Below are positions 1 through 64,000 of a DNA stretch of 64,000 nucleotides, piece after piece. This DNA comes from Halolamina pelagica (GTDB lineage Archaea; Halobacteriota; Halobacteria; Halobacteriales; Haloferacaceae). The number at the start of each line of letters is the position of its first letter. Position 1 is the first letter of the stretch. Both the position numbers and the translations under genes were made by a program. The stretch lies in assembly GCF_900115675.1 (NCBI RefSeq), contig NZ_FOXI01000002.1, forward strand, positions 186,001 to 250,000, read 5' to 3'. Below the pieces are notes generated by a model that was not told the origin of the DNA, searched no databases, and was given only the letters and a program-made list of their open reading frames with translations.

Positions 1-132
1 GTCGGGCGGAACGCCGCGAGCACCGGCGCCGGCTTCGGCGCGCTGATCGGTGCGACGGTCGCGGAGAAGGTCGGACCGGCGGACGAACTCAAAAAGCGGT
101 TCGAGGGAGCGGACGACGAGGCCGCCGAATAG
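1..132 (+). CDS. C-terminal end of an unidentified protein (partial)
   Basis: The window opens inside a reading frame that runs 43 codons to a TAG stop. The visible tail has a Gly/Ala-rich stretch (GAGFGALIGATVAEKVG) that could pack as a short membrane helix, then a charged acidic C-terminus typical of haloarchaea. The N-terminus lies outside the window, so no function can be given. The next gene converges on it from the minus strand 53 bases away. Codon use (strong G/C in third positions) supports real coding. Confidence 0.6.
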   Translation, partial: VGRNAASTGAGFGALIGATVAEKVGPADELKKRFEGADDEAAE

Positions 133-185
133 CGACCTCGGCGCTTTTCTTCAGTCGTCGCCGGCTGCTCGCGTCGGCGACATCC

Positions 186-2114
186 TCAGTCGTCGGCGGG
201 GGCCGAGCCGCCGGCGGAGACGCCGGTGCCCGGACCCATGTCGATGCCGAGGTCGTCGAGCTTCTCGTCGGGGACGACGCCGTCGACCCAGCCGCGGTGC
301 TCGTAGTACTCCTCCTTCATCGCGTCGAGTTCGCAGAGCTCGCCCTCGATCCCGCCGCCGGCGGGCACGGCGTCCTCGGCGCCCTCGACGAAGCGGTCCG
401 GCAGCGAGTCGTCGTCGCCGTCGAAGCCGGCGAGGTTGTTGTAGTAGCGTTCGAGGTTGTAGACGCGCTCGCCGGCCTCCATCAGCTCCTCCTCGCCCAC
501 GGAGCGGCCGGTCATCCCGTTGTACTGGTCGATGTACTCCTCGATCCCTTCGGCGAAGGCGTTGAACTTGCAGATGTCGAAGGAGTCCGAGATGGCGTGG
601 AGGTCCTGGAACGTCGCCGTGAGTTCGCCCTTCCCCTCCCACTCGGTGGGGTCGACCTTCTCCGGGATGCCCAGGATCTCCGCCGCGGGCGTGTAGCCGC
701 GCAGGTGGCAGGCGCCGCGGTTGGAGGTCGCGTAGCCGATCCCCATGCCCTTCAGGCCGCGCGGGTCGTAGGCGGCGATGGCCTGCCCCTTCACGTCGAG
801 GCGGCAGTCGTGGGCGCCGAGCGCTTCGGCGGCCCGCTTCTGGCCCTCCGCGAGCGTGTCCGCGAGGTCACCCTCGCGCTTGCCGATCTTCTCGATCATC
901 TCGGTCATCGCGTCCACGTCGCCCCACTCGATGCCCTCGTCGATGTAGCCCTTCTCGGTGGCCTCCATCGCGAACGCGAGGATGTTCCCGGTCTCGATGC
1001 TGTCGATCCCGAGGTCGTTGCACTGGTCCATCATGACCGCGATCATGTCGCGGTCGTCGTTCATCGAGTTCGGGCCGAGCGCCCACGCGGGCTCGTACTC
1101 GTAGGACTCCATGCGGACGTTGAGGTCCTGGCCCTTGTGGTGGACGTCGACCTCGACCTCCTTCTTGCAGGCGACCGGACAGGAGTGACAGGTCGGGTCG
1201 TCGACGAGGATGTTCTCCTCGACGTTCTCCCCGGACACCTTCTCGGAGTCGATGTTGGGTTCGTCGGGCTCCTCGTCGGCCTCCATGCTGGTGGAGGTGA
1301 AGCGGCCGTTCCGCGTCGGGAGGCCGTCCATCTCCTCGGTGAGGTTCATCAGGACGTTCGTCCCGTACACCGAGAGCCCGCCCTCGTTGGGCGCGGTCAC
1401 GTCGGACTCCTGGATGGCCTGCATCGCGGCCTTGTGGCCCTCCATGAACGTCTCGCGGTCGGCCGGCTTCGGCATCTCCGTCCCAGACTTGACGACGACG
1501 GCCTTGAGGTTCTTCGAGCCCATCACCGCGCCGGTACCCCCGCGGCCCGAGGCGCGGTCGTCCTCGTTGATGATGCAGGCGTAGCGGACCTGGTTCTCGG
1601 CGCCGGGGCCGATGGCCATCGTCGAGAGGTTCTTGCCGTAGGACCCGTCGACCTCCTCCTCGAGGGTGTCGATCGCGTCGTGGATGCCGTCGCCCCAGAT
1701 GTGGCTGGCGTCACGGAGTTCGACCTCGCCGTCCTCGACGACGGCGTAGACGGGCTCGTCGGCCTTCCCTTCGAACAGGAGGCCGTCGAAGCCGGCCCAC
1801 TTCAGGCGGGCGCCGCTCCACCCGCCGTGGTGGGAGTCGGTCACCGTCCCCGTCAGCGGGGACTTGGTGACGACGGCGATCCGGCCGCTCATCGGCGTCT
1901 GCGTGCCCGTGAGCGGGCCGTTCATGAAGGCGAGGAGGTTCTCCTCGCCCAGCGGTTCGACGTCGGTCCCGTTGTCGAACACGTATTTCACGCCGAGGCC
2001 GCGCCCGCCGATGTACTGGCGCGCGTCCTCGTCGTCGATGCTCTCGTAGTCGACGTCCCCCGCACTGAGGTCGATGCGGGCGACGTTGTCGTGGAATCCT
2101 CCGAGGTCAGTCAT
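186..2114 (-). CDS. aor: Aldehyde:ferredoxin oxidoreductase family (tungsten/molybdenum pterin enzyme)
   Basis: About 642 aa, close to the usual 600-650 aa of the AOR family, which oxidises aldehydes to acids with ferredoxin using a bis-pterin W/Mo cofactor and one [4Fe-4S] cluster. The N-terminal domain carries the family signature (YIGGRGLGVKYVFDN, then GRIAVVTKSPLTGTVTDSHHGG). The cluster ligands are visible as DPTCHSCPVACKK with a fourth Cys in FDICKF near the C-terminal third. I chose the Met at 2114 (MTDLGGFHDN) because family similarity begins just after it; an upstream in-frame Met at 2201 adds a non-family stretch that crosses the promoter. A MoaD-like gene for pterin synthesis starts about 560 bases away on the other strand, which fits a pterin enzyme. 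The substrate cannot be told from sequence. Confidence 0.9.
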   Translation of the reverse strand: MTDLGGFHDNVARIDLSAGDVDYESIDDEDARQYIGGRGLGVKYVFDNGTDVEPLGEENLLAFMNGPLTGTQTPMSGRIAVVTKSPLTGTVTDSHHGGWSGARLKWAGFDGLLFEGKADEPVYAVVEDGEVELRDASHIWGDGIHDAIDTLEEEVDGSYGKNLSTMAIGPGAENQVRYACIINEDDRASGRGGTGAVMGSKNLKAVVVKSGTEMPKPADRETFMEGHKAAMQAIQESDVTAPNEGGLSVYGTNVLMNLTEEMDGLPTRNGRFTSTSMEADEEPDEPNIDSEKVSGENVEENILVDDPTCHSCPVACKKEVEVDVHHKGQDLNVRMESYEYEPAWALGPNSMNDDRDMIAVMMDQCNDLGIDSIETGNILAFAMEATEKGYIDEGIEWGDVDAMTEMIEKIGKREGDLADTLAEGQKRAAEALGAHDCRLDVKGQAIAAYDPRGLKGMGIGYATSNRGACHLRGYTPAAEILGIPEKVDPTEWEGKGELTATFQDLHAISDSFDICKFNAFAEGIEEYIDQYNGMTGRSVGEEELMEAGERVYNLERYYNNLAGFDGDDDSLPDRFVEGAEDAVPAGGGIEGELCELDAMKEEYYEHRGWVDGVVPDEKLDDLGIDMGPGTGVSAGGSAPADD

Positions 2115-2163
2115 AAGTAATGCTCGTTCCTTTCGTAGGGCCTGTCGGCTGTTAGGCGTTCTC

Positions 2164-2189
2164 ACATAATCGTAACTGCTTTCAGTTAC
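2164..2189 (-). promoter_or_regulatory. TATA-like box and 18-bp inverted repeat before aor
   Basis: Reading the minus strand, a TATA-like ATTATG (2164-2169) lies about 50 bases before the aor start. Immediately upstream of it is a perfect inverted repeat, GTAACT-N6-AGTTAC (2172-2189). A palindrome just upstream of the TATA box is where archaeal activators commonly bind, so this is a candidate operator. The repeat is seen directly; its function is inferred. Confidence 0.4.
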
Positions 2190-2290
2190 TTCCGCCCGCA
2201 CGGGCCCGTATCGCCCGGCGGGAATCCGGCTTCCGTATTGCGGTTTCCTCCGTCGGGAGGTTTATCCGCGTCGCCGCCCCACTGGCGCCC

Positions 2291-2674
2291 ATGGAGACGG
2301 TCTCACTCGGCGCTCCGGAACCGATCCTCGATTCCCTGCCCGACGACGACGACGCGCGAATGGACATGCGCGAGGCGGTCGCCGGCTGGGAGCGCCGCAT
2401 CAACGACGCCATCGAGGCCGCGGACGACGACGGCGAGGCGGTCGGCTACGTCCTCGACGCGGTCGAGCGGATCGAGTCCCGGATGGAGCGGTTCGACGAG
2501 TTCGTCCCGGAACTCCGCGCGTGGGGACAGTCGCCGATCTACGCCATCTCGTGGCGGAACCTCTACGCCGAACTGATCGCCCAACTGTACGACCACGACG
2601 AGCTCGGCGAGGCGTTGGACCGCGAGCGCAACCAGCGCCTCGTCGAGGACGGTATCCGCTTCGGGGACCGATGA
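2291..2674 (+). CDS. Conserved-looking haloarchaeal protein of unknown function, next to MoaD
   Basis: A 127-aa acidic protein with no signal peptide or membrane segment; it appears mostly helical. I do not recognise a domain. Its stop overlaps the ATG of the downstream MoaD-like gene (ATGA), so the two are almost certainly cotranscribed and translationally coupled. Together with the next two small genes it forms a three-gene plus-strand unit divergent from aor, which suggests a role linked to the AOR enzyme or its cofactor. That link rests on neighbourhood only. Confidence 0.75.
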   Translation: METVSLGAPEPILDSLPDDDDARMDMREAVAGWERRINDAIEAADDDGEAVGYVLDAVERIESRMERFDEFVPELRAWGQSPIYAISWRNLYAELIAQLYDHDELGEALDRERNQRLVEDGIRFGDR

Positions 2675-2949
2675 ACGTCGAACTCCGGTTCTTCGCGACG
2701 TTCCGCCAGGCGGTCGGACGGAAGGTCGTCGAGCGGGAGTTCCCCGAGGGGACCACCATCGGCGAGGTGCTGTACGAGCTGGAAGAGGAGTACGACGACC
2801 TCTCGGGCCAACTGATCGAGGACGGCGAGCTGCGCCCGCACATCAACGTGCTCAAGAGCGGCCGCGAGGCGCTGCACCTCGACGGAATGGAGACCGTCCT
2901 GGAGGACGGCGACCGCCTCAGCATCTTCCCCCCGGTCGCCGGCGGATGA
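2671..2949 (+). CDS. MoaD/ThiS-family ubiquitin-like sulfur carrier (SAMP-like)
   Basis: A 92-aa beta-grasp protein ending in PPVAGG. The C-terminal Gly-Gly is the residue pair adenylated by an E1/MoeB-type enzyme and then thiocarboxylated (molybdopterin synthase small subunit) or attached to lysines (haloarchaeal SAMP). Visible family marks are the start MNVELRFFATFRQAVG, the central IGEVLYELEEEY and the end LSIFPPVAGG. It overlaps the upstream ORF by ATGA, and the next gene starts inside its stop codon. Position beside aor suggests a pterin-synthesis role for the W/Mo cofactor, but a dual SAMP role is possible. Confidence 0.88.
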   Translation: MNVELRFFATFRQAVGRKVVEREFPEGTTIGEVLYELEEEYDDLSGQLIEDGELRPHINVLKSGREALHLDGMETVLEDGDRLSIFPPVAGG

Positions 2950-3215
2950 TGCGCCGGGAGAAGGAGTTCCGGGGGATCTCGGTCCGCCTCGCACGGAACT
3001 ACCTCGAGAACCTCGGCGGGACGGCCGTCGACGACACGACCGTCGAAGCCGACGAGTGGCGCGTCGACCTCTCGGCGGAGAAAGTCGCGATCGGCCCCTC
3101 GATCGAACTGACCGAGATCACCGTCGCCTTCGAGGCCGACGACGGGTTCGGCGAGGAGAACTTCGAGCAGTTGATCGCGGACTTCTCCCGGAAAGCGATG
3201 CGGGCCGGCGGCTGA
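2946..3215 (+). CDS. Small acidic protein of unknown function in the aor/moaD cluster
   Basis: An 89-aa protein beginning MMRREKEFRGISV; two consecutive ATGs (2946 and 2949) are both usable. It has an alpha/beta pattern with no membrane segment or metal motif. It overlaps the moaD-like stop and is the last gene of the three-gene unit. I do not recognise the family; cofactor delivery or AOR maturation is only a neighbourhood guess. Confidence 0.75.
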   Translation: MMRREKEFRGISVRLARNYLENLGGTAVDDTTVEADEWRVDLSAEKVAIGPSIELTEITVAFEADDGFGEENFEQLIADFSRKAMRAGG

Positions 3216-3572
3216 TCAGACCGTCTCGAGGCTGTCGAGCACGCGCTGGGAGAACTCCACCTCGGTCATCTCGCCGGCCTCGAGCGCGTCGAACCAGTCG
3301 GCGTCCGCGCGCCACGCGCCTAGTTCCTCGTCAGCGAGGTCGGTGACCGTCGCCTCCACGTCCCGGACCGGCCAGTCGCGTCGATCGAACAGTTTTCGGA
3401 AGTCGTTGACCACGTCGCCCACCTGCTGGTGGGGGATCTCCCCGTGCTCATCGGCGGCGGTGGACTGGTAGGTCAGCTGGTAGGTGTCACCGTCGACGGC
3501 GACTGATTGGAGGTAGCAGCCGTGGTTCGTGAGGCGGGATTCGAGTGCGAACGTGCGGTCGTCGTCCATCAT
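3216..3572 (-). CDS. Small haloarchaeal protein of unknown function
   Basis: About 118 aa from the Met pair at 3569/3572 (MMDDDRTFALESRL); a further in-frame Met lies at 3596. The sequence is soluble and acidic, with a central beta-rich part (YLQSVAVDGDTYQLTYQS) and a helical C-terminus. It converges on the preceding plus-strand gene with no gap and is divergent from the sufS-like gene. No catalytic motif is seen. Confidence 0.7.
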   Translation of the reverse strand: MMDDDRTFALESRLTNHGCYLQSVAVDGDTYQLTYQSTAADEHGEIPHQQVGDVVNDFRKLFDRRDWPVRDVEATVTDLADEELGAWRADADWFDALEAGEMTEVEFSQRVLDSLETV

Positions 3573-3653
3573 CGAGGGGAGGACGCCGCCGGGCATAGGC
3601 GTTGTCCCCGCGGCCCGGGAACCTTTAAGACGACTGAAGGATACCTTCGTCGC

Positions 3654-5297
3654 ATGTCCCCCGACGCCGCCAGCGTCCGCGAGGACTTCCCGGTCCTCGA
3701 CCGGGAGGTGAAGGGCGAACCGCTCACGTACCTCGACAACGCCGCGACCACCCAGACCCCGCGACAGGTGTACGATGTCTTCGAGGAGTTCTACGCCGGC
3801 TACAACGCGAACGTCCACCGCGGCATCCACGAACTCAGCCACGAGGCGTCGCTGGCCTACGAGGCCGCTCACGACCGCCTCGCCGAGTTCGTCGGCGCCG
3901 CCGGCGGCCGCGAGGAGATGATCTTCACCCGCAACACCACCGAGAGCATCAACCTCGTCGCTCACGGCCTCGCGCTCCCGGAGTTCGGCCCCGGCGACGC
4001 CGTCGTAACCACCGAGATGGAACACCACGCCTCGCTGGTCACCTGGCAGCAGGTCGCCAAGCGCACGGGCGCGGACCTGCGGTTCGTCCGGGTCACCGAC
4101 GACGGCCACGTCGACGTGGAGCACGCCAAGTCGCTGATCGACGACGACGTGGAACTGGTGTCGGTCCCGCACGTGTCGAACGTGCTGGGGACGGTCACCC
4201 CCGTTTCCACGTTCGCCGAGTTGGCCCACGACGCCGGCGCGGTGCTGGTCGTCGACGGCGCCCAGTCCGCACCGACCCGTCCCGTCGACGTGGAGGAAAT
4301 GGGCGCGGACTTCTTCGCGTTCTCGGGGCACAAGATGGCCGGGCCGACCGGGATCGGCGGGCTCTACGGCCGGAAGGACCTGCTCGAGGAGATGGAGCCG
4401 TTCCTCTACGGCGGCGAGATGATCCAGCACGTCACGTTCGACCGCTCGACGTGGAACGGCCTCCCCTGGAAGTTCGAGGCCGGGACGCCGCCGATCGCGG
4501 AGGGGATCGCGCTCGCGGCCGCCGCCGACTACCTCGACGACCTCGGGATGGAGTGGGTGCGCGACCACGAGAACCGGCTCGCGCAGTACGCCCTCGAGCG
4601 CCTGAACGCGCGCGACGACGTCGAGACGTACGGCCCGGGTCCGGGTGAGGAACGCACGGGACTGGTCGCGTTCAACGTCGACGGCGTCCACGGCCACGAC
4701 CTCTCCTCGCTGCTGAACGACCGGGGGATCGCCGTCCGCGCGGGGGATCACTGTACCCAGCCGCTCCACGACCGCCTCGACGTGCCGGGATCGGTCCGGG
4801 CGTCGTTCTACGTCTACAACACCACCGAGGAGATCGACCGGCTGCTCGACGCCATCGACGACGCCGAGGCGAAGCTCGACGCCTACCTGCGCTCGGACCG
4901 CTACGCCGACCGGCTCTACGAGCACCACCGCAACCCGCACAACAGCGGCGGGCTGGCCGACCCGTCGCTGGTGAAGTCGTCCGAGGAGACCGCCTGTGGC
5001 GACGACGGCGAGTTCCACGTCGACATCGCGCCGGACGGCACGATCGAGCGGCTGGCCTTCGAGAGCGAGAGCTGTGCCGTGAGCCGGGCGGTGGCCAGCC
5101 TCGTCACCGAGTACCTGGAGGGTCGGACCGTCGCCGAGGCCGCCGAGATGAAGGGCGAGGTGGCGGCGATGCTCGACGGCCAGTTCCCCGACCTCCGACG
5201 GGACTGCGTGGTGGGGCCGGAGGAGGTGATCAGGGAGGCGGCCCAGGAGTATCTGGCGAGGGGGCGAGCCGTCGAAGACACCACCTCGGCGACGTAG
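3654..5297 (+). CDS. sufS: Cysteine desulfurase (SufS type) fused to a SufU/IscU-like scaffold domain
   Basis: A 547-aa two-domain protein. Residues 1 to about 410 are a class-V PLP cysteine desulfurase: the PLP lysine is K227 in SGHKMAG and the persulfide cysteine is C367 in RAGDHCTQPL. From about residue 420 a second domain resembles SufU/IscU: it starts LYEHHRNPHNSGGL and keeps three cysteines in ETACGDD, SESCAVS and RRDCVV, the places where this family holds Zn or an Fe-S cluster. The combined product would take sulfur from cysteine and pass it in cis to its own acceptor. Desulfurases are normally about 400-415 aa, so the extra domain is a real fusion in one open frame. Start chosen at 3654 (MSPDAASVRED), where family homology begins; the upstream extension is antisense to the neighbour. 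Confidence 0.93.
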   Translation: MSPDAASVREDFPVLDREVKGEPLTYLDNAATTQTPRQVYDVFEEFYAGYNANVHRGIHELSHEASLAYEAAHDRLAEFVGAAGGREEMIFTRNTTESINLVAHGLALPEFGPGDAVVTTEMEHHASLVTWQQVAKRTGADLRFVRVTDDGHVDVEHAKSLIDDDVELVSVPHVSNVLGTVTPVSTFAELAHDAGAVLVVDGAQSAPTRPVDVEEMGADFFAFSGHKMAGPTGIGGLYGRKDLLEEMEPFLYGGEMIQHVTFDRSTWNGLPWKFEAGTPPIAEGIALAAAADYLDDLGMEWVRDHENRLAQYALERLNARDDVETYGPGPGEERTGLVAFNVDGVHGHDLSSLLNDRGIAVRAGDHCTQPLHDRLDVPGSVRASFYVYNTTEEIDRLLDAIDDAEAKLDAYLRSDRYADRLYEHHRNPHNSGGLADPSLVKSSEETACGDDGEFHVDIAPDGTIERLAFESESCAVSRAVASLVTEYLEGRTVAEAAEMKGEVAAMLDGQFPDLRRDCVVGPEEVIREAAQEYLARGRAVEDTTSAT

Positions 5298-5387
5298 ACG
5301 ACCTCTCGGCGCGCGACACCGCCTCGTACGTCGGACCACACGGTTATCCCTCGCCCGTGGATATCGCGATCAGACGAGGCTCTACCG

Positions 5388-7679
5388 ATGCAGACATCTC
5401 CCGACACGGTCCGCGCACTCCACGTGGACCCGGACTCGTCGTTCGTGGACGCCGCCGCGACGCGTCTCGAGCGCGAGGACGATCGACTCGACGTGACGAC
5501 GACGACCGACGCCGACGAGGCCCTGGCACTGCTCGAAAACGACGCGTTCGACTGCGTGATCGCCGACTACGACCTGCCGGAGACGACCGGCATCGAGCTC
5601 TTCCAGTCCGTCCGCGACCGCGACTCGGAGCTCCCGTTCCTCCTGTTCACCGGAGCGGGCTCGGAGGCGATCGCCAGCGACGCCCTCTCCGCGGGCGTGA
5701 CCGACTACCTCCGGAAGGGGCGGGTGGACGACCAGTACGCGGAGCTGGCCGACCGCACTCTCGACGCCGTCAGGAGTGCTCGCCGGGACAGCGAGCCCGG
5801 GGGGGCCTGCAGCGACGGGACTCCCGGGTTCCTCCAACACGTCGTCGAGGCCGTCGGCGTCGGCGTCGCCGCCTACCGGGCGGACGGGACGTTCGCGTAC
5901 GTCAACGAGACGTTCGCGTCGAACCTCGACGCCGACAGGAACACGTTCGACGACGTTCACGTGTGGGAGATCGCGCCCGAACTCGACCGCGAGGACTTCG
6001 ACCGGTACTGGGCGTCGTTCTCCGTCGGGGACACCAAGACGACCGAGACAACCCACGCGTTCCGGGGCACCGAGGTGGCCGTGGAGACGGTGACGACCTG
6101 TACCGTCGTCGACGGGACGACGTACCACGTCGGGACGGCGCGGGACATCACCGAACGCAAGGAACGCGAGGAGCGGTTCCAAGCGTTCGTCGAACAGTCC
6201 AACGACATCCTCACCGTGCTCGACGGGAACGGGGTGTACAAGTACCAGAGCCCCTCGGCCAAGCGCATCCTCGGCTACGAACCCGGCGAACTCGTCGGCG
6301 AGAGCGCGTTCGAGCGTGTCCACCCGGACGACCGTGCGGACGTGGTCACCACGTTCCAGCAGGTGATGTCGAACCCGGGCCAGGATCTGAGCGTGGAGTA
6401 TCGGTTCCGCCACGCCGACGGCTCGTGGCGCTGGCTGGAGTCCCGCGGAGTCAACGCCCCCGAAACCTCCGCCATCGACGGGTTCCTGATCAACAGCCGG
6501 GACGTGACCGAGCGCAAGGAACACGAGCGGCAGATCGGCGACCTCCACGACGCCACCCGGCAGATGGTGCAGGCGAGCGACGAGCGGGACGTGTGTGCGG
6601 TCGCCGTCGAGACGGCCGAGGAGGTGCTCGGACACTCGATCGCCGGGGTCTGGCTCCGCGACGAGACCGGGGACCGGCTCGAACCGGCCGCGACGACTGC
6701 GGGTGCCGAGGAGCGATTCGACGAGCTCCCGGTGTACACCGAGGGCAACAGCCTCTCGTGGGAGGCCTACGAGACCGGCGAGGCGAGGGTCGTCGACGAT
6801 CTCGCGACCGAGTCCGGGCTGTACAACCCCGACAGCGAGGTTCGGAGCGAGATCATCGTCCCGCTGGGGGAGTACGGTGTGTTGAACGTCGGGTCCCCCG
6901 TGGACGACGCGTTCACCGACAACGAGGTGACGCTGGCGAAACTGCTGGCCGCGAACGCACAGGTCGCACTCGGCCGCAGCGAACGCGAGCGCCTGCTTGA
7001 ACGCCAGACCGAGCAGATGGAGTTCTTCAACTCGATCCTCCGGCACGACGTGCTCAACGCGGTCACGGTGATCCGTGCCCGCGCCGAGTTCCTCGCGGAC
7101 GAACTCGACGGCGAGCAGTTGCAGGACGCCGAGACGATCGTTCGGTGGAGCGACGACGTGACCGAGATCGTCCAGCGCGTCCGGACCGTGGTGGAGACGC
7201 TTGCCGGGGAGGGCGACCCGGAGCTCGAACCGGTCGACCTCGCCGCGGAGCTCCGGGCGGAAGTCGACCGCGTCCGGTCGACGTACCCCGAAGTCGACTT
7301 CGAGACGGGGATCCCCGAGGCGCAACCGGTGCTGGCGAACGACCTGCTGGGTGACGCGTTGGGCAACATCGTCACCAACGCCATCGAGCACAACGACACC
7401 GACGGGCTCCGAGTCTCGGTGAGCGTCGAACGAAACGACGGCGACGTGGTCGTCCGCATCGCGGACAACGGGACCGGCGTCCCGCCGGAGCGCAAGGACG
7501 CCATCTTCCGACGGGGGGAGACCGGCCACGCCAAGTCCACCGGTTCCGGCTTCGGCCTCTTCTTCGCCGACGCGATGGTCGAGGAGTACGGCGGCGACAT
7601 CCGGGTCGAGGACAACGACGCCGGCGGTGCAACGTTCGAGGTTCGGCTCTCGGCGGTCGATCACGGGCCGTCGCCGTGA
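5388..7679 (+). CDS. Sensor histidine kinase: REC-PAS-PAS-GAF-HisKA-HATPase
   Basis: A 763-aa soluble kinase with no membrane helices. Rough order: receiver domain 8-125 with phospho-acceptor D60 in ADYDLP; PAS about 145-260 and 265-380, each ending in a DITERKE/DVTERKE linker; GAF about 385-535; HisKA with H553 in ILRHDVLN; HATPase with N box NIVTNAIEHN, G1 box ADNGTGVP and G2 box TGSGFGLFF. An N-terminal receiver on a kinase is a common haloarchaeal layout, allowing input from another kinase. It is followed by a HalX response regulator and an ATPase, which look like its signalling partners. The ligand for PAS/GAF is unknown. Confidence 0.92.
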   Translation: MQTSPDTVRALHVDPDSSFVDAAATRLEREDDRLDVTTTTDADEALALLENDAFDCVIADYDLPETTGIELFQSVRDRDSELPFLLFTGAGSEAIASDALSAGVTDYLRKGRVDDQYAELADRTLDAVRSARRDSEPGGACSDGTPGFLQHVVEAVGVGVAAYRADGTFAYVNETFASNLDADRNTFDDVHVWEIAPELDREDFDRYWASFSVGDTKTTETTHAFRGTEVAVETVTTCTVVDGTTYHVGTARDITERKEREERFQAFVEQSNDILTVLDGNGVYKYQSPSAKRILGYEPGELVGESAFERVHPDDRADVVTTFQQVMSNPGQDLSVEYRFRHADGSWRWLESRGVNAPETSAIDGFLINSRDVTERKEHERQIGDLHDATRQMVQASDERDVCAVAVETAEEVLGHSIAGVWLRDETGDRLEPAATTAGAEERFDELPVYTEGNSLSWEAYETGEARVVDDLATESGLYNPDSEVRSEIIVPLGEYGVLNVGSPVDDAFTDNEVTLAKLLAANAQVALGRSERERLLERQTEQMEFFNSILRHDVLNAVTVIRARAEFLADELDGEQLQDAETIVRWSDDVTEIVQRVRTVVETLAGEGDPELEPVDLAAELRAEVDRVRSTYPEVDFETGIPEAQPVLANDLLGDALGNIVTNAIEHNDTDGLRVSVSVERNDGDVVVRIADNGTGVPPERKDAIFRRGETGHAKSTGSGFGLFFADAMVEEYGGDIRVEDNDAGGATFEVRLSAVDHGPSP

Positions 7680-7741
7680 CCCTCGCGGGCCGACAGGGTT
7701 CGAGGGCCACCTATATGCACGTGGCGGGGGCAGCAACCACT

Positions 7742-8335
7742 ATGAGCGATACTGGTCCGCCCGTCGTGCTCGTCGTCGAGGACGAGCCCGACGTGGCCGA
7801 GACCTACCGCCGCTGGCTGCGTTCGACGTACGACGTTCGCGTTGCCGCCGACGGCCCGACGGCGATGGCGGAACTCGACGCCTCGGTCGACGTGGTCCTG
7901 CTGGATCGGATGATGCCCGAAATGGCCGGCGAGGAGGTGCTTCGGGAGATCCGCGACCGGGAGATGACCTGCCGGGTCGCGATGGTGACGGCGGTCGACC
8001 CGGACTTCGACGTCGTGGAGATGGGGTTCGACGCCTACGTCACCAAACCACCCGAACGCGACGAACTGATGGAGACGATCGAGCGGCTGCTGGATCGAGC
8101 CGAGGTCGACGACGACCTACAGCAGTACTACTCGTTGGTCGCGCGCCGGAGCACGCTCGAGGCCGAGAAAACCGAGGCGGAGCTGAACGACAGCCCGGAG
8201 TACGCGAACCTGGTCGACCGGATCGAGCGGCAACGCGAGGAGGTCGACGAGGAACTGGGAGACATGTCCACGGACACGGATTTCGTCGGCGCCGTCCGCG
8301 AGATCATGAACGACGAGGGGGAGCAGACAGAATGA
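7742..8335 (+). CDS. Response regulator with receiver and HalX domains
   Basis: A 197-aa protein. Residues 5-120 are a receiver domain with the acidic pocket VVEDEPD, phospho-acceptor Asp in LLDRMMPEMAG and the conserved Lys in YVTKPPERDEL. The remaining 70 residues form a charged helical coiled region (SLVARRSTLEAEKTEAEL) matching the HalX output domain known from haloarchaeal regulators. No HTH is visible. It lies 62 bases after the kinase gene and its stop overlaps the ATG of the next gene, so kinase, regulator and ATPase are probably one unit. Confidence 0.9.
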   Translation: MSDTGPPVVLVVEDEPDVAETYRRWLRSTYDVRVAADGPTAMAELDASVDVVLLDRMMPEMAGEEVLREIRDREMTCRVAMVTAVDPDFDVVEMGFDAYVTKPPERDELMETIERLLDRAEVDDDLQQYYSLVARRSTLEAEKTEAELNDSPEYANLVDRIERQREEVDEELGDMSTDTDFVGAVREIMNDEGEQTE

Positions 8336-8994
8336 GCACGCCGTACGACATCGACGAGGTGCTCCCGGCGGGGACGATCGAGACGTTGCCGGCGGGAACG
8401 AACGTCCTGATAACCGGGCCGGCGATGGTCGGGAAACGGGAGTTGGCGTTCCGACTGCTGGCGACGGGCCACGAGAAGGGTGAGGGCGTGCTGTGTGTGA
8501 CAACCAGCGCCTCGGCGTCGAGCATGCTCGACGAGTTCGAGCGACGGGTGCCCACGCTCGATCGCGACCGTGTCGCGATCGTCGACTGCTCCGGGAGCGA
8601 CAGTCAGCAGGCGATCCGGGAGATCGCGACCGAACGCGTCTCGTCGCCGGGCGATCTGACCGGGATCAGCATCGGCACCGCGAAACTCCTCCAGCGCTTC
8701 TCCAAGCAGAACGTCTCCGACGTCCGCCACGGGTTGGTGTCGATATCGACGCTGATCCAGTACCTCGACCTCAACACGGTGTTCAAGTTCCTCCACATCT
8801 ACACCTCCCGGATCGAGGACACCGGCGGCCTCGGCGTGTTCACGCTCGAGGACGTTTCACACGACGCCAAGACCGTCAACACCATCACCAGCGAGTTCGA
8901 CTGCGTGATCGAGCTCCGTGAGGGAGCGGACGGCCGAGAGGTCCGGGTGAAGGGGCTCCCGGGCGCCTCGCGCTCGTGGCGCGCGTTCGACTGA
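8332..8994 (+). CDS. RecA/KaiC-fold ATPase-like protein, signalling partner
   Basis: A 220-aa protein beginning MSTPYDIDEVLPAGTIETL. A P-loop-like GPAMVGKRE near residue 30 and a later segment matching the Walker-B strand of KaiC-like ATPases place it in the RecA superfamily; it is close to the haloarchaeal single-domain KaiC-like/HTR-like proteins found beside signal-transduction genes. The usual Walker A Ser/Thr after GK is replaced by Arg, so ATP hydrolysis may be weak or lost. ATGA overlap with the HalX regulator implies translational coupling. Confidence 0.8.
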   Translation: MSTPYDIDEVLPAGTIETLPAGTNVLITGPAMVGKRELAFRLLATGHEKGEGVLCVTTSASASSMLDEFERRVPTLDRDRVAIVDCSGSDSQQAIREIATERVSSPGDLTGISIGTAKLLQRFSKQNVSDVRHGLVSISTLIQYLDLNTVFKFLHIYTSRIEDTGGLGVFTLEDVSHDAKTVNTITSEFDCVIELREGADGREVRVKGLPGASRSWRAFD

Positions 8995-9020
8995 GTCGGC
9001 GAAGTCGGTCAGCGTCGAAG

Positions 9021-10106
9021 TCAGTCCGCTGGGGTCGCCTCGGCTGATCCCTGCCGCCGCTTCTCGTACCCATCTCGGAGTCCGAGTGCGACCGCGCCCA
9101 GCCCCAGTACCACCGCGACCAACTCGGCGATGCCGCCGACGACCGGGATCAGTCCCAGGAGCAGGAACCCGATCACCCCGACGAGGAGGGCGAACCAGCG
9201 GTGCTCCAGTCCGGCCAGCGAGAGCAGCCACGAGCCGACGGCGTACTTCCCGTAGACGCTCGCGATCCAGAGCGCGATCCCGTACGCGGCGAACCCGGCC
9301 AGCGAGAACGGGAGTCCGATGATCGTGACCGCCACGAGCACGAGGAGGACGGGGATACCGATCAACGCTAACAGGCCGGCGGCGGCGGTGACTGCCGGTG
9401 AGCTCCCCACCCGCGACGCGACGCCAGCCGAGAACCGGGGTGAGACGAGCAGGAGAACCGCGCCGAGTACCACGCTCGTCACGAACCCGAACGCGGTATC
9501 GAACCACGACGGGATCGAGAACCCACCGAAGCGGACCGTGTCGCCGCGGATGCTGTCGTCCTCGATCACGCCGCCGGCGACCGTCGCGCCGTCGCTCCGC
9601 GTGAACTGCTCGGCGTCGTAGCGGAACTCCCCGCCCACGTCGGCGTTCGGACCGAGGGTTACGGTGTCGCCCCCCGCCCGGACGTTGCCGCCGACCGTGC
9701 CGGCGACGGTGACGCTGCCGGCGCCCACGTCGAGGTTGCCGCGGATCGCACCGGTCTCCGTGAGGTCGAACGAGCCGGCGCCGACCTGGACGTCGCCCTC
9801 GACCGTCCCGGCGACGACGACGCTCCCGGCGGCACCCTGCACGTCGCCGGTGACTGTGCCGGACTCGGTGATCAGGATCGTCCCCGCGGTACCCGAGAGG
9901 TCGCCGTCGACGGTACCGCGAACCACGATGGTACCGGCGACGCCCTCGATGCCGTCGACTGTCTCGCCGGCGTCGATGACGATCGTCCCGCCGACCTGTC
10001 CGGTGGACTGCGCGGTGGCGATGCCGCTCGCGAGCGGGAGGAGGACGACGAGGACCGCCGTGAGGGCCACGATGCGACGACTCCGGCCGCTGTCAGGGGG
10101 GAGCAT
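9021..10106 (-). CDS. Secreted/membrane protein with bactofilin-like beta-solenoid and C-terminal membrane helices
   Basis: A 361-aa protein. Residues 1-33 are a signal peptide (hydrophobic core ALTAVLVVLLPLASG, cut near ATAQS). Residues about 37-175 are short repeats of the type GTVDGDLSG / GTVTGDVQG / GTVEGDVQV, the pattern of polymer-forming bactofilin-like right-handed solenoids. Residues about 205-345 hold four or five hydrophobic helices, then a basic tail (RDGYEKRRQG). So the solenoid should sit outside the cell on a membrane base. Family members are described as polymer-forming cytoskeletal proteins, but here the signal peptide argues for an extracellular side. The gene stands alone between opposing neighbours. 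Confidence 0.82.
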   Translation of the reverse strand: MLPPDSGRSRRIVALTAVLVVLLPLASGIATAQSTGQVGGTIVIDAGETVDGIEGVAGTIVVRGTVDGDLSGTAGTILITESGTVTGDVQGAAGSVVVAGTVEGDVQVGAGSFDLTETGAIRGNLDVGAGSVTVAGTVGGNVRAGGDTVTLGPNADVGGEFRYDAEQFTRSDGATVAGGVIEDDSIRGDTVRFGGFSIPSWFDTAFGFVTSVVLGAVLLLVSPRFSAGVASRVGSSPAVTAAAGLLALIGIPVLLVLVAVTIIGLPFSLAGFAAYGIALWIASVYGKYAVGSWLLSLAGLEHRWFALLVGVIGFLLLGLIPVVGGIAELVAVVLGLGAVALGLRDGYEKRRQGSAEATPAD

Positions 10107-10130
10107 TCACCACGAGATGTGCGTTCCGAC

Positions 10131-10151
10131 ACATTAGTTCTTTGTAACTAA
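10131..10151 (-). promoter_or_regulatory. TATA-like box overlapping a TTAGTT-N6-AACTAA palindrome
   Basis: On the minus strand a TATA-like ACTAATG lies about 27 bases before the start of the bactofilin-like gene. A perfect inverted repeat with 6-base arms and a 6-base spacer spans 10134-10151 and overlaps that box. A palindrome on top of the TATA box is the usual placement for an archaeal repressor site. The repeat is observed; regulation is inferred. Confidence 0.4.
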
Positions 10152-10351
10152 CTGCTACCGTCGACTCAGCGGCGGAGGATACCGACGGGCAGCGAGGTGG
10201 ACTCCCCGAATCGGGAGGCCGTCGCGTGCGTGCTCGAGCCATGTTCGGTGTGGCAGCGTGGGGTGCGAAGCGGGGGCCGGGACCACCGACACACTAATTG
10301 ACCGATGCGACAGATAACGAGGTATGAACAACGCGTGTCAGGGTGAGAGCG

Positions 10352-12487
10352 ATGGCCAGTAACGCCGACGAACCGGTGAAGACGATCTGTCCGTACTGCG
10401 GCGTGGGCTGTGGCATCCGCGTCCGCGAGGGCGAGGAGCGCGGCGATATGAACTTCATGCCCTGGGGCGACGCCCCGGTCAACGAGGGCAGCGTCTGCAT
10501 CAAGGGCGGCGCGGCGACGCAGGTCGTCGACCACGAGGACCGCCTGACGGACCCCCTGATCAAGGAGGACGGCGAGTTCCGGGAGGCGACGTGGGACGAA
10601 GCTCTCAGTCGTGTCGTCGACGAGATGGAGTCGATCCGCGAGGAACACGGCCCCGACGGGATGGGCTTTTTCGGTTCCTCGAAGACGTTCAACGAGGAGA
10701 ACTACCTGATCCAGAAGCTCGCGCGCCGGTACGGCACGAACCAGGTTGACAACTGCACCCGGATGTGCCACGCGTCGACGGTCTGGGCGCTGCGGACGAG
10801 CCTCGGCATGGGCGCGATGACCAACAGCATGGCCGACTTGGAGGACTCGGCGGACGTGCTGTGGATCCAGGGCGCGAACCCCGGCGAGCAGCACCCCATC
10901 GCCAACAGCCAGTACTTCCGGCAGGCGGTGCTGGAGGGCGCGACGGTGATCCAGGTCGACCCCCACGCCAACAAGACGACCGAGTCCTTCGACATCGAGG
11001 GGACCGACCGGCACATGCACCTCCAGTTGGAGCCGGGGACGGACATCCCGCTCCTGAACGTCGTGTTGAAGACGATCCTCGAGCGCCACGAGGCCGAGCC
11101 CGGCGCCGGCTGGATCGACGAGGAGTTCGTCGACGATCGCACGAAGGGGTTCGACCACCTGACGGAGACGCTCGAAGACTTCGACAAGCAGGCCGCCGCC
11201 GAGGAGTGTGGCGTCCCGCTCGAGGACATCGAACTCGCGGCCGAGAAGTACGCGAGGGCCAACGACGCCGCCATCTTCACCGGGATGGGGATGTCCCAGC
11301 ACACCTGCGGCGTCGACAACGTCCAGAACGAGATCAACCTCGCGCTGATCACCGGGAACCTCGGCAAGCCCGGCGCCGGCGTGAACCCGCTGCGCGGCCA
11401 GAACAACGTCCAGGGCACCTGCGACGTGGGCGCGATGCCGAACGTCCTCCCGGGCTACCAGCTCGTCGACGACGACGAGGCCCGCGAGTCCGTCGAGGAG
11501 GTGTGGGGGTTCGAGATCCCGGCCGAGCCCGGCCTGACGAACGTCGAGATCTCCCACGCCATCGGCGACACGGTCCACGGCCTGTACGTGATGGGGGAGA
11601 ACCCGATCATGAGCGAGCCCGACGGCAACCGGACCGAGCGGCGGTTCCGCGAGGACCTCGGCTTCCTCGTCGTCCAGGACATCTTCATGACCGAGACGGC
11701 CGAACTCGCCGACGTGGTGCTGCCGGCGACGACGTGGGCGGAGCGCGGCGGCACGGTCACCAACACCGACCGCCGCGTCCAGCGGATGCGCGGGGTCCAC
11801 AAAGTCCACGAGAACACGCGCCACGACCTCGACATCCTCTGTGAGGTCGGGACGCGGCTGTTCGACGAGGGGTTCGACTTCGACGGCCCCGAGGACGTGT
11901 TCGAGGAGCTCCGCGAGGTCTGCCCCATCATGCACGGGATGACCTACGACGCGCTGGGGGAGGAGGGGATCCACTGGCCCTGCTACGAGGAGGGCGACGA
12001 GGGCGACTCCTACCTCTACGAGGAGTCGTTCGAGACGGAGGACGGCCTCGGCCGGATCGAGGGCGTCGTCCACCAGGAACCGAAGGAGACCCCCGACGAG
12101 GAGTACCCGCTCGTGCTCACCACCGCGCGGCTGGAGGAACACTACAACACCGGGACGATGAGTCGGCGCTCGCCGACGCTCTCCCGCCAGGAGCCGGAGA
12201 ACTTCGTCGACGTGCATCCCAACGACGCCGAGCGCTACGGCATCGAGGACGGCGACGAGGTCGTGCTGCGCTCGCGCCGCGGGGAGATCACCGTCCGCGC
12301 GGACGTGACCGAGGACATCAAGGAGGGCGTCGTCTGGACGACGCCGCACTTCGCGTCGGCCTCGGCGAACCGGCTCACGAACGACGTGCTCGACGAACGG
12401 GCGAAGATCCCGGAGTACAAGGCGGCCGCCGCGGAGATCGAGGTCGACATCGAGCCCGCCGACGGCGGCGCCTCGGCGGACGACTGA
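10352..12487 (+). CDS. fdhA: Formate dehydrogenase alpha-type molybdopterin oxidoreductase
   Basis: A 711-aa catalytic subunit. The N-terminal [4Fe-4S] domain has CPYCGVGC plus the distal Cys in GSVCIKGG. The Mo/W ligand region reads TRMCHASTV: Cys followed by His is the pair seen in formate dehydrogenases. The central molybdopterin domain and a C-terminal molydop-binding domain (VDVHPNDAERYGIEDGDEV) are both present. It lacks an N-terminal multi-ferredoxin extension and any membrane anchor or Tat signal, so it should be cytoplasmic and needs an electron partner not encoded nearby. I use the ATG at 10352 (MASNADEPVK); a GTG at 10343 adds only three residues. Other related oxidoreductases (assimilatory nitrate reductase type) are less likely given the Cys-His pair. 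Confidence 0.85.
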   Translation: MASNADEPVKTICPYCGVGCGIRVREGEERGDMNFMPWGDAPVNEGSVCIKGGAATQVVDHEDRLTDPLIKEDGEFREATWDEALSRVVDEMESIREEHGPDGMGFFGSSKTFNEENYLIQKLARRYGTNQVDNCTRMCHASTVWALRTSLGMGAMTNSMADLEDSADVLWIQGANPGEQHPIANSQYFRQAVLEGATVIQVDPHANKTTESFDIEGTDRHMHLQLEPGTDIPLLNVVLKTILERHEAEPGAGWIDEEFVDDRTKGFDHLTETLEDFDKQAAAEECGVPLEDIELAAEKYARANDAAIFTGMGMSQHTCGVDNVQNEINLALITGNLGKPGAGVNPLRGQNNVQGTCDVGAMPNVLPGYQLVDDDEARESVEEVWGFEIPAEPGLTNVEISHAIGDTVHGLYVMGENPIMSEPDGNRTERRFREDLGFLVVQDIFMTETAELADVVLPATTWAERGGTVTNTDRRVQRMRGVHKVHENTRHDLDILCEVGTRLFDEGFDFDGPEDVFEELREVCPIMHGMTYDALGEEGIHWPCYEEGDEGDSYLYEESFETEDGLGRIEGVVHQEPKETPDEEYPLVLTTARLEEHYNTGTMSRRSPTLSRQEPENFVDVHPNDAERYGIEDGDEVVLRSRRGEITVRADVTEDIKEGVVWTTPHFASASANRLTNDVLDERAKIPEYKAAAAEIEVDIEPADGGASADD

Positions 12488-12525
12488 CCGCTCGCGGGGA
12501 GGCGATCGGAGCCGGCGGCGCCGTC

Positions 12526-12768
12526 TCAGGCCGCGGCGCCGACGTACGACCCGACCGACTCGACGATGTCGTCGGCGTCGTACTCGTCGTCGTCGACGTC
12601 GAACACCTGCTCGCCGTCGACGCGGACCTCGAACACGCCGCCGTCGCCCGTCACTAACGCGACGCGGTCGACCTGCTGGCCGTATTTCTCGAGGATCGCC
12701 GCTTCGAGTTCCTGTGCTCGCGAGAGGTGACCGCACGGGACGCAGTACTCGATTTCGACGGATACCAT
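12526..12768 (-). CDS. SelT/SelW/SelH-like CxxC thioredoxin-fold protein
   Basis: An 80-aa protein starting MVSVEIEYCVPCGHL. The CVPC motif after the first strand, followed by a helix (SRAQELEAAILEKYG) and a VFEVRVDGEQVFD segment, is the layout of the Rdx/SelW family, where one Cys replaces selenocysteine. The family is thought to act in thiol redox, with no fixed substrate. A Met further upstream (12810) gives an unrelated extension. It converges with the formate dehydrogenase-type gene, 38 bases away. Confidence 0.85.
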   Translation of the reverse strand: MVSVEIEYCVPCGHLSRAQELEAAILEKYGQQVDRVALVTGDGGVFEVRVDGEQVFDVDDDEYDADDIVESVGSYVGAAA

Positions 12769-13908
12769 ACCAGGTAGTGATAGCGGTTGGTTCGTGTTAA
12801 ACCCCTTCATGGGGTGGGCCTCACAGATCCGGGACCGTCACGGTCTCGTTCCGCAACGGGTCCAGAGAGCGGACCGTTGACAGAGGAGATAGTGACGAGC
12901 AACGAGACCGGCTGGGCGTCCGTCTCGGCCGACTCAGGGGTCCTGTGTGCTACCACGAAGTAGGCGACCACCCGGCCAGTTCGTGTTCGACGACGTTGAC
13001 GGCTCGGTGATGTTCACTGTGAATCCGACAACGTGAGACGAAGCACAGCATCAGTGGGGCTCTTGGACAGCGGGCGACTCCAGTATCGCCTTCCTCGAGG
13101 GACTGTTCGACTGAGCAACTCCAACCGCAGATGCGGCAACAACTCCGAACGGATCGCGTGGGCCTTGACGGTCCTGGCGTTCTCAGCGGCGTAACGGTGA
13201 TGAGCGGCTTTGTGGTCGCCGCTGCATTCGTGCTCGGCATCCTCTCACCGTTCTACGGCAGCCGGTACGGTTTCCGGCTCTAGGAACAGCAGAACGGCGG
13301 GAAGCCATCGGGGCGTTTCGACCTGACCGCTCAACGACAGGGACCGAGATGACTGGGGGCGAAAGTAGACGACTGAACTGCTCTCGCTCCCGATCGGATT
13401 CTGTCTGTTCGCCCAGTTCTCCTCGCGTGGCGACGTGGCGGTCGGGTCGTTCTGCCTGGTCCGGAACGGATCGGCGTTTCTGATCGGCGTGTTCCCCATC
13501 ATTCAGGGAGTACGGCCGCTCGTGATCCTTGATGGGGTGGTCATCGTCGAGGCCGTCTTCTCCGAGGGCAGACACGCGACGGACCTCGACGGGGTCACCA
13601 GCCTTCGAAAGAGGGTCGCCGGGTGATCCGACAGCGGATCGCTGCTAAACTCCGAAACAGAGAGACGGAACCACCAACACGATGACTGAGGTCGGGGGTG
13701 ACCAGATCCGGTTTGACATCCCGCACACGGTTAGCAGGGACTGTGTCTCAACCTCGACGACGAGTTCGAGACTGTCGATCTCGGCGGTTCTGTGGGGATC
13801 TTGGATCGTGATAGGCATAGTGGGAGCCAATTAATACAGGTCTCCGATCCGTCGAACATTCGAGACAGTCCCCCAAGGACTTATTTGATAGTATAGTTAT
13901 CTGATGGC
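12769..13908. other. 1.1-kb gap with gene debris at the left edge of the island
   Basis: No intact gene can be supported. A plus-strand open stretch at 13369-13626 reads as hydrophobic segments (LLSLPIGFCLFAQF, then SAFLIGVFPIIQGVRPLVIL) but has no good start and no recognisable family, so it may be the remains of a membrane protein. On the minus strand 12950-13240 a His/Cys-rich piece (LCFVSRCRIHSEHHRAVNVV) also looks like a remnant. Base composition drops across this stretch towards the lower GC of the following genes, so I read it as the junction of the accessory island. Confidence 0.4.
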
Positions 13909-15399
13909 GTGGACATCTCCTCATCGTCGCTCTCACGGTGGGAGTTCCTGGCGGTTGCCTGTATCCTTGGAGGTCTCTGTGTTGGTCTTGCCGTACTCCT
14001 TCCATCCCGATTGTTCGTCATCGTTCTTGCGATCACGAGTATGGTCCTCGTCTTCTACCTGAGTTCCGTGCTTATTCTTCACTACAGTGAGGCTCTTCCC
14101 GGCTGGATGGAATCAGTTCCAGTCTGGACGACGTTCTTCTTACCGCTCACTATCGTATACGTTCTCCTGACTCAACTCGAGATCGAGGTTCCTGTTGATA
14201 CGCTCGTCTTGCTGTTCGGACTCATTCTCATTTTCTTCTACTACTGGCTCATTGTTCCACTCGCGCTCTACCAGCGACTTCGGGAACAATCTCGGGACGT
14301 CAATGTCGAAGAATGGCCCGAACTGAGTGTGCTGATTCCGGCATATAACGAAGCAGGATACATCGGCGACACACTGGAGTCGTTCCTCGCGGCTGATTAT
14401 CCGCTCCCCAAATTGGACATCATTGTCATTGATGACGGGAGCACGGACTCCACGTACGAGGAAGCACAAGCGTACGCCGCAAGTGGTGTTACTGTTCTGC
14501 GGAAAGAGAACGGCGGGAAGCACTCCGCTCTCAACTACGGACTAAATCGGACTGACAGCCCGCTCGTGCTCACTGTCGACGCTGATTCAGTCATTGCGCC
14601 GGATGCCATCAAGAGTATCGTGCGGTCGTTCGAAGCGAACCCCGATGTCGGTGCCGTCGCCGGAAACGTGAAAGTCTCGAACCGTGGCAGCCTTATCACG
14701 GATCTCCAGGCACTCGAATATATCCTCGGAATCAATACGTTTCGACGCGTCTTCGATCTACTTGGCGTCGTCACGGTGGTTCCCGGGTGTCTCGGACTCT
14801 TCAGACGTGACGCTATTGAGACCGTCGGTCAGTACTCATCCGACACGCTCACCGAGGACTTTGACCTCACCATCGAGATTTTGAAGCGTGGTTTCAAAAT
14901 CCATCACAGTAACGCAGTTGTCCAAACAGAAGCACCGGACACTTGGACGGACCTCTACCAGCAGCGTATCCGATGGTTCCGGGGAAACCTCCAGACGGTT
15001 TTGAAACACGGGCAGATATTTGTCCTCCCGGAGTTCGGAGTACTCCACCGCGTCGGCGCACCCTATCTTCTCTTCTCGATGTCGATCATTCCCGCCCTTG
15101 GCGTCATCGTCTTCGGCCTCGTTATCTGGTTCGTCATCCAAGGTGCGATCATGGAATTCCTCGGAATCACTGTCCTCTTCATGCTTCTCCAAGTTCTCCT
15201 CTCCTTGCTTGCAATCCACATCGAGGACGAGGACCTTTGGCTGGCTCGCTATGCGCCACTTTCGATCCTTGGCTATAAACAATTCCTCGATGGCGTCCTC
15301 CTGAAAAGCATCATTGACATCTTCAGATACGACGACGTTTCGTGGACGAGTCCTGAACGTATCCGGCAACGCGACGACTACGACGACTACGATGACTGA
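13909..15399 (+). CDS. Membrane family-2 glycosyltransferase (processive synthase-like)
   Basis: A 496-aa protein with four N-terminal membrane helices (to about residue 120), a cytoplasmic GT2 domain, and three C-terminal helices. All synthase motifs are present: IDDGSTDS, the DxD-type VDADS, TEDFDLT and QQRIRWFRG. This order matches hyaluronan/poly-GlcNAc/cellulose-type synthases that polymerise a sugar from a nucleotide donor and move it across the membrane; single-transfer enzymes of this fold also exist. The C-terminus is unusual, an Asp/Tyr run (RDDYDDYDD). Start is GTG at 13909, the first start codon after an in-frame TAG. Codon use is clearly less GC-rich than the core genes, a sign of transfer. 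No partner genes of an exopolysaccharide cluster are adjacent. Confidence 0.88.
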   Translation: MDISSSSLSRWEFLAVACILGGLCVGLAVLLPSRLFVIVLAITSMVLVFYLSSVLILHYSEALPGWMESVPVWTTFFLPLTIVYVLLTQLEIEVPVDTLVLLFGLILIFFYYWLIVPLALYQRLREQSRDVNVEEWPELSVLIPAYNEAGYIGDTLESFLAADYPLPKLDIIVIDDGSTDSTYEEAQAYAASGVTVLRKENGGKHSALNYGLNRTDSPLVLTVDADSVIAPDAIKSIVRSFEANPDVGAVAGNVKVSNRGSLITDLQALEYILGINTFRRVFDLLGVVTVVPGCLGLFRRDAIETVGQYSSDTLTEDFDLTIEILKRGFKIHHSNAVVQTEAPDTWTDLYQQRIRWFRGNLQTVLKHGQIFVLPEFGVLHRVGAPYLLFSMSIIPALGVIVFGLVIWFVIQGAIMEFLGITVLFMLLQVLLSLLAIHIEDEDLWLARYAPLSILGYKQFLDGVLLKSIIDIFRYDDVSWTSPERIRQRDDYDDYDD

Positions 15400-15661
15400 A
15401 CTCCGTGCTACGATAAGAAACGGTTCCGGAGATCGGCGAAGTTAATCTGCTCTACGATGATATATAAATAATCAAGTGGGTCGGATAGGCTTCCAGTAGA
15501 ACCTTGAAGGTCGGTATACTCTATATTTGTCTAATTGATGTTCTTCTAGGGTCAATTGACCGTTGGCTTCGTCTCAGGGGTGGCTCAAATCCTGCAGCGG
15601 TGATAAGAACACCTGTGTCGTGATCCAGAACCACTAGGAGGTGTAGATCGGGGGAATCCAG

Positions 15662-16339
15662 TCAAAGGACGTCGGTAATTTCGTGCATCGACGAAAGACG
15701 ATAGGTCGGCGCCGGATCCGGTACCGTCGATGGATAACCCATGGGTACCCAAGCGGTTTGCACCCCGGCACGATGGGGACCAACGACGTCACCGTCGTGC
15801 CGATTACCCACGTAGATAGCCCGTTCAGGGGCGATCCCGAGTTCGTCGATCGCCATTTCGAAAGGTTCCGGACGGGGGCTTCGATTCGATCCCGGTCCCA
15901 TGCCCACAACAGACCACAACCTCAAAACAATCTGCAATACCAAGCGTGGCTAATTTCGGTAGCTGAGTCTTTTCGGTCCCAGCGGTAATGAGTCCGACGG
16001 CGTATTGCTCCCGAACGTACTCTAACGCCTCCTTTGCCCATCCCGGAACGATACGGCGGTTGGATCAAGTACCTCGACCGTCGCTTTGGCAAGCTCCGGC
16101 GGGCAACTTGGATCGGCACCGACGTTCTCTGCAATAGCCCGGTATACGTTCTCGTGATGTTCTCTATCCGAGCTGGCATCGGGAAGTGCACTGTAGTCGA
16201 CAGCGGATAGGTCGTTCAGATCGAAAAATTCTGGAACGTCCACCCGATCGAATATTGCTTCGTGTATCTCCTCGTCGGACTGGTCGGCAACACAAAGCGT
16301 TCCATCGAGGTCGAAACAGACAGCCTCAACGTCGACCAT
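15662..16339 (-). pseudogene. HAD-superfamily phosphatase broken by two frameshifts
   Basis: The N-terminal frame (from 16339) has the HAD motif I, CFDLDGTLCV, and runs to a TAG at 16022-16024. Between about 16058 and 15880 the homologous sequence is in another frame (VPGWAKEALEYVREQYAVGL, then LITAGTEKTQLPKLA, the motif II Thr region). It returns to the original frame for the end (ERAIYVGNRHDGDVVG, motif IV) and stops at 15662. The two shifts cancel, but the middle frame is required to avoid the stop. Without the shifts it would be a normal HAD hydrolase of about 225 aa. Recent decay or two sequencing errors are both possible. Confidence 0.75.
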
Positions 16340-16942
16340 CCCGTGAACGTTTTCTCGATATGTTATCTAAACCTACTGTCTCTTCGACGGACTGCTTTTA
16401 GACCATCTGGCCGGTCGACTCGGGGGCGTGATTGGCGTGTCCCGGTCGCATCCCTCCGTAGCCAAGCAGAGGCCCGGACTCGGACCGTAGCCTGATTGAG
16501 AATCACGTTTCTAGACTCCGATACGGAGTCCCGGGATAACCCACGAGCAACAGCTACGACGAGGTCAGGACCCCCGACGGAACAGAGACCGCGACGGCCG
16601 CGGGAACCTCCTGAAGGAGCGCATCAGCGATGATGTAGTCCGCGAGCGGAAGAGCGGCGAAGCGGTGCTCAGGGGCTTCGACCACTGGCAGGGACTGATC
16701 CCCACCCCGAATTGGAAGCGCCGGCCGGCGGGTTCGGCGGGACTCGTTGCGGCCTCTCGGACAAGGACCACGGCTGGCTTGACCGCTACGGCCTCGCGTG
16801 GGACGCTCGTGCTCGTGAGGACCCACGCCATCGCTGGCAGAATCGGCCCGAGGACGTCGACTGGGGGTCGAAGTCGACGACACCAGCGTGAAAATAGGTA
16901 ATAATAACAGAAAACGCACATACATCTGAAGAGTAGGCACAG
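16340..16942. other. 600-bp gap with a possible C-terminal gene remnant
   Basis: There is no intact gene. A plus-strand open frame ending at the TGA near 16891 reads KDHGWLDRYGLAWDARAR and then RWQNRPEDVDWG, rich in Trp, Asp and Arg and unlike random translation, but it has an upstream stop and no start. I cannot name its family. The last 60 bases (AATAGGTAATAATAACAG) are AT-rich and hold the probable promoter of the amidohydrolase gene that follows. Confidence 0.35.
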
Positions 16943-18412
16943 ATGACGGCCGACATCACGATTCACGACGCGTTCGTTCTCACAGTCGACCATCGGAATC
17001 GACTCTATGAACGAGGAACAGTGCTCATCGAGGACGGCGAGATCACTGAGGTGCGGTCGTCTCGGGACGATGATGCAGACATCACGGCCACCCACGTCAT
17101 CGACGGTGATGGCACGCTCGTGATGCCGGGGCTGGTCAACGCCCACACCCATCTCGAACTGACGCCGCTGTTCGGCGCGTTCAGCGACCTCGACCTCGTG
17201 GAAATGATGGGCGGGATGACCGCAATTTTCGGACACATCGCCGAGGGGGAGTTCAATTACCTCACTGAGGCGGGGTACGAACTGGCGGCACTGAACTTCC
17301 TCACCGGCGGCGTCACCACGGTCAACTCGATGGACGTCCGCCCGAGAGCGGGCGCGGAGACGTTCGGCGAGGCGGGGCTCCGTGGGTTCTTCGGAACGGC
17401 GCTGTCTGATCTCTTCTGGGATGTGCCCGCCGACGAACAGTTCGCCCGCGCCCGTGCGTTCATTGAGGAGTATCACGACACGTACAACGGGCGGATTCGG
17501 GCGACGATAACCCCCCACGACGACTGGTCGTGTACACGCGAGCTGTGGGAACGGACTGCCGATCTCGCCGCCGAGTACCCCGACTTGCTCGTCCATACTC
17601 ATCTGCTCGAACTCGAGGAGAGCAACACGATGGCGCGGTCGAACGGCGCGGCGGACTCGCTCGATCTGCTCGACGACGTCGGCCTCCTTGACGATAGACT
17701 GGTGGCTGCGCACTTCCGGCTCGCCGATGATGAGGATATCCGGCGCACGGCCGAGGCGGATGCATCGGTCGCGCATTGCCCGTCGATCTTCTGTCACTGG
17801 AACCCGGATGGAGACGTGCAGTGGACGCCGGTTCCGGAACTCCGAGCGGCCGACGTCGACGTCGGTCTTGGCATCGACGACCACTACTGGCACGACTCCT
17901 ACAGTCTGTTCGGGGAGGCGCGACAGGCTCGGCTCGCAGCGAACCTCAAGCGTTCTACGGGCCAGTACGGCTCGATGGAACTGGTACGGATGCTCACCAT
18001 CGAGGGCGCGAAGGCGCTCGGCATCGGTGACGAGATCGGCAGCATCGAACCCGGCAAGCGCGCCGACGTCATCCTCCTCGATGTCGAGAAGCCGAAGTTC
18101 ACGCCACTGACCAACATTCCGGCGCAGGTCGCAAACAACGCGGCGCCCGCTGACGTGGAGACGGTCATCGTCGACGGCAACGTGCTGATGCGGGATAACG
18201 AAGTGAGGACGATGGACGCTACCGCGGTGCGCGCCCGCACCGAGACCGCGGTCGACCGTTTCGAGGACGAGACTGGTTGGGAACTCGGGATCGGTGAGAG
18301 CGAGCCGCCGAAGATGACGGACCTCGCTCGTGACCTCCCGAAGCGAGGCCCCAGCCAGTTGCTCGGACGCCTCGCGTTTCAGTCGGTCAAAGACGGATTC
18401 CCCGACCTCTGA
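16943..18412 (+). CDS. Amidohydrolase / chlorohydrolase-family metal-dependent hydrolase (copy 1)
   Basis: A 489-aa protein of the TIM-barrel amidohydrolase superfamily, close to the SAH/5-methylthioadenosine deaminase and chlorohydrolase group. Metal ligands appear in order: H68 and H70 in NAHTHLE, His in VHTHLLELEES, His in VAAHFRLADDE, and the catalytic Asp in GLGIDDHYW. The C-terminal small beta domain carries GSIEPGKRADVILLD and VETVIVDGNVLM. The last 70 residues (KMTDLARDLPKRGPSQLLGR) are an extension also seen, in different wording, in the related gene at 30903-32357. Substrate unknown: deaminases, hydantoinase-like and dehalogenating enzymes share this fold. It stands alone, with an AT-rich promoter just upstream. 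Confidence 0.85.
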   Translation: MTADITIHDAFVLTVDHRNRLYERGTVLIEDGEITEVRSSRDDDADITATHVIDGDGTLVMPGLVNAHTHLELTPLFGAFSDLDLVEMMGGMTAIFGHIAEGEFNYLTEAGYELAALNFLTGGVTTVNSMDVRPRAGAETFGEAGLRGFFGTALSDLFWDVPADEQFARARAFIEEYHDTYNGRIRATITPHDDWSCTRELWERTADLAAEYPDLLVHTHLLELEESNTMARSNGAADSLDLLDDVGLLDDRLVAAHFRLADDEDIRRTAEADASVAHCPSIFCHWNPDGDVQWTPVPELRAADVDVGLGIDDHYWHDSYSLFGEARQARLAANLKRSTGQYGSMELVRMLTIEGAKALGIGDEIGSIEPGKRADVILLDVEKPKFTPLTNIPAQVANNAAPADVETVIVDGNVLMRDNEVRTMDATAVRARTETAVDRFEDETGWELGIGESEPPKMTDLARDLPKRGPSQLLGRLAFQSVKDGFPDL

Positions 18413-18576
18413 AGTTGACCTCCTCGGAGCGCGTTTCGCGATCTATACGGCCGGGATGGGGGGGACACTCGTCCATCCGTACGTTCAGTGGGACGGTCTC
18501 TCGTGGTGCCGATGGACGACCTCCGTTCCTGTCACCAATGCGGTGCTGAATATAGCGGACATATTTATCACCGTGA

Positions 18577-18584
18577 GTTTTTAA
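18577..18584 (+). promoter_or_regulatory. TATA-like box for the DICT-domain gene
   Basis: An AT-rich GTTTTTAA lies about 24 bases before the ATG at 18605, the spacing expected for a leaderless archaeal transcript. It supports that start over upstream in-frame Mets. Confidence 0.35.
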
Positions 18585-18604
18585 CACGTCATAGAGTTCC
18601 AGCG

Positions 18605-19360
18605 ATGAGTCTTCTCGAATTCGTCGATGAAACCGAGGGGAGGGAACTGTCGCTTGCCGTGGTTAACAGGCAAGCACCGCGTCCGCTTCAGCAAATGTTG
18701 GAACGGATGTTCGTCGGCCAGGAGGTCGATGTTCGAGATATCGAAATCGAGGAGGAGGTACAGGACATGGTGTACCTCCTCGACGGGGAGGATATCGTTG
18801 CAAAATCCCCGTTGGCTGCGGTACAAGAATCGATCCTGTTGGTCAATTCTGACCTCTACGTAACGGGCGCACGGGAACTCGACGCGGTCGACTTGCCTGC
18901 CGTTATCGAAGGGTTGGAAAACGTCCCGTTCCGGCTGCGAGGCTATCCCGAATCGAACAAAGAGAAACTCCTCCTCATTACGGTATCACGGTATATCGAA
19001 CGGTTAGCGCTGGAGAACGATGGCGGAACTCACCGGGCCTCGTTTCAGCGCCTCTCACGCATCAACGACGAACAGGGAACCAGAGCCGTGTATGAGCGGT
19101 TAGCCCAAACCGACACGGACACCCACGTCTACGGAATGCCCGACTGGACACCCCCACCGGAATTCGAAGTGACGATGCACGGCGGCTGGGACGGCGACTT
19201 TCGAGATTCGTGGTTCGTCGTCCACGTTCCGGAGGATGACTCGCTCCCCCACGCGGCGCTCGTCGCTATCGAAGTCGAGTCACGCACCTGGAAGGGGCTC
19301 TGGACGTACGATATAGACACGGTTCGAGAGATCAATCGACATATCGAACGAGAACTGTAG
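18605..19360 (+). CDS. DICT-domain sensory protein
   Basis: About 251 aa from the ATG at 18605 (MSLLEFVDETEGREL). It matches the DICT sensory domain family (about 120 N-terminal residues, here with SLAVVNRQAPRPLQQMLERM), found in haloarchaeal and bacterial signalling proteins linked to light or redox input. The C-terminal half keeps the family's conserved end (FRDSWFVVHVPEDDSL, ALVAIEVESRTWKGLWTYD). No kinase or HTH domain is attached. An upstream in-frame stretch includes a CHQCG pair like the zinc ribbon of the Nudix gene at 25609, but a TATA-like box lies between it and 18605, so I exclude it. It is followed by a sensor kinase gene running the other way, which may be functionally linked. 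Confidence 0.78.
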   Translation: MSLLEFVDETEGRELSLAVVNRQAPRPLQQMLERMFVGQEVDVRDIEIEEEVQDMVYLLDGEDIVAKSPLAAVQESILLVNSDLYVTGARELDAVDLPAVIEGLENVPFRLRGYPESNKEKLLLITVSRYIERLALENDGGTHRASFQRLSRINDEQGTRAVYERLAQTDTDTHVYGMPDWTPPPEFEVTMHGGWDGDFRDSWFVVHVPEDDSLPHAALVAIEVESRTWKGLWTYDIDTVREINRHIEREL

Positions 19361-19539
19361 GCTGTTGGCCCAACAGTGATGGATACCTACACCTGTTCAC
19401 CGGCTGTTTCACTCCAGATTCGAGGGTGAGAACTGCCCCGATGTGGTGAGCACCGTCGGTGAGGACGAGGGACTCACCGCCGATCTCGGGCGCTAATTGG
19501 CCGACATGCATCGTCGACAACGTGGGAGATATCGCTCAT

Positions 19540-22500
19540 CTATTCACCAGCGAACTCAACGCCCGTGATCTCGAAGCGTGCACCCCCGTCGGAGCCTTCA
19601 GTCACGTTGATCTCCCAGTCATGGGCTTCGACGATCTGCTCGACAATACTCAACCCGAAGCCAGTCCCCTCTTCGTTTGTCGAGTATCCCATATCGAAGA
19701 CCTCCTCGCGCTCACTCTCGGGGATCCCCGCGCCGTCGTCTTCAATGTAGAAACCGTCGTCCAATTCACCGACGATCACCGTCACGTCGTCGTCGCCGTG
19801 TTCGACCGCGTTGCGGATGAGGTTCTCAAACACTTGCTTCAGGCGGCTCTCGTCAGCGTAGACCGCTCGATTAACCTGTGTTGCAAGCGTCGCCTCCGTC
19901 GTCTCGACGTTCGTCCAACACCGTTCGGCTATCGTCGTGAGATCGACGGGTTCGAGGTCAGTGACGGTCTCGCCTTCACGTGATAGTGTCAGGAGATCGT
20001 CGATCAAGGCATCCATCCGATCCAGCGCGCGGGCTACGGGTTCTAAGTGCTCGCTGTCGTACTCCTCCCGGGCTAGTTCCAGCCGGCCCTCAGCCACGTT
20101 CAACGGGTTCCGGAGATCGTGGGAAACGATACTGGCGAACTGGTCAAGCCGGTCCTTCTGTGCCTCTAAGCGTCGCGTGCGGTCCCGGAGGGTTGCCTCT
20201 CGGTCGTTCCGATCGAGAACCGCAGTCACGATCGTCGCGAAGATCTCGATGAGGGCGACGTCGCCCTCGTCAAACGCGTGGGGGTTCGGCGAGGACGTAA
20301 TGAACAGTCCGTGGTCGCCAAGCGGCTGGATGATCCCGCTCCGACTGGGTGTTTTCACCCCGGGGATCCCGTCGGCATCGTGCGTGTCCTCGATCACGAC
20401 TGTCTCGCCCGCTTCGAAGATCTCCCAGTTGACGGCGTCAGCCGATCGTTCCGGGTCCGTCCGCTCGTAGGCCGGCGCTTCCCCGAGGTGTTCGCGGACC
20501 TCGTCGGTTACGGCGGTTGGTTCGAGCACGGTTCGCTCGTCGTCGGCGAGATGAACCCCACTGAGCGATAGCCCGAGGACGTCGTGTGCGGTAGTAACGG
20601 CGATGTCCGCTATCTCCTTCCGGGTGGACGCGCGAATCAGCTCTTCCGTCCGGTGTTGGAGCTCACGAAGCGTCTGTTCACGCCGTTTCCGTTCCGTGAC
20701 ATCCCGTGAGAACCCGATCACGTGATCAGTCCCGGTCGCGGTCTCGAACGGCGTTAATCGGAGTTCGATCACACCGAGGTCGCCCGGAACGTCGGGCGTC
20801 AACTCGATACTCACTTCGTCCGTCTCACCGCGAACGATCGCCTCTATCCCCTCCTCGATCGTCGCCACTTCCTCCCCGGTGAGCGTGCCGATCTCAGTGT
20901 ACATCGAGACGTGTTCGCCCACCCAATCCGCCTGTGGGACCCCGGAGATGTCGGCAATACGTTGGTTCACGAACTCGATGGTCCCGTCGGCGGTGAAGAT
21001 GGAGATCCCGTCCTCGGTGTTCTCGACGATCGCCTCGTAGCGTTCGAGATCGCGTTCGCGCGTTTTTCGTTCGGAGATGTTCCGACTGATCACGACGAAC
21101 CGGGTCTCCCCGTCCAGGGAGAGCCGTCTGAGGTTAACTTCGACGGGGAACGTCGAGCCATCACGACGCTGATAGACGCCCTCGAACTTCCGTTGATTCC
21201 CGGTCTCCATCTCCCTCCAGAGCGAGCGTGCCTCGTCGGGATCGATTGCCTGGTCGAGATTCCACACCTTCGTCCCGGTGAGTTCTTCCCTGTCGTACCC
21301 CGTCTCCTCGCACAAGCGCGAATTTGGGTCGATGATGTTTCCCTTCGCGTCGTGAACGTTGATCATATCGGGGGAATGTTCGAAGAGGGCCTGGAGTCGG
21401 GCCGTGGTGTGTTCGAGGCGATTCTCGCGTTTTTCGCGCTCGGTGATGTCACGGCCGGAGATCAGCAGGGAGACTACCTCGCCAGTGTCGTTTCTCACAG
21501 GCCGGAAGACGCCGCTGATGACGAGATGATCACCGACTGCTTCGGAGAGGTCAATCTCGAACTCGACGTACTCGCCAGCAGCCGCCTGATCGACCCACTC
21601 GCGGACCTCTCGTTGGAGCCTTTCGTCGCCGGTAAACCACGGGGTCTCCCAGAACAGCCGGTCCGTCACAGCTTCCAACTCGGCGTCAATATATCCCACT
21701 GCGGTCTCGTTGATGTCGATAATCCCCCCGTCAGTATCGATCAAGCCGACGAGGATATTCGGGTCGTTAAACATCGCTTCGAACCGGCGTTCAGCGCGTC
21801 GGAGCTCTCGTTCGCGCTCTTTCCGTTCCGTGATGTCACGGACAACACCGACGGCTCCTTCAACCGACCCATCGACAGTGAGCGGGGTCATCCGGAACTC
21901 TACCTGGGCGTATCCGTGATCGGGAAACCGGGCGTCGATTTCCCCTGATAGTTGGTCTCGCTGGCCGTCGAGAAGCGCTTGATAGGGGTCCCCGTCTTCG
22001 ATTTGCTCTCGAATGGCGGCGATGAGACCGCTTTCTTCGCCCTCGAGTGCTTCACGAGACGTGTCGTACCAGTCGGCCAGATACTCGTTGACGGTCCTGA
22101 ATCGGCCATCCTCGTCGTAGATACAGGCGGCCTCTTGCATCGAGTTGACCATGTGTTTGTACCGGCGGAGCTCGTTGTTCCGCTCAGCCAGCCTCTGCTG
22201 TGATCGGTACGATTCGACGACGTTGGTGATGCGGTTGGCTAGGACCGTGTATTGGTCAGTTCCACTCTCCTTCTCGAGGTAATCAGTAACGCCAGCGGAG
22301 ATCGCCTCGGAGGCGACCTCCTCTGACCCCTTGCCGGTGTAGAGGATAAACGGGAGATCCGGATACTCGGCCCGAACGACTTCTAAAAATTCGATGCCGT
22401 TCTGGCCAGGCATATCGTAGTCAGAAACGATACAATCCACGTCGTACTCAGCCAGCATCTCCCGCCCGACCTCGGCGTTCGTCGCGGTTCGAACTGTGAT

Positions 22501-22599
22501 CCGACCGTCCTCCCGTTCCAGAAAGGTTGCGGCCATGTCGGTCAGGTTCGGATCGTCATCGACATGGAGAACGCAGATCGAGTCACTCATCCCGCTCAT
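19540..22599 (-). CDS. Large sensor kinase: REC-PASx4-GAF-HisKA-HATPase
   Basis: A 1019-aa soluble multi-sensor kinase. Receiver 8-125 with D60 in SDYDMPGQNG; four PAS units about 150-275, 285-405, 410-530 and 535-655, separated by ITERKERERE-like linkers; GAF about 665-810; HisKA with H827 in IVSHDLRNPLN; HATPase with NLIRNAVEHG, DDGAGIP and GTGFGLSIV. Start may be 22599 (MSGMSDSI) or the Met three codons later. No cognate output regulator is adjacent. It shares its kinase core closely with the second core of the dual kinase at 27303-30179, pointing to duplication within the island. It is divergent from the LOV kinase across a 270-base gap. Confidence 0.92.
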   Translation of the reverse strand: MSGMSDSICVLHVDDDPNLTDMAATFLEREDGRITVRTATNAEVGREMLAEYDVDCIVSDYDMPGQNGIEFLEVVRAEYPDLPFILYTGKGSEEVASEAISAGVTDYLEKESGTDQYTVLANRITNVVESYRSQQRLAERNNELRRYKHMVNSMQEAACIYDEDGRFRTVNEYLADWYDTSREALEGEESGLIAAIREQIEDGDPYQALLDGQRDQLSGEIDARFPDHGYAQVEFRMTPLTVDGSVEGAVGVVRDITERKERERELRRAERRFEAMFNDPNILVGLIDTDGGIIDINETAVGYIDAELEAVTDRLFWETPWFTGDERLQREVREWVDQAAAGEYVEFEIDLSEAVGDHLVISGVFRPVRNDTGEVVSLLISGRDITEREKRENRLEHTTARLQALFEHSPDMINVHDAKGNIIDPNSRLCEETGYDREELTGTKVWNLDQAIDPDEARSLWREMETGNQRKFEGVYQRRDGSTFPVEVNLRRLSLDGETRFVVISRNISERKTRERDLERYEAIVENTEDGISIFTADGTIEFVNQRIADISGVPQADWVGEHVSMYTEIGTLTGEEVATIEEGIEAIVRGETDEVSIELTPDVPGDLGVIELRLTPFETATGTDHVIGFSRDVTERKRREQTLRELQHRTEELIRASTRKEIADIAVTTAHDVLGLSLSGVHLADDERTVLEPTAVTDEVREHLGEAPAYERTDPERSADAVNWEIFEAGETVVIEDTHDADGIPGVKTPSRSGIIQPLGDHGLFITSSPNPHAFDEGDVALIEIFATIVTAVLDRNDREATLRDRTRRLEAQKDRLDQFASIVSHDLRNPLNVAEGRLELAREEYDSEHLEPVARALDRMDALIDDLLTLSREGETVTDLEPVDLTTIAERCWTNVETTEATLATQVNRAVYADESRLKQVFENLIRNAVEHGDDDVTVIVGELDDGFYIEDDGAGIPESEREEVFDMGYSTNEEGTGFGLSIVEQIVEAHDWEINVTEGSDGGARFEITGVEFAGE

Positions 22600-22760
22600 A
22601 CACAGTCGAATACGAGAACGGCGGGGGTAAGTAGCTATGTGTCAATTAAGCCCCCCTGAACGACTGTATCATACTGCGTGCTGATTCAGCGGCGTCGCGT
22701 ACCCGTAAACAAGATCTGCCAAGACGTTCAGTGATACGTTGGAACGCCTACTGAGCGGGT

Positions 22761-22774
22761 TGTTCAGTCGAACA
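22761..22774. repeat. TGTTC-N4-GAACA palindrome between two divergent kinase genes
   Basis: A perfect inverted repeat with 5-base arms lies in the gap between the two divergent sensor-kinase genes, 95 bases before the plus-strand start at 22869. It could be a shared operator. The arms are short, so chance is a real alternative. Confidence 0.25.
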
Positions 22775-22868
22775 CCGCTGAATCCCCCCTCGTGAGGACG
22801 TTTCCGTGGCACGCCCGGAGTGAACAGCCACTTTGATTGAGAGAGGGGGCTACCTACTACCTAGAACC

Positions 22869-25382
22869 GTGGAGCAAATCAGCGTTCTGGCGGTCACGGC
22901 TGACAGGGAATTCACCGCCGCCTGTGAGCGCGTGCTTCCGGAGCACGGCGATATCCGGGTCGTCTCCGCAACGTCGGTCGGGGAGGCGATCGACGTGTTG
23001 GACAGAGAGACGCAGGTCGATTGCGTTATCAGCGATCACGACCTCCCGGACACGGACGGCGTCGCGTTCCTTGAAGCCGTGCGTGCACAAGCTCCGACAC
23101 TTCCGTTCATCCTCTTCACGAGCGAGGGGGGCGAAGGGGTCGCCAGTCGCGCCATCTCCGCCGGGGTCACCGACTATCTCATCAAGGAACGCCACGAGAA
23201 CCAGTGGGGTCGCCTTGCGACGCTCATCACCGACGCAGTCAGATACTACCGCGACCAGCGTGACATCGTCGACACGGAAACACGAGCGAAAACACTCCTC
23301 AACGCCGCACACGACATCGTTGGGATCGTTCGCGACGGTGAGATAGCGTATCTCAACGATACTGGTGTTACCGAAATTTACGACGGCGACCGGAGCCGGA
23401 TAGCGAACGACTCCGTAGCGGACGTTCTCCTCTCGGACGACGGCACTCCGATCAGAGATCTCCTTGACGCGGTACAGTCAGGCTCTCGGACGCTCGACCA
23501 CCGTAACGGGAACCTCATCGCTGCGAACGGGATACGTACCCCGGTTGAGATTACCGCGGCCAAGGTGACGTGGACCGAAATCCCGGCGGTCATTCTCGTT
23601 CTCCGGGATGTTAGCGACCGTCGAGAACGAAAGCGGAAACTGCGCCTCACGAATCGGGCCATCGACGAAGCGCCCGTCGGCATCACGATAGCTGACGCCA
23701 CCGAACCGGACAATCCGCTCATCTACGCGAACGACAAGTTCTCTGAATTGACTGGCTATCGGCAGGAAGAGACACTCGAACGGAACTGTCGATTCCTCCA
23801 AGGTGAGAACACCGACCCTCGCCCAGTCGCCGAGATGCGTGAGGCCATCGACGCCGAAGAACCCGTAACCGTCGAACTGCGGAACTACCGCAAGGACGGC
23901 ACGGAGTTCTGGAACCGCGTGACGATCGCTCCGGTTACCGACCATATGGGTGAGGTCACGCACTACGTCGGGTTCCAAGAGGACGTGACCGAACGCGTCG
24001 AGTACCAGCAGATGCTCCGTCGGTTCCAGCGAGCGGTCGAATCGGCCGGCCACGCGATCTACATGACTGATCAGGACGGGACCATCACGTACGTAAATCC
24101 GGCCTTCGAACGGGTGACCGGCTACGACAGCGACGAGGTCGTCGGCCAGACGCCGCACGTTCTCCACTCCGGCGAGATGTCCGACGAGTACTACGACCGG
24201 TTGTGGGCGACCATCTCCAGCGGAAACGTTTGGGAGGAAGAGATCCAGGACCGGCGGAAATCAGGTGACGTGTACTATGCCCACCAGACGATCGCCCCAT
24301 TGACTGACGACGACGGAGAAATCGAAGCGTACGTCGCCATCCAGCAGGACATCACTGACCGCAAGGAGCGGGAGTTCCGGCTCCGACAGTACGAATCCGC
24401 GGTTGAAGGTGCCAAGGAGTTAATCGCCGCGATAGACGAAGAAAAGCACTACCTCTTTGCCAACGAGGCATACCGCGACTTCCACGGCCTCGATACCGAG
24501 TCGCTGACCGAGCTGATGCTCGACGACGGCATCGGTTCGGATACCTACGAAACGGTCGAACCATACCTGGAGCGAGCGTTCGACGGCGAGACAGTCCAGT
24601 ACCGGATGACGCGATCACGGCCGGAACGAGCGGACCGCACGTTCGACATCCGATATTACCCGCTCGAAGACGACACTGGCCACGTCGAGGGGATCGTCGC
24701 GACGATGCGTGATCTGACCGAACAGATCGAGCGGGAACAACACATTGCGTCCCTCGATCGGATGCTACGGCATACCCTTCACAACGAACTGAACGTGATC
24801 CTGGGTCACGCGGAGATGCTTCAAGCTCAGGGGTCGGATGAGGTGGTCGAGGTAGGCACGACGATCGAAAGAGTGGCCGGTCGCATCCTCGAACAGACGG
24901 ATAAGCAGCACGAGATCGTTGAACTCCTCTCAAACCAGTCGGATCCAACACACCTCAACCTCGCCGACGTTGTGGATACCGCTGTCGAACGTGTGACGAC
25001 GGAGCATCCGGACGCAGAGATCACGGTCGAAGTGCCGGCGGACGTACAGCTGCTGTCGATTCCGGAGCTACAACGGGCCATCGAAGAACTCGTCGAGAAC
25101 GCGATCGCGCATACCGGCGACGGGCCAGCGAAAGTGGGGGTGACGGCAACGAAACACGGGACGGTGGTTGAACTCCACGTTACAGATAACGGGCCGGGGA
25201 TCCCACCGGAAGAACGAAGCGTGATTTCGGGAGATGCAGACATCGACTCGTTGACACACAGTAGCGGGATGGGGCTGTGGCTCGTCAAACGGATCGTGTC
25301 CCGAACGGATGGCGATATCCGATTCGACGACGCTGAACCCACCGGGAGTGTCGTTACGCTTCAACTACCATTCAATACGTAG
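22869..25382 (+). CDS. Blue-light-type sensor kinase: REC-PAS-LOV-PAS-PAS-HisKA-HATPase
   Basis: About 837 aa from GTG 22869 (MEQISVLAVTADREF); a TTG at 22833 is in frame. Receiver 4-120 with D56 in ISDHDLPDTDG; PAS 130-250; a LOV-type PAS about 255-378; two more PAS to about 620; HisKA with H635 in MLRHTLHNELN; HATPase with ELVENAIAHT, DNGPGIP and SSGMGLWLV. The LOV domain keeps the full flavin site: C307 in NCRFLQGENTDP forms the photoadduct in this family, and the Asn/Asn/Gln contacts are in LRNYRKDGTEFWN and YVGFQED. This strongly resembles bacterial YtvA-type LOV domains. The kinase should therefore respond to blue light through FMN or another flavin. No output regulator is adjacent. Confidence 0.9.
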   Translation: MEQISVLAVTADREFTAACERVLPEHGDIRVVSATSVGEAIDVLDRETQVDCVISDHDLPDTDGVAFLEAVRAQAPTLPFILFTSEGGEGVASRAISAGVTDYLIKERHENQWGRLATLITDAVRYYRDQRDIVDTETRAKTLLNAAHDIVGIVRDGEIAYLNDTGVTEIYDGDRSRIANDSVADVLLSDDGTPIRDLLDAVQSGSRTLDHRNGNLIAANGIRTPVEITAAKVTWTEIPAVILVLRDVSDRRERKRKLRLTNRAIDEAPVGITIADATEPDNPLIYANDKFSELTGYRQEETLERNCRFLQGENTDPRPVAEMREAIDAEEPVTVELRNYRKDGTEFWNRVTIAPVTDHMGEVTHYVGFQEDVTERVEYQQMLRRFQRAVESAGHAIYMTDQDGTITYVNPAFERVTGYDSDEVVGQTPHVLHSGEMSDEYYDRLWATISSGNVWEEEIQDRRKSGDVYYAHQTIAPLTDDDGEIEAYVAIQQDITDRKEREFRLRQYESAVEGAKELIAAIDEEKHYLFANEAYRDFHGLDTESLTELMLDDGIGSDTYETVEPYLERAFDGETVQYRMTRSRPERADRTFDIRYYPLEDDTGHVEGIVATMRDLTEQIEREQHIASLDRMLRHTLHNELNVILGHAEMLQAQGSDEVVEVGTTIERVAGRILEQTDKQHEIVELLSNQSDPTHLNLADVVDTAVERVTTEHPDAEITVEVPADVQLLSIPELQRAIEELVENAIAHTGDGPAKVGVTATKHGTVVELHVTDNGPGIPPEERSVISGDADIDSLTHSSGMGLWLVKRIVSRTDGDIRFDDAEPTGSVVTLQLPFNT

Positions 25383-25608
25383 AACCGAGATCGAGTCACA
25401 GTCAGCTGAGTCCTCTGGAGGGGTATGGACCAACTACTCCCCAAAAATCCTCTGAGCGTTTAGCGGCACCACATCGAAGGCAGACTCGTAGTTCTTCGCT
25501 AGAGCAAAACGTCTCAATCCCCATGTACCGCTGGTTCGACGCCCAATTTTACGGATGGTAGATGATCGAGCCGGTGGGAATATCACGACGAAATCACGAG
25601 AGTGGCGC

Positions 25609-26115
25609 ATGGTTACCGTTGAACCCCGTTATTGTCACCAATGTGGGAGCGAACTGGTTACCCGAGAAGTTCACGGTCGAACGAGGAAAGTTTGCCCGGA
25701 GTGCGGCTTTCGGCACTTCTTGAACGCCGTGCCTGCGGTCGATGTCGTCGTTCTGGATGGCGATTCAGTGCTACTAATGAACCCCGTCTCGAAGGCTGAC
25801 TGGGAGTTTCCCGGGGGGAACCCGGAAGCTGACGAAGAGCCGATAGACGCCGCAGTATGTGAACTGGCGGAGGAAACCGGAATTGAGGCTGACGCATCCG
25901 ACGTCGAGCTACTCACCGTCACGCACTCCGAACACCTTGATCGCCACTACAACCTGATCACGTATCTCCTCGAATACGAAAGGGCGGGTGGAACATTAAC
26001 GGCTGGTGTGGAAGCCGAGGAGCTCGAATTCTGGACGATCGACCGAATCCTTTCCTCACCCACCGAGACGAGACAAGTCGACCGTGACGTGTTGCGGTCC
26101 ACGATCAACGAGTAA
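25609..26115 (+). CDS. Nudix hydrolase with N-terminal zinc ribbon
   Basis: About 168 aa from ATG 25609 (MVTVEPRYCHQCG). An N-terminal four-Cys zinc ribbon (CHQCG ... CPECG) is followed by a Nudix fold. The Nudix box is GNPEADEEPIDAAVCELAEE: the usual Arg-Glu at its centre is Cys-Glu here, while the metal-binding Glu-Glu pair is kept. Zinc-ribbon Nudix proteins include NADH pyrophosphatase-like and ADP-ribose hydrolases; the substrate is not clear. A further upstream in-frame start (25555) would add 18 unrelated residues. It stands alone in the island. Confidence 0.85.
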   Translation: MVTVEPRYCHQCGSELVTREVHGRTRKVCPECGFRHFLNAVPAVDVVVLDGDSVLLMNPVSKADWEFPGGNPEADEEPIDAAVCELAEETGIEADASDVELLTVTHSEHLDRHYNLITYLLEYERAGGTLTAGVEAEELEFWTIDRILSSPTETRQVDRDVLRSTINE

Positions 26116-26337
26116 CCACCCTCCTTGCCGGCTGTTTCACACCCACTTAGTCGGTGAGAACTCGACGTGATGAGTGGTTCCGTAAGTACAGAAGGAGCAA
26201 GTACCAAATGGCAGGTGAGACACACACCGTCCAGTACAGTTAGTAAACGGCGTGGTTGGACAGATCGTCCGGCGGAAGTGGGACCTCTGTCGGATACAGT
26301 TATGACGGAGAGGTGAAAACCAGACGGACGGACACCG

Positions 26338-27159
26338 ATGCTGCGTGAACAGGTCGATCAGAATCCCCTTCTGACGTTCTTCGTCGTCACATTTGGGTGG
26401 ACGTGGGGGTGGGACGCTCTATATTTCACCTTCGGGTGGTGGGATACGGTTCCGACGACGTTCCCACGGCAGTGGGGCGTTCCGATTGGTGCGATAGTCG
26501 TCGTCTGGGCAAGTGAAGTCTCACTGCAGTCTTGGCTCCGGAACGTTCTCGATTGGCGGGTTCGCCCCTCCCTGTATCTCGTCGCCTTGCTCGTTCCCTT
26601 CGCGATTACGAACGTACGGGAAGTGTTTCGGGCACTGGGTGGCGGGTCACTGGCTTACGCTCCCCCGGGAGCGCTGTACCTCATCCTGCTCTTCCTTTTC
26701 GCCAACACACTCCTTTTCGGCGGGGTCGAGGAGATCGGCTGGCGCGGGTTTCTCCAACCGAGACTGCAAGAACACACGTCAGTCCTGACTGCGGGGATCG
26801 GGATCGGGGTGGTTTGGTGGGCGTGGCATCTCCCGTTGTTCCTCGGACACCGCAACTTCGTTCTCGAGCCGGTGCCCCTCCTAGCGTACACGGTATTCGT
26901 GATCGGCGCGTCAGTCGCGTTCGGTGCGTTCGTCAACGTCACGGGCGGCAGCGTCCTCCCGGTGATGGTGATGCACGCGTCGACGAACGTTGGTGCACTT
27001 CTAGAGGGGTCCGGGGGCACGCTGGACAGTTCGGCGCTGCTCACCCTCGTCGTCGGATCAGGGTCGTGGTGGTTGATAGTCTTCGCGCTCGTCGTCCTAT
27101 TCGGGCGGTCCTTGACACCGGAATTCAGGTCCCACAGCGGTCCTCGTGTCGACCCGTAA
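26338..27159 (+). CDS. CPBP family intramembrane metalloprotease (Rce1-like)
   Basis: A 273-aa protein with about seven hydrophobic helices. The three family motifs are visible: EEIGWRGFLQ (catalytic Glu131-Glu132 region), WWAWHLPLF, and MVMHASTNVGALL. CPBP proteases cleave prenylated or other substrates within the membrane; many prokaryotic members act in stress or bacteriocin-like immunity, with no established haloarchaeal substrate. Trp content near the N-terminus is high (GWTWGWDAL). It has no operon partner; the next gene is convergent. Confidence 0.87.
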   Translation: MLREQVDQNPLLTFFVVTFGWTWGWDALYFTFGWWDTVPTTFPRQWGVPIGAIVVVWASEVSLQSWLRNVLDWRVRPSLYLVALLVPFAITNVREVFRALGGGSLAYAPPGALYLILLFLFANTLLFGGVEEIGWRGFLQPRLQEHTSVLTAGIGIGVVWWAWHLPLFLGHRNFVLEPVPLLAYTVFVIGASVAFGAFVNVTGGSVLPVMVMHASTNVGALLEGSGGTLDSSALLTLVVGSGSWWLIVFALVVLFGRSLTPEFRSHSGPRVDP

Positions 27160-27302
27160 TGGGTTCTTTCTACTGTAACGATTTGCCTCACGAAGGGTCG
27201 TCTGAAACGCAGGACGGCGCCGTTAGCGCGTGCTGCGGCCGTCGCTTCGATCCCCCACTGCAGCACGGTCGGGTTCGACCACCGAGATGGCTACTCGTGC
27301 GA

Positions 27303-30179
27303 TCAGGGCTGTTCGTACTCGACACCGCTGATCACGAAGCGAGCACCACCGGCAGAGCCCTCTTCCACACGTATGTCCCATCCGTGAACTTCGACAGCCC
27401 GCTCGACGATACTCAGTCCGAGTCCGGTCCCATCGGAATCCGACGAGTGGCCTTCCTCGAATACGGTCGACCGGTCCGACACTGGAATCCCGGGACCGGT
27501 GTCCTCGACGTAGAAACCGTCGTCCCGGTTCCCGACGGTCACGGAGACGCCATCGCCGCCGTGTTCATACGCGTTGCCAAACAGGTTCTCGAAGACCTGT
27601 TTGAGACGGGTCTCGTCGGCGCGTATCGTCCCTTCCAGGCGGTTGGTGAACGTCGCGTCGGCCGTGTCGACGCTGCCCCAACAGTTGTTCACGATCGTCG
27701 CGAGGTCGATCAGTTCGCGCTCTTCGACGGCCGTTTCGGATTGTGACAGGGAGAGCACGTCCTCGATGAGCGTTTCAATACGACCGAGGGCAGATTCGAC
27801 GTGGTCGAGGTGGTCCCACTCTCCCGATTCTCGAGCGAGAGTGAGTCGGCCCTGTGCCACGTTTAGCGGGTTCCTGAGGTCGTGGCTGACCATGCTGGCG
27901 AACCGCTCGCGTTCCCTGCGATTGGTGACGTTCTGGGTCATCGCTATCCCTGCGTAGACCGCACCGTCGGTGTCCTCGACGGGAACGGTCTGTACCTGGT
28001 AGGTTCGATTCATGAAGGGGAGTTCCTTCCGCTGGGACTCCCCGTCGAGTGCAGCCTGGCACATCTCGATGAAGGGCGACGGGATCTCGCCGTCGAGCGC
28101 TTCCCGGACGTGTAGCCCTTCGAGACCCGCAGGATCGAGGCCGGCGTCTTCGAGTCCCTTGCCAGCGGCGACCTGAAACCGCATGTCGGAATCGAACAGG
28201 AAGACGCCACCGTTGGGGAAATTCTCGGCAACGATGCGATAGCGTTCCTGGGTCTGTTCGAGTTCACGTTTGCGTGCTTTCTCCTCGCTCACGTCTGTTG
28301 TGACCGCGATCAGTCCGGTAACCGAATCGGCCTCACCTCGCAACGGTGCCGCGGAGATTCGCAGATCGACGGTCGTGTCGTCGCCCGTCTGGCGCTGGAC
28401 CTCGAGGTTACGGATAGTCTCCCCTGCCAGGACGCGTTCGAGGCGTTCTTCGAAGTCGGAAGCCTGGGAAGGGTTAAACAGGTCGAGGGAGTGGATTCGC
28501 TCACCGAGAACGGCCTCCGCCTCGAACTCGAACACCTCCGCGGCCGCGTTATTCCACAGTTGGATGGCTCCAGTGGCATCGAGTGCCAGTATCGGCTCGG
28601 GGGAAAGGTTGACCATGGTTTCGAGCCGGTTCGCCGTCGCCTGGAGGACTCGTTCGCGTTCCTTGCGCTCGCTTATGTCGCGGCTGACGATGAGATGCTG
28701 GCCGGGGACGATGTCGGTTTTGGCCGTGTACTCGATGGGGCTGACCCCGCCGTCGGGACTGACGATGTCCAGTTCGTCGCGTTTCATCTTGCTGGACTGG
28801 ATCTCCCCCCATTCTGCCTCGAAGTCGAACTCACTGGGGAGGAACTCCTGCATCGACCGTCCGAGCAACGCCTGTCGGTCCTCGCCATAGATGCGGGCGG
28901 CTTCCGCGTTGACAGCCAGAATCCGCGCCGAATCGTCAGTGATCGTCATGCCGTCACCTGCCTCCTCGAAGCTCGCTTTGTACTGGTCGCGCGCGCGACT
29001 GAGTTCGGTCAGTTGGTCGTCATTGCTGCCCATCGGCCCCCGTGGTACGGTGATCGTCAACGTCGTTCCGTCGTCAGTGATTGCCGGAGTGATCGTCCCA
29101 TCGTTACTACTGACGATCCAGTGCGCCAGCCACAGACCCAGTCCAGAACCGTGTTTCAGCGGGGTCTCCTCACCGGTCTCGAGCACGTCGGCTTCGTCGC
29201 GGGACAGCCCCGGCCCGTCGTCTGTTATCCGGATTTCGACCGCCTTCGGAACGGTCTCTACGGTGACGGTGACGGTCGGGGAATCACTACCGTGCTTGGC
29301 GGCGTTTTCGATGAGTTCCTCGACCGCCCGCCCGAAACTCGTCAGTATCGACGCCTGCGCCTCTTGTTCGGCCGCTATCGTAACGTTCGCGTTCGGGTAC
29401 GACTGTTCGACGGAGTTCACGCAATCACGCACGAGTGAAACGATGTCGGCGGGCTCCCGCTCCTGGTCAACGGCAATAACAGAGCTCAACTGGCGGGCTT
29501 TCTCACTCAATTCGAGGATCGAATCGATCTTCTGGAGGGCCATTTGCCTCATGGTATCGTTGTCCCGTTTGCCGCCCACGAGCTGGGTGTACCCACGGAT
29601 GACGGTCATCCCGTTGCGGAGGTTGTGTCGAAGCACCCTGTTGAGCACGACGGCGAGGTTGGTCTGTTGGTGGAGTTGTGCCTCGTGTCGCTCCCGTTCG
29701 AGTTCGCGTTCGAGCATCTGGGCAATGAGTTCGGCAAACATCGTCTCATCCTCACTGAACTGCTCTTTCCGGGGGTTCTCAGCGACGAAGCAGACCGTTC
29801 CGTACGGCTTCCCGTCGAGGATGAGCTTCGTCCCGTGATAGCAGTGCAGTCCGTGCTGCTGGAACGCTGGATCGTCAGCCCAGCCCTGGTTCGGGGCCTC
29901 ACTGACTGCGATCGGGGCGTCCGCCTCGATCGTTCGCCGACAGTACGTTGTGCCGAGGTCTAGTTCGAGCCCCGGCGGGAAGTCGCCACCCGGTCCGTCG
30001 GTACTGACTATCGCCTCCCAGTGCCCGGTCTGCTGGTCGATCTGCGTGAGATGTCCGTTGTCCGCATCGAGATACCGTCTGCCGAGTTCGAGAGCCCCTC
30101 GTGCTTTCTGTTCGAAGGTGTTCTCGCTCCGTAGCAACTCGTAGAGGTCGCGTCTCGCTTGCTGTCCGGACTCGCTCAT
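27303..30179 (-). CDS. Tandem dual histidine kinase: GAF-HisKA-HATPase-PASx3-HisKA-HATPase
   Basis: About 958 aa from the Met at 30179 (MSESGQQARRDLYEL). The N-terminal half is a full kinase: GAF about 10-160, HisKA with H185 in VLRHNLRNGMTV, HATPase with ELIENAAKHG, DDGPGLS and GSGLGLWLA. It continues in the same frame into three PAS units (about 395-510, 515-630, 635-755) and a second full kinase: H766 in MVSHDLRNPLN, then NLFGNAYEHG, DTGPGIP and GTGLGLSIV. Two complete kinase cores in one chain is unusual. No internal stop or frameshift separates them. The second core resembles that of the kinase at 19540-22599. Upstream in-frame codons run antisense through a transposase remnant and are excluded. 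Confidence 0.88.
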   Translation of the reverse strand: MSESGQQARRDLYELLRSENTFEQKARGALELGRRYLDADNGHLTQIDQQTGHWEAIVSTDGPGGDFPPGLELDLGTTYCRRTIEADAPIAVSEAPNQGWADDPAFQQHGLHCYHGTKLILDGKPYGTVCFVAENPRKEQFSEDETMFAELIAQMLERELERERHEAQLHQQTNLAVVLNRVLRHNLRNGMTVIRGYTQLVGGKRDNDTMRQMALQKIDSILELSEKARQLSSVIAVDQEREPADIVSLVRDCVNSVEQSYPNANVTIAAEQEAQASILTSFGRAVEELIENAAKHGSDSPTVTVTVETVPKAVEIRITDDGPGLSRDEADVLETGEETPLKHGSGLGLWLAHWIVSSNDGTITPAITDDGTTLTITVPRGPMGSNDDQLTELSRARDQYKASFEEAGDGMTITDDSARILAVNAEAARIYGEDRQALLGRSMQEFLPSEFDFEAEWGEIQSSKMKRDELDIVSPDGGVSPIEYTAKTDIVPGQHLIVSRDISERKERERVLQATANRLETMVNLSPEPILALDATGAIQLWNNAAAEVFEFEAEAVLGERIHSLDLFNPSQASDFEERLERVLAGETIRNLEVQRQTGDDTTVDLRISAAPLRGEADSVTGLIAVTTDVSEEKARKRELEQTQERYRIVAENFPNGGVFLFDSDMRFQVAAGKGLEDAGLDPAGLEGLHVREALDGEIPSPFIEMCQAALDGESQRKELPFMNRTYQVQTVPVEDTDGAVYAGIAMTQNVTNRRERERFASMVSHDLRNPLNVAQGRLTLARESGEWDHLDHVESALGRIETLIEDVLSLSQSETAVEERELIDLATIVNNCWGSVDTADATFTNRLEGTIRADETRLKQVFENLFGNAYEHGGDGVSVTVGNRDDGFYVEDTGPGIPVSDRSTVFEEGHSSDSDGTGLGLSIVERAVEVHGWDIRVEEGSAGGARFVISGVEYEQP

Positions 30180-30434
30180 CGCAGTGGCCGGGGTGGGAAA
30201 CCTTTCGCGAATCCCGTTCTCGAGCGCCGACAACTCGGAGGAGTTCCCGCCATCACACCGCTTGCGGGGACCCTGTCGCTGTGGGTGATCTCCATCGTGT
30301 ACCCTACTCGCTCGTCCGACGGATGCCGATTCGGCTTGGTCTACCAAGATGAATAACATGCCACCGAACCGTTCGGTGATCCCAGGTGCCAAGCGCGGCG
30401 CTGTTGGCCTGCCGGAAGCGCCAGCGGCTCGGGT

Positions 30435-30833
30435 CACGTCGCGGTTGACGAGACCGTGATCCGGCTCGACGACGAACGGTTCTGGCTGTATGCGGCGGTC
30501 GATTCCGACACGAACCGCTTGCTCCACGTCAAGCTCTCTCCGACCAGCAATCAAACGATTACCGAGATGTTCGTCGCTGAACTCCGCGACAAACGTCTCG
30601 TCGATGATGCACTCTTTCTCGTCGATTCTGCACCGTGGCTGCAAGCAGCTCTCCACCGGCACGACCTCGATTGCAGATACGAGAAACACGGTAATCGGAA
30701 CCGCGTCGAACGTGTCTCTCGAGAGCTAAAACGCCGAACCGACCGGTTCTCAAACTGTTTCAGCCATGCCGACGCAAACACCGTCGAAAATTGGCTTCAA
30801 TCGTTCGCCTTCGCATGGAACCAGCTTGTCTGA
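30435..30833 (+). pseudogene. IS6-family (ISH-type) transposase, N-terminally truncated
   Basis: The frame starts inside the DDE catalytic domain at VAVDETVIRLDDERFWLYAA and runs to a stop at 30833. Visible marks of this family are LFLVDSAPWLQAAL (second Asp region), HGNRNRVERV (catalytic Glu) and NCFSHADANTVENWLQSFA. The N-terminal half, about 90 residues including the HTH, is missing, so the copy cannot transpose. I could not find matching terminal inverted repeats. It lies just upstream of the dual kinase gene in the opposite direction and may have brought in or disturbed its promoter. Confidence 0.8.
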
Positions 30834-30902
30834 ACACTCCCCCCAACAGAGCGGAAAGAGTTATTTCGGGACGTGAACCCGGGAGTTCGAATGATGTTTC
30901 GA

Positions 30903-32357
30903 TCACCAATTGTGTTGGTTGACAACGCCACGGCCGTATTGTCGCATCGCACGTAACAGTGGTCGTGCAGACACGCGTCGGAGTATCGATTTCTTCGGAG
31001 GTGTACTGCCGGCGAGTGACGTTTCCCAGCCAGTACGGGTCTGCAGGCGTTCCCGTTCTCGCGTGGCGGCTGTGCGAACGCGCTCGACGTCCATCGATCG
31101 GACCGCCCGTTCCTCCATCAGGACCTCACCGTCAACGACGACCGTCTCGACATCCCCCGCAGTGACCGAGTTCGTCAGCACCGACGGGAGATTGCTGTAT
31201 GGCTGGTGGCGGGGGGTATCGACATCGATTATGGCCAAGTCGGCGCGTTTCCCCGGTTCGAGGCTCCCGATCTGGTCGTCGAGACCAAGCGCACGTGCGG
31301 CGTCGATGGTAAGCATTTCGAGGAGGTCGTACGAGGACCATTGCTGGGCTCCGTATTGGAAGTTCGACAACATTCGGGCGTGTTTGGCTTCCTGGATGAG
31401 GTCCCAGGAATCGAACCAGAACGGATCGTCCAGGCCGATGACGACGTTCGCGTCGAACTCTCGAAGCGCCGGGAGCGGGAACCAGGTTCGATTCCCGGCC
31501 TGAAAGTAACTGTACACCGTCGGACAGTGAAGCACGTGCGCGCCGGCGTCGGCGATCCGTCGCGCGTCGTCCCGGTTTGCGTGCAGTAGGTGAGTGAGCA
31601 GCGTTCGCTCATCGAGGAGGCCGTATCGGTCGAGCAGGTCGAGCGGGTCGTCGGCACCGCTTCCCGCCGCCATGGTGTCGGCCTCAGCCGAGTCGTACAG
31701 GTGAGTGTGGAGACGCAAGTCGGGGTAGTCGGCTCGCAGTTCAGCCACACCCTCCCAGAGTTCCCGCGAACAGCCGGCTTCACCGCCCGGTGCGATACTT
31801 GCGGTGACACGCCCCTCGTAGCTGTCGTGGTAGGTATCGATGAACCGACGGGCGTCCGCGAGTTGTTCGGACGCGGAGGCGGGGTTGACGAAGTCTGCAA
31901 GCTCCGGGCCGATCACACCGCGTACCCCGGATTCACCGACGGCTTCCGCCCCGAGCTCCGGCGTGAAGTCCATCGCGTTGACCGTCGTGACGCCGTGTGT
32001 GAGTTGCCGCAGGCAGGCGAGTTCCCACGCGGCTTCGAAGAACGATTCGCCCAGGGTCGGTTCGGCGGTGTGGTACAACGCGAAGGCCTCTTTGAGCAGT
32101 TCACTGCCGTCGAGCTCGCTGAACAACCCCTGGACGAGCGTGAAATCGGTGTGGCGGTGGGCGTCAATGAGGCCAGGAATCACGATCTTGCCGCTGGCGT
32201 CGATCACATGCTCTGCAGTTGAGTCCCGATCCGCGGGGTCAGTCGGTTCGACTGACGAAATAGTTCCGTCCGTCACCCGAATAGAGCCGTTCTTCAGTAT
32301 CTGATTCTCTCGATTCACCGTGACGACGGTCGCATCGTGAATCAGGAGATCAGTCAT
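30903..32357 (-). CDS. Amidohydrolase / chlorohydrolase-family metal-dependent hydrolase (copy 2)
   Basis: A 484-aa paralogue of the protein at 16943-18412 with the same domain order. Metal ligands: H67 and H69 in DAHRHTD, His in LHTHLYDSAEAD, His in LLTHLLHANRDD, catalytic Asp in GLDDPFWF. C-terminal beta domain: GSLEPGKRADLAIID and VETVVVDGEVLM. Start chosen at 32357 (MTDLLIHDATVVTV), where homology to the first copy begins. The residue after the first metal His differs (R here, T there) and so does the substrate-side loop (VHTHLLELEES versus LHTHLYDSAEAD), so the two may prefer different substrates. It is transcribed towards the transposase remnant. Confidence 0.85.
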   Translation of the reverse strand: MTDLLIHDATVVTVNRENQILKNGSIRVTDGTISSVEPTDPADRDSTAEHVIDASGKIVIPGLIDAHRHTDFTLVQGLFSELDGSELLKEAFALYHTAEPTLGESFFEAAWELACLRQLTHGVTTVNAMDFTPELGAEAVGESGVRGVIGPELADFVNPASASEQLADARRFIDTYHDSYEGRVTASIAPGGEAGCSRELWEGVAELRADYPDLRLHTHLYDSAEADTMAAGSGADDPLDLLDRYGLLDERTLLTHLLHANRDDARRIADAGAHVLHCPTVYSYFQAGNRTWFPLPALREFDANVVIGLDDPFWFDSWDLIQEAKHARMLSNFQYGAQQWSSYDLLEMLTIDAARALGLDDQIGSLEPGKRADLAIIDVDTPRHQPYSNLPSVLTNSVTAGDVETVVVDGEVLMEERAVRSMDVERVRTAATRERERLQTRTGWETSLAGSTPPKKSILRRVSARPLLRAMRQYGRGVVNQHNW

Positions 32358-32558
32358 TAGCCGATGTGTTCGTCGGCTCACCTCAATAACATATTGGCAC
32401 GTCTCTGCTGAATGTGCGTCCTATACTCACCAACCTGGGCTAACGATCAACGAGATCTGGCGGGGTCACTGTCGATCAGTTCGCAGGTTCGTTCTGACGG
32501 TTGATTCATTTGATCCAGGGTGAAATCAAACCCTGGCGAATAGTTCTTTGACACCCTC

Positions 32559-33215
32559 TCATCGAGTAAGAGCGTCGAATACCCGCTCCTCGATCTTTCG
32601 CAGGTGCTCCCCCGCGGTGGTGGGCGCAATCCCGATGCGCTCAGCTACGTCGCGTTGCGTTGCTTCCCGAGGTGCATTATAGAAACCAACGTCAACAGCG
32701 GCTTCAAGCACCTCCTGCTGGCGTGTCGTCAATACCCGACGGAGGGAATCTGTATCTGGATCGTAGCTCCCGGTTTCAACAATTTCGAACGAGAGCGAAA
32801 GTTCCTCATCGACACGGTGAAAGACGTCTTGAAACGCCGAGTCGCTCCCCACAAAGGTGACTCGAACCGACCCATCAGCATTGATTGGAACTGGAGTCTC
32901 GATGACAACATGTGACCCACGCTCGAGTTCGAGCAAGCGCCGTGTCTCGGTTGAGGGTTCGAACTGGTTCACTGCCATCCACCGGTCGACTCCAGAGACG
33001 AGATACTCGTCGACGAGCGAGGACTCGGACATGATTGCTTCGTACCGGTCGGAGTCACCACTCCCCTCAGCGAAGACCAACACTGTCTCGTCCGCGAGTA
33101 GTTCGATGTGGTGAATTGCTTCCCGGGTAATCGCCGGTTCCTCCCGTAACTTTGCCCCGACAGGATGGAATCCTCCGTCGTCACCAGGAGTCATCTCGAC
33201 ACTGAGATACCGCAT
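32559..33215 (-). CDS. Bat-type transcription regulator with C-terminal HTH_10
   Basis: A 218-aa regulator. The N-terminal 150 residues form the sensor part typical of haloarchaeal bacterio-opsin-activator-like proteins. The C-terminus carries the HTH_10 domain: LTTRQQEVLEAAVDVGFYN, then ATQRDVAERIGIAPTTAGEH and LRKIEERVF. Start chosen at 33215 (MRYLSVEMTPG) with a TATA-like TTTTTATT about 28 bases upstream. It is divergent from the FAD monooxygenase gene across 86 bases, which suggests it controls that gene. Confidence 0.87.
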   Translation of the reverse strand: MRYLSVEMTPGDDGGFHPVGAKLREEPAITREAIHHIELLADETVLVFAEGSGDSDRYEAIMSESSLVDEYLVSGVDRWMAVNQFEPSTETRRLLELERGSHVVIETPVPINADGSVRVTFVGSDSAFQDVFHRVDEELSLSFEIVETGSYDPDTDSLRRVLTTRQQEVLEAAVDVGFYNAPREATQRDVAERIGIAPTTAGEHLRKIEERVFDALTR

Positions 33216-33301
33216 CGACAGGAGAGTATCTGCAATTCCAATAAAAAAGACCGTGTTTGACCGGCAGGCACGTCTCCACCATCGGGGCCGTATTATCACC
33301 T

Positions 33302-34513
33302 ATGGAACACACCGCTGACTCGAACGACATCGCAATTATCGGTGGCGGCATCTGTGGGCTTACGACCGCCATCGCTCTTGAACAGCGAGGACTGTCGCCG
33401 ACAGTCTACGAAGCGGCATCTGAATACCGTCCGGTGGGTGCTGGAATCCTCCTCCAGACGAATGCGTTATTGGTGTTTGAACGTTTGGGAATCGCAGACC
33501 GGATCCAGTCCGCGGGGGTGGTACTTGACGATACTCGTATCCTCTCACCGAGCGGGCGAGTGCTGCAACGATTTGACCTCGACGACGTCGAACGAACGTA
33601 CTTCGACTATGGCTACGTTGCAATCCACCGTGGCGATCTCCAACGGATACTCCTTGACGAACTCGACGTAGAGGTCCGTACGGGCAAGGCCTGTACGGCC
33701 GTCGACGACACGGACTCGCCAACCGTTCGATTCGAAGACGGGACCCGTATCCACCCTGACATAATCATCGGCGCGGACGGTATCAACTCGAACGTTCGCG
33801 ACGCGGTCGCACCAGAAACCGAAATACAAGCGCGTGATACTGCGGTTTATCGAGCTGTCACGACCTGTGATTTGCCCGGGCAGTACCAATCAACGGGATT
33901 GGAGGTCTGGGGGCACGGCACCTACACTGGTGGTGCTCCTATCGGTTCGGACCGGTTTTACTGGTTCGCTACGGTTCCGAACCGGTTTGAACCCGCGACC
34001 AGTAACCGCCAGAATCGTACGGATTGGGTGCGCGAATATTACAGCAACTTCCCAGAGCCAATCCCCACTGCGATCGAATCGTTCGGTTCCGACGACATCA
34101 TCACGACTGGTCTCACAGACGTACCAAAACTCGAACAGTGGTATCGCGGGTCCGTTGTTCTCGCCGGTGACGCAGCCCACGGGATGCTACCCTTCGCCGG
34201 GCAAGGTGCAGCACAGGCGATCGAGGACGCTGTCGCGTTAGCTACCGCACTCACCACACGAGCTGATCCCACGGCAGCTTTCGAAACATACGAACGAGAG
34301 CGAAAACAGCGTGCTGGCCGTATCCGCACCGAATCTCGCTGGCTCGGATCGCTCGGGACTACTCAGTCGTATTTCGCATACCGAGCACGGAACGTTGGGG
34401 TCAATTTGCTGCCCGATAGCGTCGTTCGTTACGTTCGTCGTAATCGAATAACGAATACCTCACTCTCAGAGAAACCAATCGGGGACTCGACAAGTGTCCC
34501 ATGGTCGGGGTAA
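33302..34513 (+). CDS. FAD-dependent monooxygenase (PHBH/salicylate hydroxylase type)
   Basis: A 403-aa flavoprotein. Visible motifs: N-terminal Rossmann IAIIGGGICGLTTAIAL, mid-chain GADGINSNVRDAV (the DG motif) and the C-terminal GDAAHGMLPFAGQG. This is the class-A aromatic hydroxylase layout; members oxidise phenolic compounds, ubiquinone precursors or carotenoids using NAD(P)H. No ring-cleavage or other pathway gene is adjacent, so the substrate is open. The start at 33302 (MEHTADSND) places the Rossmann motif about 10 residues in, as usual. It belongs to the lower-GC island and is divergent from a Bat-type regulator. Confidence 0.88.
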   Translation: MEHTADSNDIAIIGGGICGLTTAIALEQRGLSPTVYEAASEYRPVGAGILLQTNALLVFERLGIADRIQSAGVVLDDTRILSPSGRVLQRFDLDDVERTYFDYGYVAIHRGDLQRILLDELDVEVRTGKACTAVDDTDSPTVRFEDGTRIHPDIIIGADGINSNVRDAVAPETEIQARDTAVYRAVTTCDLPGQYQSTGLEVWGHGTYTGGAPIGSDRFYWFATVPNRFEPATSNRQNRTDWVREYYSNFPEPIPTAIESFGSDDIITTGLTDVPKLEQWYRGSVVLAGDAAHGMLPFAGQGAAQAIEDAVALATALTTRADPTAAFETYERERKQRAGRIRTESRWLGSLGTTQSYFAYRARNVGVNLLPDSVVRYVRRNRITNTSLSEKPIGDSTSVPWSG

Positions 34514-34663
34514 GGGATGGCTGGTTCGGGCTTCAGCGGTATCTAGCCGAATGAGATTCTGGACGGGGAACGGATCGTTCTCACCCTCACGTTTTCTTCG
34601 TCAACGTAGTGCTAAACGCGCCCGTCGACAACACTTGTCGATGCCGCTGAATCCGGTTCCGGA

Positions 34664-34946
34664 TCAGCTCCCCAGGCGCCGAGACGTCGGCGTCGCGTGC
34701 GCTGTCAAGTCCGCATCGACGGCGGCCTGGACGCGCTCGAAGAGGTCGGGATGCTGATCCTGATAGCGGCCGAGGTGGTAGCCGCAGTACGCGATGTCGC
34801 CGCCAACGCTGTGCCACGGAACGCGGTAGACGGCGTCCTCGTCACAGGCTCTCTCCCCACACGAAGTGGAAGGGTCGACGGGGCCGACCTCTGCCTCGAG
34901 GAAGGACTTGCGGCGGCGTTGAACCGCGAGAAGACTTGCCCGCAGC
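34664..34946 (-). pseudogene. Start-less open frame with CxxxxC-type motif
   Basis: A frame ending at 34664 reads LRASLLAVQRRRKSFLEAEV, then STSCGERACDEDAVYRVPW and GDIAYCGYHLGRYQDQHP, ending ATPTSRRLGS. The Cys/His spacing and amphipathic helices look coding, but no start codon lies in frame near its 5' end. An ATG at 34950 sits in another frame and overlaps the upstream small ORF's stop by ATGA, so a one-base change near the start may have broken it. I do not recognise the family. Confidence 0.4.
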
Positions 34947-35066
34947 TCATGGCTGATACCTGCCGTCGGCGAGCGCGGGGCAGTCCTGGTGGTCTTCGGT
35001 GATCGGGAGTCCACAAAACTCGCAGATGAGCGGCTCTCCGTCGGAGAGCGAACTCGTACGCACCAC
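34947..35066 (-). CDS. Small CxxC protein (39 aa), possible remnant
   Basis: From GTG at 35066 the frame reads SDGEPLICEFCGLPITEDHQ and ends CPALADGRYQP. CxxC followed by His and Cys is a zinc-ribbon-like pattern. The open frame extends further 5' (DALCFRATGDEV) without a start, so this could be the end of a truncated gene. Its stop overlaps an ATG (ATGA), a normal operon junction in this genome. Confidence 0.35.
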   Translation of the reverse strand: MVRTSSLSDGEPLICEFCGLPITEDHQDCPALADGRYQP

Positions 35067-35231
35067 CTCGTCCCCCGTCGCGCGGAAGCAGAGGGCGTCG
35101 ACCCGCCCTCCTCCGGGGAGGTTAATCGCTCCGGGAAAGGGAAGTTACGGAAACTCTGAATGCCGATAATCCGCACGTAGAAACGCGTAGCGTTGAAACT
35201 GGGAACTCTTGATGCGGCAGTAAGGTTCGAG

Positions 35232-35303
35232 TGGACTCGCGGGGATTTGAACCCCGGGCCTTCCCCGTGCCAGGGGGATGATCTACCACTGATCTACGAG
35301 CCC
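35232..35303 (-). tRNA. tRNA-Ala(GGC)
   Basis: Read on the minus strand, a complete cloverleaf is visible. The acceptor arm is GGGCTCG paired with CGAGTCC (one G-T pair) plus discriminator A. The D arm is GATC/GATC. The anticodon stem TCCCC/GGGGA encloses the loop CTGGCAC with anticodon GGC, reading GCC alanine codons. The T arm is CGGGG-TTCAAAT-CCCCG. There is no encoded CCA and no intron. It lies at the right edge of the low-GC island, the kind of place where integrating elements insert, though no duplicated 3' end was found. Confidence 0.93.
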
Positions 35304-35544
35304 GCGAACGCATCCAACCGTACCCCGGTTTCGTTATTAAGGGCTTCGATGCCCGACGGCGTGTGCGGCGGCGCCACATCGACACCGTCGCGGATGGAAA
35401 GCCATTAAGCCCCTCGCCGGCCACTCACCCATGGGAACAGCACGGCCGCAAATCTGACTCGCCCGGGCGACCGGGCTTGGGATTGCGGAAGTGTACCGAC
35501 GTGTAGTCGGTCTTTTCGCGGTCAGTGCCGTTCCAACTCAGACA

Positions 35545-36012
35545 ATGGCACGAATGCACACACGCCGCCGCGGGTCGTCCGGTTCGGACGCCCCCGTGGC
35601 AGACGAGCCGCCGGAGTGGAGCGACGTCGACGCGGAGGAGATCGAATCCCGCGTCGTCGAACTCGCAGAGCAGGGCCACGATCCCAGTCAGATCGGCCTG
35701 AAACTGCGCGACGAGGGTGTGAAGGGCACGCCCATCCCGGACGTCAAGCTGGCGACCGGGAAGAAGGTCACCGAGATCCTCGAGGAGAACGACGCCGACC
35801 CGGACCTCCCCGAGGACCTGCGGAACCTGATGGAGCGGGCAGTCGGCCTGCGCAAGCACATGGACCGGAACCCGCAGGACGCCCAGAACAAGCGCGCCCT
35901 GCAGAACACCGAGTCCAAGATCCGTCGCCTGGTCGACTACTACCAGGGCGACGAGCTCGACGCGGAGTTCGAGTACGACTACGAGACCGCCGAAGAGATC
36001 CTCGAAGGATAG
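35545..36012 (+). CDS. rpsO: 30S ribosomal protein S15 (uS15)
   Basis: A 155-aa archaeal uS15, beginning MARMHTRRRGSSGSDAPV, with the N-terminal extension found in archaeal and eukaryotic members and the core LRNLMERAVGLRKHMDRNPQ and SKIRRLVDYY. It binds 16S rRNA in the platform of the small subunit. It is the first gene of a tight block: the RecJ-like ORF starts at the base after its stop, then pcc1 and rps3ae follow with ATGA overlaps. Confidence 0.95.
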   Translation: MARMHTRRRGSSGSDAPVADEPPEWSDVDAEEIESRVVELAEQGHDPSQIGLKLRDEGVKGTPIPDVKLATGKKVTEILEENDADPDLPEDLRNLMERAVGLRKHMDRNPQDAQNKRALQNTESKIRRLVDYYQGDELDAEFEYDYETAEEILEG

Positions 36013-37185
36013 ATGTCGAGCGCGCGCCCAGTCGAGGAGCCACTCGCCGACACCCTGTCGACGGCCCCGTTCGTTCGGGTCGCCGCCGCCAGCGACGGCG
36101 ACAGCCTCGCGGCTGCCGGCCTCCTCGCCCGGGCGTGTGCCGAGACCGCCACCCCGTTCCAACTCCGCCTCGACGACGAGGCGGCCGCCGGAACCGAGGA
36201 CGCCGTCACCGTCGCCGTCGGGCCGACCGCGGTCGACGGTGACGCATCCCTCGACCGCCCGGCGAGCCCGACCGCGTTCGAGTTGGCTCGCCGGCTCGGC
36301 GCCGATCCGGATCCCGTACTCGCCCTCGCCGGCACGATCGCCGCTGGCGAGACGGTCCGGGCCGCCGACGCGGCACTCGACGCCGCACAGGCGACTGACC
36401 GACTCGATCGCGGGCCCGGAATCGCGATTCCGACCGACGGGATCCCGGCCGGGCTCGCGGCGTCGACGCTGCTGCACGGCCCGTTCTCGGGCGACGAGGA
36501 CGCGGCGGCCGCGCTGGTCGCCGAACTCGGGACGGACGCCGAGTCCGGCGACGCCGACGCGGCCGACGCACACGCTGCGGGCGTCGGCAGCGGCGAGGAG
36601 TTCGACCGTCGACTCGCCTCGCTGGTCACCGTCGACACGGTGACCGCGGCGGGGGCGACCGAGCGCGCTGCTCGGAACATCGAGCGTGCGCTCCGCCCCT
36701 ACCGCACCCCGGACGCGCCGTTCCGTACGCTCGGCGGCTACGCCGACGTACTGGACGCCGCCGCCCGCACCGCCCCCGCCGCCGGCATCTCGCTGGCGCT
36801 GGGCGAGCGGGCGGCCGGGACCGAGGACGTGCGCGATGCCGCACTCGCGGCCTGGCGGAAGTACGGGACGGCCGTCCACGAGGCGCTGCACGCGGCGACG
36901 ACCGCCCGGCACCACGGCGTGTGGGTCCTCGACTGTGGGGACGCCGACGCCGCGATCCTGCCGGCGGTCGCCCGCCTCGCGCGGGAGTTCCGGTCGCCGG
37001 AACCGGTCGCGCTGGCCGTGGCCGACGGGGCCGCGGCCGCCGCGGGCGAGTCGGGGATCGGCGACGCCGTCGCGACCGCCGCGAGCGCGGTCGACGGGAC
37101 GGGGCACGGCACGGACGACGCCGGCTGGGCGCGCTTCGACGTCGACACCGAACAGTTCACGGACGCGTTCCGGGAGGCGCTATGA
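36013..37185 (+). CDS. RecJ-like DHH-family protein with degenerate active site
   Basis: A 390-aa Ala-rich protein between rpsO and pcc1. The N-terminus has VRVAAASDGDSLAAAGLL, the place of DHH motif I (Asp-x-Asp), and the C-terminal part resembles a DHHA1-like fold (GVWVLDCGDADAAILP). The Asp-His-His motif itself is not visible, so nuclease activity is doubtful. A RecJ-like gene in this spot is a known haloarchaeal arrangement. It abuts rpsO and overlaps pcc1, so it is cotranscribed with translation and tRNA-modification genes. Confidence 0.72.
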   Translation: MSSARPVEEPLADTLSTAPFVRVAAASDGDSLAAAGLLARACAETATPFQLRLDDEAAAGTEDAVTVAVGPTAVDGDASLDRPASPTAFELARRLGADPDPVLALAGTIAAGETVRAADAALDAAQATDRLDRGPGIAIPTDGIPAGLAASTLLHGPFSGDEDAAAALVAELGTDAESGDADAADAHAAGVGSGEEFDRRLASLVTVDTVTAAGATERAARNIERALRPYRTPDAPFRTLGGYADVLDAAARTAPAAGISLALGERAAGTEDVRDAALAAWRKYGTAVHEALHAATTARHHGVWVLDCGDADAAILPAVARLAREFRSPEPVALAVADGAAAAAGESGIGDAVATAASAVDGTGHGTDDAGWARFDVDTEQFTDAFREAL

Positions 37186-37424
37186 GCGAGGCGACCCACG
37201 AGGCGACGCTCGCCACCACCCACGACGATCCGCGGGTCGTGGCCGCCGCGCTCGCTCCCGACAACACCGATGCGATGACGACGGCCGTCGACGGCGACGC
37301 GGTCCGGACCACCATCGTCCGCGAGGACGCTGGCGGGCTGGCCGCCTCCGTCGACGACTACCTCGTCAACCTGACCGTCGCGGACGCCGTCTGCGAGACG
37401 GCACGCGACACCCACAACCCATGA
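37182..37424 (+). CDS. pcc1: KEOPS complex subunit Pcc1
   Basis: An 80-aa protein with the small KH-like fold of Pcc1: VVAAALAPDN, then GDAVRTTIVREDAGGLAASV and DDYLVNLTVADAV. Pcc1 dimerises and binds Kae1 in the KEOPS complex, which makes the t6A modification of ANN-decoding tRNAs. ATG overlaps the RecJ-like stop, and its own stop overlaps rps3ae (ATGA). The N-terminus (MSEATHEATLATTH) is variable. Confidence 0.88.
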   Translation: MSEATHEATLATTHDDPRVVAAALAPDNTDAMTTAVDGDAVRTTIVREDAGGLAASVDDYLVNLTVADAVCETARDTHNP

Positions 37425-38053
37425 GCGAGACATCCAACAAAGTCGAAGGCAAACGATGGTACACCGTGCTCGCGCCCGAGCAGTTCGACCGGGCCGAGAT
37501 CGGTGAGACCGTCGCGGAGGAACCGAACCAGGTCGTCGGCCGAACCATCGAGACCACGCAGGGCGAGATGGAGGGCGACCAGGGACAGAACAACAGCAAG
37601 CTGACGTTCAAGATCAACGACGTGGGCAGCGACGCCGCCTACACCGAGTTCATCCAGTACGAACTCACGCGGGACTACCTGCGCTCGCTGGTCCGACGCG
37701 GCGCCTCGAAGGTCGCCGCCACGGTCACGCTGCTGACCACGGACGACTACCGCGTCAAGATCCAGCCCGTCGCGCTGACGACCCAGAAGGCCGACCGCTC
37801 TCAGGAGCAGGCGATCCGCTCGGTGATGGTCGACATCGTCGAGGACGCCGCCGAGGAGCGCACCTTCGAGCAGCTGGTCGACAGCGTCGTCGAGGGCCGG
37901 GTCTCCTCGGCCATCTACGGCGAGGCCAAGGAGATCTACCCGCTGCGCCGCGTCGAGGTCCAGAAGCTGTCTCTCGAGGCCCGACCCGAGGAGGTCGAGG
38001 CCGAGGAGGAGGCTTCGGTCGACGTGGACGAGGAGGACGCCGACCTCGAGTAA
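37421..38053 (+). CDS. rps3ae: 30S ribosomal protein S3Ae (eS1)
   Basis: A 210-aa archaeal eS1: KRWYTVLAPEQFDRAEIGET at the start, IQYELTRDYLRSLVRRGASK in the middle, and an acidic tail (EVEAEEEASVDVDEEDADLE). It lies near the mRNA exit of the small subunit. Last gene of the rpsO-recJ-like-pcc1 block; about 100 bases follow before the convergent halocyanin gene. Confidence 0.95.
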   Translation: MSETSNKVEGKRWYTVLAPEQFDRAEIGETVAEEPNQVVGRTIETTQGEMEGDQGQNNSKLTFKINDVGSDAAYTEFIQYELTRDYLRSLVRRGASKVAATVTLLTTDDYRVKIQPVALTTQKADRSQEQAIRSVMVDIVEDAAEERTFEQLVDSVVEGRVSSAIYGEAKEIYPLRRVEVQKLSLEARPEEVEAEEEASVDVDEEDADLE

Positions 38054-38153
38054 TCGACGACTGCCGGCCGACGGCGGCCGGACGACGGCTGATTCACGCG
38101 CTTTTCGCTTTTCCGCGGCTCGTGAGCGGCGGCGTCGCTCACGCGGGCGACGC

Positions 38154-38594
38154 CTACTCCGGCGGCGTCGGCGTGCGGTCCTCGACGATCACGGTGCCCA
38201 TCATCCCGCCGCTCTCGTGGGGAATGCAGAAGTACTCGTACTCGCCGGGGATCTCGAACGTGTGCGCGAACTGGTCGCCGTTGCTCAGCGCCCCGCCGGC
38301 GCCGTTGGCCCAGGCGTCCCGGGCCGCCACCTCGTCCTCGTAGTCGCCGGAGGCGAAGAACTCGGCGCCGTCGGGCAGCGACGCCTCGTAGGCGGTGACG
38401 GTGTGGTCGCGGGTGCCCGTGTTCTCCCAGACGACCTCCTCCCCCCGGGCGACGGTGATCGTCGGCGGGTCGAACGCGGTGGGGCGCATCCCCACGTCGA
38501 AGTCGGTGTTCTCCCCCCGAGTCAGACCGAGACAGCCCCCGAGACTCACCGCGGCGGCGGTTCCGGCGGTGACGAGATATCGTCGGCGGTCCAT
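38154..38594 (-). CDS. Halocyanin-like blue copper lipoprotein
   Basis: A 146-aa precursor. It begins MDRRRYLVTAG with a twin-arginine signal and has a lipobox SLGGC, so the mature protein should be exported folded by Tat and anchored by a lipidated Cys. The plastocyanin-like domain has the copper ligands His in TRDHTVTAY and Cys-His-Met in YFCIPHESGGMMG. Halocyanins are mobile electron carriers at the haloarchaeal membrane. A longer acidic insertion (GDYEDEVAARDAWANGAG) sits before the copper loop. Confidence 0.9.
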   Translation of the reverse strand: MDRRRYLVTAGTAAAVSLGGCLGLTRGENTDFDVGMRPTAFDPPTITVARGEEVVWENTGTRDHTVTAYEASLPDGAEFFASGDYEDEVAARDAWANGAGGALSNGDQFAHTFEIPGEYEYFCIPHESGGMMGTVIVEDRTPTPPE

Positions 38595-38720
38595 ACGCGG
38601 CGTTGGACCCCGAGCGATTTAGGCGCCGTGATTCGGGCCCGGGCCGGACGACGAGCGAGTCGCCACCCGGCCGTCGTCCGGATGTAAACACGTAAACCGG
38701 GGCCGGTCGACGGGCCGGAC

Positions 38721-39455
38721 ATGCGCTCGCGGTTCCTCGGCCGCCTCGGGCCAGCCGACGCCGTCACCGTCGGGAACGCCGCGCTGGGCTTCCTCGCGGT
38801 CGTCGCCGTGACCGTCGACATCGGCCTCGCGGCCCGGCTCGTGCTGCTCGGGGCTATCGCCGACGGCCTCGACGGCGTCGTCGCCCGGAAGTACGGCGGC
38901 ACCGAGGCCGGCCCCTACCTCGACTCGCTCGCGGACGTGGCCACCTTCGGCGTCGCGCCCGCGTTCCTCGTCGCCGTCGTCTCCCTGCGGGAGTGGGGAA
39001 CCCCCGCGTCGCTGCTCTCCGGACTTTCCGCGGACGGCCTCCTCGCGCTCGCCGGCGTCGCCGTCCCCGCACTGTACGTCGCCGCCGCGGTCACGCGACT
39101 CGGACTGTACACCGCCTACGACAGCGACAGCGACGAGACCGTCGGCGTTCCGACGACGCTCGCGGCGACCATCTTCGGCGCCATCGTGCTCACCGGCTAC
39201 CGGAGCAGCGAGACGGTGCTCGTGGGGTTTCACGACGCGGGGTTCCTCCTGGCACTCGCGGCCGTACTGACGCCGCTGATGCTCTGTGACGTGGTCTACC
39301 CCGACCTCCACGCCCAGGACGCGCTGGTGATGGGGGTCGTCCAGGCCGGCGCGATCCTGTTGCCCGGGCTCTACGGCCGCGGGTTCGCGTTCGGGCTGCT
39401 CTACCTCGCGCTGGCGTACCTCGTGCTCGGGCCGGTGCTCTACTGGCGGCGCTGA
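38721..39455 (+). CDS. pssA: Archaetidylserine synthase (CDP-alcohol phosphatidyltransferase)
   Basis: A 244-aa integral membrane enzyme. The CDP-alcohol phosphotransferase motif DG-x2-AR-x8-G-x3-D-x3-D is seen in DGLDGVVARKYGGTEAGPYL and the DSLAD that follows. It transfers CDP-archaeol to L-serine. In haloarchaea this protein is linked to the archaeosortase C-terminal anchoring of surface proteins, hence the name used for the protein-sorting variant. About seven hydrophobic helices fill the rest. It is alone, convergent with the next gene. Confidence 0.88.
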   Translation: MRSRFLGRLGPADAVTVGNAALGFLAVVAVTVDIGLAARLVLLGAIADGLDGVVARKYGGTEAGPYLDSLADVATFGVAPAFLVAVVSLREWGTPASLLSGLSADGLLALAGVAVPALYVAAAVTRLGLYTAYDSDSDETVGVPTTLAATIFGAIVLTGYRSSETVLVGFHDAGFLLALAAVLTPLMLCDVVYPDLHAQDALVMGVVQAGAILLPGLYGRGFAFGLLYLALAYLVLGPVLYWRR

Positions 39456-39826
39456 GGGTCCGCCAGCACCGTCTCACACTCCGCGACGAACTGGGAGAGG
39501 TTCCGTGCCACGTCGCTGTCGAGCGTGAGCACGATCCCGGACTCGGTCTCGGGCTCGTCGAACTGGACCAGAACCGCGTTCTCGTGGAGGAACACCGACG
39601 CCCGCTGCTCGCCGAGCCCGGGGTAGTCCCGGTTTCGAACGAGCGGTTCCTGGGACCGCGCCCGCTCGGCGAGCGACGGGACGGCCGACTGGAGGTCGTC
39701 GGTCGCGAGATCGGTTCGGACGTACAGGGCGGTCCAGTCGTCGGCGTCGTAGCAGAAGGCCGACCGCAAGTTCCGGCCCGCCTGCTCTTTGACCAGCTGG
39801 ACCAACTGCTGGTAGTGCTCGTTCAC
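39440..39826 (-). CDS. Haloarchaeal protein of unknown function
   Basis: A 128-aa protein (starting at the GTG, NEHYQQLVQLVKEQAG) with an alpha/beta layout: AFCYDADDWTALYVRTDL, then ASVFLHENAVLVQFDE and GIVLTLDSDVARNL. Family seen widely in haloarchaea without known role. An upstream ATG at 39850 would add eight residues, but a TATA-like CTTAAT (complement strand, 39850-39855) lies 26 bases before the GTG, which fits a leaderless start there. Its 3' end overlaps the end of pssA by 16 bases. Confidence 0.78.
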   Translation of the reverse strand: MNEHYQQLVQLVKEQAGRNLRSAFCYDADDWTALYVRTDLATDDLQSAVPSLAERARSQEPLVRNRDYPGLGEQRASVFLHENAVLVQFDEPETESGIVLTLDSDVARNLSQFVAECETVLADPQRRQ

Positions 39827-39849
39827 ACCTGCTGTGTGCGAGTGGCACA

Positions 39850-39855
39850 CTTAAT
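39850..39855 (-). promoter_or_regulatory. TATA-like box for the 39440-39826 gene
   Basis: ATTAAG on the minus strand lies 24-29 bases before the GTG at 39826. The spacing fits a leaderless archaeal promoter and decides the start codon. Confidence 0.35.
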
Positions 39856-39896
39856 TCCACAGCTTCGAGCGCAACAGTGACGACCGGGCGCGCCGA

Positions 39897-41171
39897 TTAG
39901 GCTTCGACGGCCGCGGCCTCTTCCTCGAGCGCCTCGCGGGCCTTCTCGGCCTCCGCCTGCAGGGTGTACTCCCGGGCGTCCTCGTACTCCGCGGCGGCCT
40001 CGAGCGCCTCGCGGGTCCCGATCTGGCGGAGCGCCCACGCCGCAGCGGTGCGGACCGTGCGCTCCTCGTCTTCCTCGATGGTCTCGACCAGCGGCTGGAT
40101 CGCTCGCGTGTCGCCGATCAGGCCCAGCGCGCGGGCGGCGATGGGGCGGACGTTGTCGTCGTCCATCTCCAGCTTGTTCGCGAGCGCCTGCGTCGCCTCC
40201 TCGCTGCCGATCTCGCCCAGCGCCCGGAACGTGACCTTCTGGAGCTGCGGGTCGGAGTCCTCGTCGACGTACTCGAGCAGCGTGTCGACGGCCTCCTCGG
40301 CGCCGGCGCCCATCTTCCCGAGCGCCTCGATCCCGGGCTTGTCCCGCTTCTGGGCGCGGGCGTGCATCTCCTCGAACGCGGCCGGATCGCCCATCCGGGT
40401 CAGCGCCTCCATGCAGTGGCGCTCCATGAAGTCGGAGTCCAGCGCGTCGAGCGCGCGGAGCACCTGGTCGACGTTGCCCTGCTGCTCGTGCTCCTTCAGC
40501 GCGGCCCACTCGACGGGGTAGTCCTTGTAGTGGCCGAGCACGTCGTAGAACCCCTCCGCGCGGAGCTGTTCGTTGGTCTGGAGGTCGTCCCACTCCTCGG
40601 CCTCGTCCAGCCCGGTCTCCAGTTCCTCGGTCGCCCCGACCAGCGCGGCGACGGTGTCGGCGTCCGCGTCGGGGTCGAGGTCGGCGTCCTCGATCGCCTC
40701 GGCGACGCGGTCGAGTTCCGCCGCCAGCGCCTCGGGGTCCTCGTCCGCGGCGTCGCCGAACTCGGTGTCGAGCGCGTCGCCCGCGGCGTCCAGGTACGCG
40801 TCGACGGCCTCGCGGGTCGCCGGCGTGCCGTTGGCGGTCCAGCGCGTCTCGGTGAGCTGGGTTCGGAACGCCTCGATCTCCTCGAGCACGTCCTCGGCGT
40901 AGGGGCCGCGCTTTTCCTCGATCCCCTCGCGGAGCTCGTCGATGCGGCTCTGGATCTCCTCGCCCGGGGACTCCTCCTCGTCCTCGGGGAAGTCGGCCGT
41001 CTCCAGCGCCTCGGCCACGCGGCCGACGGTGGCCTCGACGTCGTCGAGGTCGGCCTCGGTCTCGGCGGCCTCGAGCGCCTCGCTCGCCTCCTCGAGGCGG
41101 GACTCCATCTCCTCGGCGGAGAGCTGAAGCGCCTCCTCCTCGGTCTCGGTCGCCTCCTCCTCGTCAGTCAT
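39897..41171 (-). CDS. HEAT-repeat protein with long acidic coiled N-terminus
   Basis: A 424-aa protein. Residues 1-200 are highly acidic and helical (EEMESRLEEASEALEAAETE), probably coiled coil. From about residue 215 the chain has helical HEAT/PBS-lyase-type repeats: RALDALDSDFMERHCMEAL, then VTFRALGEIGSEEATQALAN, RPIAARALGLIGDTRAIQPL and RTAAAWALRQIGTREALEAA. Such proteins are adaptors; some PBS-lyase members have roles in cofactor chaperoning. No catalytic residues are evident. It is a single gene upstream of ilvD, with 48 bases between them and the same direction. Confidence 0.85.
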   Translation of the reverse strand: MTDEEEATETEEEALQLSAEEMESRLEEASEALEAAETEADLDDVEATVGRVAEALETADFPEDEEESPGEEIQSRIDELREGIEEKRGPYAEDVLEEIEAFRTQLTETRWTANGTPATREAVDAYLDAAGDALDTEFGDAADEDPEALAAELDRVAEAIEDADLDPDADADTVAALVGATEELETGLDEAEEWDDLQTNEQLRAEGFYDVLGHYKDYPVEWAALKEHEQQGNVDQVLRALDALDSDFMERHCMEALTRMGDPAAFEEMHARAQKRDKPGIEALGKMGAGAEEAVDTLLEYVDEDSDPQLQKVTFRALGEIGSEEATQALANKLEMDDDNVRPIAARALGLIGDTRAIQPLVETIEEDEERTVRTAAAWALRQIGTREALEAAAEYEDAREYTLQAEAEKAREALEEEAAAVEA

Positions 41172-41218
41172 ACGTGTGACTGGGTCCGAAACTGATTAAG
41201 GCGTTTCCCTTCCGAGCG

Positions 41219-42958
41219 CTACCGCTCCCGGCGCAGCGCGGGGTTGGTGACGGCGCCGTCGGCGGCCGACCCGAACTGTGCGCCGTACTTGCCGAGCACC
41301 CCGCCGGTGTACTCCTGCTCGGGCGGATCACGATCGTCGAGCCGTCGCTCGATCTCCGCGTCCGAGAGCGCCACGTCGAGGCTGCGGTCGGGGATGTCGA
41401 CGGTGACGTGGTCGCCGTCCTCCAGCGCGCCGAGGGGGCCGCCGGCGAACGACTCCGGGGCGACGTGGCCGATCATCGGCCCCCGGGTCGCCCCCGAGAA
41501 CCGTCCGTCGGTGACCATCGCCACGTCGTCCTCGTGGCCCTGGCCGACGACGGCGGCCGTGACGCCGAGCATCTCGCGCATCCCCGGGCCGCCGCGCGGG
41601 CCTTCGTTGCGAATCACGATCACGTCGCCGGACTCGATGCCGCCCTCCTGGACGTACTGCATCGCGTCCTCCTCGCTCTCGAAGACCCGGGCGGGCCCCT
41701 CGTGGTGGAACTGGTCCTCGCCCGTGACTTTGAGGACGGCGCCGTCCGGCGCGAGGTTGCCCTTCAGGACCTTGATCGCGCCCTCCTCGTGGAACGGGTC
41801 CTCGACGGGCCGGAGGAAGTCTGTGTCGTCGAGCGTGCTGTCGGCCGGCAGGTCCAGTTCGTCGAGTTCCTCTGCGATCGTGCGGCCCGTGACGGTCTTC
41901 GCGTCGCCGTCGAACAGGCCAGCCTCGACCAGTCGCCGGATCACGACCGGGACGCCGCCGGCGTCGTGGAGGTCCTTCATCACCCGCGAGCCGCCGGGCT
42001 GGAGGTTGGCGATCTTCGGCGTCCGGCGGGCGATCTCGTCGAAGTCGTCGATCGAGAGGTCGATCCCGGCCTCGGCGGCCAGCGCGAGCAGGTGGAGCAC
42101 CGCGTTGGTCGAGCCGCCCATCGCGACCTGCACCGCGATGGCGTTCTCGAAGGATTCGCGGGAGAGGATGTCCGACGGCCGGCGGTCGTTCTCGACGGCG
42201 TCGAGCGCGAGTTCCCCCGCGCGCTCGGCGACGCGAGTGCGCCCCTCGGTCTCCGCTGGTGGGGAGGCGCTCCCCAGCGGCGCGAGCCCGAGCGCCTCGC
42301 TGATCGAGGCCATCGTGTTCGCGGTGAACATCCCGCCACAGGAGCCCGCGCCCGGGCAGGCGTTGCGCTCCAGTTCGTCCAGTTCCTCGCGGCTCATCTC
42401 CCCCTGCGCGTACGTGCCGACGCCCTCGAAGACGTGCTGGACGGTCACGTCCCGGCCCTCGTGCTGGCCGGGAAGGATCGAGCCGCCGTAGAGGAAGACG
42501 CTCGGCAGGTCCGTCCGGATCGCGGCCATCAGCATCCCGGGGAGGTTCTTGTCGCAGCCGGCGACGGTGACCAGCGCGTCGAGGCGCTCGCCGAAGGCGA
42601 CAAGTTCGACGGAGTCGGCGATGACCTCCCGCGAGATCAGCGACGCGCGCATCCCCTCCGTCCCCATCGAGATGGCGTCGGAGATCGTGATGGTGCCGAA
42701 CTCGATGGGCATCCCGCCGGCGTCGTCGACGCCCGCGATCGCGCCGTCGGCCACGTCGTCGAGGTGGACGTTACACGGCGTCACGTCGGCCGCGGGGTTG
42801 GCGACGCCGATCATCGGCGAGGAGAGGTCCTCGTCGTCGAACCCCATCGCGCGGAACATCGCGCGGTGTGGCGCGCGGTCGGCCCCCTCGGTCACTTCGC
42901 TGCTCCGCAGATCCGGGGGTTTCCCCCCGTCGTCGTCCTGTGTGGCTTGCCGACTCAT
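41219..42958 (-). CDS. ilvD: Dihydroxy-acid dehydratase
   Basis: A 579-aa IlvD: converts 2,3-dihydroxy-isovalerate and -methylvalerate to the 2-keto acids of valine and isoleucine. Fe-S cluster cysteines are in [20 protein letters not shown] and [15 protein letters not shown]; later motifs [15 protein letters not shown] and [15 protein letters not shown] are intact. The start at 42958 ([12 protein letters not shown]) has a TATA-like box 24-28 bases upstream. It is divergent from leuA and not part of the ilvBNC-leuCDB operon. Confidence 0.96.
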
Positions 42959-42981
42959 ACCACCACACACCCCTGCGGGCA

Positions 42982-42986
42982 CTTAA
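42982..42986 (-). promoter_or_regulatory. TATA-like box of ilvD
   Basis: TTAAG on the minus strand lies 24-28 bases before the ilvD ATG, predicting a leaderless mRNA. Confidence 0.4.
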
Positions 42987-43064
42987 CTCCGTCCCGGGCG
43001 TGGGGTCCGTGCCCACTCTAAGTGGAGTTCATCCCTATTAACCGTGATGGATACCGGCGACAGG

Positions 43065-43070
43065 TTTATG
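43065..43070 (+). promoter_or_regulatory. TATA-like box of leuA
   Basis: TTTATG lies 28-33 bases before the ATG at 43098, predicting that the transcript starts at or near that ATG. This matters because the ATG is out of frame with most of leuA. Confidence 0.4.
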
Positions 43071-43097
43071 CCACGGCACGGAATAGCGTGGGACGCA

Positions 43098-44331
43098 ATG
43101 TCTCACGATATCGAGGGAGCGTCGGAATCCCCGGCGGATCGAGTTCTCCCAGGGCACGCTGAGAACTGATCCCGAGTTCGCCAAAGCTCGGATCTTCGAC
43201 ACCACCCTGCGAGACGGTGAACAGTCGCCCCGTACGTCGTTCTCCTACGAGGACAAACGCGAGATAGCCGCCGCGCTGGATAGCGCCGGCGTCGACGTGA
43301 TCGAGGCGGGCTTCCCCGTGAACTCCGACGCGGAGTTCGCGGCGGTCCGCGACGTGACTTCGGCCGCCGACACGACGGTCTGTGGGCTGGCTCGCGTCGT
43401 CGAGGACGACGTCGAGGCCGCGATCGACGCCGGCGTCGACATGGTCCACACGTTCGCGTCGACCAGCGACGTGCAGATCGAGGACTCGATGCACGCCAGC
43501 CGCGAGGCCGTGCTCGAACGCTCGGTCGCGAGCGTCGAACGCGCCGCCGAGTCCGGGGCCGAAGTGATGTTCTCCCCCATGGACGCCACCCGGACCGACC
43601 CGGACTACCTGTTCGAGGTGGTCGAGGCGGTCTCGGCGGCCGGCGCGGACTGGATCAACGTCCCGGACACCTGCGGGGTCGCGACCCCCGACCGGTTCGC
43701 GGACCTGATCCGGACGATCCGGGAGCACACGGACGCGCGGATCGACGTCCACACCCACGACGACTTCGGCCTCGCGAGCGCGAACGCGCTGGCGGGCTTC
43801 GAGGCCGGCGCCGACCAGGCGCAGGTCTCCGTCGGCGGCATCGGCGAGCGCGCCGGCAACGCCGCCCTCGAGCAGGTCGTCATGGCCGCCGAGAGCGTCT
43901 ACGGCGCCGACACCGGGATCGACACCACCCGGATCACCGAACTGGCCCGCATGGTCGAGGAGCGCAGCGGCGTCGACCAACCGGCCAACGCGCCGGTGAT
44001 CGGCGACAACGCGTTCGCCCACGAGTCCGGCATCCACGCCGCGGGCGTCATCGAGAACGCCGCGACGTTCGAGCCCGGCGTGATGACGCCGGAGATGGTC
44101 GGCGCCGAGCGCGAACTGGTGCTGGGCAAACACACCGGCACCCACTCCGTCCGCGAACGCCTGCGCGACGCGGGCTACGACCCGAGCGACGAGCAGGTGC
44201 GCGCGGTCACCCGCGAGGTGAAGGAGCGCGGCGCCGACGGCGACGAGATCACCGACGACACGCTCGAAGCCATCGCGGAAGCCAACGACGTGGGTCGGGA
44301 ACCCCAGCGAGTCACGGAGGGCCCGACCTGA
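43098..44331 (+). CDS. leuA: 2-isopropylmalate synthase, with an apparent frameshift near the N-terminus
   Basis: The main frame covers the catalytic TIM barrel: ARIFDTTLRDGEQSPRTSFS (metal-binding Asp), VDVIEAGFPVNSD, the HTHDDFGLA metal site and GERAGNAALEQ, ending at 44331. It joins acetyl-CoA to 2-ketoisovalerate in leucine synthesis. The regulatory LeuA C-terminal domain is absent (short form). In the main frame no ATG, GTG or TTG exists between the TAG at 43084 and the GTG at 43297, which would cut off the catalytic Asp. The ATG at 43098 with a promoter at the right distance reads MSHDIEGASESPAD and then stops at 43167; dropping one base near 43140 joins it to EFSQGTLRTDPEF in the main frame. 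So the gene has a frameshift, a sequencing error, or an unusual start. Citramalate synthase is a less likely alternative. Confidence 0.82.
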
Positions 44332-44407
44332 TGACCGCCCCCGAGAGCGCGCCGCGACAGCCGCGGCGCTCCCGACCGTGTCAGGGGTCGGCATGGCGTG
44401 GAAAGAG

Positions 44408-44412
44408 TTATC
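44408..44412 (+). promoter_or_regulatory. TATA-like box before the ilv leader ORF
   Basis: TTATC preceded by purine-rich GGAAAGAG (possible BRE) lies 25-29 bases before the ATG of the 23-codon leader ORF. The mRNA should start within a few bases of that ATG. Confidence 0.45.
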
Positions 44413-44436
44413 ACGGACGGTCACATCGGACCACCC

Positions 44437-44508
44437 ATGACGCGTCGACGCCACACGGGTTCGGCCGGCGTCAGCGTCTCGCTCGTGATTATTGTAGGGG
44501 CTGCCTGA
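44437..44508 (+). CDS. Candidate leader peptide of the ilvBNC-leuCDB operon (23 aa)
   Basis: A short ORF, ATG at 44437 to TGA at 44506-44508, encoding MTRRRHTGSAG followed by VSVSLVIIVGAA. Seven of the nine residues at positions 12-20 are Val, Leu or Ile, the end products of the operon that follows. A TATA-like box 25-29 bases upstream would make this the first thing translated on a leaderless mRNA. Codons 20-21 form the 5' arm of a perfect hairpin (44493-44516) and the stop codon lies in its loop. This matches the logic of bacterial ilv attenuators, but it is inferred: no such peptide is known to me in archaea as an established case, and a chance ORF remains possible. Confidence 0.5.
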   Translation: MTRRRHTGSAGVSVSLVIIVGAA

Positions 44509-44516
44509 CCCCTACA
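44493..44516 (+). terminator. Hairpin overlapping the end of the ilv leader ORF (candidate attenuator)
   Basis: TGTAGGGG (44493-44500) pairs perfectly with CCCCTACA (44509-44516) across an 8-base loop, CTGCCTGA. The next 25 bases are pyrimidine-rich (CTCCACTCTCCTCACCCGATT) but lack a clear U-run, so it is not a textbook terminator. It sits 62 bases before the ilvB ATG. Confidence 0.5.
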
Positions 44517-44578
44517 CTCCACTCTCCTCACCCGATTGTCGCATTACCGTCCAACCGAGCCTGCAGTCACAGATCCAC

Positions 44579-46408
44579 ATGAGCGAGCGAGCACGCGCCG
44601 CGGCCAGACCTCCCGAGGAGGAGGGGAACCCAACGCGCGACAACGACAGCACGGAATCGAGCGAGAACCAGACTGAGGCGACCCCAGCTGCGAGTGCCGG
44701 GTGCTCGCCGACGACCGGCGCCGACGCCGCGATCGCCGCCCTCGACGCGGCGGGCGTCGAACACGTCTTCGGCGTGCAGGGCGGCGCGATCATGCCCGTC
44801 TACGACGCGCTCGCCGAGGCCGACTCCGCGCCGACTCACGTCACGATGGCCCACGAGCAGGCGGCGGCCCACGCCGCCGACGCCTACGGGCAGGTGACGG
44901 GCGAGCCGGGCGTCTGTATGGCCACCTCCGGCCCGGGCGCGACGAACCTCGTCACCGGGATCGCCGACGCCGACATGGACTCCGATCCCCTCGTCGCGCT
45001 GACGGGGCAGGTGCCGACGGAGTTCCTGGGCAACGACGCGTTCCAGGAGACCGACACCGTCGGCGTCACCCGGCCGATCACGAAGGAGAACTACGTCGCG
45101 GGCGAGGCCGACGCGGTCGGCCCCTCCGTCGGCGAGGCGGTCGAACTCGCGGGCGCCGGCCGCCCGGGGCCGACGCTGGTCGACCTGCCGAAGGACGCCA
45201 GCACGGCCGAGATGACGACCGACGCCGACCCCGACGCCGGCCTGCCCGAGTACTACGAGGCCCCCGAGCGTGCCGACGGACCCGCGGTCGACGCGGCCGC
45301 CGACGCGCTCGCCCGAGCCGAGCGCCCCGTGGTGCTCGCGGGCGGCGGCGTCGTGAAAGCCGACGCCAGCGAGGAGCTGCGGGCGTTCGTCGAGCGCTTC
45401 GACGTGCCCGTGGTGACGACGATGCCCGGCATCGGTACGGTCCCGGAGGACGACGAGCGCTGTCTCTCCTTCGCCGGCATGCACGGCACCGGCGCCGCGA
45501 ACATGGCGGTCTCACACACCGACTGCCTGTTCGCGATCGGGACGCGCTTCGACGACCGCCTCACCGGCGGCATCGAGACGTTCGCCCCCGAGGCCGAGGT
45601 GATCCACGCCGACATCGACGCCGCCGAGATCTCGAAGAACGTCGAGGCGGACCACCCGCTGGTCGGCGACGCCGCGGCGGTGATCGAGCAGGTTCACGAC
45701 GCGCTCGAGGCGCGATCCGACGCCGACGGCCACGCCGCGTGGCGGGAGCAGTGCCGCGAGTGGGAGGAGACCTATCCCATGACCTACGCGGCGCCGGAGG
45801 AGGAGCCGCTGAAGCCGCAGTTCGTCGTCGAGGCCGCCGACGCGGCGACCGACGACGACGCGATCGTCACCACCGGCGTCGGCCAGCACCAGATGTGGGC
45901 CGCGCAGTACTGGACGTACTGCGACCCGCGCGCCTGGGTCTCCAGCCACGGGCTGGGGACGATGGGGTACGGCCTGCCCGCCGCCATCGGCGCCAAGGTC
46001 GCCGCGCCCGACCGGGAGGTCGTCTGCTTCGAGGGCGACGGCTCCTTCATGATGACGCTGCAGGAGCTCTCGGTCGCCGCCCGGGAGAACCTCGACGTGA
46101 CCGTGATCGTCCTCAACAACGAGGCGATCGGGATGGTGCGCCAGTGGCAGGACGCCTTCTTCGAGGGCCGACACACGGCCTCGGAGTACGGCTGGATGCC
46201 CGAGTTCGCACCCATCGCCGAGGCGTTCGGCGCGCGCGGGTTCACGCTCGAGGACTACGACGAGGTCGCCGACACGCTCGAAGCGGCGTTCACCCACGAC
46301 GGCCCCTCGGTCGTCGACGCCCGGATCGACCCGGCGGAGAACGTCTACCCGATGGTGAAAAGCGGCGGCGACAACAGCGGCTTCGCACTGTCGGAGGCCC
46401 AGCTATGA
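44579..46408 (+). CDS. ilvB: Acetolactate synthase large subunit
   Basis: A 609-aa TPP enzyme making acetolactate or acetohydroxybutyrate. The first 40 residues are a low-complexity acidic extension. Then GVEHVFGVQGGAIMPVYDAL, the catalytic Glu in AHEQAAAHAADAYG, FAD region GMHGTGAANMAV, and the TPP motif GDGSFMMTLQELS to NNEAIGMVRQW. First gene of a seven-gene operon with ATGA or longer overlaps. No Shine-Dalgarno precedes the ATG, so it is either reinitiated after the leader ORF or made from an internal promoter (weak TATA-like CATTACC near 44542). Confidence 0.96.
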   Translation: MSERARAAARPPEEEGNPTRDNDSTESSENQTEATPAASAGCSPTTGADAAIAALDAAGVEHVFGVQGGAIMPVYDALAEADSAPTHVTMAHEQAAAHAADAYGQVTGEPGVCMATSGPGATNLVTGIADADMDSDPLVALTGQVPTEFLGNDAFQETDTVGVTRPITKENYVAGEADAVGPSVGEAVELAGAGRPGPTLVDLPKDASTAEMTTDADPDAGLPEYYEAPERADGPAVDAAADALARAERPVVLAGGGVVKADASEELRAFVERFDVPVVTTMPGIGTVPEDDERCLSFAGMHGTGAANMAVSHTDCLFAIGTRFDDRLTGGIETFAPEAEVIHADIDAAEISKNVEADHPLVGDAAAVIEQVHDALEARSDADGHAAWREQCREWEETYPMTYAAPEEEPLKPQFVVEAADAATDDDAIVTTGVGQHQMWAAQYWTYCDPRAWVSSHGLGTMGYGLPAAIGAKVAAPDREVVCFEGDGSFMMTLQELSVAARENLDVTVIVLNNEAIGMVRQWQDAFFEGRHTASEYGWMPEFAPIAEAFGARGFTLEDYDEVADTLEAAFTHDGPSVVDARIDPAENVYPMVKSGGDNSGFALSEAQL

Positions 46409-47157
46409 GCCGGGAGCGAGCCGAAGCCAACTCCGCGGATCAGGACGCTGAACGGGATGGATTGACGGGGCCCGGCCCAGACGAGCGCGAGCGACCCAGC
46501 GGCCGACGCTCGAAGGAGGGCGTCCGAGTCGACCCCGACGCCGAGGCCAGCCATCCGGAGCGTCGAACCACCATCTCGGCGCTGGTGAAACACGAACCGG
46601 GCGTGCTGGCGGAGGTCGCCGGGCTGGTGAGTCGCCGACGGTTCGACATCGACTCGCTGACCGTCGGCCAGACGACCAACCCCGAGACCGCCCGGGTGAC
46701 GCTGACCATCGAGGAGCCGGAGCCGGGCGTCCGGCAGGTCGAGAAGCAGTTGGCGAAGCTGGTGCCGGTGATCTCGGTCCGCGAACTGGGCCGGGACGCG
46801 GTCCGGCGCGAGCTGGCGGTGCTGAAAGTCCACGACGATCGGCCCGCGGCCGTCGAGTCCGTCGCGGAGATGTTCGACGCTCGGACCCTCGACGCCGAGC
46901 CCGGCACGGTGACCGTCGAGGTGACGGGCAGTTCCGCGGAGGTCGACCGGGCGATCGAGGCGTTCCAGCGCTTCGGCGTCCGGGAGCTGACTCGCACGGG
47001 CACGGCCGCGCTGGCCCGCGGGACCGAGTGGACCACCGACGCGGAGGCAGAGCGCTACGAGCGCACGCGGCTCCGGCCCGAAACGGCGTCGACGGATCGA
47101 GCGACCGAGAACCGCGGTGCGGCGACGGCGCCGGAGGCGCCGACGAACGATGACTGA
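46405..47157 (+). CDS. ilvN: Acetolactate synthase regulatory (small) subunit
   Basis: A 250-aa protein, longer than bacterial IlvN/IlvH (about 160-170 aa) because of acidic tails on both ends. The core has an ACT domain ([20 protein letters not shown] then [12 protein letters not shown]) and the C-terminal ALS_ss domain ([12 protein letters not shown] to [13 protein letters not shown]). It gives valine feedback control and activates IlvB. ATGA overlap with ilvB; its end overlaps the ilvC start. Confidence 0.94.
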
Positions 47158-48181
47158 GAACACGATCTACCACGACGACGACGCGACGCACAGCTACATC
47201 GAGGAGAAGACGGTCGCGGTGCTCGGCTACGGCAGCCAGGGGCACGCCCACGCCCAGAACCTCGCGGAGAGCGGGGTGGACGTGATCGTCGGCCTGCGAG
47301 AGGGGTCGGCCTCACGGACGGCGGCCCGCGAGGACGGGCTCACCGTCGCGACGCCGACCGAGGCCGCGGCGGCCGCGGACGTGGTGTCGATGCTCGTCCC
47401 GGACAACGTCCAGCCCGACGTGTACGCGGCGATCGAGGCGGAACTCGACGCCGGCGACACGCTCCAGTTCGCCCACGGGTTCAACGTCCACTACGACCAG
47501 ATCGAGCCGCCCGAGGACGTGGACGTGACGATGGTCGCGCCGAAGGGGCCCGGCCACATCGTCCGCCGGCAGTACGCCGACGGCGAGGGAACGCCCGGGC
47601 TGCTCGCGGTGTACCGCGACGCGACCGGCGAGGCCAAACAGGAGGCGCTGGCCTACGCCGACGCCATCGGCTGCACCCGGGCGGGGGTCATCGAGACCAC
47701 GTTCCGTGAGGAGACCGAGACCGACCTGTTCGGCGAGCAGGCGGTGCTCTGTGGCGGCGTCACCGAACTCGTGAAGGCGGGCTACGAGACGCTGACCGAC
47801 GCCGGCTACAGCGAGGAGATGGCCTACTTCGAGTGTCTGAACGAGCTCAAACTCATCGTCGACCTGCTGTACGAGGGCGGGATGAGCGAGATGTGGGACT
47901 CCGTCTCCGACACCGCGGAGTACGGCGGGCTCACCCGCGGCGAGGTGGTCGTCGACGACCACACGCGCGAGCGGATGGAGACCGTCCTCGAGGAGGTCCA
48001 GAACGGGGAGTTCGCCCGCGAGTGGATCGCCGAGAACCAGGCCGGCCGGCCGTCCTACGGCCAGCGTCGCCGCGCCGAGAAGGCCCACGACATCGAGGAC
48101 GTGGGCGAGGAACTCCGCGCGCTGTTCGCCTGGAGCGAGGAAGAGAACCGAGAGAAAGCCAACGCGCCCGCGGACGACTGA
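47150..48181 (+). CDS. ilvC: Ketol-acid reductoisomerase
   Basis: A 343-aa class I KARI. NADPH-binding [17 protein letters not shown], catalytic His in [12 protein letters not shown], metal-site acidic residues in [14 protein letters not shown] and [19 protein letters not shown]. The loop after the Rossmann Gly motif (LREGSASR) has Arg and Ser, in keeping with NADPH. It overlaps the ilvN stop by eight bases. Confidence 0.96.
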
Positions 48182-48183
48182 CA

Positions 48184-48540
48184 ATGCCACGACACACCGA
48201 CACCGACGACCGATCGGACCGACGAGCAACCACCACCGACCAGCGGACCATGGCCGAAGTGAGCCACACCAACCCCGAGACCGGGGAGACGTTCGGCGAC
48301 TCGCAGGTGTTCGAGCGCGGGAAGGTCGCCGTCGTCGACGGCGGCCAAGCCGACACCGGACCGGAGGACGACGACCGGGAGGACGACCCGATGGGCGATG
48401 TCGACCACACGCCCAGACACGACGCCCCCGACGCGAGCGAGGTGTACGACCGCGGCGTCGAGCGGGTCGACGATGAGGGGGACGATGACGAGGCCGAAGC
48501 GGCCCACGACGCGAAGTCGGAACCCGAGGCCGACGTATGA
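48184..48540 (+). CDS. Small very acidic protein of unknown function inside the ilv-leu operon
   Basis: A 118-aa low-complexity protein with no signal peptide or membrane segment. Recognisable bits are a motif [19 protein letters not shown] and a looser second version ([18 protein letters not shown]). It starts two bases after the ilvC stop, and its own stop overlaps leuC (ATGA). Retention between ilvC and leuC suggests a role in the pathway, such as an assembly or stability factor for LeuCD, but this is inference only. Confidence 0.8.
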
Positions 48541-49964
48541 GCGAGGGGACGCTGTACGACGCGGTCTGGGACCGCCACCGCGTCCGACGGCTCCCCAGCG
48601 GCCAGGACCAGCTGTTCGTCGGCCTCCACCTGATCCACGAGGTCACCAGCCCGCAGGCGTTCGGGATGCTGGAGGAACGTGACCTCGAGGTCGCCTACCC
48701 CGAGCGCACCCACGCGACGGTCGACCACATCGTCCCCACCGACGACCGCGAGCGCCCCTACGACGACGACGCCGCGGAGTCGATGATGGCGAAACTGGAG
48801 GAGAACGTCGCCGACGCCGGCCTGACGTTCGACCACCCCGACACCGGCCGGCAGGGGATCGTCCACGTCATCGGCCCGGAGCAGGGGCTGACCCAGCCCG
48901 GGATGACCGTCGTCTGCGGCGACTCCCACACCGCGACCCACGGCGCCTTCGGCGCGCTGGCGTTCGGCATCGGCACCTCCCAGATCCGGGACGTGTTCGC
49001 CACCGGCACCGTCGCGATGGAGAAGCAGGCGGTCCGCCGGATCGAGGTCACGGGTGAGCTCGGCGACGGCGTCACCGCGAAGGACCTCATCCTGACGATC
49101 ATCGGCGAGCTCGGCACCGACGGCGGCGTCGGCTACGTGTACGAGTACGGCGGCCCGGCCGTCGAGTCGCTGTCGATGCCGGGGCGGATGACCGTCTGCA
49201 ACATGTCGATCGAGGGCGGCGCCCGCGCGGGCTACGTCAACCCCGACGAGACCACCTACGAGTGGCTATCCGAGACCGACGCGTTCGAGGCCTCGCCCGG
49301 GAAGTTCGCCGACCGAAAGGGGTACTGGGAGTCGATCCGCTCGGGCGACGACGCGACCTACGACGACGTGGTCACCATCGACGCCGCCGAGATCGAGCCG
49401 ACGGTGACGTGGGGCACGACGCCAGGCCAGACCGTCGGCGTCTCCGAACCAGTCCCGGCGCCCGAGACCCTCCCGTCCGACGACCGCGCGGTCGCCGAGC
49501 GCGCACAGGACCACATGGGCGTCGAGCCGGGCGAGCCGATGGCCGGCTTCCCTGTCGACGTGGCGTTCCTCGGCTCCTGTACGAACGCGCGGCTCCCGGA
49601 CCTGCGTGCGGCCGCCGAGATCGTCGAGGGCCACGAGGTCGCCGACGACGTTCGGGGGCTGGTCGTCCCCGGCAGCCAGCGCGTGAAAGCCGCCGCCGAG
49701 CGGGAGGGGCTGGACGAGGCCTTCCGCGCCGCGGGCTTCGAGTGGCGCGGCGCGGGCTGCTCGATGTGTCTCGGGATGAACGACGACCAGCTGGAGGGCG
49801 ACGAGGTCTGTGCGTCCTCCTCGAACCGGAACTTCGTCGGGCGCCAGGGCAGCGCCGACGGCCGGACGATCCTGATGAGCCCGGAGATGGTCGCCGCCGC
49901 CGCCGTAACGGGGGAAGTGACCGACGTGCGCGAACTGGCAGCGGCGCCGGAGGTGGCGCGATGA
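48537..49964 (+). CDS. leuC: 3-isopropylmalate dehydratase large subunit
   Basis: A 475-aa aconitase-family protein: start [31 protein letters not shown], the [4Fe-4S] cysteines in [14 protein letters not shown] and [13 protein letters not shown], and [11 protein letters not shown]. It isomerises 2- to 3-isopropylmalate together with LeuD. ATGA overlaps on both sides. Confidence 0.96.
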
Positions 49965-50620
49965 GCGCTCCCGACGGCGACGATGCCGTCGACGCGCCGG
50001 CGGTCGAACGCGTCACGGGCACGGGCGTCCCCGTCCGCGGGAACGACATCGACACCGACCAGATCATCCCGTCGCGGTTCCTGAAGGTGCTCACCTTCGA
50101 GGGGCTCGGGGAGTTCGCCTTCTTCGACCAGCGCTACGAGAACACCGGGCCGGACGCCGACGGCGGCGAGACGGCCGAGAGCCCTACCGACCACCCGTTC
50201 AACGAGGAGGGCTTTCAGGACGCGAACGTGCTGGTCGTCAACGCCAACTTCGGCTGTGGCTCCTCCCGGGAGCACGCGCCCCAAGCCCTCCAGCGCTGGG
50301 GTATCGACGCCGTCGTCGGCGAGTCCTTCGCCGAAATCTTCGCCGGGAACTGTCTCGCGCTGGGGATCCCGACGGTAACTGCCGAGACCGAGGAGATCGA
50401 GGCGCTACAGGACCACGTCGAGACACACCCCGACACCGAGATCACCGTCGACGTGGCCGACGAGCGCGTGAGCTACGCCGACCGCGAGATCGACGCCGCG
50501 GTCGATCCGGCCCAGCATCAGTCGCTCGTGGCCGGCGAGTGGGACACGACGGCGCTGCTGGGCTCGAACCCCGAGCAGGTCGCCGAGACGGCCGCCTCGC
50601 TGCCCTACACCGACCGATGA
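49961..50620 (+). CDS. leuD: 3-isopropylmalate dehydratase small subunit
   Basis: A 219-aa swivelling-domain partner of Leu[21 protein letters not shown] and the substrate-loop [29 protein letters not shown]. Starts with ATGA at the leuC stop and ends in ATGA at leuB. Confidence 0.96.
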
Positions 50621-51594
50621 CCGACGAGATCGCGGTCGTCCCGGGCGACGGGATCGGGGGGGAGGTAGTCCCCGCGGCAGTCCGCGTGCTCGAAGCAGTC
50701 GATCCCGACTTCTCGTTCGTCAAGGCCGAGGCCGGCGACGCGGTCGCCGAGGCGCGGGGGACGCCGCTGCCCGACTCGACCGTCGAGACCGTCGAGGGCG
50801 CCGACGCGACGCTGTTCGGCGCCGCGGGCGAGACGGCCGCGGACGTGATCCTCCCGCTCCGGGAGGCGGTCGGGAGCTTCGCGAACGTCCGGCCCGCGCG
50901 GGCCTACCCGGGCGTCGACGCGCTCCGCCCCGAGACGGACCTGGTGTTCGTCCGGGAGAACACCGAGGGCGTCTACGCGGGCCACGAGAGCGATCTCGGG
51001 CAGGGGGTGACGACGCTCACCCGCGTGGTCACCGAGTCCGCATCGCGGCGGATCGCCGAGTTCGGGTTCGAGTACGCCGCCGAGCGCGGCGCCGACGTGA
51101 CCGTCGCGCACAAGGCGAACGTGATGCGCACCACGGACGGCCGGTTCCTCGATTCGGTCGACGCCGTGGCCGACGAGCGCGGCGCGGAGTACGACACGGA
51201 ACTGATGGACGCGCTGGCGACGAAGCTTGCGCTCGATCCGAGTCAGTACGACGTGATCGTCTGTCCGAACCTCGCGGGCGACGTGCTCTCCGACCTCGCG
51301 GCGGGGCTGGTCGGCGGGCTCGGCCTCCTGCCCTCCGCCAACGTCGGCGCCGAGAACGGCCTGTTCGAGCCGGTCCACGGCACCGCGCCGGACATCGCCG
51401 GCGAGGGCGTCGCTAACCCCGCGGCGGCGATCCTGAGCGCGGCGATGCTGCTCTCGAATCTGGATCACGAGGCCGAGGCGGCGCGCGTGCGCTCGGCAGT
51501 CGAACGCGTACTCGAAGACGGCCCCAGAACGCCGGATCTCGGCGGCTCGGCCACGACCGGCGAGGTCGCCGACGCCGTGATCCAACGGCTCTAG
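50617..51594 (+). CDS. leuB: 3-isopropylmalate dehydrogenase
   Basis: A 325-aa beta-decarboxylating dehydrogenase: [20 protein letters not shown], the arginines in [11 protein letters not shown] and [11 protein letters not shown], the YD pair in [18 protein letters not shown] and the NAD site [18 protein letters not shown]. It completes the leucine branch. The close relatives isocitrate and homoisocitrate dehydrogenase are excluded by operon context. Last gene of the operon; tail-to-tail with the DUF1405 gene, overlapping four bases. Confidence 0.95.
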
Positions 51595-52346
51595 CGGTCG
51601 GGTTCCCCGAGCGGTTCCAGCTTCTTCACCCGGGTCGACAGGGTCAGAAACGTCGCCGTGAGCGTGAGCACGACAGCGCCCGCGGCCGCGAGGAGGTGGA
51701 TCTCCGACGGGTGTGTGAGGAACCCGTCGGCGCCCACGATCTGTCCGGGGATCAGGGTGTGATGCGGCGTGCCGAGCAGCGGAACGAAGTAGTCGACGAG
51801 GTCGTTCAGGCCGTACCACAGCACGGCGACGGCGACGGCCCGGACCGGGAAGTCGGAGATCCGGTGGAGGACGAACGCCTGCAGCACCATCGCGAGGTGG
51901 CTGAACAGGAGGAAGAGGTACATCGGGAGGGGGTTGACCGCCCGGAACCCGTCGGCGAAGACGAGCAGGACGTACGGCGTCCAGAGGCCGAGCTTCCAGC
52001 AGCCGAAGAAGGCCAACGAGTTCAGGTACTCGCTGTTGCGGTTCAGCGCCCACGCGCCGAACGCGAGGGCGATGAACAGCGTCGCCACCGGGCTGTCGGG
52101 CACCAGCGGCCACAGCAGCGCCGGCTCCGCGGCGAACTGCCCGGTGATCAGCGGGTCCGAGAGCGGCAGCGGGTGGAAGCCGTAGTACCAGAAGCCGAAG
52201 GCGGTGCCGACGAGGTTGGTGACGACGACGAGCCACACCGCCCGGAGGCCGAGGTCCTCGACGGCCCGCGGAACGGGGGCGAGCCAACGCGGGAGCGCGT
52301 CGCGATCGGGCAGGCGTGAGCGTGGGAGCAGGCCCGGCAGGGTCAT
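51591..52346 (-). CDS. DUF1405-family membrane protein
   Basis: A 251-aa protein with six hydrophobic segments, including [19 protein letters not shown] and [19 protein letters not shown]. The conserved set [22 protein letters not shown] and [11 protein letters not shown] marks the DUF1405 family; no activity is known to me. Start chosen at 52346 (MTLPGLLP), as an extra upstream Met at 52373 gives a proline-rich stub. Confidence 0.82.
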
Positions 52347-52370
52347 GGGTTCCCGGCCGGGCGGGGGCGG

Positions 52371-52520
52371 CAAAGGGCTGCCGGTGCCGGTGCGGGCAGA
52401 CCGGGAGCGACGAAGGGTTGCCGGTACTGGTGCGGGCAGACCGGGAGCGACGAAGGGCCGCCGGTACTGGTGCGGGCAGACCGGGAGCGACGAAGGGCTA
52501 CCAGTGGGAGTGCGTGCAGC
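52371..52520 (+). repeat. 40-bp tandem direct repeat, three full copies plus partial ends
   Basis: Unit CCGGTACTGGTGCGGGCAGA + CCGGGAGCGACGAAGGGCTG, repeated exactly at 52381, 52421 and 52461 with one to three changes; a partial unit precedes (52371-52380) and a degraded half follows (52501-52520). It lies in the gap between a minus-strand gene and pdxS. Because the period is 40, not a multiple of 3, it is not a coding repeat. Confidence 0.85.
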
Positions 52521-52621
52521 TTGTCGCCGACGGCGGGGGCGTGCCGCGAGCGGTGACGCCGACTCCCGGCCGAACGGGCCGAAGCCACCCCCCTTAAGTC
52601 CCGTCCGCCGTAAGGACGTGT

Positions 52622-53530
52622 ATGGACGAAGTGGACGACATCGAGGAGCTCAAACGGGGCACCGACCTCGTGAAGCGCGGCTTCGCGAAGATGCAGAAGG
52701 GCGGCGTCATCATGGACGTCGTCAACCGCGAGCAGGCCCGGATCGCCGAGGACGCCGGCGCCGTCGCGGTGATGCACCTGGAGGCAGTCCCCGCGGACAT
52801 CCGCAAGCGCGGCGGCGTCGCCCGCATGGCTAACCCCGCCGACATCGCCGAGATCACCGACGAGGTCTCGATCCCCGTGATGGGGAAGGTCCGGATCGGC
52901 CACCGGAAGGAGGCCGAGATCATGGAGGCCGCGGGCGCCGACATGGTCGACGAGAGCGAGGTCCTGACCCCCGCCGAGGAGAAGTACCACATCGACAAGC
53001 GCGACTTCACCGCCCCGTTCGTCTGCGGCGCGCGCAACCTGGGCGAGGCGCTCCGACGTATCGACGAGGGCGCGGCGATGATCCGCACCAAGGGCGAGGC
53101 CGGCACCGGCGACGTGAACCAGGCCGTCCACCACCAACGCAACATCAAGAGCGCGATCCGCAAGCTGGAGGGGATGAACTACGAGGAACGCGAGATGTGG
53201 GCCCGCGAGAACGAGGCGCCACGCGATCTCGTCCACGAGACGGCCGACCTCGGCCGGCTCCCGGTCGTCAACTTCGCGGCCGGCGGGATCGCGACCCCCG
53301 CCGACGCCGCGCTGATGATGTACCACGGCTGCGACGGCATCTTCGTCGGCTCGGGGATCTTCGGCGCGGAGGACCCCGAGATGATGGGCTCGGCCATCGT
53401 CGAGGCCGTCAACAACTGGGACGACCCCGAGGCGCTGTTCGAGATCGCCTCCGACGCGGGGAGCGGCATGCGCGGCGACGCCAACGTCGACCTCCCTGAG
53501 GAGGAGAAGCTGCAGAACCGCGGGAACTGA
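52622..53530 (+). CDS. pdxS: Pyridoxal 5'-phosphate synthase subunit PdxS
   Basis: A 302-aa TIM-barrel enzyme that builds PLP from ribose-5-phosphate, glyceraldehyde-3-phosphate and ammonia delivered by PdxT. The two catalytic lysines are in VMGKVRIGH (K89) and [10 protein letters not shown] (K157). [19 protein letters not shown] and [16 protein letters not shown] are typical. The glutaminase pdxT is not adjacent, as in many haloarchaea. PLP is needed by the cysteine desulfurase in this window. Confidence 0.96.
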
Positions 53531-53741
53531 ACGGCGACCCTTCTTTCTCGGCCGTCGACACCGACGCGGCACGCTGTGAAGCGTTCACAAATTCTGGAAG
53601 TTTTGAGAGTTCCGAAAGTCGTCGACGCCTCGAAACCCGATCACTGTCGGATTCGTGGCTATCAGGGAGGCCGCGACAGCCCCGCCGAGGGGCGAGAACC
53701 AGTCCGGATGGGTGGCGTCGGGGACGCTGAGGGTCGAACCC

Positions 53742-54212
53742 TCAGAGTTCGACGCCCGGCGGAATCAGGCTCCGCTCGCGGAGGAACTCGCCGTCGGCGT
53801 CGTAGACGAGGAACGTGTCCTTCTCGTACTCGACCATCTCCTCGCCGTCGATCGAGACGATCACGCGGTAGCCGTCGGCCTCCTCGGCCTCGGTGTAGGC
53901 TCGGGCGGCCTCGATGAACGCCAGCACGTCCTCGGCCTGTTCGTTGAGTTCGAGAACGTACTCACCGGTCACGCGGTTGGTGACAGCGACGACTCCCGGC
54001 ACGGAGTCCTCCTCGCCGAGTTCCTCCTGGAGGCGGAACGCGACGTCGACGTCCTCGCCGGCGAGCAGGTCGCCGTCGGTGTCACTGAGGCGCTCCCGAA
54101 GGCTGTCCCCGGGGCCGCTGAAGTCGATCTCGACCAGCGGCTGGGCGGGTGCTGCACCCTCCGCGGCCCAGTCGACGTTCGTCACGTCAAGTTCGAAGTA
54201 GTCGCGCCTCAT
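53742..54212 (-). CDS. Haloarchaeal protein of unknown function (DUF5793-like)
   Basis: A 156-aa acidic protein beginning MRRDYFELDVTNVDW. It is soluble and beta-rich: EDVDVAFRLQ, VVAVTNRVTGEYVLELN, YRVIVSIDGEEMVEYEKD, TFLVYDADGEFLRERSLIPP. No metal or catalytic motif. I place it in the haloarchaea-only DUF5793 group on general resemblance; the name gives no function. It is divergent from the pilus ATPase gene. Confidence 0.75.
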   Translation of the reverse strand: MRRDYFELDVTNVDWAAEGAAPAQPLVEIDFSGPGDSLRERLSDTDGDLLAGEDVDVAFRLQEELGEEDSVPGVVAVTNRVTGEYVLELNEQAEDVLAFIEAARAYTEAEEADGYRVIVSIDGEEMVEYEKDTFLVYDADGEFLRERSLIPPGVEL

Positions 54213-54394
54213 TCGATACCGGGTGGTTAGCGATGGGTACCTAAAACCGTGACGCCCGTGTGCGACCGCCCCGGCAGTTCGTGATCCGGGGCGGGACTTG
54301 CGAGCGGCGCGACGGGAACCAGTTCGTGCGGGACCCGACTCCGCAGTGCGTACAGTTTTAAGTCCGCCCCTCCGGTAGCCCACACGACTACGGT

Positions 54395-56050
54395 ATGTCG
54401 GGTGACCGAATCGACGGGTCGGAGACCGGTGGCACGCTGTCGGGGCTCAAGCGTCGGATCAGCCGAACGCTCGAGCTCATCCGAGGAGCAGAGCTCGAGA
54501 CCCGGCCGTTCCGCCCCGGCGAGGACGGGCCGCTGGCGTCGTTCGACGTGCCCGAGGGCCAGGAGGAGGTCGACCGTTACTGGGTCAACGCGCCGTACGC
54601 CTACGTGGTGATCACACACGATCCGTCGGCGAGCGAACACCAGTACCACGCCGTCGAGCCCATCCTCGACGAGTTCGAGACCCTCGTGCTTCGCCGCGTC
54701 GTTGAGGACATCCGCGACCCGCTCCTCTACCGTGCGGCCGACACCGACGCCGACAGGGAACTGCTGAGCGAGGAACTCGCGACCCTGCTCGACCAGTACG
54801 GCGTCGACGCCGACATGGGGACGTTCCACTCGCTCCTGTACTACCTCATGCGTGACTTCCGGGGGTACGGGAAGGTGGATCCCCTCCTGAACGACACCCA
54901 CATCGAGGACATCTCGTGTGACGGCTACGACCTTCCGATCTTCGTCTACCACGACGAGTACACCGACATCGAGACGAACATCGCCTTCGAGGCTGACGCG
55001 CTGGACAACTACGTCATCAGGCTGGCCCAGCAGTCCGGCCGGCACATCTCCGTCGGCGACCCCATCGTCGAGACGACGCTGCCCGACGGCTCCCGCGCCG
55101 AACTCGCGCTGGGCGAGGAGGTCACTCCCCGCGGCTCGGCGTTCACCATCCGGCAGTACGCGGAGGAGCCGTTCACGCCGATCGACCTGATCGACAACGA
55201 CACGTTCACCATCAGCGAGATGGCGTACTTCTGGCTCTGCATCGAGCACAACAAGTCGCTCATCTTCGCCGGGGGGACGGCGTCGGGAAAGACCACGTCG
55301 ATGAACGCGGTGTCGATGTTTATCCCGCCGCGGGCGAAGGTGCTCACCATCGAGGACACCCGGGAGCTCTCGCTGTACCACGACAACTGGCTCTCCTCCA
55401 TCACTCGCGAACGACTGGACGAGGGGACGGACATCGACATGTACGACCTGCTGCGCTCGGCGCTGCGCCACCGCCCGGAGTACATCATCGTCGGCGAGGT
55501 TCGCGGGGCGGAGGCAGTCACGCTGTTCCAGGCGATGAACACCGGCCACACGACGTTCTCGACGATGCACGCCGACTCCATCGAGACCGTCATCAACCGG
55601 CTCGAGAACGAGCCGATCAACGTGCCGCGCGCGATGGTCCAGAGCCTCGACATGATCTCGATCCAGGTGCTCACCCGGAAGGGCGAGGAGCGCGTCCGCC
55701 GGACCAAGACCGTCGGCGAGATCGGCAGCATCGACCAGCGGACTGGCGAACTCGACTACTCCGCGGCGTTCGAGTGGGACGCCGAGACGGACTCAGTTCA
55801 GCGACGCGACTCCGCGCTGATCGAGGAGATCCAGGACGATCGAGGGTGGAGCCGCTCGGAACTGCTCCAGGAGATGCGCGACCGGGAGCGGTTCCTCGAG
55901 TTCCTGCAGAAGCGCCGCATCACCGACTACCGGGCGTTCACGGCGCTGGTCAACGAGTACTACGCCCACCCCGACCGCGTGATGGACCGGGTCGAACAGG
56001 CGGACGTGGAGCTGTCGGCGGGAGACGGGCTCGCCGACGCGGTGGAGTGA
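54395..56050 (+). CDS. Type II/IV secretion system ATPase (archaeal pilus assembly, PilB-like)
   Basis: A 551-aa TadA/VirB11-type ATPase. Walker A is GGTASGKTTS with K299; the Asp-box region is VLTIEDTRELSLYH, the Walker-B part EYIIVGEVRGAEAV and the His box TGHTTFSTMHADS. It powers type IV pilus assembly through the membrane protein encoded next (one base gap). No pilin or prepilin peptidase gene is near. The archaellum ATPase ArlI is a relative, but no archaellum genes are present here. Confidence 0.92.
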   Translation: MSGDRIDGSETGGTLSGLKRRISRTLELIRGAELETRPFRPGEDGPLASFDVPEGQEEVDRYWVNAPYAYVVITHDPSASEHQYHAVEPILDEFETLVLRRVVEDIRDPLLYRAADTDADRELLSEELATLLDQYGVDADMGTFHSLLYYLMRDFRGYGKVDPLLNDTHIEDISCDGYDLPIFVYHDEYTDIETNIAFEADALDNYVIRLAQQSGRHISVGDPIVETTLPDGSRAELALGEEVTPRGSAFTIRQYAEEPFTPIDLIDNDTFTISEMAYFWLCIEHNKSLIFAGGTASGKTTSMNAVSMFIPPRAKVLTIEDTRELSLYHDNWLSSITRERLDEGTDIDMYDLLRSALRHRPEYIIVGEVRGAEAVTLFQAMNTGHTTFSTMHADSIETVINRLENEPINVPRAMVQSLDMISIQVLTRKGEERVRRTKTVGEIGSIDQRTGELDYSAAFEWDAETDSVQRRDSALIEEIQDDRGWSRSELLQEMRDRERFLEFLQKRRITDYRAFTALVNEYYAHPDRVMDRVEQADVELSAGDGLADAVE

Positions 56051-56051
56051 G

Positions 56052-58145
56052 ATGCTCCGGGCGCTGCCGCTCGTCGTCGCCGTACTCCTCCTGCTCCCGC
56101 TTCTGGCCGAACGGGTCGCCCGGCCGGTGAAGCTGCTCGTCTCCCGGGTCGCGATCTCGCTGTTCGGCGACTACGTCGCCGACGAGAGTCCCCGCAAACG
56201 TGACCAGCAGTCCCGCCTCCGGGCGGCCCACGTCCGGGCCACCCATCGCGTCTACGCGGCCCGGACGCTGCTTTACAGTCTCCTGTTGGGCGTCAGCGGC
56301 AGTATCCTCGGCGTCTACGGCGCCGCGGCGCTGCTCTGGACGCTCCGGATCAGCGGCGACGCCGTGCGGGCGGCCCTCCCGGCCGCGCTGGGCTTCCTCG
56401 CCGACCTGACCCACGTCACCGACCTGCCGCTCACGGACCTGTTCGTGCTCGTGTTCGTCTCCAGCGCGACGGTCGGCACGGCGCTCGCGTTCGGGACCTA
56501 CTACCTGCGGTGGGCGATACTCGACGAGCGCGCGAGCGTACGAGCGAGCGAGATCGAGGCGACGCTCCCGCGGACCATCGCCTTCGTCTACGCGCTCTCG
56601 CGCTCCGGGATGGCGTTCCCCGCGATCCTCGACACGCTGACCCAGAACCGGGACGTGTACGGCGAGGCGGCGGTGGAGATCGGCGTCGCCGTCCGCGACA
56701 TGAACACGTTCGGGACCGACGTGCTGACCGCGCTCGATCGCATGGCCGACCGCACGCCCAGCGAGAACCTCGAGGAGTTCGGGGAGAACCTCGCCTCGAT
56801 ACTCGGGTCGGGGCAGTCGCTCTCGAACTTCCTCAAGGGGCAGTACGAGCGCTACCAGGAGGAGGCCGAGGCCCAGCAGCGCCAGTACCTCGACCTGCTG
56901 TCGACGTTCGCCGAGGCGTACGTGACCGTGCTCGTCGCCGGCCCGCTGTTCCTGATCACCATCCTCGTCGTCGTCGGACTCGTGCTCCAGGACACGCTCG
57001 ACCTGTTACGCGTGGTGGTGTACCTCGCGATCCCGGTGGCGAGTCTGGGCTTCATCGCCTACATCGACAGTTCGACCAAGACGATCAGCAGCACGCTCGG
57101 CGACACGCGCTCGGAGATCCCGCCGGTCCAGATCAGCGGCATCACCGACGCGGAGACGACGGTCGCGCTCACCGACGGCGGGAGCGCCGCCGACGGCTGG
57201 CGGGCAAGCCGCGAACGACTCGAACTGTATGAGACCTTCGAGTCGGTGCTCGGGTGGCTGCGAAGCCCCGGTCAGACCCTGCTTCGCAACCCCGGCTACA
57301 GCTTCCTCGGCACCGTCCCGATCGGGCTCTGGTGGGTCGCGATCCGGGCGGGGTCGCTCCCGCTCGCCCCGCTGGCGGCGCTCCGGACGATCGACAGCCC
57401 GGTCGTCGAGGCGACCCTGTTCGTCACGGGCGTGTTCGCGCTGCTGTACGAGATCGACAAACGCCGGATGCGGTCGATCGAGCGGGTGATCCCGGACTTC
57501 CTCGACCGCTTTGCGAGCATCAACGACGCCGGGGTGAGCGTCGTCCAGAGCACGGAGCGACTCACGCGGTCGGACCTCGACGCGCTGAGCCCGGAGCTCC
57601 AGCGGGCGTGGGAGGACGTGCGCTGGGGCGCCGACGTGCGGGCGGCGTTCCGCCGGATGGAGCGCCGGATCGACTCGCCGATGATGACCCGGGCGACGGT
57701 GCTGATCACCAACGCGATGACCGCCAGCGGCGAGATCGCGCCCGTCCTGGAGATCGCCGCCGACGAGGCCCGCGCCAGCCGCCGACTCCAGCGCGAGCGC
57801 CGCCAGGAGATGGTGACCTACCTCCTGGTCATCTACATCGCCTTCTTCGTGTTCATCGGTATCGTGTTCGCGCTCTCGACCTCGTTCATCCCGGCGATCG
57901 AGGGCGCGGATCTGGGCGGGGCCAGCGGCGGCGGGCTCCCGAGCGGGGTCTCCGCGGGCGTCTTCGGCGGCCTCGGCACTGTCGACACCACCGCCTACAC
58001 GCTGCTGTTCTACCACGCCGCGGTGATGCAGGCGACCTTCTCGGGACTGATCGCCGGCCAGCTCGGCGAGGGGTCGCTCGCCGACGGCGCGAAACACGTC
58101 GTGATCCTGCTCACGCTGACCGTCATCGCCTTCGCCCTCATCTGA
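56052..58145 (+). CDS. Type II secretion/pilus membrane protein (TadC/PilC-like)
   Basis: A 697-aa protein with two T2SSF (GspF) domains. About eight hydrophobic helices are visible: LVVAVLLLLPLLAERVA at the N-terminus, then groups around 60-150, 295-335, 405-450 and 590-690. The first T2SSF block has LSRSGMAFPAILDTL to NLASILGSGQSLSNFL; the second has RFASINDAGVSVVQSTERL to MTASGEIAPVLEIAADEA. It anchors the pilus ATPase in the membrane. Two-domain layout is standard for archaeal PilC-type proteins. Confidence 0.9.
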   Translation: MLRALPLVVAVLLLLPLLAERVARPVKLLVSRVAISLFGDYVADESPRKRDQQSRLRAAHVRATHRVYAARTLLYSLLLGVSGSILGVYGAAALLWTLRISGDAVRAALPAALGFLADLTHVTDLPLTDLFVLVFVSSATVGTALAFGTYYLRWAILDERASVRASEIEATLPRTIAFVYALSRSGMAFPAILDTLTQNRDVYGEAAVEIGVAVRDMNTFGTDVLTALDRMADRTPSENLEEFGENLASILGSGQSLSNFLKGQYERYQEEAEAQQRQYLDLLSTFAEAYVTVLVAGPLFLITILVVVGLVLQDTLDLLRVVVYLAIPVASLGFIAYIDSSTKTISSTLGDTRSEIPPVQISGITDAETTVALTDGGSAADGWRASRERLELYETFESVLGWLRSPGQTLLRNPGYSFLGTVPIGLWWVAIRAGSLPLAPLAALRTIDSPVVEATLFVTGVFALLYEIDKRRMRSIERVIPDFLDRFASINDAGVSVVQSTERLTRSDLDALSPELQRAWEDVRWGADVRAAFRRMERRIDSPMMTRATVLITNAMTASGEIAPVLEIAADEARASRRLQRERRQEMVTYLLVIYIAFFVFIGIVFALSTSFIPAIEGADLGGASGGGLPSGVSAGVFGGLGTVDTTAYTLLFYHAAVMQATFSGLIAGQLGEGSLADGAKHVVILLTLTVIAFALI

Positions 58146-58147
58146 CG

Positions 58148-58798
58148 ATGCCCGACGACCCCGCACACGCCGGCCACACCTACGACCGCATCGCCGCCCA
58201 CTTCTCGGAGACCCGTGAGTACCCCTGGCCCGAGATCGAGTCGTTCCTCGACGGGCGCTCGGGCGCCGTCGGTCTCGACCTCGGCTGCGGGAACGGCCGC
58301 CACGCCGAGGTGCTTGCCGCCCACGCCGACCGCGTCGTCGCCGTCGACGCCAGCACGGGACTGCTCGCCGAGGCGGCCGAGCGCGCCGCCGAGCACGGGT
58401 TCGAGACCGATCTGGTCGCCGGCGACGCCGCGGCGATCCCGCTGGGGGCCGGCACCGTCGATCTCGCGGTCTACGTCGCGACCCTCCACCACCTCCGACC
58501 GCGGGCGCGCCGGATCGGGAGCCTGAACGAACTGGCTCGCGTGCTCGCGCCGGGCGGGCGGGCGCTCGTGAGCGCCTGGAGCACCGTCCACGACCGCTTC
58601 GCCGACGAGGGGACCGACGGCTCGGGGCTGGACACGGAGGTCGACTGGACGCTCCCGGGCGGCGAAACCGTGGGGCGGTTCTACCACGTCTACGACCCCG
58701 CGGAGTTCGAGGCGGATCTGAAAGCGAGCGAGCTGGCCCTGCTGGAGTGGGAGCTCTCGAGCGGGAACTGCTACGCCGTGGTCGGACCGTCGGAGTGA
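58148..58798 (+). CDS. Class I SAM-dependent methyltransferase (Trm9-like)
   Basis: A 216-aa methyltransferase. Motif I is LDLGCGNGRHAEVL, the acidic end of strand 2 is VAVDASTGLL, and the middle is AVYVATLHHLRPRARRIGSL. The start (YDRIAAHFSETREYPWPEIE) matches the tRNA wobble-uridine Trm9/ALKBH8-like group, so tRNA is a likely substrate; small-molecule methyltransferases share these motifs. It follows the pilus gene by two bases and may share its transcript, but functional linkage is doubtful. Confidence 0.85.
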   Translation: MPDDPAHAGHTYDRIAAHFSETREYPWPEIESFLDGRSGAVGLDLGCGNGRHAEVLAAHADRVVAVDASTGLLAEAAERAAEHGFETDLVAGDAAAIPLGAGTVDLAVYVATLHHLRPRARRIGSLNELARVLAPGGRALVSAWSTVHDRFADEGTDGSGLDTEVDWTLPGGETVGRFYHVYDPAEFEADLKASELALLEWELSSGNCYAVVGPSE

Positions 58799-58856
58799 GT
58801 CAGCCGGCTACCCACCGCCGTCGCGCTTTTCCCCGGGTCGCGCCTACCACCGACAG

Positions 58857-59555
58857 ATGGACGCCGCAATCGTCACCGTCGGCGACGAACTACTCACCGG
58901 CGACACCGAGAACACGAACGCCACCTGGCTCTGTGCCCGGCTCGACGACCGTGGCGTCGACGTCGAGCGCGTGACGACCGTGCCGGACCGCGTGGCGGAC
59001 ATCGCCCGCGTGGTCAACGAGTACCACGCCGAGTACGACGCCGTGCTCGTCACCGGCGGCCTCGGGCCAACCCACGACGACGTGACCATGGAGGGCGTCG
59101 CCGCGGCGTTCGGGCGCGAGGTGGAACTCGACGACGCGGCCGCCGAGTGGCTCCAGGAGGAGGGGTACGCCAGCGAGGACCTCGTTACCGGCACCGCCGA
59201 GCTCCCGGCCGGCGCGCGGCCGCTGCACAACACCGAGGGCGTCGCCCCGGGTGCAGTCGTGGAGTCCTGTTACGTGTTCCCCGGCGTGCCCGCGGAGATG
59301 CAGGCGATGTTCGCGAGCGTCGCCGACGAGTTCGACGGCGAGCAGACGTACATCGAGCGCGTCGAGGCCGCCGAGCCCGAGAGCGCGCTCCTCGACCGGC
59401 TCGCCGAGGTACAGGACCGGTTCGGCGTGACGGTCGGGTCCTACCCCGGCGAGACGGTGACGCTGAAGGTCACCGCGACCGATCCCGAAGCAGCCCGCGA
59501 AGCGGCGGCGTGGCTGACCGATCACGTCCAGCAGGTCGACGAGAGCGCCGAGTAG
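58857..59555 (+). CDS. CinA N-terminal-like / molybdopterin-binding-fold protein
   Basis: A 232-aa protein with the MoCF/CinA domain: VTVGDELLTGDTENTNATWL, LVTGGLGPTHDDVTMEGVAA and CYVFPGVPAEMQAMF. Bacterial CinA has this domain plus a nicotinamide-nucleotide deamidase domain, which is absent here. COG1058 members include ADP-ribose hydrolases, so nucleotide handling is likely, but no substrate is established by sequence. Confidence 0.88.
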   Translation: MDAAIVTVGDELLTGDTENTNATWLCARLDDRGVDVERVTTVPDRVADIARVVNEYHAEYDAVLVTGGLGPTHDDVTMEGVAAAFGREVELDDAAAEWLQEEGYASEDLVTGTAELPAGARPLHNTEGVAPGAVVESCYVFPGVPAEMQAMFASVADEFDGEQTYIERVEAAEPESALLDRLAEVQDRFGVTVGSYPGETVTLKVTATDPEAAREAAAWLTDHVQQVDESAE

Positions 59556-59672
59556 TTACCGGTAGAACGCGAGCGTCCACGCCGCCGTCACCACGATCCC
59601 GAGCGCGAGCGCGACGGCGCCGGTCACCGCCGGATCGAGCGAGACCCCCTCGACTGCCGTAGCCTGAAGCAT
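59556..59672 (-). CDS. Small single-helix membrane protein (38 aa)
   Basis: A 38-aa ORF from ATG 59672 whose C-terminal half (GAVALALGIVVTAAWTLAFY) is one membrane helix ending at an Arg. It directly abuts the preceding gene's stop from the other strand. It could be a real small membrane protein; its short length leaves chance open. Confidence 0.45.
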   Translation of the reverse strand: MLQATAVEGVSLDPAVTGAVALALGIVVTAAWTLAFYR

Positions 59673-59792
59673 ACCCCCGCGTTCGACCGTCCGGCGCTTA
59701 GCTCTGGTGGTCTCCGGCGTCGACGTTGCCGACAGGGTCGCACCCGTCGCCGCGTCCGCGGCCGTTTTCCCGCTCCCCGCCGAAGGGAGCCC

Positions 59793-60857
59793 ATGCACGT
59801 TGGCTTCGTCCTCAACCCCATCGCCGGCATGGGTGGCCGCGTCGGGCTGAAGGGGACCGACGGGAAGGTCGCGGAGGCCCGCGCCCGGGGCGCGGAACCG
59901 CGCGCGCCCCAACGCGCCGAGCGCGCGCTGGCGGAACTCGCCGACCGCCTGCCGGACGCCCGGGTTTCGACCTGGGGCGAGCCGATGGGAGAACGGGAAG
60001 TCCGGGAAGCCGGCTACGAGCCCGAGGTCCTGGGGGAGCCGGCCGGCGGCGAAACCGGCTCCGACGACACCCGCGAGGCAGTCGCGGCGTTCGTCGACGC
60101 CGGCGTCGACCTCGTCCTCTTCGTCGGCGGCGACGGCACCGCAGCGGACGTGGCCGAGACGCTCGAGGGAACCGACACGCCGATGCTCGGCGTCCCCGCC
60201 GGCGTCAAAGTCTACTCCTCGGTGTTCGCGGTCTCCCCCGAGGACGCCGCCTACATCGTCGCGAGCTACGAGCGCACCGAGCGCCGGGAGGTGATGGACA
60301 TCGACGAGGACGAGTACCGCGAGGGCGAGGTCAACCCCGAACTCCGGGCGGTCGCCCGGGTGCCGGTCGCCGAAGCGATGCAGTCCTCGAAGCAGTTGGG
60401 CGGGGGGACCGTCGAGGCGCTCGCGGAGGGCGTCGCCGACGACATCCGGGCCGAACCGTCGCGGACGTACGTGCTCGGCCCCGGATCGACCGTCGGGACG
60501 ATCAAGGACGAACTCGGCTTCGAGGGCTCGCCCATCGGCGTCGACGTGTGGCGCGACGGGGAGGTGATCGTGAGAGACGCCAGCGAGCAACAGATCCTCG
60601 ACGCGCTGGGGGAGGAGAACGTCATCGTCGTCTCCCCCATCGGCGGGCAGGGGTTCGTGTTCGGCCGCGGGAACCCACAGCTCTCCCCCGACGTGATCCG
60701 GCAGTGTGACGTGACAATCGTCGCCTCGCGGGCCAAACTCGACGGCGTGAGCGTGCTGCGCGCCGACACGGACGACCCCGAACTCGACGAGGAGCTCCGT
60801 GGCTGGTGGAAGGTCCGGGTCGGGAAGTTCGAGACCCGGATGGTGAAGCTGGTCTGA
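59793..60857 (+). CDS. ATP-NAD kinase-like protein
   Basis: A 354-aa protein of the COG3199 ATP-NAD/AcoX kinase family: start VGFVLNPIAGMGGRVGLKGT, phosphate-donor motif LFVGGDGTAADVAETL, PAGVKVYSSVFA and a C-terminal IVVSPIGGQGFVFGRGN. The fold phosphorylates NAD or related nucleotides, or acts on acetoin metabolism in the AcoX branch. A canonical NAD kinase is usually encoded elsewhere, so this copy's substrate is open. Confidence 0.87.
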   Translation: MHVGFVLNPIAGMGGRVGLKGTDGKVAEARARGAEPRAPQRAERALAELADRLPDARVSTWGEPMGEREVREAGYEPEVLGEPAGGETGSDDTREAVAAFVDAGVDLVLFVGGDGTAADVAETLEGTDTPMLGVPAGVKVYSSVFAVSPEDAAYIVASYERTERREVMDIDEDEYREGEVNPELRAVARVPVAEAMQSSKQLGGGTVEALAEGVADDIRAEPSRTYVLGPGSTVGTIKDELGFEGSPIGVDVWRDGEVIVRDASEQQILDALGEENVIVVSPIGGQGFVFGRGNPQLSPDVIRQCDVTIVASRAKLDGVSVLRADTDDPELDEELRGWWKVRVGKFETRMVKLV

Positions 60858-60932
60858 GCCGGCGATAGTGGTTTACCGTTGACGGGAGTGGAGGCCAGCA
60901 ATGGCCGACTGCCCTCCCCGGTGGTGTCGACG

Positions 60933-62114
60933 ATGAACCGGCAGGCGCTGGCGACGGTGTTCGTCGCCGTCTCGATGGTTCTGGCGGGCTGTGGCGGGTT
61001 CGCTGGCGGGCCGTCGTCGACCGCGACGCCGGAGACGCCGTCGACGACGAGCGAACCGTCGGCGACACCGACGACCACGCCGGACAGCCGCGTCTCAGTG
61101 TACGGGGACCTCCCCGTGAACGCGACGCTCGTCTGGGAGCGCGTCGAGGCGATGTTCGGGGAGACGTACGAGCCGCCGACCGTCACGGTTCTGGACGGGC
61201 GACCTCCCGGACGCGTCAGCTCGTTCCCGGCACAGCTCGGGCTCGGGGAGGGGAGGATCTCGTCGGATGGCGGAGTCAACGGTCGGTACGTGTTTCGGAA
61301 CGACAGGGTTCAGGTGATCCCGCGGAACGGCTCACCCAGCGAAATCGAGCGGATCCTCGCCCACGAGTACGTCCACGCGATACAGTACCGGACTGACTTC
61401 GTGGACCGGGCACGGGAATCCGGCATCTGGAGAGTGATGACCGAGGGAAGCGCCGTCTACGTCGAAGACGTCTACACGCGGGCGTTCCTCGGCTTCTCGA
61501 CGATCGAGCGACGGTGCGAGGGCTACCGGACCGGAACGCCGTACGAGCGCTACGCGGCACAGCCCTACTGCTTCGGCGGCCAGTACTTCGCCGAAACGCT
61601 GGACTCGCCAACCGAGTTGCTGTCACCCAACACGACCCTCCCGACCACGACCGAACAGGTGCTCCACCCCGGAACGGCCGAGGGACCGACGAACCTCTCC
61701 GTCGTCGACGGGACGCCGAGTGGCTGGTACACGCCGGCCTCGATGGACCGGCAGGGCGAACTGTTCGTCCGGACCGTGCTCGGCGTCGAACTCTCCGAAA
61801 CGCGAGCAAGCGAGGCCGCCGAAGGCTGGGGGAACGACCGACTGCTCACAGTCACGGGGGATATGGAGGGCTACGTCTGGGTGCTGCGCTGGGACACCGT
61901 CGACGACGCCGACGAGTTCGAGACGGCGTTCGTGGACTACCTCGACGCCCGCGGGAACGAGACCGCCGACGGCTGGCGCGTCGACGACCACCGCTACCGG
62001 CTCACGACCGTCGACGACCGAACGGTCGCAGTGGTGACGGGGAACGGGACGTTCGTCGACGCCGTTTCGGTCGGCGGGGAAGGGGGGAACGTGACGGTGT
62101 CGAGCGAGTCCTAG
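60933..62114 (+). CDS. Hvo_1808-family surface lipoprotein with HExxH zinc-protease motif
   Basis: A 393-aa precursor. The N-terminus is a lipoprotein signal (VFVAVSMVLAGC); mature protein starts at that Cys and is followed by a Thr/Pro/Ser-rich linker (STATPETPSTTSEPSATPTT), likely O-glycosylated. The globular part has AHEYVHAIQY: H144-E145-x-x-H148, with a third ligand E171 in MTEGSAVYVED, the pattern of gluzincin metalloproteases. So this surface protein may be a peptidase, not just a structural one. It converges on mvaD with a four-base overlap. Confidence 0.85.
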   Translation: MNRQALATVFVAVSMVLAGCGGFAGGPSSTATPETPSTTSEPSATPTTTPDSRVSVYGDLPVNATLVWERVEAMFGETYEPPTVTVLDGRPPGRVSSFPAQLGLGEGRISSDGGVNGRYVFRNDRVQVIPRNGSPSEIERILAHEYVHAIQYRTDFVDRARESGIWRVMTEGSAVYVEDVYTRAFLGFSTIERRCEGYRTGTPYERYAAQPYCFGGQYFAETLDSPTELLSPNTTLPTTTEQVLHPGTAEGPTNLSVVDGTPSGWYTPASMDRQGELFVRTVLGVELSETRASEAAEGWGNDRLLTVTGDMEGYVWVLRWDTVDDADEFETAFVDYLDARGNETADGWRVDDHRYRLTTVDDRTVAVVTGNGTFVDAVSVGGEGGNVTVSSES

Positions 62115-63109
62115 AACAGCGCCTCGCTCTCAGCCAGCACCTCGGCCGGGCCGCCGACCTCCCAGACCTCCGTCTCGACGCCCGTCTCGGCCACCTTCTT
62201 TTCCACAACGTCGGCGTAGTCCGCCGTCGTGTTCACGTACACCGACGCGCCGGTGTCCGTCGAGAAGTACACGGGGACGCCCGTCTCGCGGAGCTCCCGC
62301 ACGGCGTTGAACACGGCGATGGTCTCGGGCTTCCAGTACACCCACCCCGACGGGCCGGTCATCGTCGTCGCCGTCAGCGACAGGGAGTCGTGCTCGGCGG
62401 TGCCGAAGATGCGGTGGAAGTCGCCCTCCCGCAGCGCGTCGCGCATCTCGACCAACTGGTCCTGGACGTGCGCCAGTCGCGCGTCGAACATGTGGCTCGC
62501 CTCGGCCTCCTCGTGGGCCTCCTCGGTCTCCTTGTAGGCGGGAACGAGCGCGGTGACGATCCGGAGGTCCTCTTCGGGGTCGAACCCGTCCTCGCCCGTG
62601 CCGATTGAGAGTCGGTGCGAGCGGCAGTCCTCGTCGTTCAACCCCGCGGAGAGGTCCGAGAAGGCACCCGTGACCGCGCGAGCTGCCGACGACGACCCGC
62701 GGCGCGCGATCGTCGAGATCTCGGGGCGGGTCAGGTCCATCCCCGCCGCCTCGCTGGCGGCCATCGCTAGCGCCGCGAAGCCGGAGGACGAGGAGCCGAA
62801 GCCGACGTTCGAGGGGAAGGAGTTCTCGCTCTCCATCCGGGCCGCGTGGTCGATGCCCGCGAGGTCGCGGACGTGATCGAGCACGTTGCGGATGCGCTCG
62901 GCGCCGCGGCCGTCGACGCCCTCGCCGTCGATGATGTACGTGTCGTCGCCGGCGTCGGGCAGGAACTCGACGGTGGTGGTGGTGTTCGACGGCGCGGTAC
63001 AGACGCTGATCGAGTCGTGGTACGGGAGACGCAGGTCCGTGTCGCGCATCCCGTGGTACTTCACGAGCCCCTGGATCGGGTGGGCCCGCGCGGTGGCCTT
63101 GAGCGGCAT
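62111..63109 (-). CDS. mvaD: Phosphomevalonate / diphosphomevalonate decarboxylase
   Basis: A 332-aa GHMP-family protein: ARAHPIQGLVKYHGMRDTDL at the start and the phosphate-binding PSNVGFGSSSSGFAALAMAA; later RRGSSSAARAVTGAFSDLSA and YFSTDTGASVYVNT. It acts in isopentenyl phosphate supply for archaeal ether lipids. In Haloferax a protein of this type was shown to use phosphomevalonate rather than the diphosphate, so that is the more likely substrate here, with isopentenyl phosphate kinase completing the pathway elsewhere. Confidence 0.9.
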   Translation of the reverse strand: MPLKATARAHPIQGLVKYHGMRDTDLRLPYHDSISVCTAPSNTTTTVEFLPDAGDDTYIIDGEGVDGRGAERIRNVLDHVRDLAGIDHAARMESENSFPSNVGFGSSSSGFAALAMAASEAAGMDLTRPEISTIARRGSSSAARAVTGAFSDLSAGLNDEDCRSHRLSIGTGEDGFDPEEDLRIVTALVPAYKETEEAHEEAEASHMFDARLAHVQDQLVEMRDALREGDFHRIFGTAEHDSLSLTATTMTGPSGWVYWKPETIAVFNAVRELRETGVPVYFSTDTGASVYVNTTADYADVVEKKVAETGVETEVWEVGGPAEVLAESEALF

Positions 63110-63201
63110 CTCTGTCGGAGTTCCTCGGCGCCTCGGGTTAGACGTGTCGGTGCCGGTCGGGGCGCCGCCGGCTTCATTACCGCCCGCCCGGGAGGGGAGC
63201 C

Positions 63202-63720
63202 ATGGTCGACCTGTTACTCGCCGCCGGCGTCGTGGCCACAGTCGCGCTGCTCGCCTGCAGCGCCTTCTTCTCCAGCTCCGAGACGGCGATCTTCTCGCTG
63301 CCGACGGGCGCCGACGCGATCACGGACGCGACTGCCGGCGACGATCCGCGAAACCGGACGCTGGCCGCGCTCCGCGATGACCCCCACCGGCTACTCGTGA
63401 CGCTGCTCGTCGGGAACAACGTGGTGAACGTCGCGATCTCGAGCATCGTCACCGTGCTGGTCGCGCGCTCGCTCGATCCCGGACCCGCGGTCGTCGCCGC
63501 CACGGTGGTCACGAGCGTGCTGGTGCTCGTCTTCGGCGAGATCGTGCCGAAGGCGTACGGGCTGGGCAACGCTGCCGAGTGGTCGCTCCGGGTCGCGCCG
63601 GTGATCTCACTCGTCGAACGGGGGCTCTCGCCGGTGATCTCCGCGTTCGACTGGGTGACCAGCGCGATCACGCGCTGGGTCGAGGGTGAGACCGACATCG
63701 AGCGCCCGTACGTGGACTGA
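63202..63720 (+). CDS. DUF21 (CNNM-type) membrane protein
   Basis: A 172-aa protein made only of the DUF21 membrane domain: ACSAFFSSSETAIFSLPTGA, then HRLLVTLLVGNNVVNVAISS and TSVLVLVFGEIVPKAYGLG. In larger relatives (CorC/HlyC, CNNM) this domain is followed by CBS domains and takes part in Mg2+/Co2+ or Na+ transport; the CBS part is absent, so this is a short stand-alone form. Confidence 0.85.
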   Translation: MVDLLLAAGVVATVALLACSAFFSSSETAIFSLPTGADAITDATAGDDPRNRTLAALRDDPHRLLVTLLVGNNVVNVAISSIVTVLVARSLDPGPAVVAATVVTSVLVLVFGEIVPKAYGLGNAAEWSLRVAPVISLVERGLSPVISAFDWVTSAITRWVEGETDIERPYVD

Positions 63721-63753
63721 TCGGGCAGCGAGCGAGACGGGGAGTGCGGTGGC

Positions 63754-64000
63754 TTAGAACAGGCCGACGTTCAGCGCCAGCGGCCAGTCGACGCCGCCGA
63801 GCGCGAGGAAGGCCAGCGAGCCGCCGAGCAGCGCGGCGTTCTTGAGGAAGTGCGTCATCTCGCCCTGCGTGTCCTCGGCGTTCCAGAAGTCGTGCATCGT
63901 CGGCGTCGACACGACGAAGAACGTCACGAGCGCGCCGGCCGCGAGCACGGGGTAGGCACCGGCGGCGATGCCGAGGCCGCCCACCAGCAGCATGACGCCG
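63754..64000 (-). CDS. DoxX-like membrane protein (partial)
   Basis: The 3' end of a minus-strand gene runs off the window. Visible are three hydrophobic segments (MLLVGGLGIAAGAYPVLAAG, ALVTFFVVSTPTMHDFW, NAALLGGSLAFLALGG) with HDFWNAED between, a pattern of the DoxX/SURF4-like family. The start lies beyond position 64000; the Met at 63993 is internal. Function in the family is poorly defined (quinone-linked or redox roles). Confidence 0.75.
   Translation of the reverse strand, partial: GVMLLVGGLGIAAGAYPVLAAGALVTFFVVSTPTMHDFWNAEDTQGEMTHFLKNAALLGGSLAFLALGGVDWPLALNVGLF

Follow-up and report, generated by a model that had tools for sequence, protein, structure and literature searches.

The gene studied here lies in a 64-kb stretch of Halolamina pelagica DNA (the whole stretch analysed, hereafter the window) and encodes a receiver-PAS-LOV-PAS-PAS-histidine kinase. 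It is probable that this is a soluble haloarchaeal kinase in which two candidate flavin sensors stand side by side, that it is mobile, and that adduct photochemistry is optional to it. Judged from its residues, the window protein is likely to be a canonical adduct-forming photoreceptor and the species is likely to sense blue light, and among six orthologues the place of the adduct-forming cysteine, residue 307, is taken by five different residues. We put forward tentatively, as a possibility, that one orthologous kinase was toggled between an adduct photoreceptor and a Cys-less redox or photoreduction sensor while it moved between haloarchaea, with a second flavin PAS alongside.

The open reading frame proposed by the first-pass annotation, 22869-25382 on the forward strand, is borne out, with a GTG start and 837 residues. 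The GTG start is kept in the window gene and three other orthologues (G000, G132, G157 and G162, of which G000 is the window species), and an in-frame TTG at 22833 is an alternative start which would add 12 residues. Relatives were gathered by whole-protein searches and by a query of receiver and first PAS domain holding no LOV residue; 26 family members, a lower bound for the size of the family, were read from the best 30 loci of the latter query and from chosen regions, weaker matches being dropped. The features of the gene are the following.

22869..25382, forward strand: whole gene, receiver-PAS-LOV-PAS-PAS-histidine kinase, 837 aa plus stop, GTG start
22887..23201, forward strand: atypical receiver domain, residues 7-111 (Pfam Response_reg, E 1.7e-15, a whole-protein E)
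22896..22901, forward strand: T10-A11 at the place of the acidic pair; acid at either position in 0/26 family members
23034..23036, forward strand: Asp56, equivalent of the phospho-acceptor; Asp in 25/26 family members, Glu in one
23289..23609, forward strand: first PAS domain, residues about 141-247, family-specific, with predicted PAS-like strands and helices in the model
23673..23993, forward strand: LOV domain, residues 269-375 (Pfam PAS_9, PDB sequence matches, NCBIfam, structure match)
23787..23789, forward strand: Cys307 codon (TGT), place of the adduct-forming residue (from the sequence)
24021..24353, forward strand: third PAS domain, residues 385-495, similar to the redox-sensing FAD PAS domains of MmoS and NifL (3ewk, 2gj3, NCBIfam NifL)
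24204..24206, forward strand: Trp446 in helix F-alpha (model helix 439-450); LW in 17/17 family members with this PAS
24411..24725, forward strand: fourth PAS domain, residues 515-619 (Pfam PAS_4)
24771..24773, forward strand: His635, predicted phosphorylated histidine, nearly invariant in alignment A1; RH in 17/17 aligned members
25065..25376, forward strand: HATPase_c kinase domain, residues 733-836 (Pfam, E 4.3e-19)

Pfam by itself gives the receiver (7-111), PAS_9 (269-375), PAS (385-495), PAS_4 (515-619) and HATPase_c (733-836). An AlphaFold2 model built from a 26-row alignment has a mean pLDDT of 85.1 and a pTM of 0.40, so the arrangement of the domains is not predicted by it. No transmembrane helix is suggested by this model, from which the kinase would be cytosolic and soluble. 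The list of its structure neighbours is dominated by single domains, and absence from that list carries no meaning.

The LOV domain comes second among the four PAS domains and is joined to an N-terminal receiver and a kinase, as the first-pass annotation had it, and its motifs stand exactly where they had been placed, namely C307 in NCRFLQG (N306), DP from 316, RNYRKDGTEFWN from 338 (N339, N349) and YVGFQED from 366 (Q370). The residues which we take, partly from that annotation, to be the flavin and phosphate contacts of LOV domains are all present: N306, R308, Q311, R324, N339, N349 and Q370. The matches of the domain to PDB sequences are far beyond chance, and the nearest solved LOV sequences are 6hmj (E 8.8e-33), 9vf8/9vf7, 8qi8, 1n9l (E 1.2e-31) and YtvA 2pr5 (E 1.3e-31). 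In the model the domain has a pLDDT of about 91-96 and fits 9vf7_D with Z 21.4 and rmsd 1.0 over 138 residues (45% identity) and YtvA 2pr5 with Z 20.2 and rmsd 1.8 over 125 residues (42% identity). The LOV domain had been called very close to YtvA, which comes down to this 42% identity. The whole protein reaches 224.4 bits with the NCBIfam YtvA model NF052652, below the 250-bit whole-protein cut-off, so its LOV is like that of YtvA but it falls outside that family; the Meiothermus LOV 9vf8, with 54% identity over 105 residues, is closer than YtvA. The output domain of YtvA is STAS, unlike the kinase output of the window protein. LOV domains as such are common in this order: 332 of 392 genomes match at E 1e-25 or below.

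Six full-length orthologues, the window protein included, share the same layout and are 52-93% identical to the window protein. At position 307 they have Cys (G000, TGT), Cys (the congener G132, TGT), Thr (G157, ACT), Ile (G162, ATT), Phe (G447, TTT) and Pro (G253, CCG). This is the sole column with five states among the 116 LOV columns of the six orthologues, and so the place where the LOV domain varies most; the presence of Cys307 may therefore be incidental. The other contacts are far steadier: N306 reads NNNNDN and R308 RRRRQR, and Q311, R324, N339, N349 and Q370 are invariant. Cys-less G157, G162 and G253 keep all seven of these pocket residues and G447 keeps five.

A LOV domain is present in 14 of the 26 family members read. 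Cys stands at the place of 307 in nine of them (G000, G132, G026, G067, G109a, G277, G195, G388 and G362) and is replaced in five, by Thr (G157), Ile (G162), Phe (G447), Pro (G253) and Ser (G101a). LOV domains outside the family have Cys in 106/107 at 110 bits or more, the remaining one having His, and in 111/114 at a cut-off of 90 bits, figures which may favour Cys slightly as the loci were picked by similarity to a Cys-bearing query; the peptide patterns used in gathering them do not cover the Cys. A text-pattern count on a later non-family set (n = 107) found Cys in 105 and His in one, with one left unread. Fisher tests beside these counts gave p 3.5e-4 and 4.6e-5, which are indicative only, as related sequences are treated as independent and the second table was entered with 111 Cys against the 106 counted at the stricter cut-off. 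A LOV domain with His for Cys (NHRFLQ) is found in the halophilic archaeon SHRA6 (L102:7824-9839). In genome G101 two members of the family lie some 7 kb from each other (L141:2258-4432 and L009:685-1959), one LOV-free and the other with the Ser and a frame cut by TAA.

The Cys-less members might be explained in the most ordinary way, that is, the kinase is a plain blue-light LOV histidine kinase, and the orthologues without the cysteine have lost light sensing and retain the LOV domain as a structural spacer. The completeness of the cysteine and contacts in the window protein would fit this, as would the broken frame of G101a and the fact that 12 of 26 family members do without a LOV domain at all. 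However, the LOV domain of the Cys-less pair G157/G162 is as constrained as the kinase: the Nei-Gojobori dN/dS of the pair is 0.133 in the LOV, 0.142 in the kinase and 0.091 in the PAS behind the LOV, and values of 0.214, 0.268 and 0.288 were obtained for PAS4, receiver and PAS1 respectively. The LOV domain of this pair is thus under purifying selection and not decaying. Besides, polar flavin contacts are needless for a spacer and are retained, and four of the five Cys-less members stand in long open frames (840-991 aa), so we regard this explanation as rather unlikely. Precedent exists for another outcome, as Cys-less LOV domains, a natural haloarchaeal BAT LOV included, respond to flavin reduction according to the part of Yee et al. 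available to us (PMC4682037). Given this precedent and the purifying selection on the G157/G162 LOV, the simplest reading by analogy is that the Cys-less LOV domains of the family still sense, by flavin reduction.

It may also be asked whether the kinase is primarily a redox sensor in the window species too, so that the LOV and the NifL-like PAS behind it both read redox and Cys307 either speeds photoreduction or is neutral. The same available text describes a BAT-LOV which, when given Cys for its Pro, formed no adduct and photoreduced faster (PMC4682037), and the five states at 307, unique among the LOV columns, point the same way. The window LOV, however, unlike BAT, fully matches adduct-forming LOV domains, and Cys is found in 9/14 family LOVs and in both congeners; a primarily redox role in the window species is therefore held to be improbable. 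In the receiver+PAS1 tree G447, the pair G000/G132 and the pair G157/G162 form one clade (100/98), on which the LOV tree agrees (SH-aLRT 96); 12 of 23 inner branches of the former tree are open. The Cys label over the family needs at least four changes on the tree, and the starred branches alone force two. Thr of G157 and Ile of G162, a sister pair, may go back to one common loss of Cys. Codon parsimony at 307 favours an ancestral Cys no more than an ancestral Phe, TTT to TGT being one step, and the genus of the window species may even have regained its cysteine.

The PAS domain that follows the LOV directly (385-495) has as its nearest PDB sequences MmoS 3ewk (E 8.6e-35) and NifL 2gj3 (E 1.6e-17), then Aer; the NCBIfam NifL model aligns from residue 386, and the best whole-model Foldseek match of the kinase is NifL 9qq6 (E 2.4e-30). 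Trp446 lies in helix F-alpha, and the F-alpha Trp is named as the main FAD determinant in the accessible part of PMC10468136. The window protein has Asp at the Asn column of NifL/MmoS and Pro at the His column of MmoS, the choice of columns being inferred, so FAD binding by this domain is a lead only; the Asn column has Asn in several other family members. From its sequence relatives the domain probably reports redox state. The 26 family members comprise nine with both LOV and NifL-like PAS, five with LOV only, eight with that PAS only and four with neither, and G109 carries one copy of each single kind. A LOV followed directly by a NifL/MmoS-like PAS is found in 9/14 LOV proteins of the family against 5/107 others. 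The cysteine is missing in 4/9 members with both domains and in 1/5 with LOV only, numbers which are too small for a test.

The receiver is a second puzzle, separate from the question of the cysteine. Its model has a normal receiver fold (3crn, Z 20.9, rmsd 1.5, 129 residues), and D56, T84 and K106 are kept, Thr being found in 25/26 and Lys in 21/26 family members. The acidic pair of receivers binds Mg, and at its positions all 26 members have T/S/A and A/S/N. Other receivers in the fetched loci have an acid in 48 of the 58 with letters at these columns; the comparison covered 112 receivers, that is, 26 of the family and 86 others, of which 28 are gapped at the pair and were set aside. Because the acidic pair is lost in 26/26 members, a set gathered by similarity to the window protein so that a common acid-less receiver is partly built in, an Mg-dependent phospho-switch is unlikely, and the receiver more likely serves for docking or for control within the molecule. 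Seven other loci with haloarchaeal receiver-LOV kinases (L014, L030, L033, L043, L044, L046 and L118) are also without the acidic pair, with YVGTD or YVGID in its place, which argues that the pair was lost more than once.

At the other end of the protein, the N, G1 and G2 boxes of HATPase_c are present (ENAIAH 743, DNGPGIP 773 and GMGLWL 800), and the model of residues 610-837 fits ZraS 9jfj with Z 20.3 and rmsd 3.0 over 218 residues. Of the full kinase described earlier, these boxes and H635 are present; the phosphoacceptor helix has no Pfam HisKA match, but in the model the H635 region is a helix pair.

The kinase gene sits in a low-GC stretch of the window (GC 0.593 over 14-36 kb, 0.696 in the rest). 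In two relatives it is a lone low-GC gene within high-GC flanks, with 0.579 against 0.697 and 0.652 in G132 and 0.547 against 0.689 and 0.666 in G447, and thus the kinase is a single gene that moved sideways. The open reading frames of the 64-kb window were set against 18 loci that hold orthologues or paralogues, and no neighbour common to the kinase loci, nor a partner regulator, was found within the 20 kb compared, congener G132 included; around the orthologues, nothing but the kinase has a counterpart that is not a paralogue, and the remaining matches over the loci are kinase paralogues and some scattered hits of housekeeping type. The accessory light/redox signalling island suggested earlier is therefore rejected as a conserved unit, and is an accessory region.

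As to the members of that island, the DICT-domain neighbour is present with a weak match (27.1 bits, cut-off 23.8), and Pfam finds two further multi-sensor kinases nearby, where one had been named earlier. The supposed Bat-type regulator (32559-33299) is an HVO_0513_N-HTH_10 protein with no BAT, PAS or GAF match, so its membership in Bat is rejected. Adjacent to the window kinase, and divergently transcribed, is a receiver-(PAS)n-GAF-HisKA-kinase (19540-22599, reverse strand) with the normal receiver motif VDDD, a possible partner; its matches in the loci of relatives represent paralogy (27-32% identity). The kinase-rich low-GC stretch is flanked by two related Amidohydro_1 genes in opposite orientation (16943-18412, forward strand; 30903-32381, reverse strand). 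A frame of 1128 codons (27303-30689, reverse strand) has two HATPase_c stretches: a GAF-kinase comes first, and PAS domains with HisKA and another kinase come after it. It appears to be a fusion of two kinases, preceded by a long N-terminal part that is doubtful. This part is overlapped by a short frame with no Pfam match (30456-30833, forward strand), which resembles a transposase fragment.

No microbial rhodopsin (PF01036) was found in the genome of the window species (99.31% complete) by a search that was positive in 13/17 relatives, so a bop/Bat link is rejected. Two LOV kinases were the only candidate photoreceptors met in this genome by the LOV and rhodopsin searches. The second one, on contig C11 (L002:667-2481 / L117:7087-8901), is a receiver-PAS-LOV-HK protein of 604 aa. 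Its LOV shares 64% identity with that of the window kinase and keeps the Cys, and its receiver motif has acids.

Haloarchaeal LOV kinases with receiver, PAS and GAF modules are already published from Lake Diamante, and ALovD-1, a LOV domain from a haloarchaeal three-PAS histidine kinase, was shown to photocycle at salt concentrations of up to 3 M (PMC12202551, as far as accessible). According to the same portion of that paper, the LOV is the second PAS in these receiver/PAS/GAF-histidine kinases as it is here, group-A features such as FWN then Arg are shared, and some natural members have Pro or Phe for Cys, as in the window family; neither a turnover of the Cys between orthologues of a single kinase nor a NifL-like PAS behind the LOV appears in it. 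BAT-LOV* resembles the Cys-less orthologues in being haloarchaeal with pocket residues kept and Cys replaced, and sets a precedent for chemical or photo-reduction, but BAT is a receiver-LOV-GAF-HTH transcription regulator whereas the window protein is a kinase with Cys (PMC4682037, available part). Brucella abortus LOV-HK 6ph4 and the engineered YF1 4gcz (Foldseek E 9.0e-27 and 1.3e-22 with the window model) likewise join a LOV via PAS or coiled coil to a kinase, but have no N-terminal receiver and two PAS domains instead of four. NifL (9qq6, 2gj3) and MmoS (3ewk) resemble the window protein in their FAD PAS, but are without LOV, and their secondary FAD residues (Asn, His) are not kept in it. 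The gross layout is that of archaeal REC-(PAS)n-HisKA-HATPase proteins described in PMC5847659, in whose main text the word LOV is absent and whose accessible part also reports a divergent receiver in Bat. In a search of the openly readable literature, with the supplement of Yee et al. (about 70 Cys-less entries) left aside, no report was found of Cys turnover among orthologous LOV kinases, nor of an archaeal LOV followed by a NifL-like PAS. The window kinase is, then, ordinary in kind and unusual in detail, that is, in its Cys turnover, its acid-less receiver and its probable second flavin PAS. All three details were absent from the first-pass annotation.

Anatomy, residue states, fold models, conservation, purifying selection and the mobility of the gene are results of the analysis, whereas the cofactors, the photochemistry, the flow of the signal and the partner in what follows are inferred. 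In the proposed mechanism, blue light would form the Cys307-flavin adduct in the LOV domain of the window species and of congener G132, and the change would travel down the helices, by way of the two PAS domains that follow, and reach the kinase, which would phosphorylate a putative response regulator. PAS 385-495 would read redox, so that light and redox may be read together, and the N-terminal receiver would serve as a docking or regulatory module rather than an Mg-dependent phospho-switch. In orthologues with the Cys replaced and the flavin pocket kept, the LOV would signal when its flavin is reduced, either chemically or by light.

Engineered mutants and one BAT domain have raised the question whether natural LOV proteins depend on their cysteine to signal. 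The six orthologues, which have one layout in common and at least 52% identity with the window protein, vary at 307 while the flavin pocket and the kinase are under selection, and their comparison tests adduct chemistry, photoreduction and plain redox against each other as the driver of a natural kinase, and also whether an adjoining redox-type PAS makes the cysteine dispensable. With the cysteine exchanged and the rest kept in close relatives, members of the family may be light sensors in certain species and sensors of redox state in others. If the toggling is true, it would provide, from nature, an evolutionary series in which LOV photoreceptor and redox flavoprotein interconvert.
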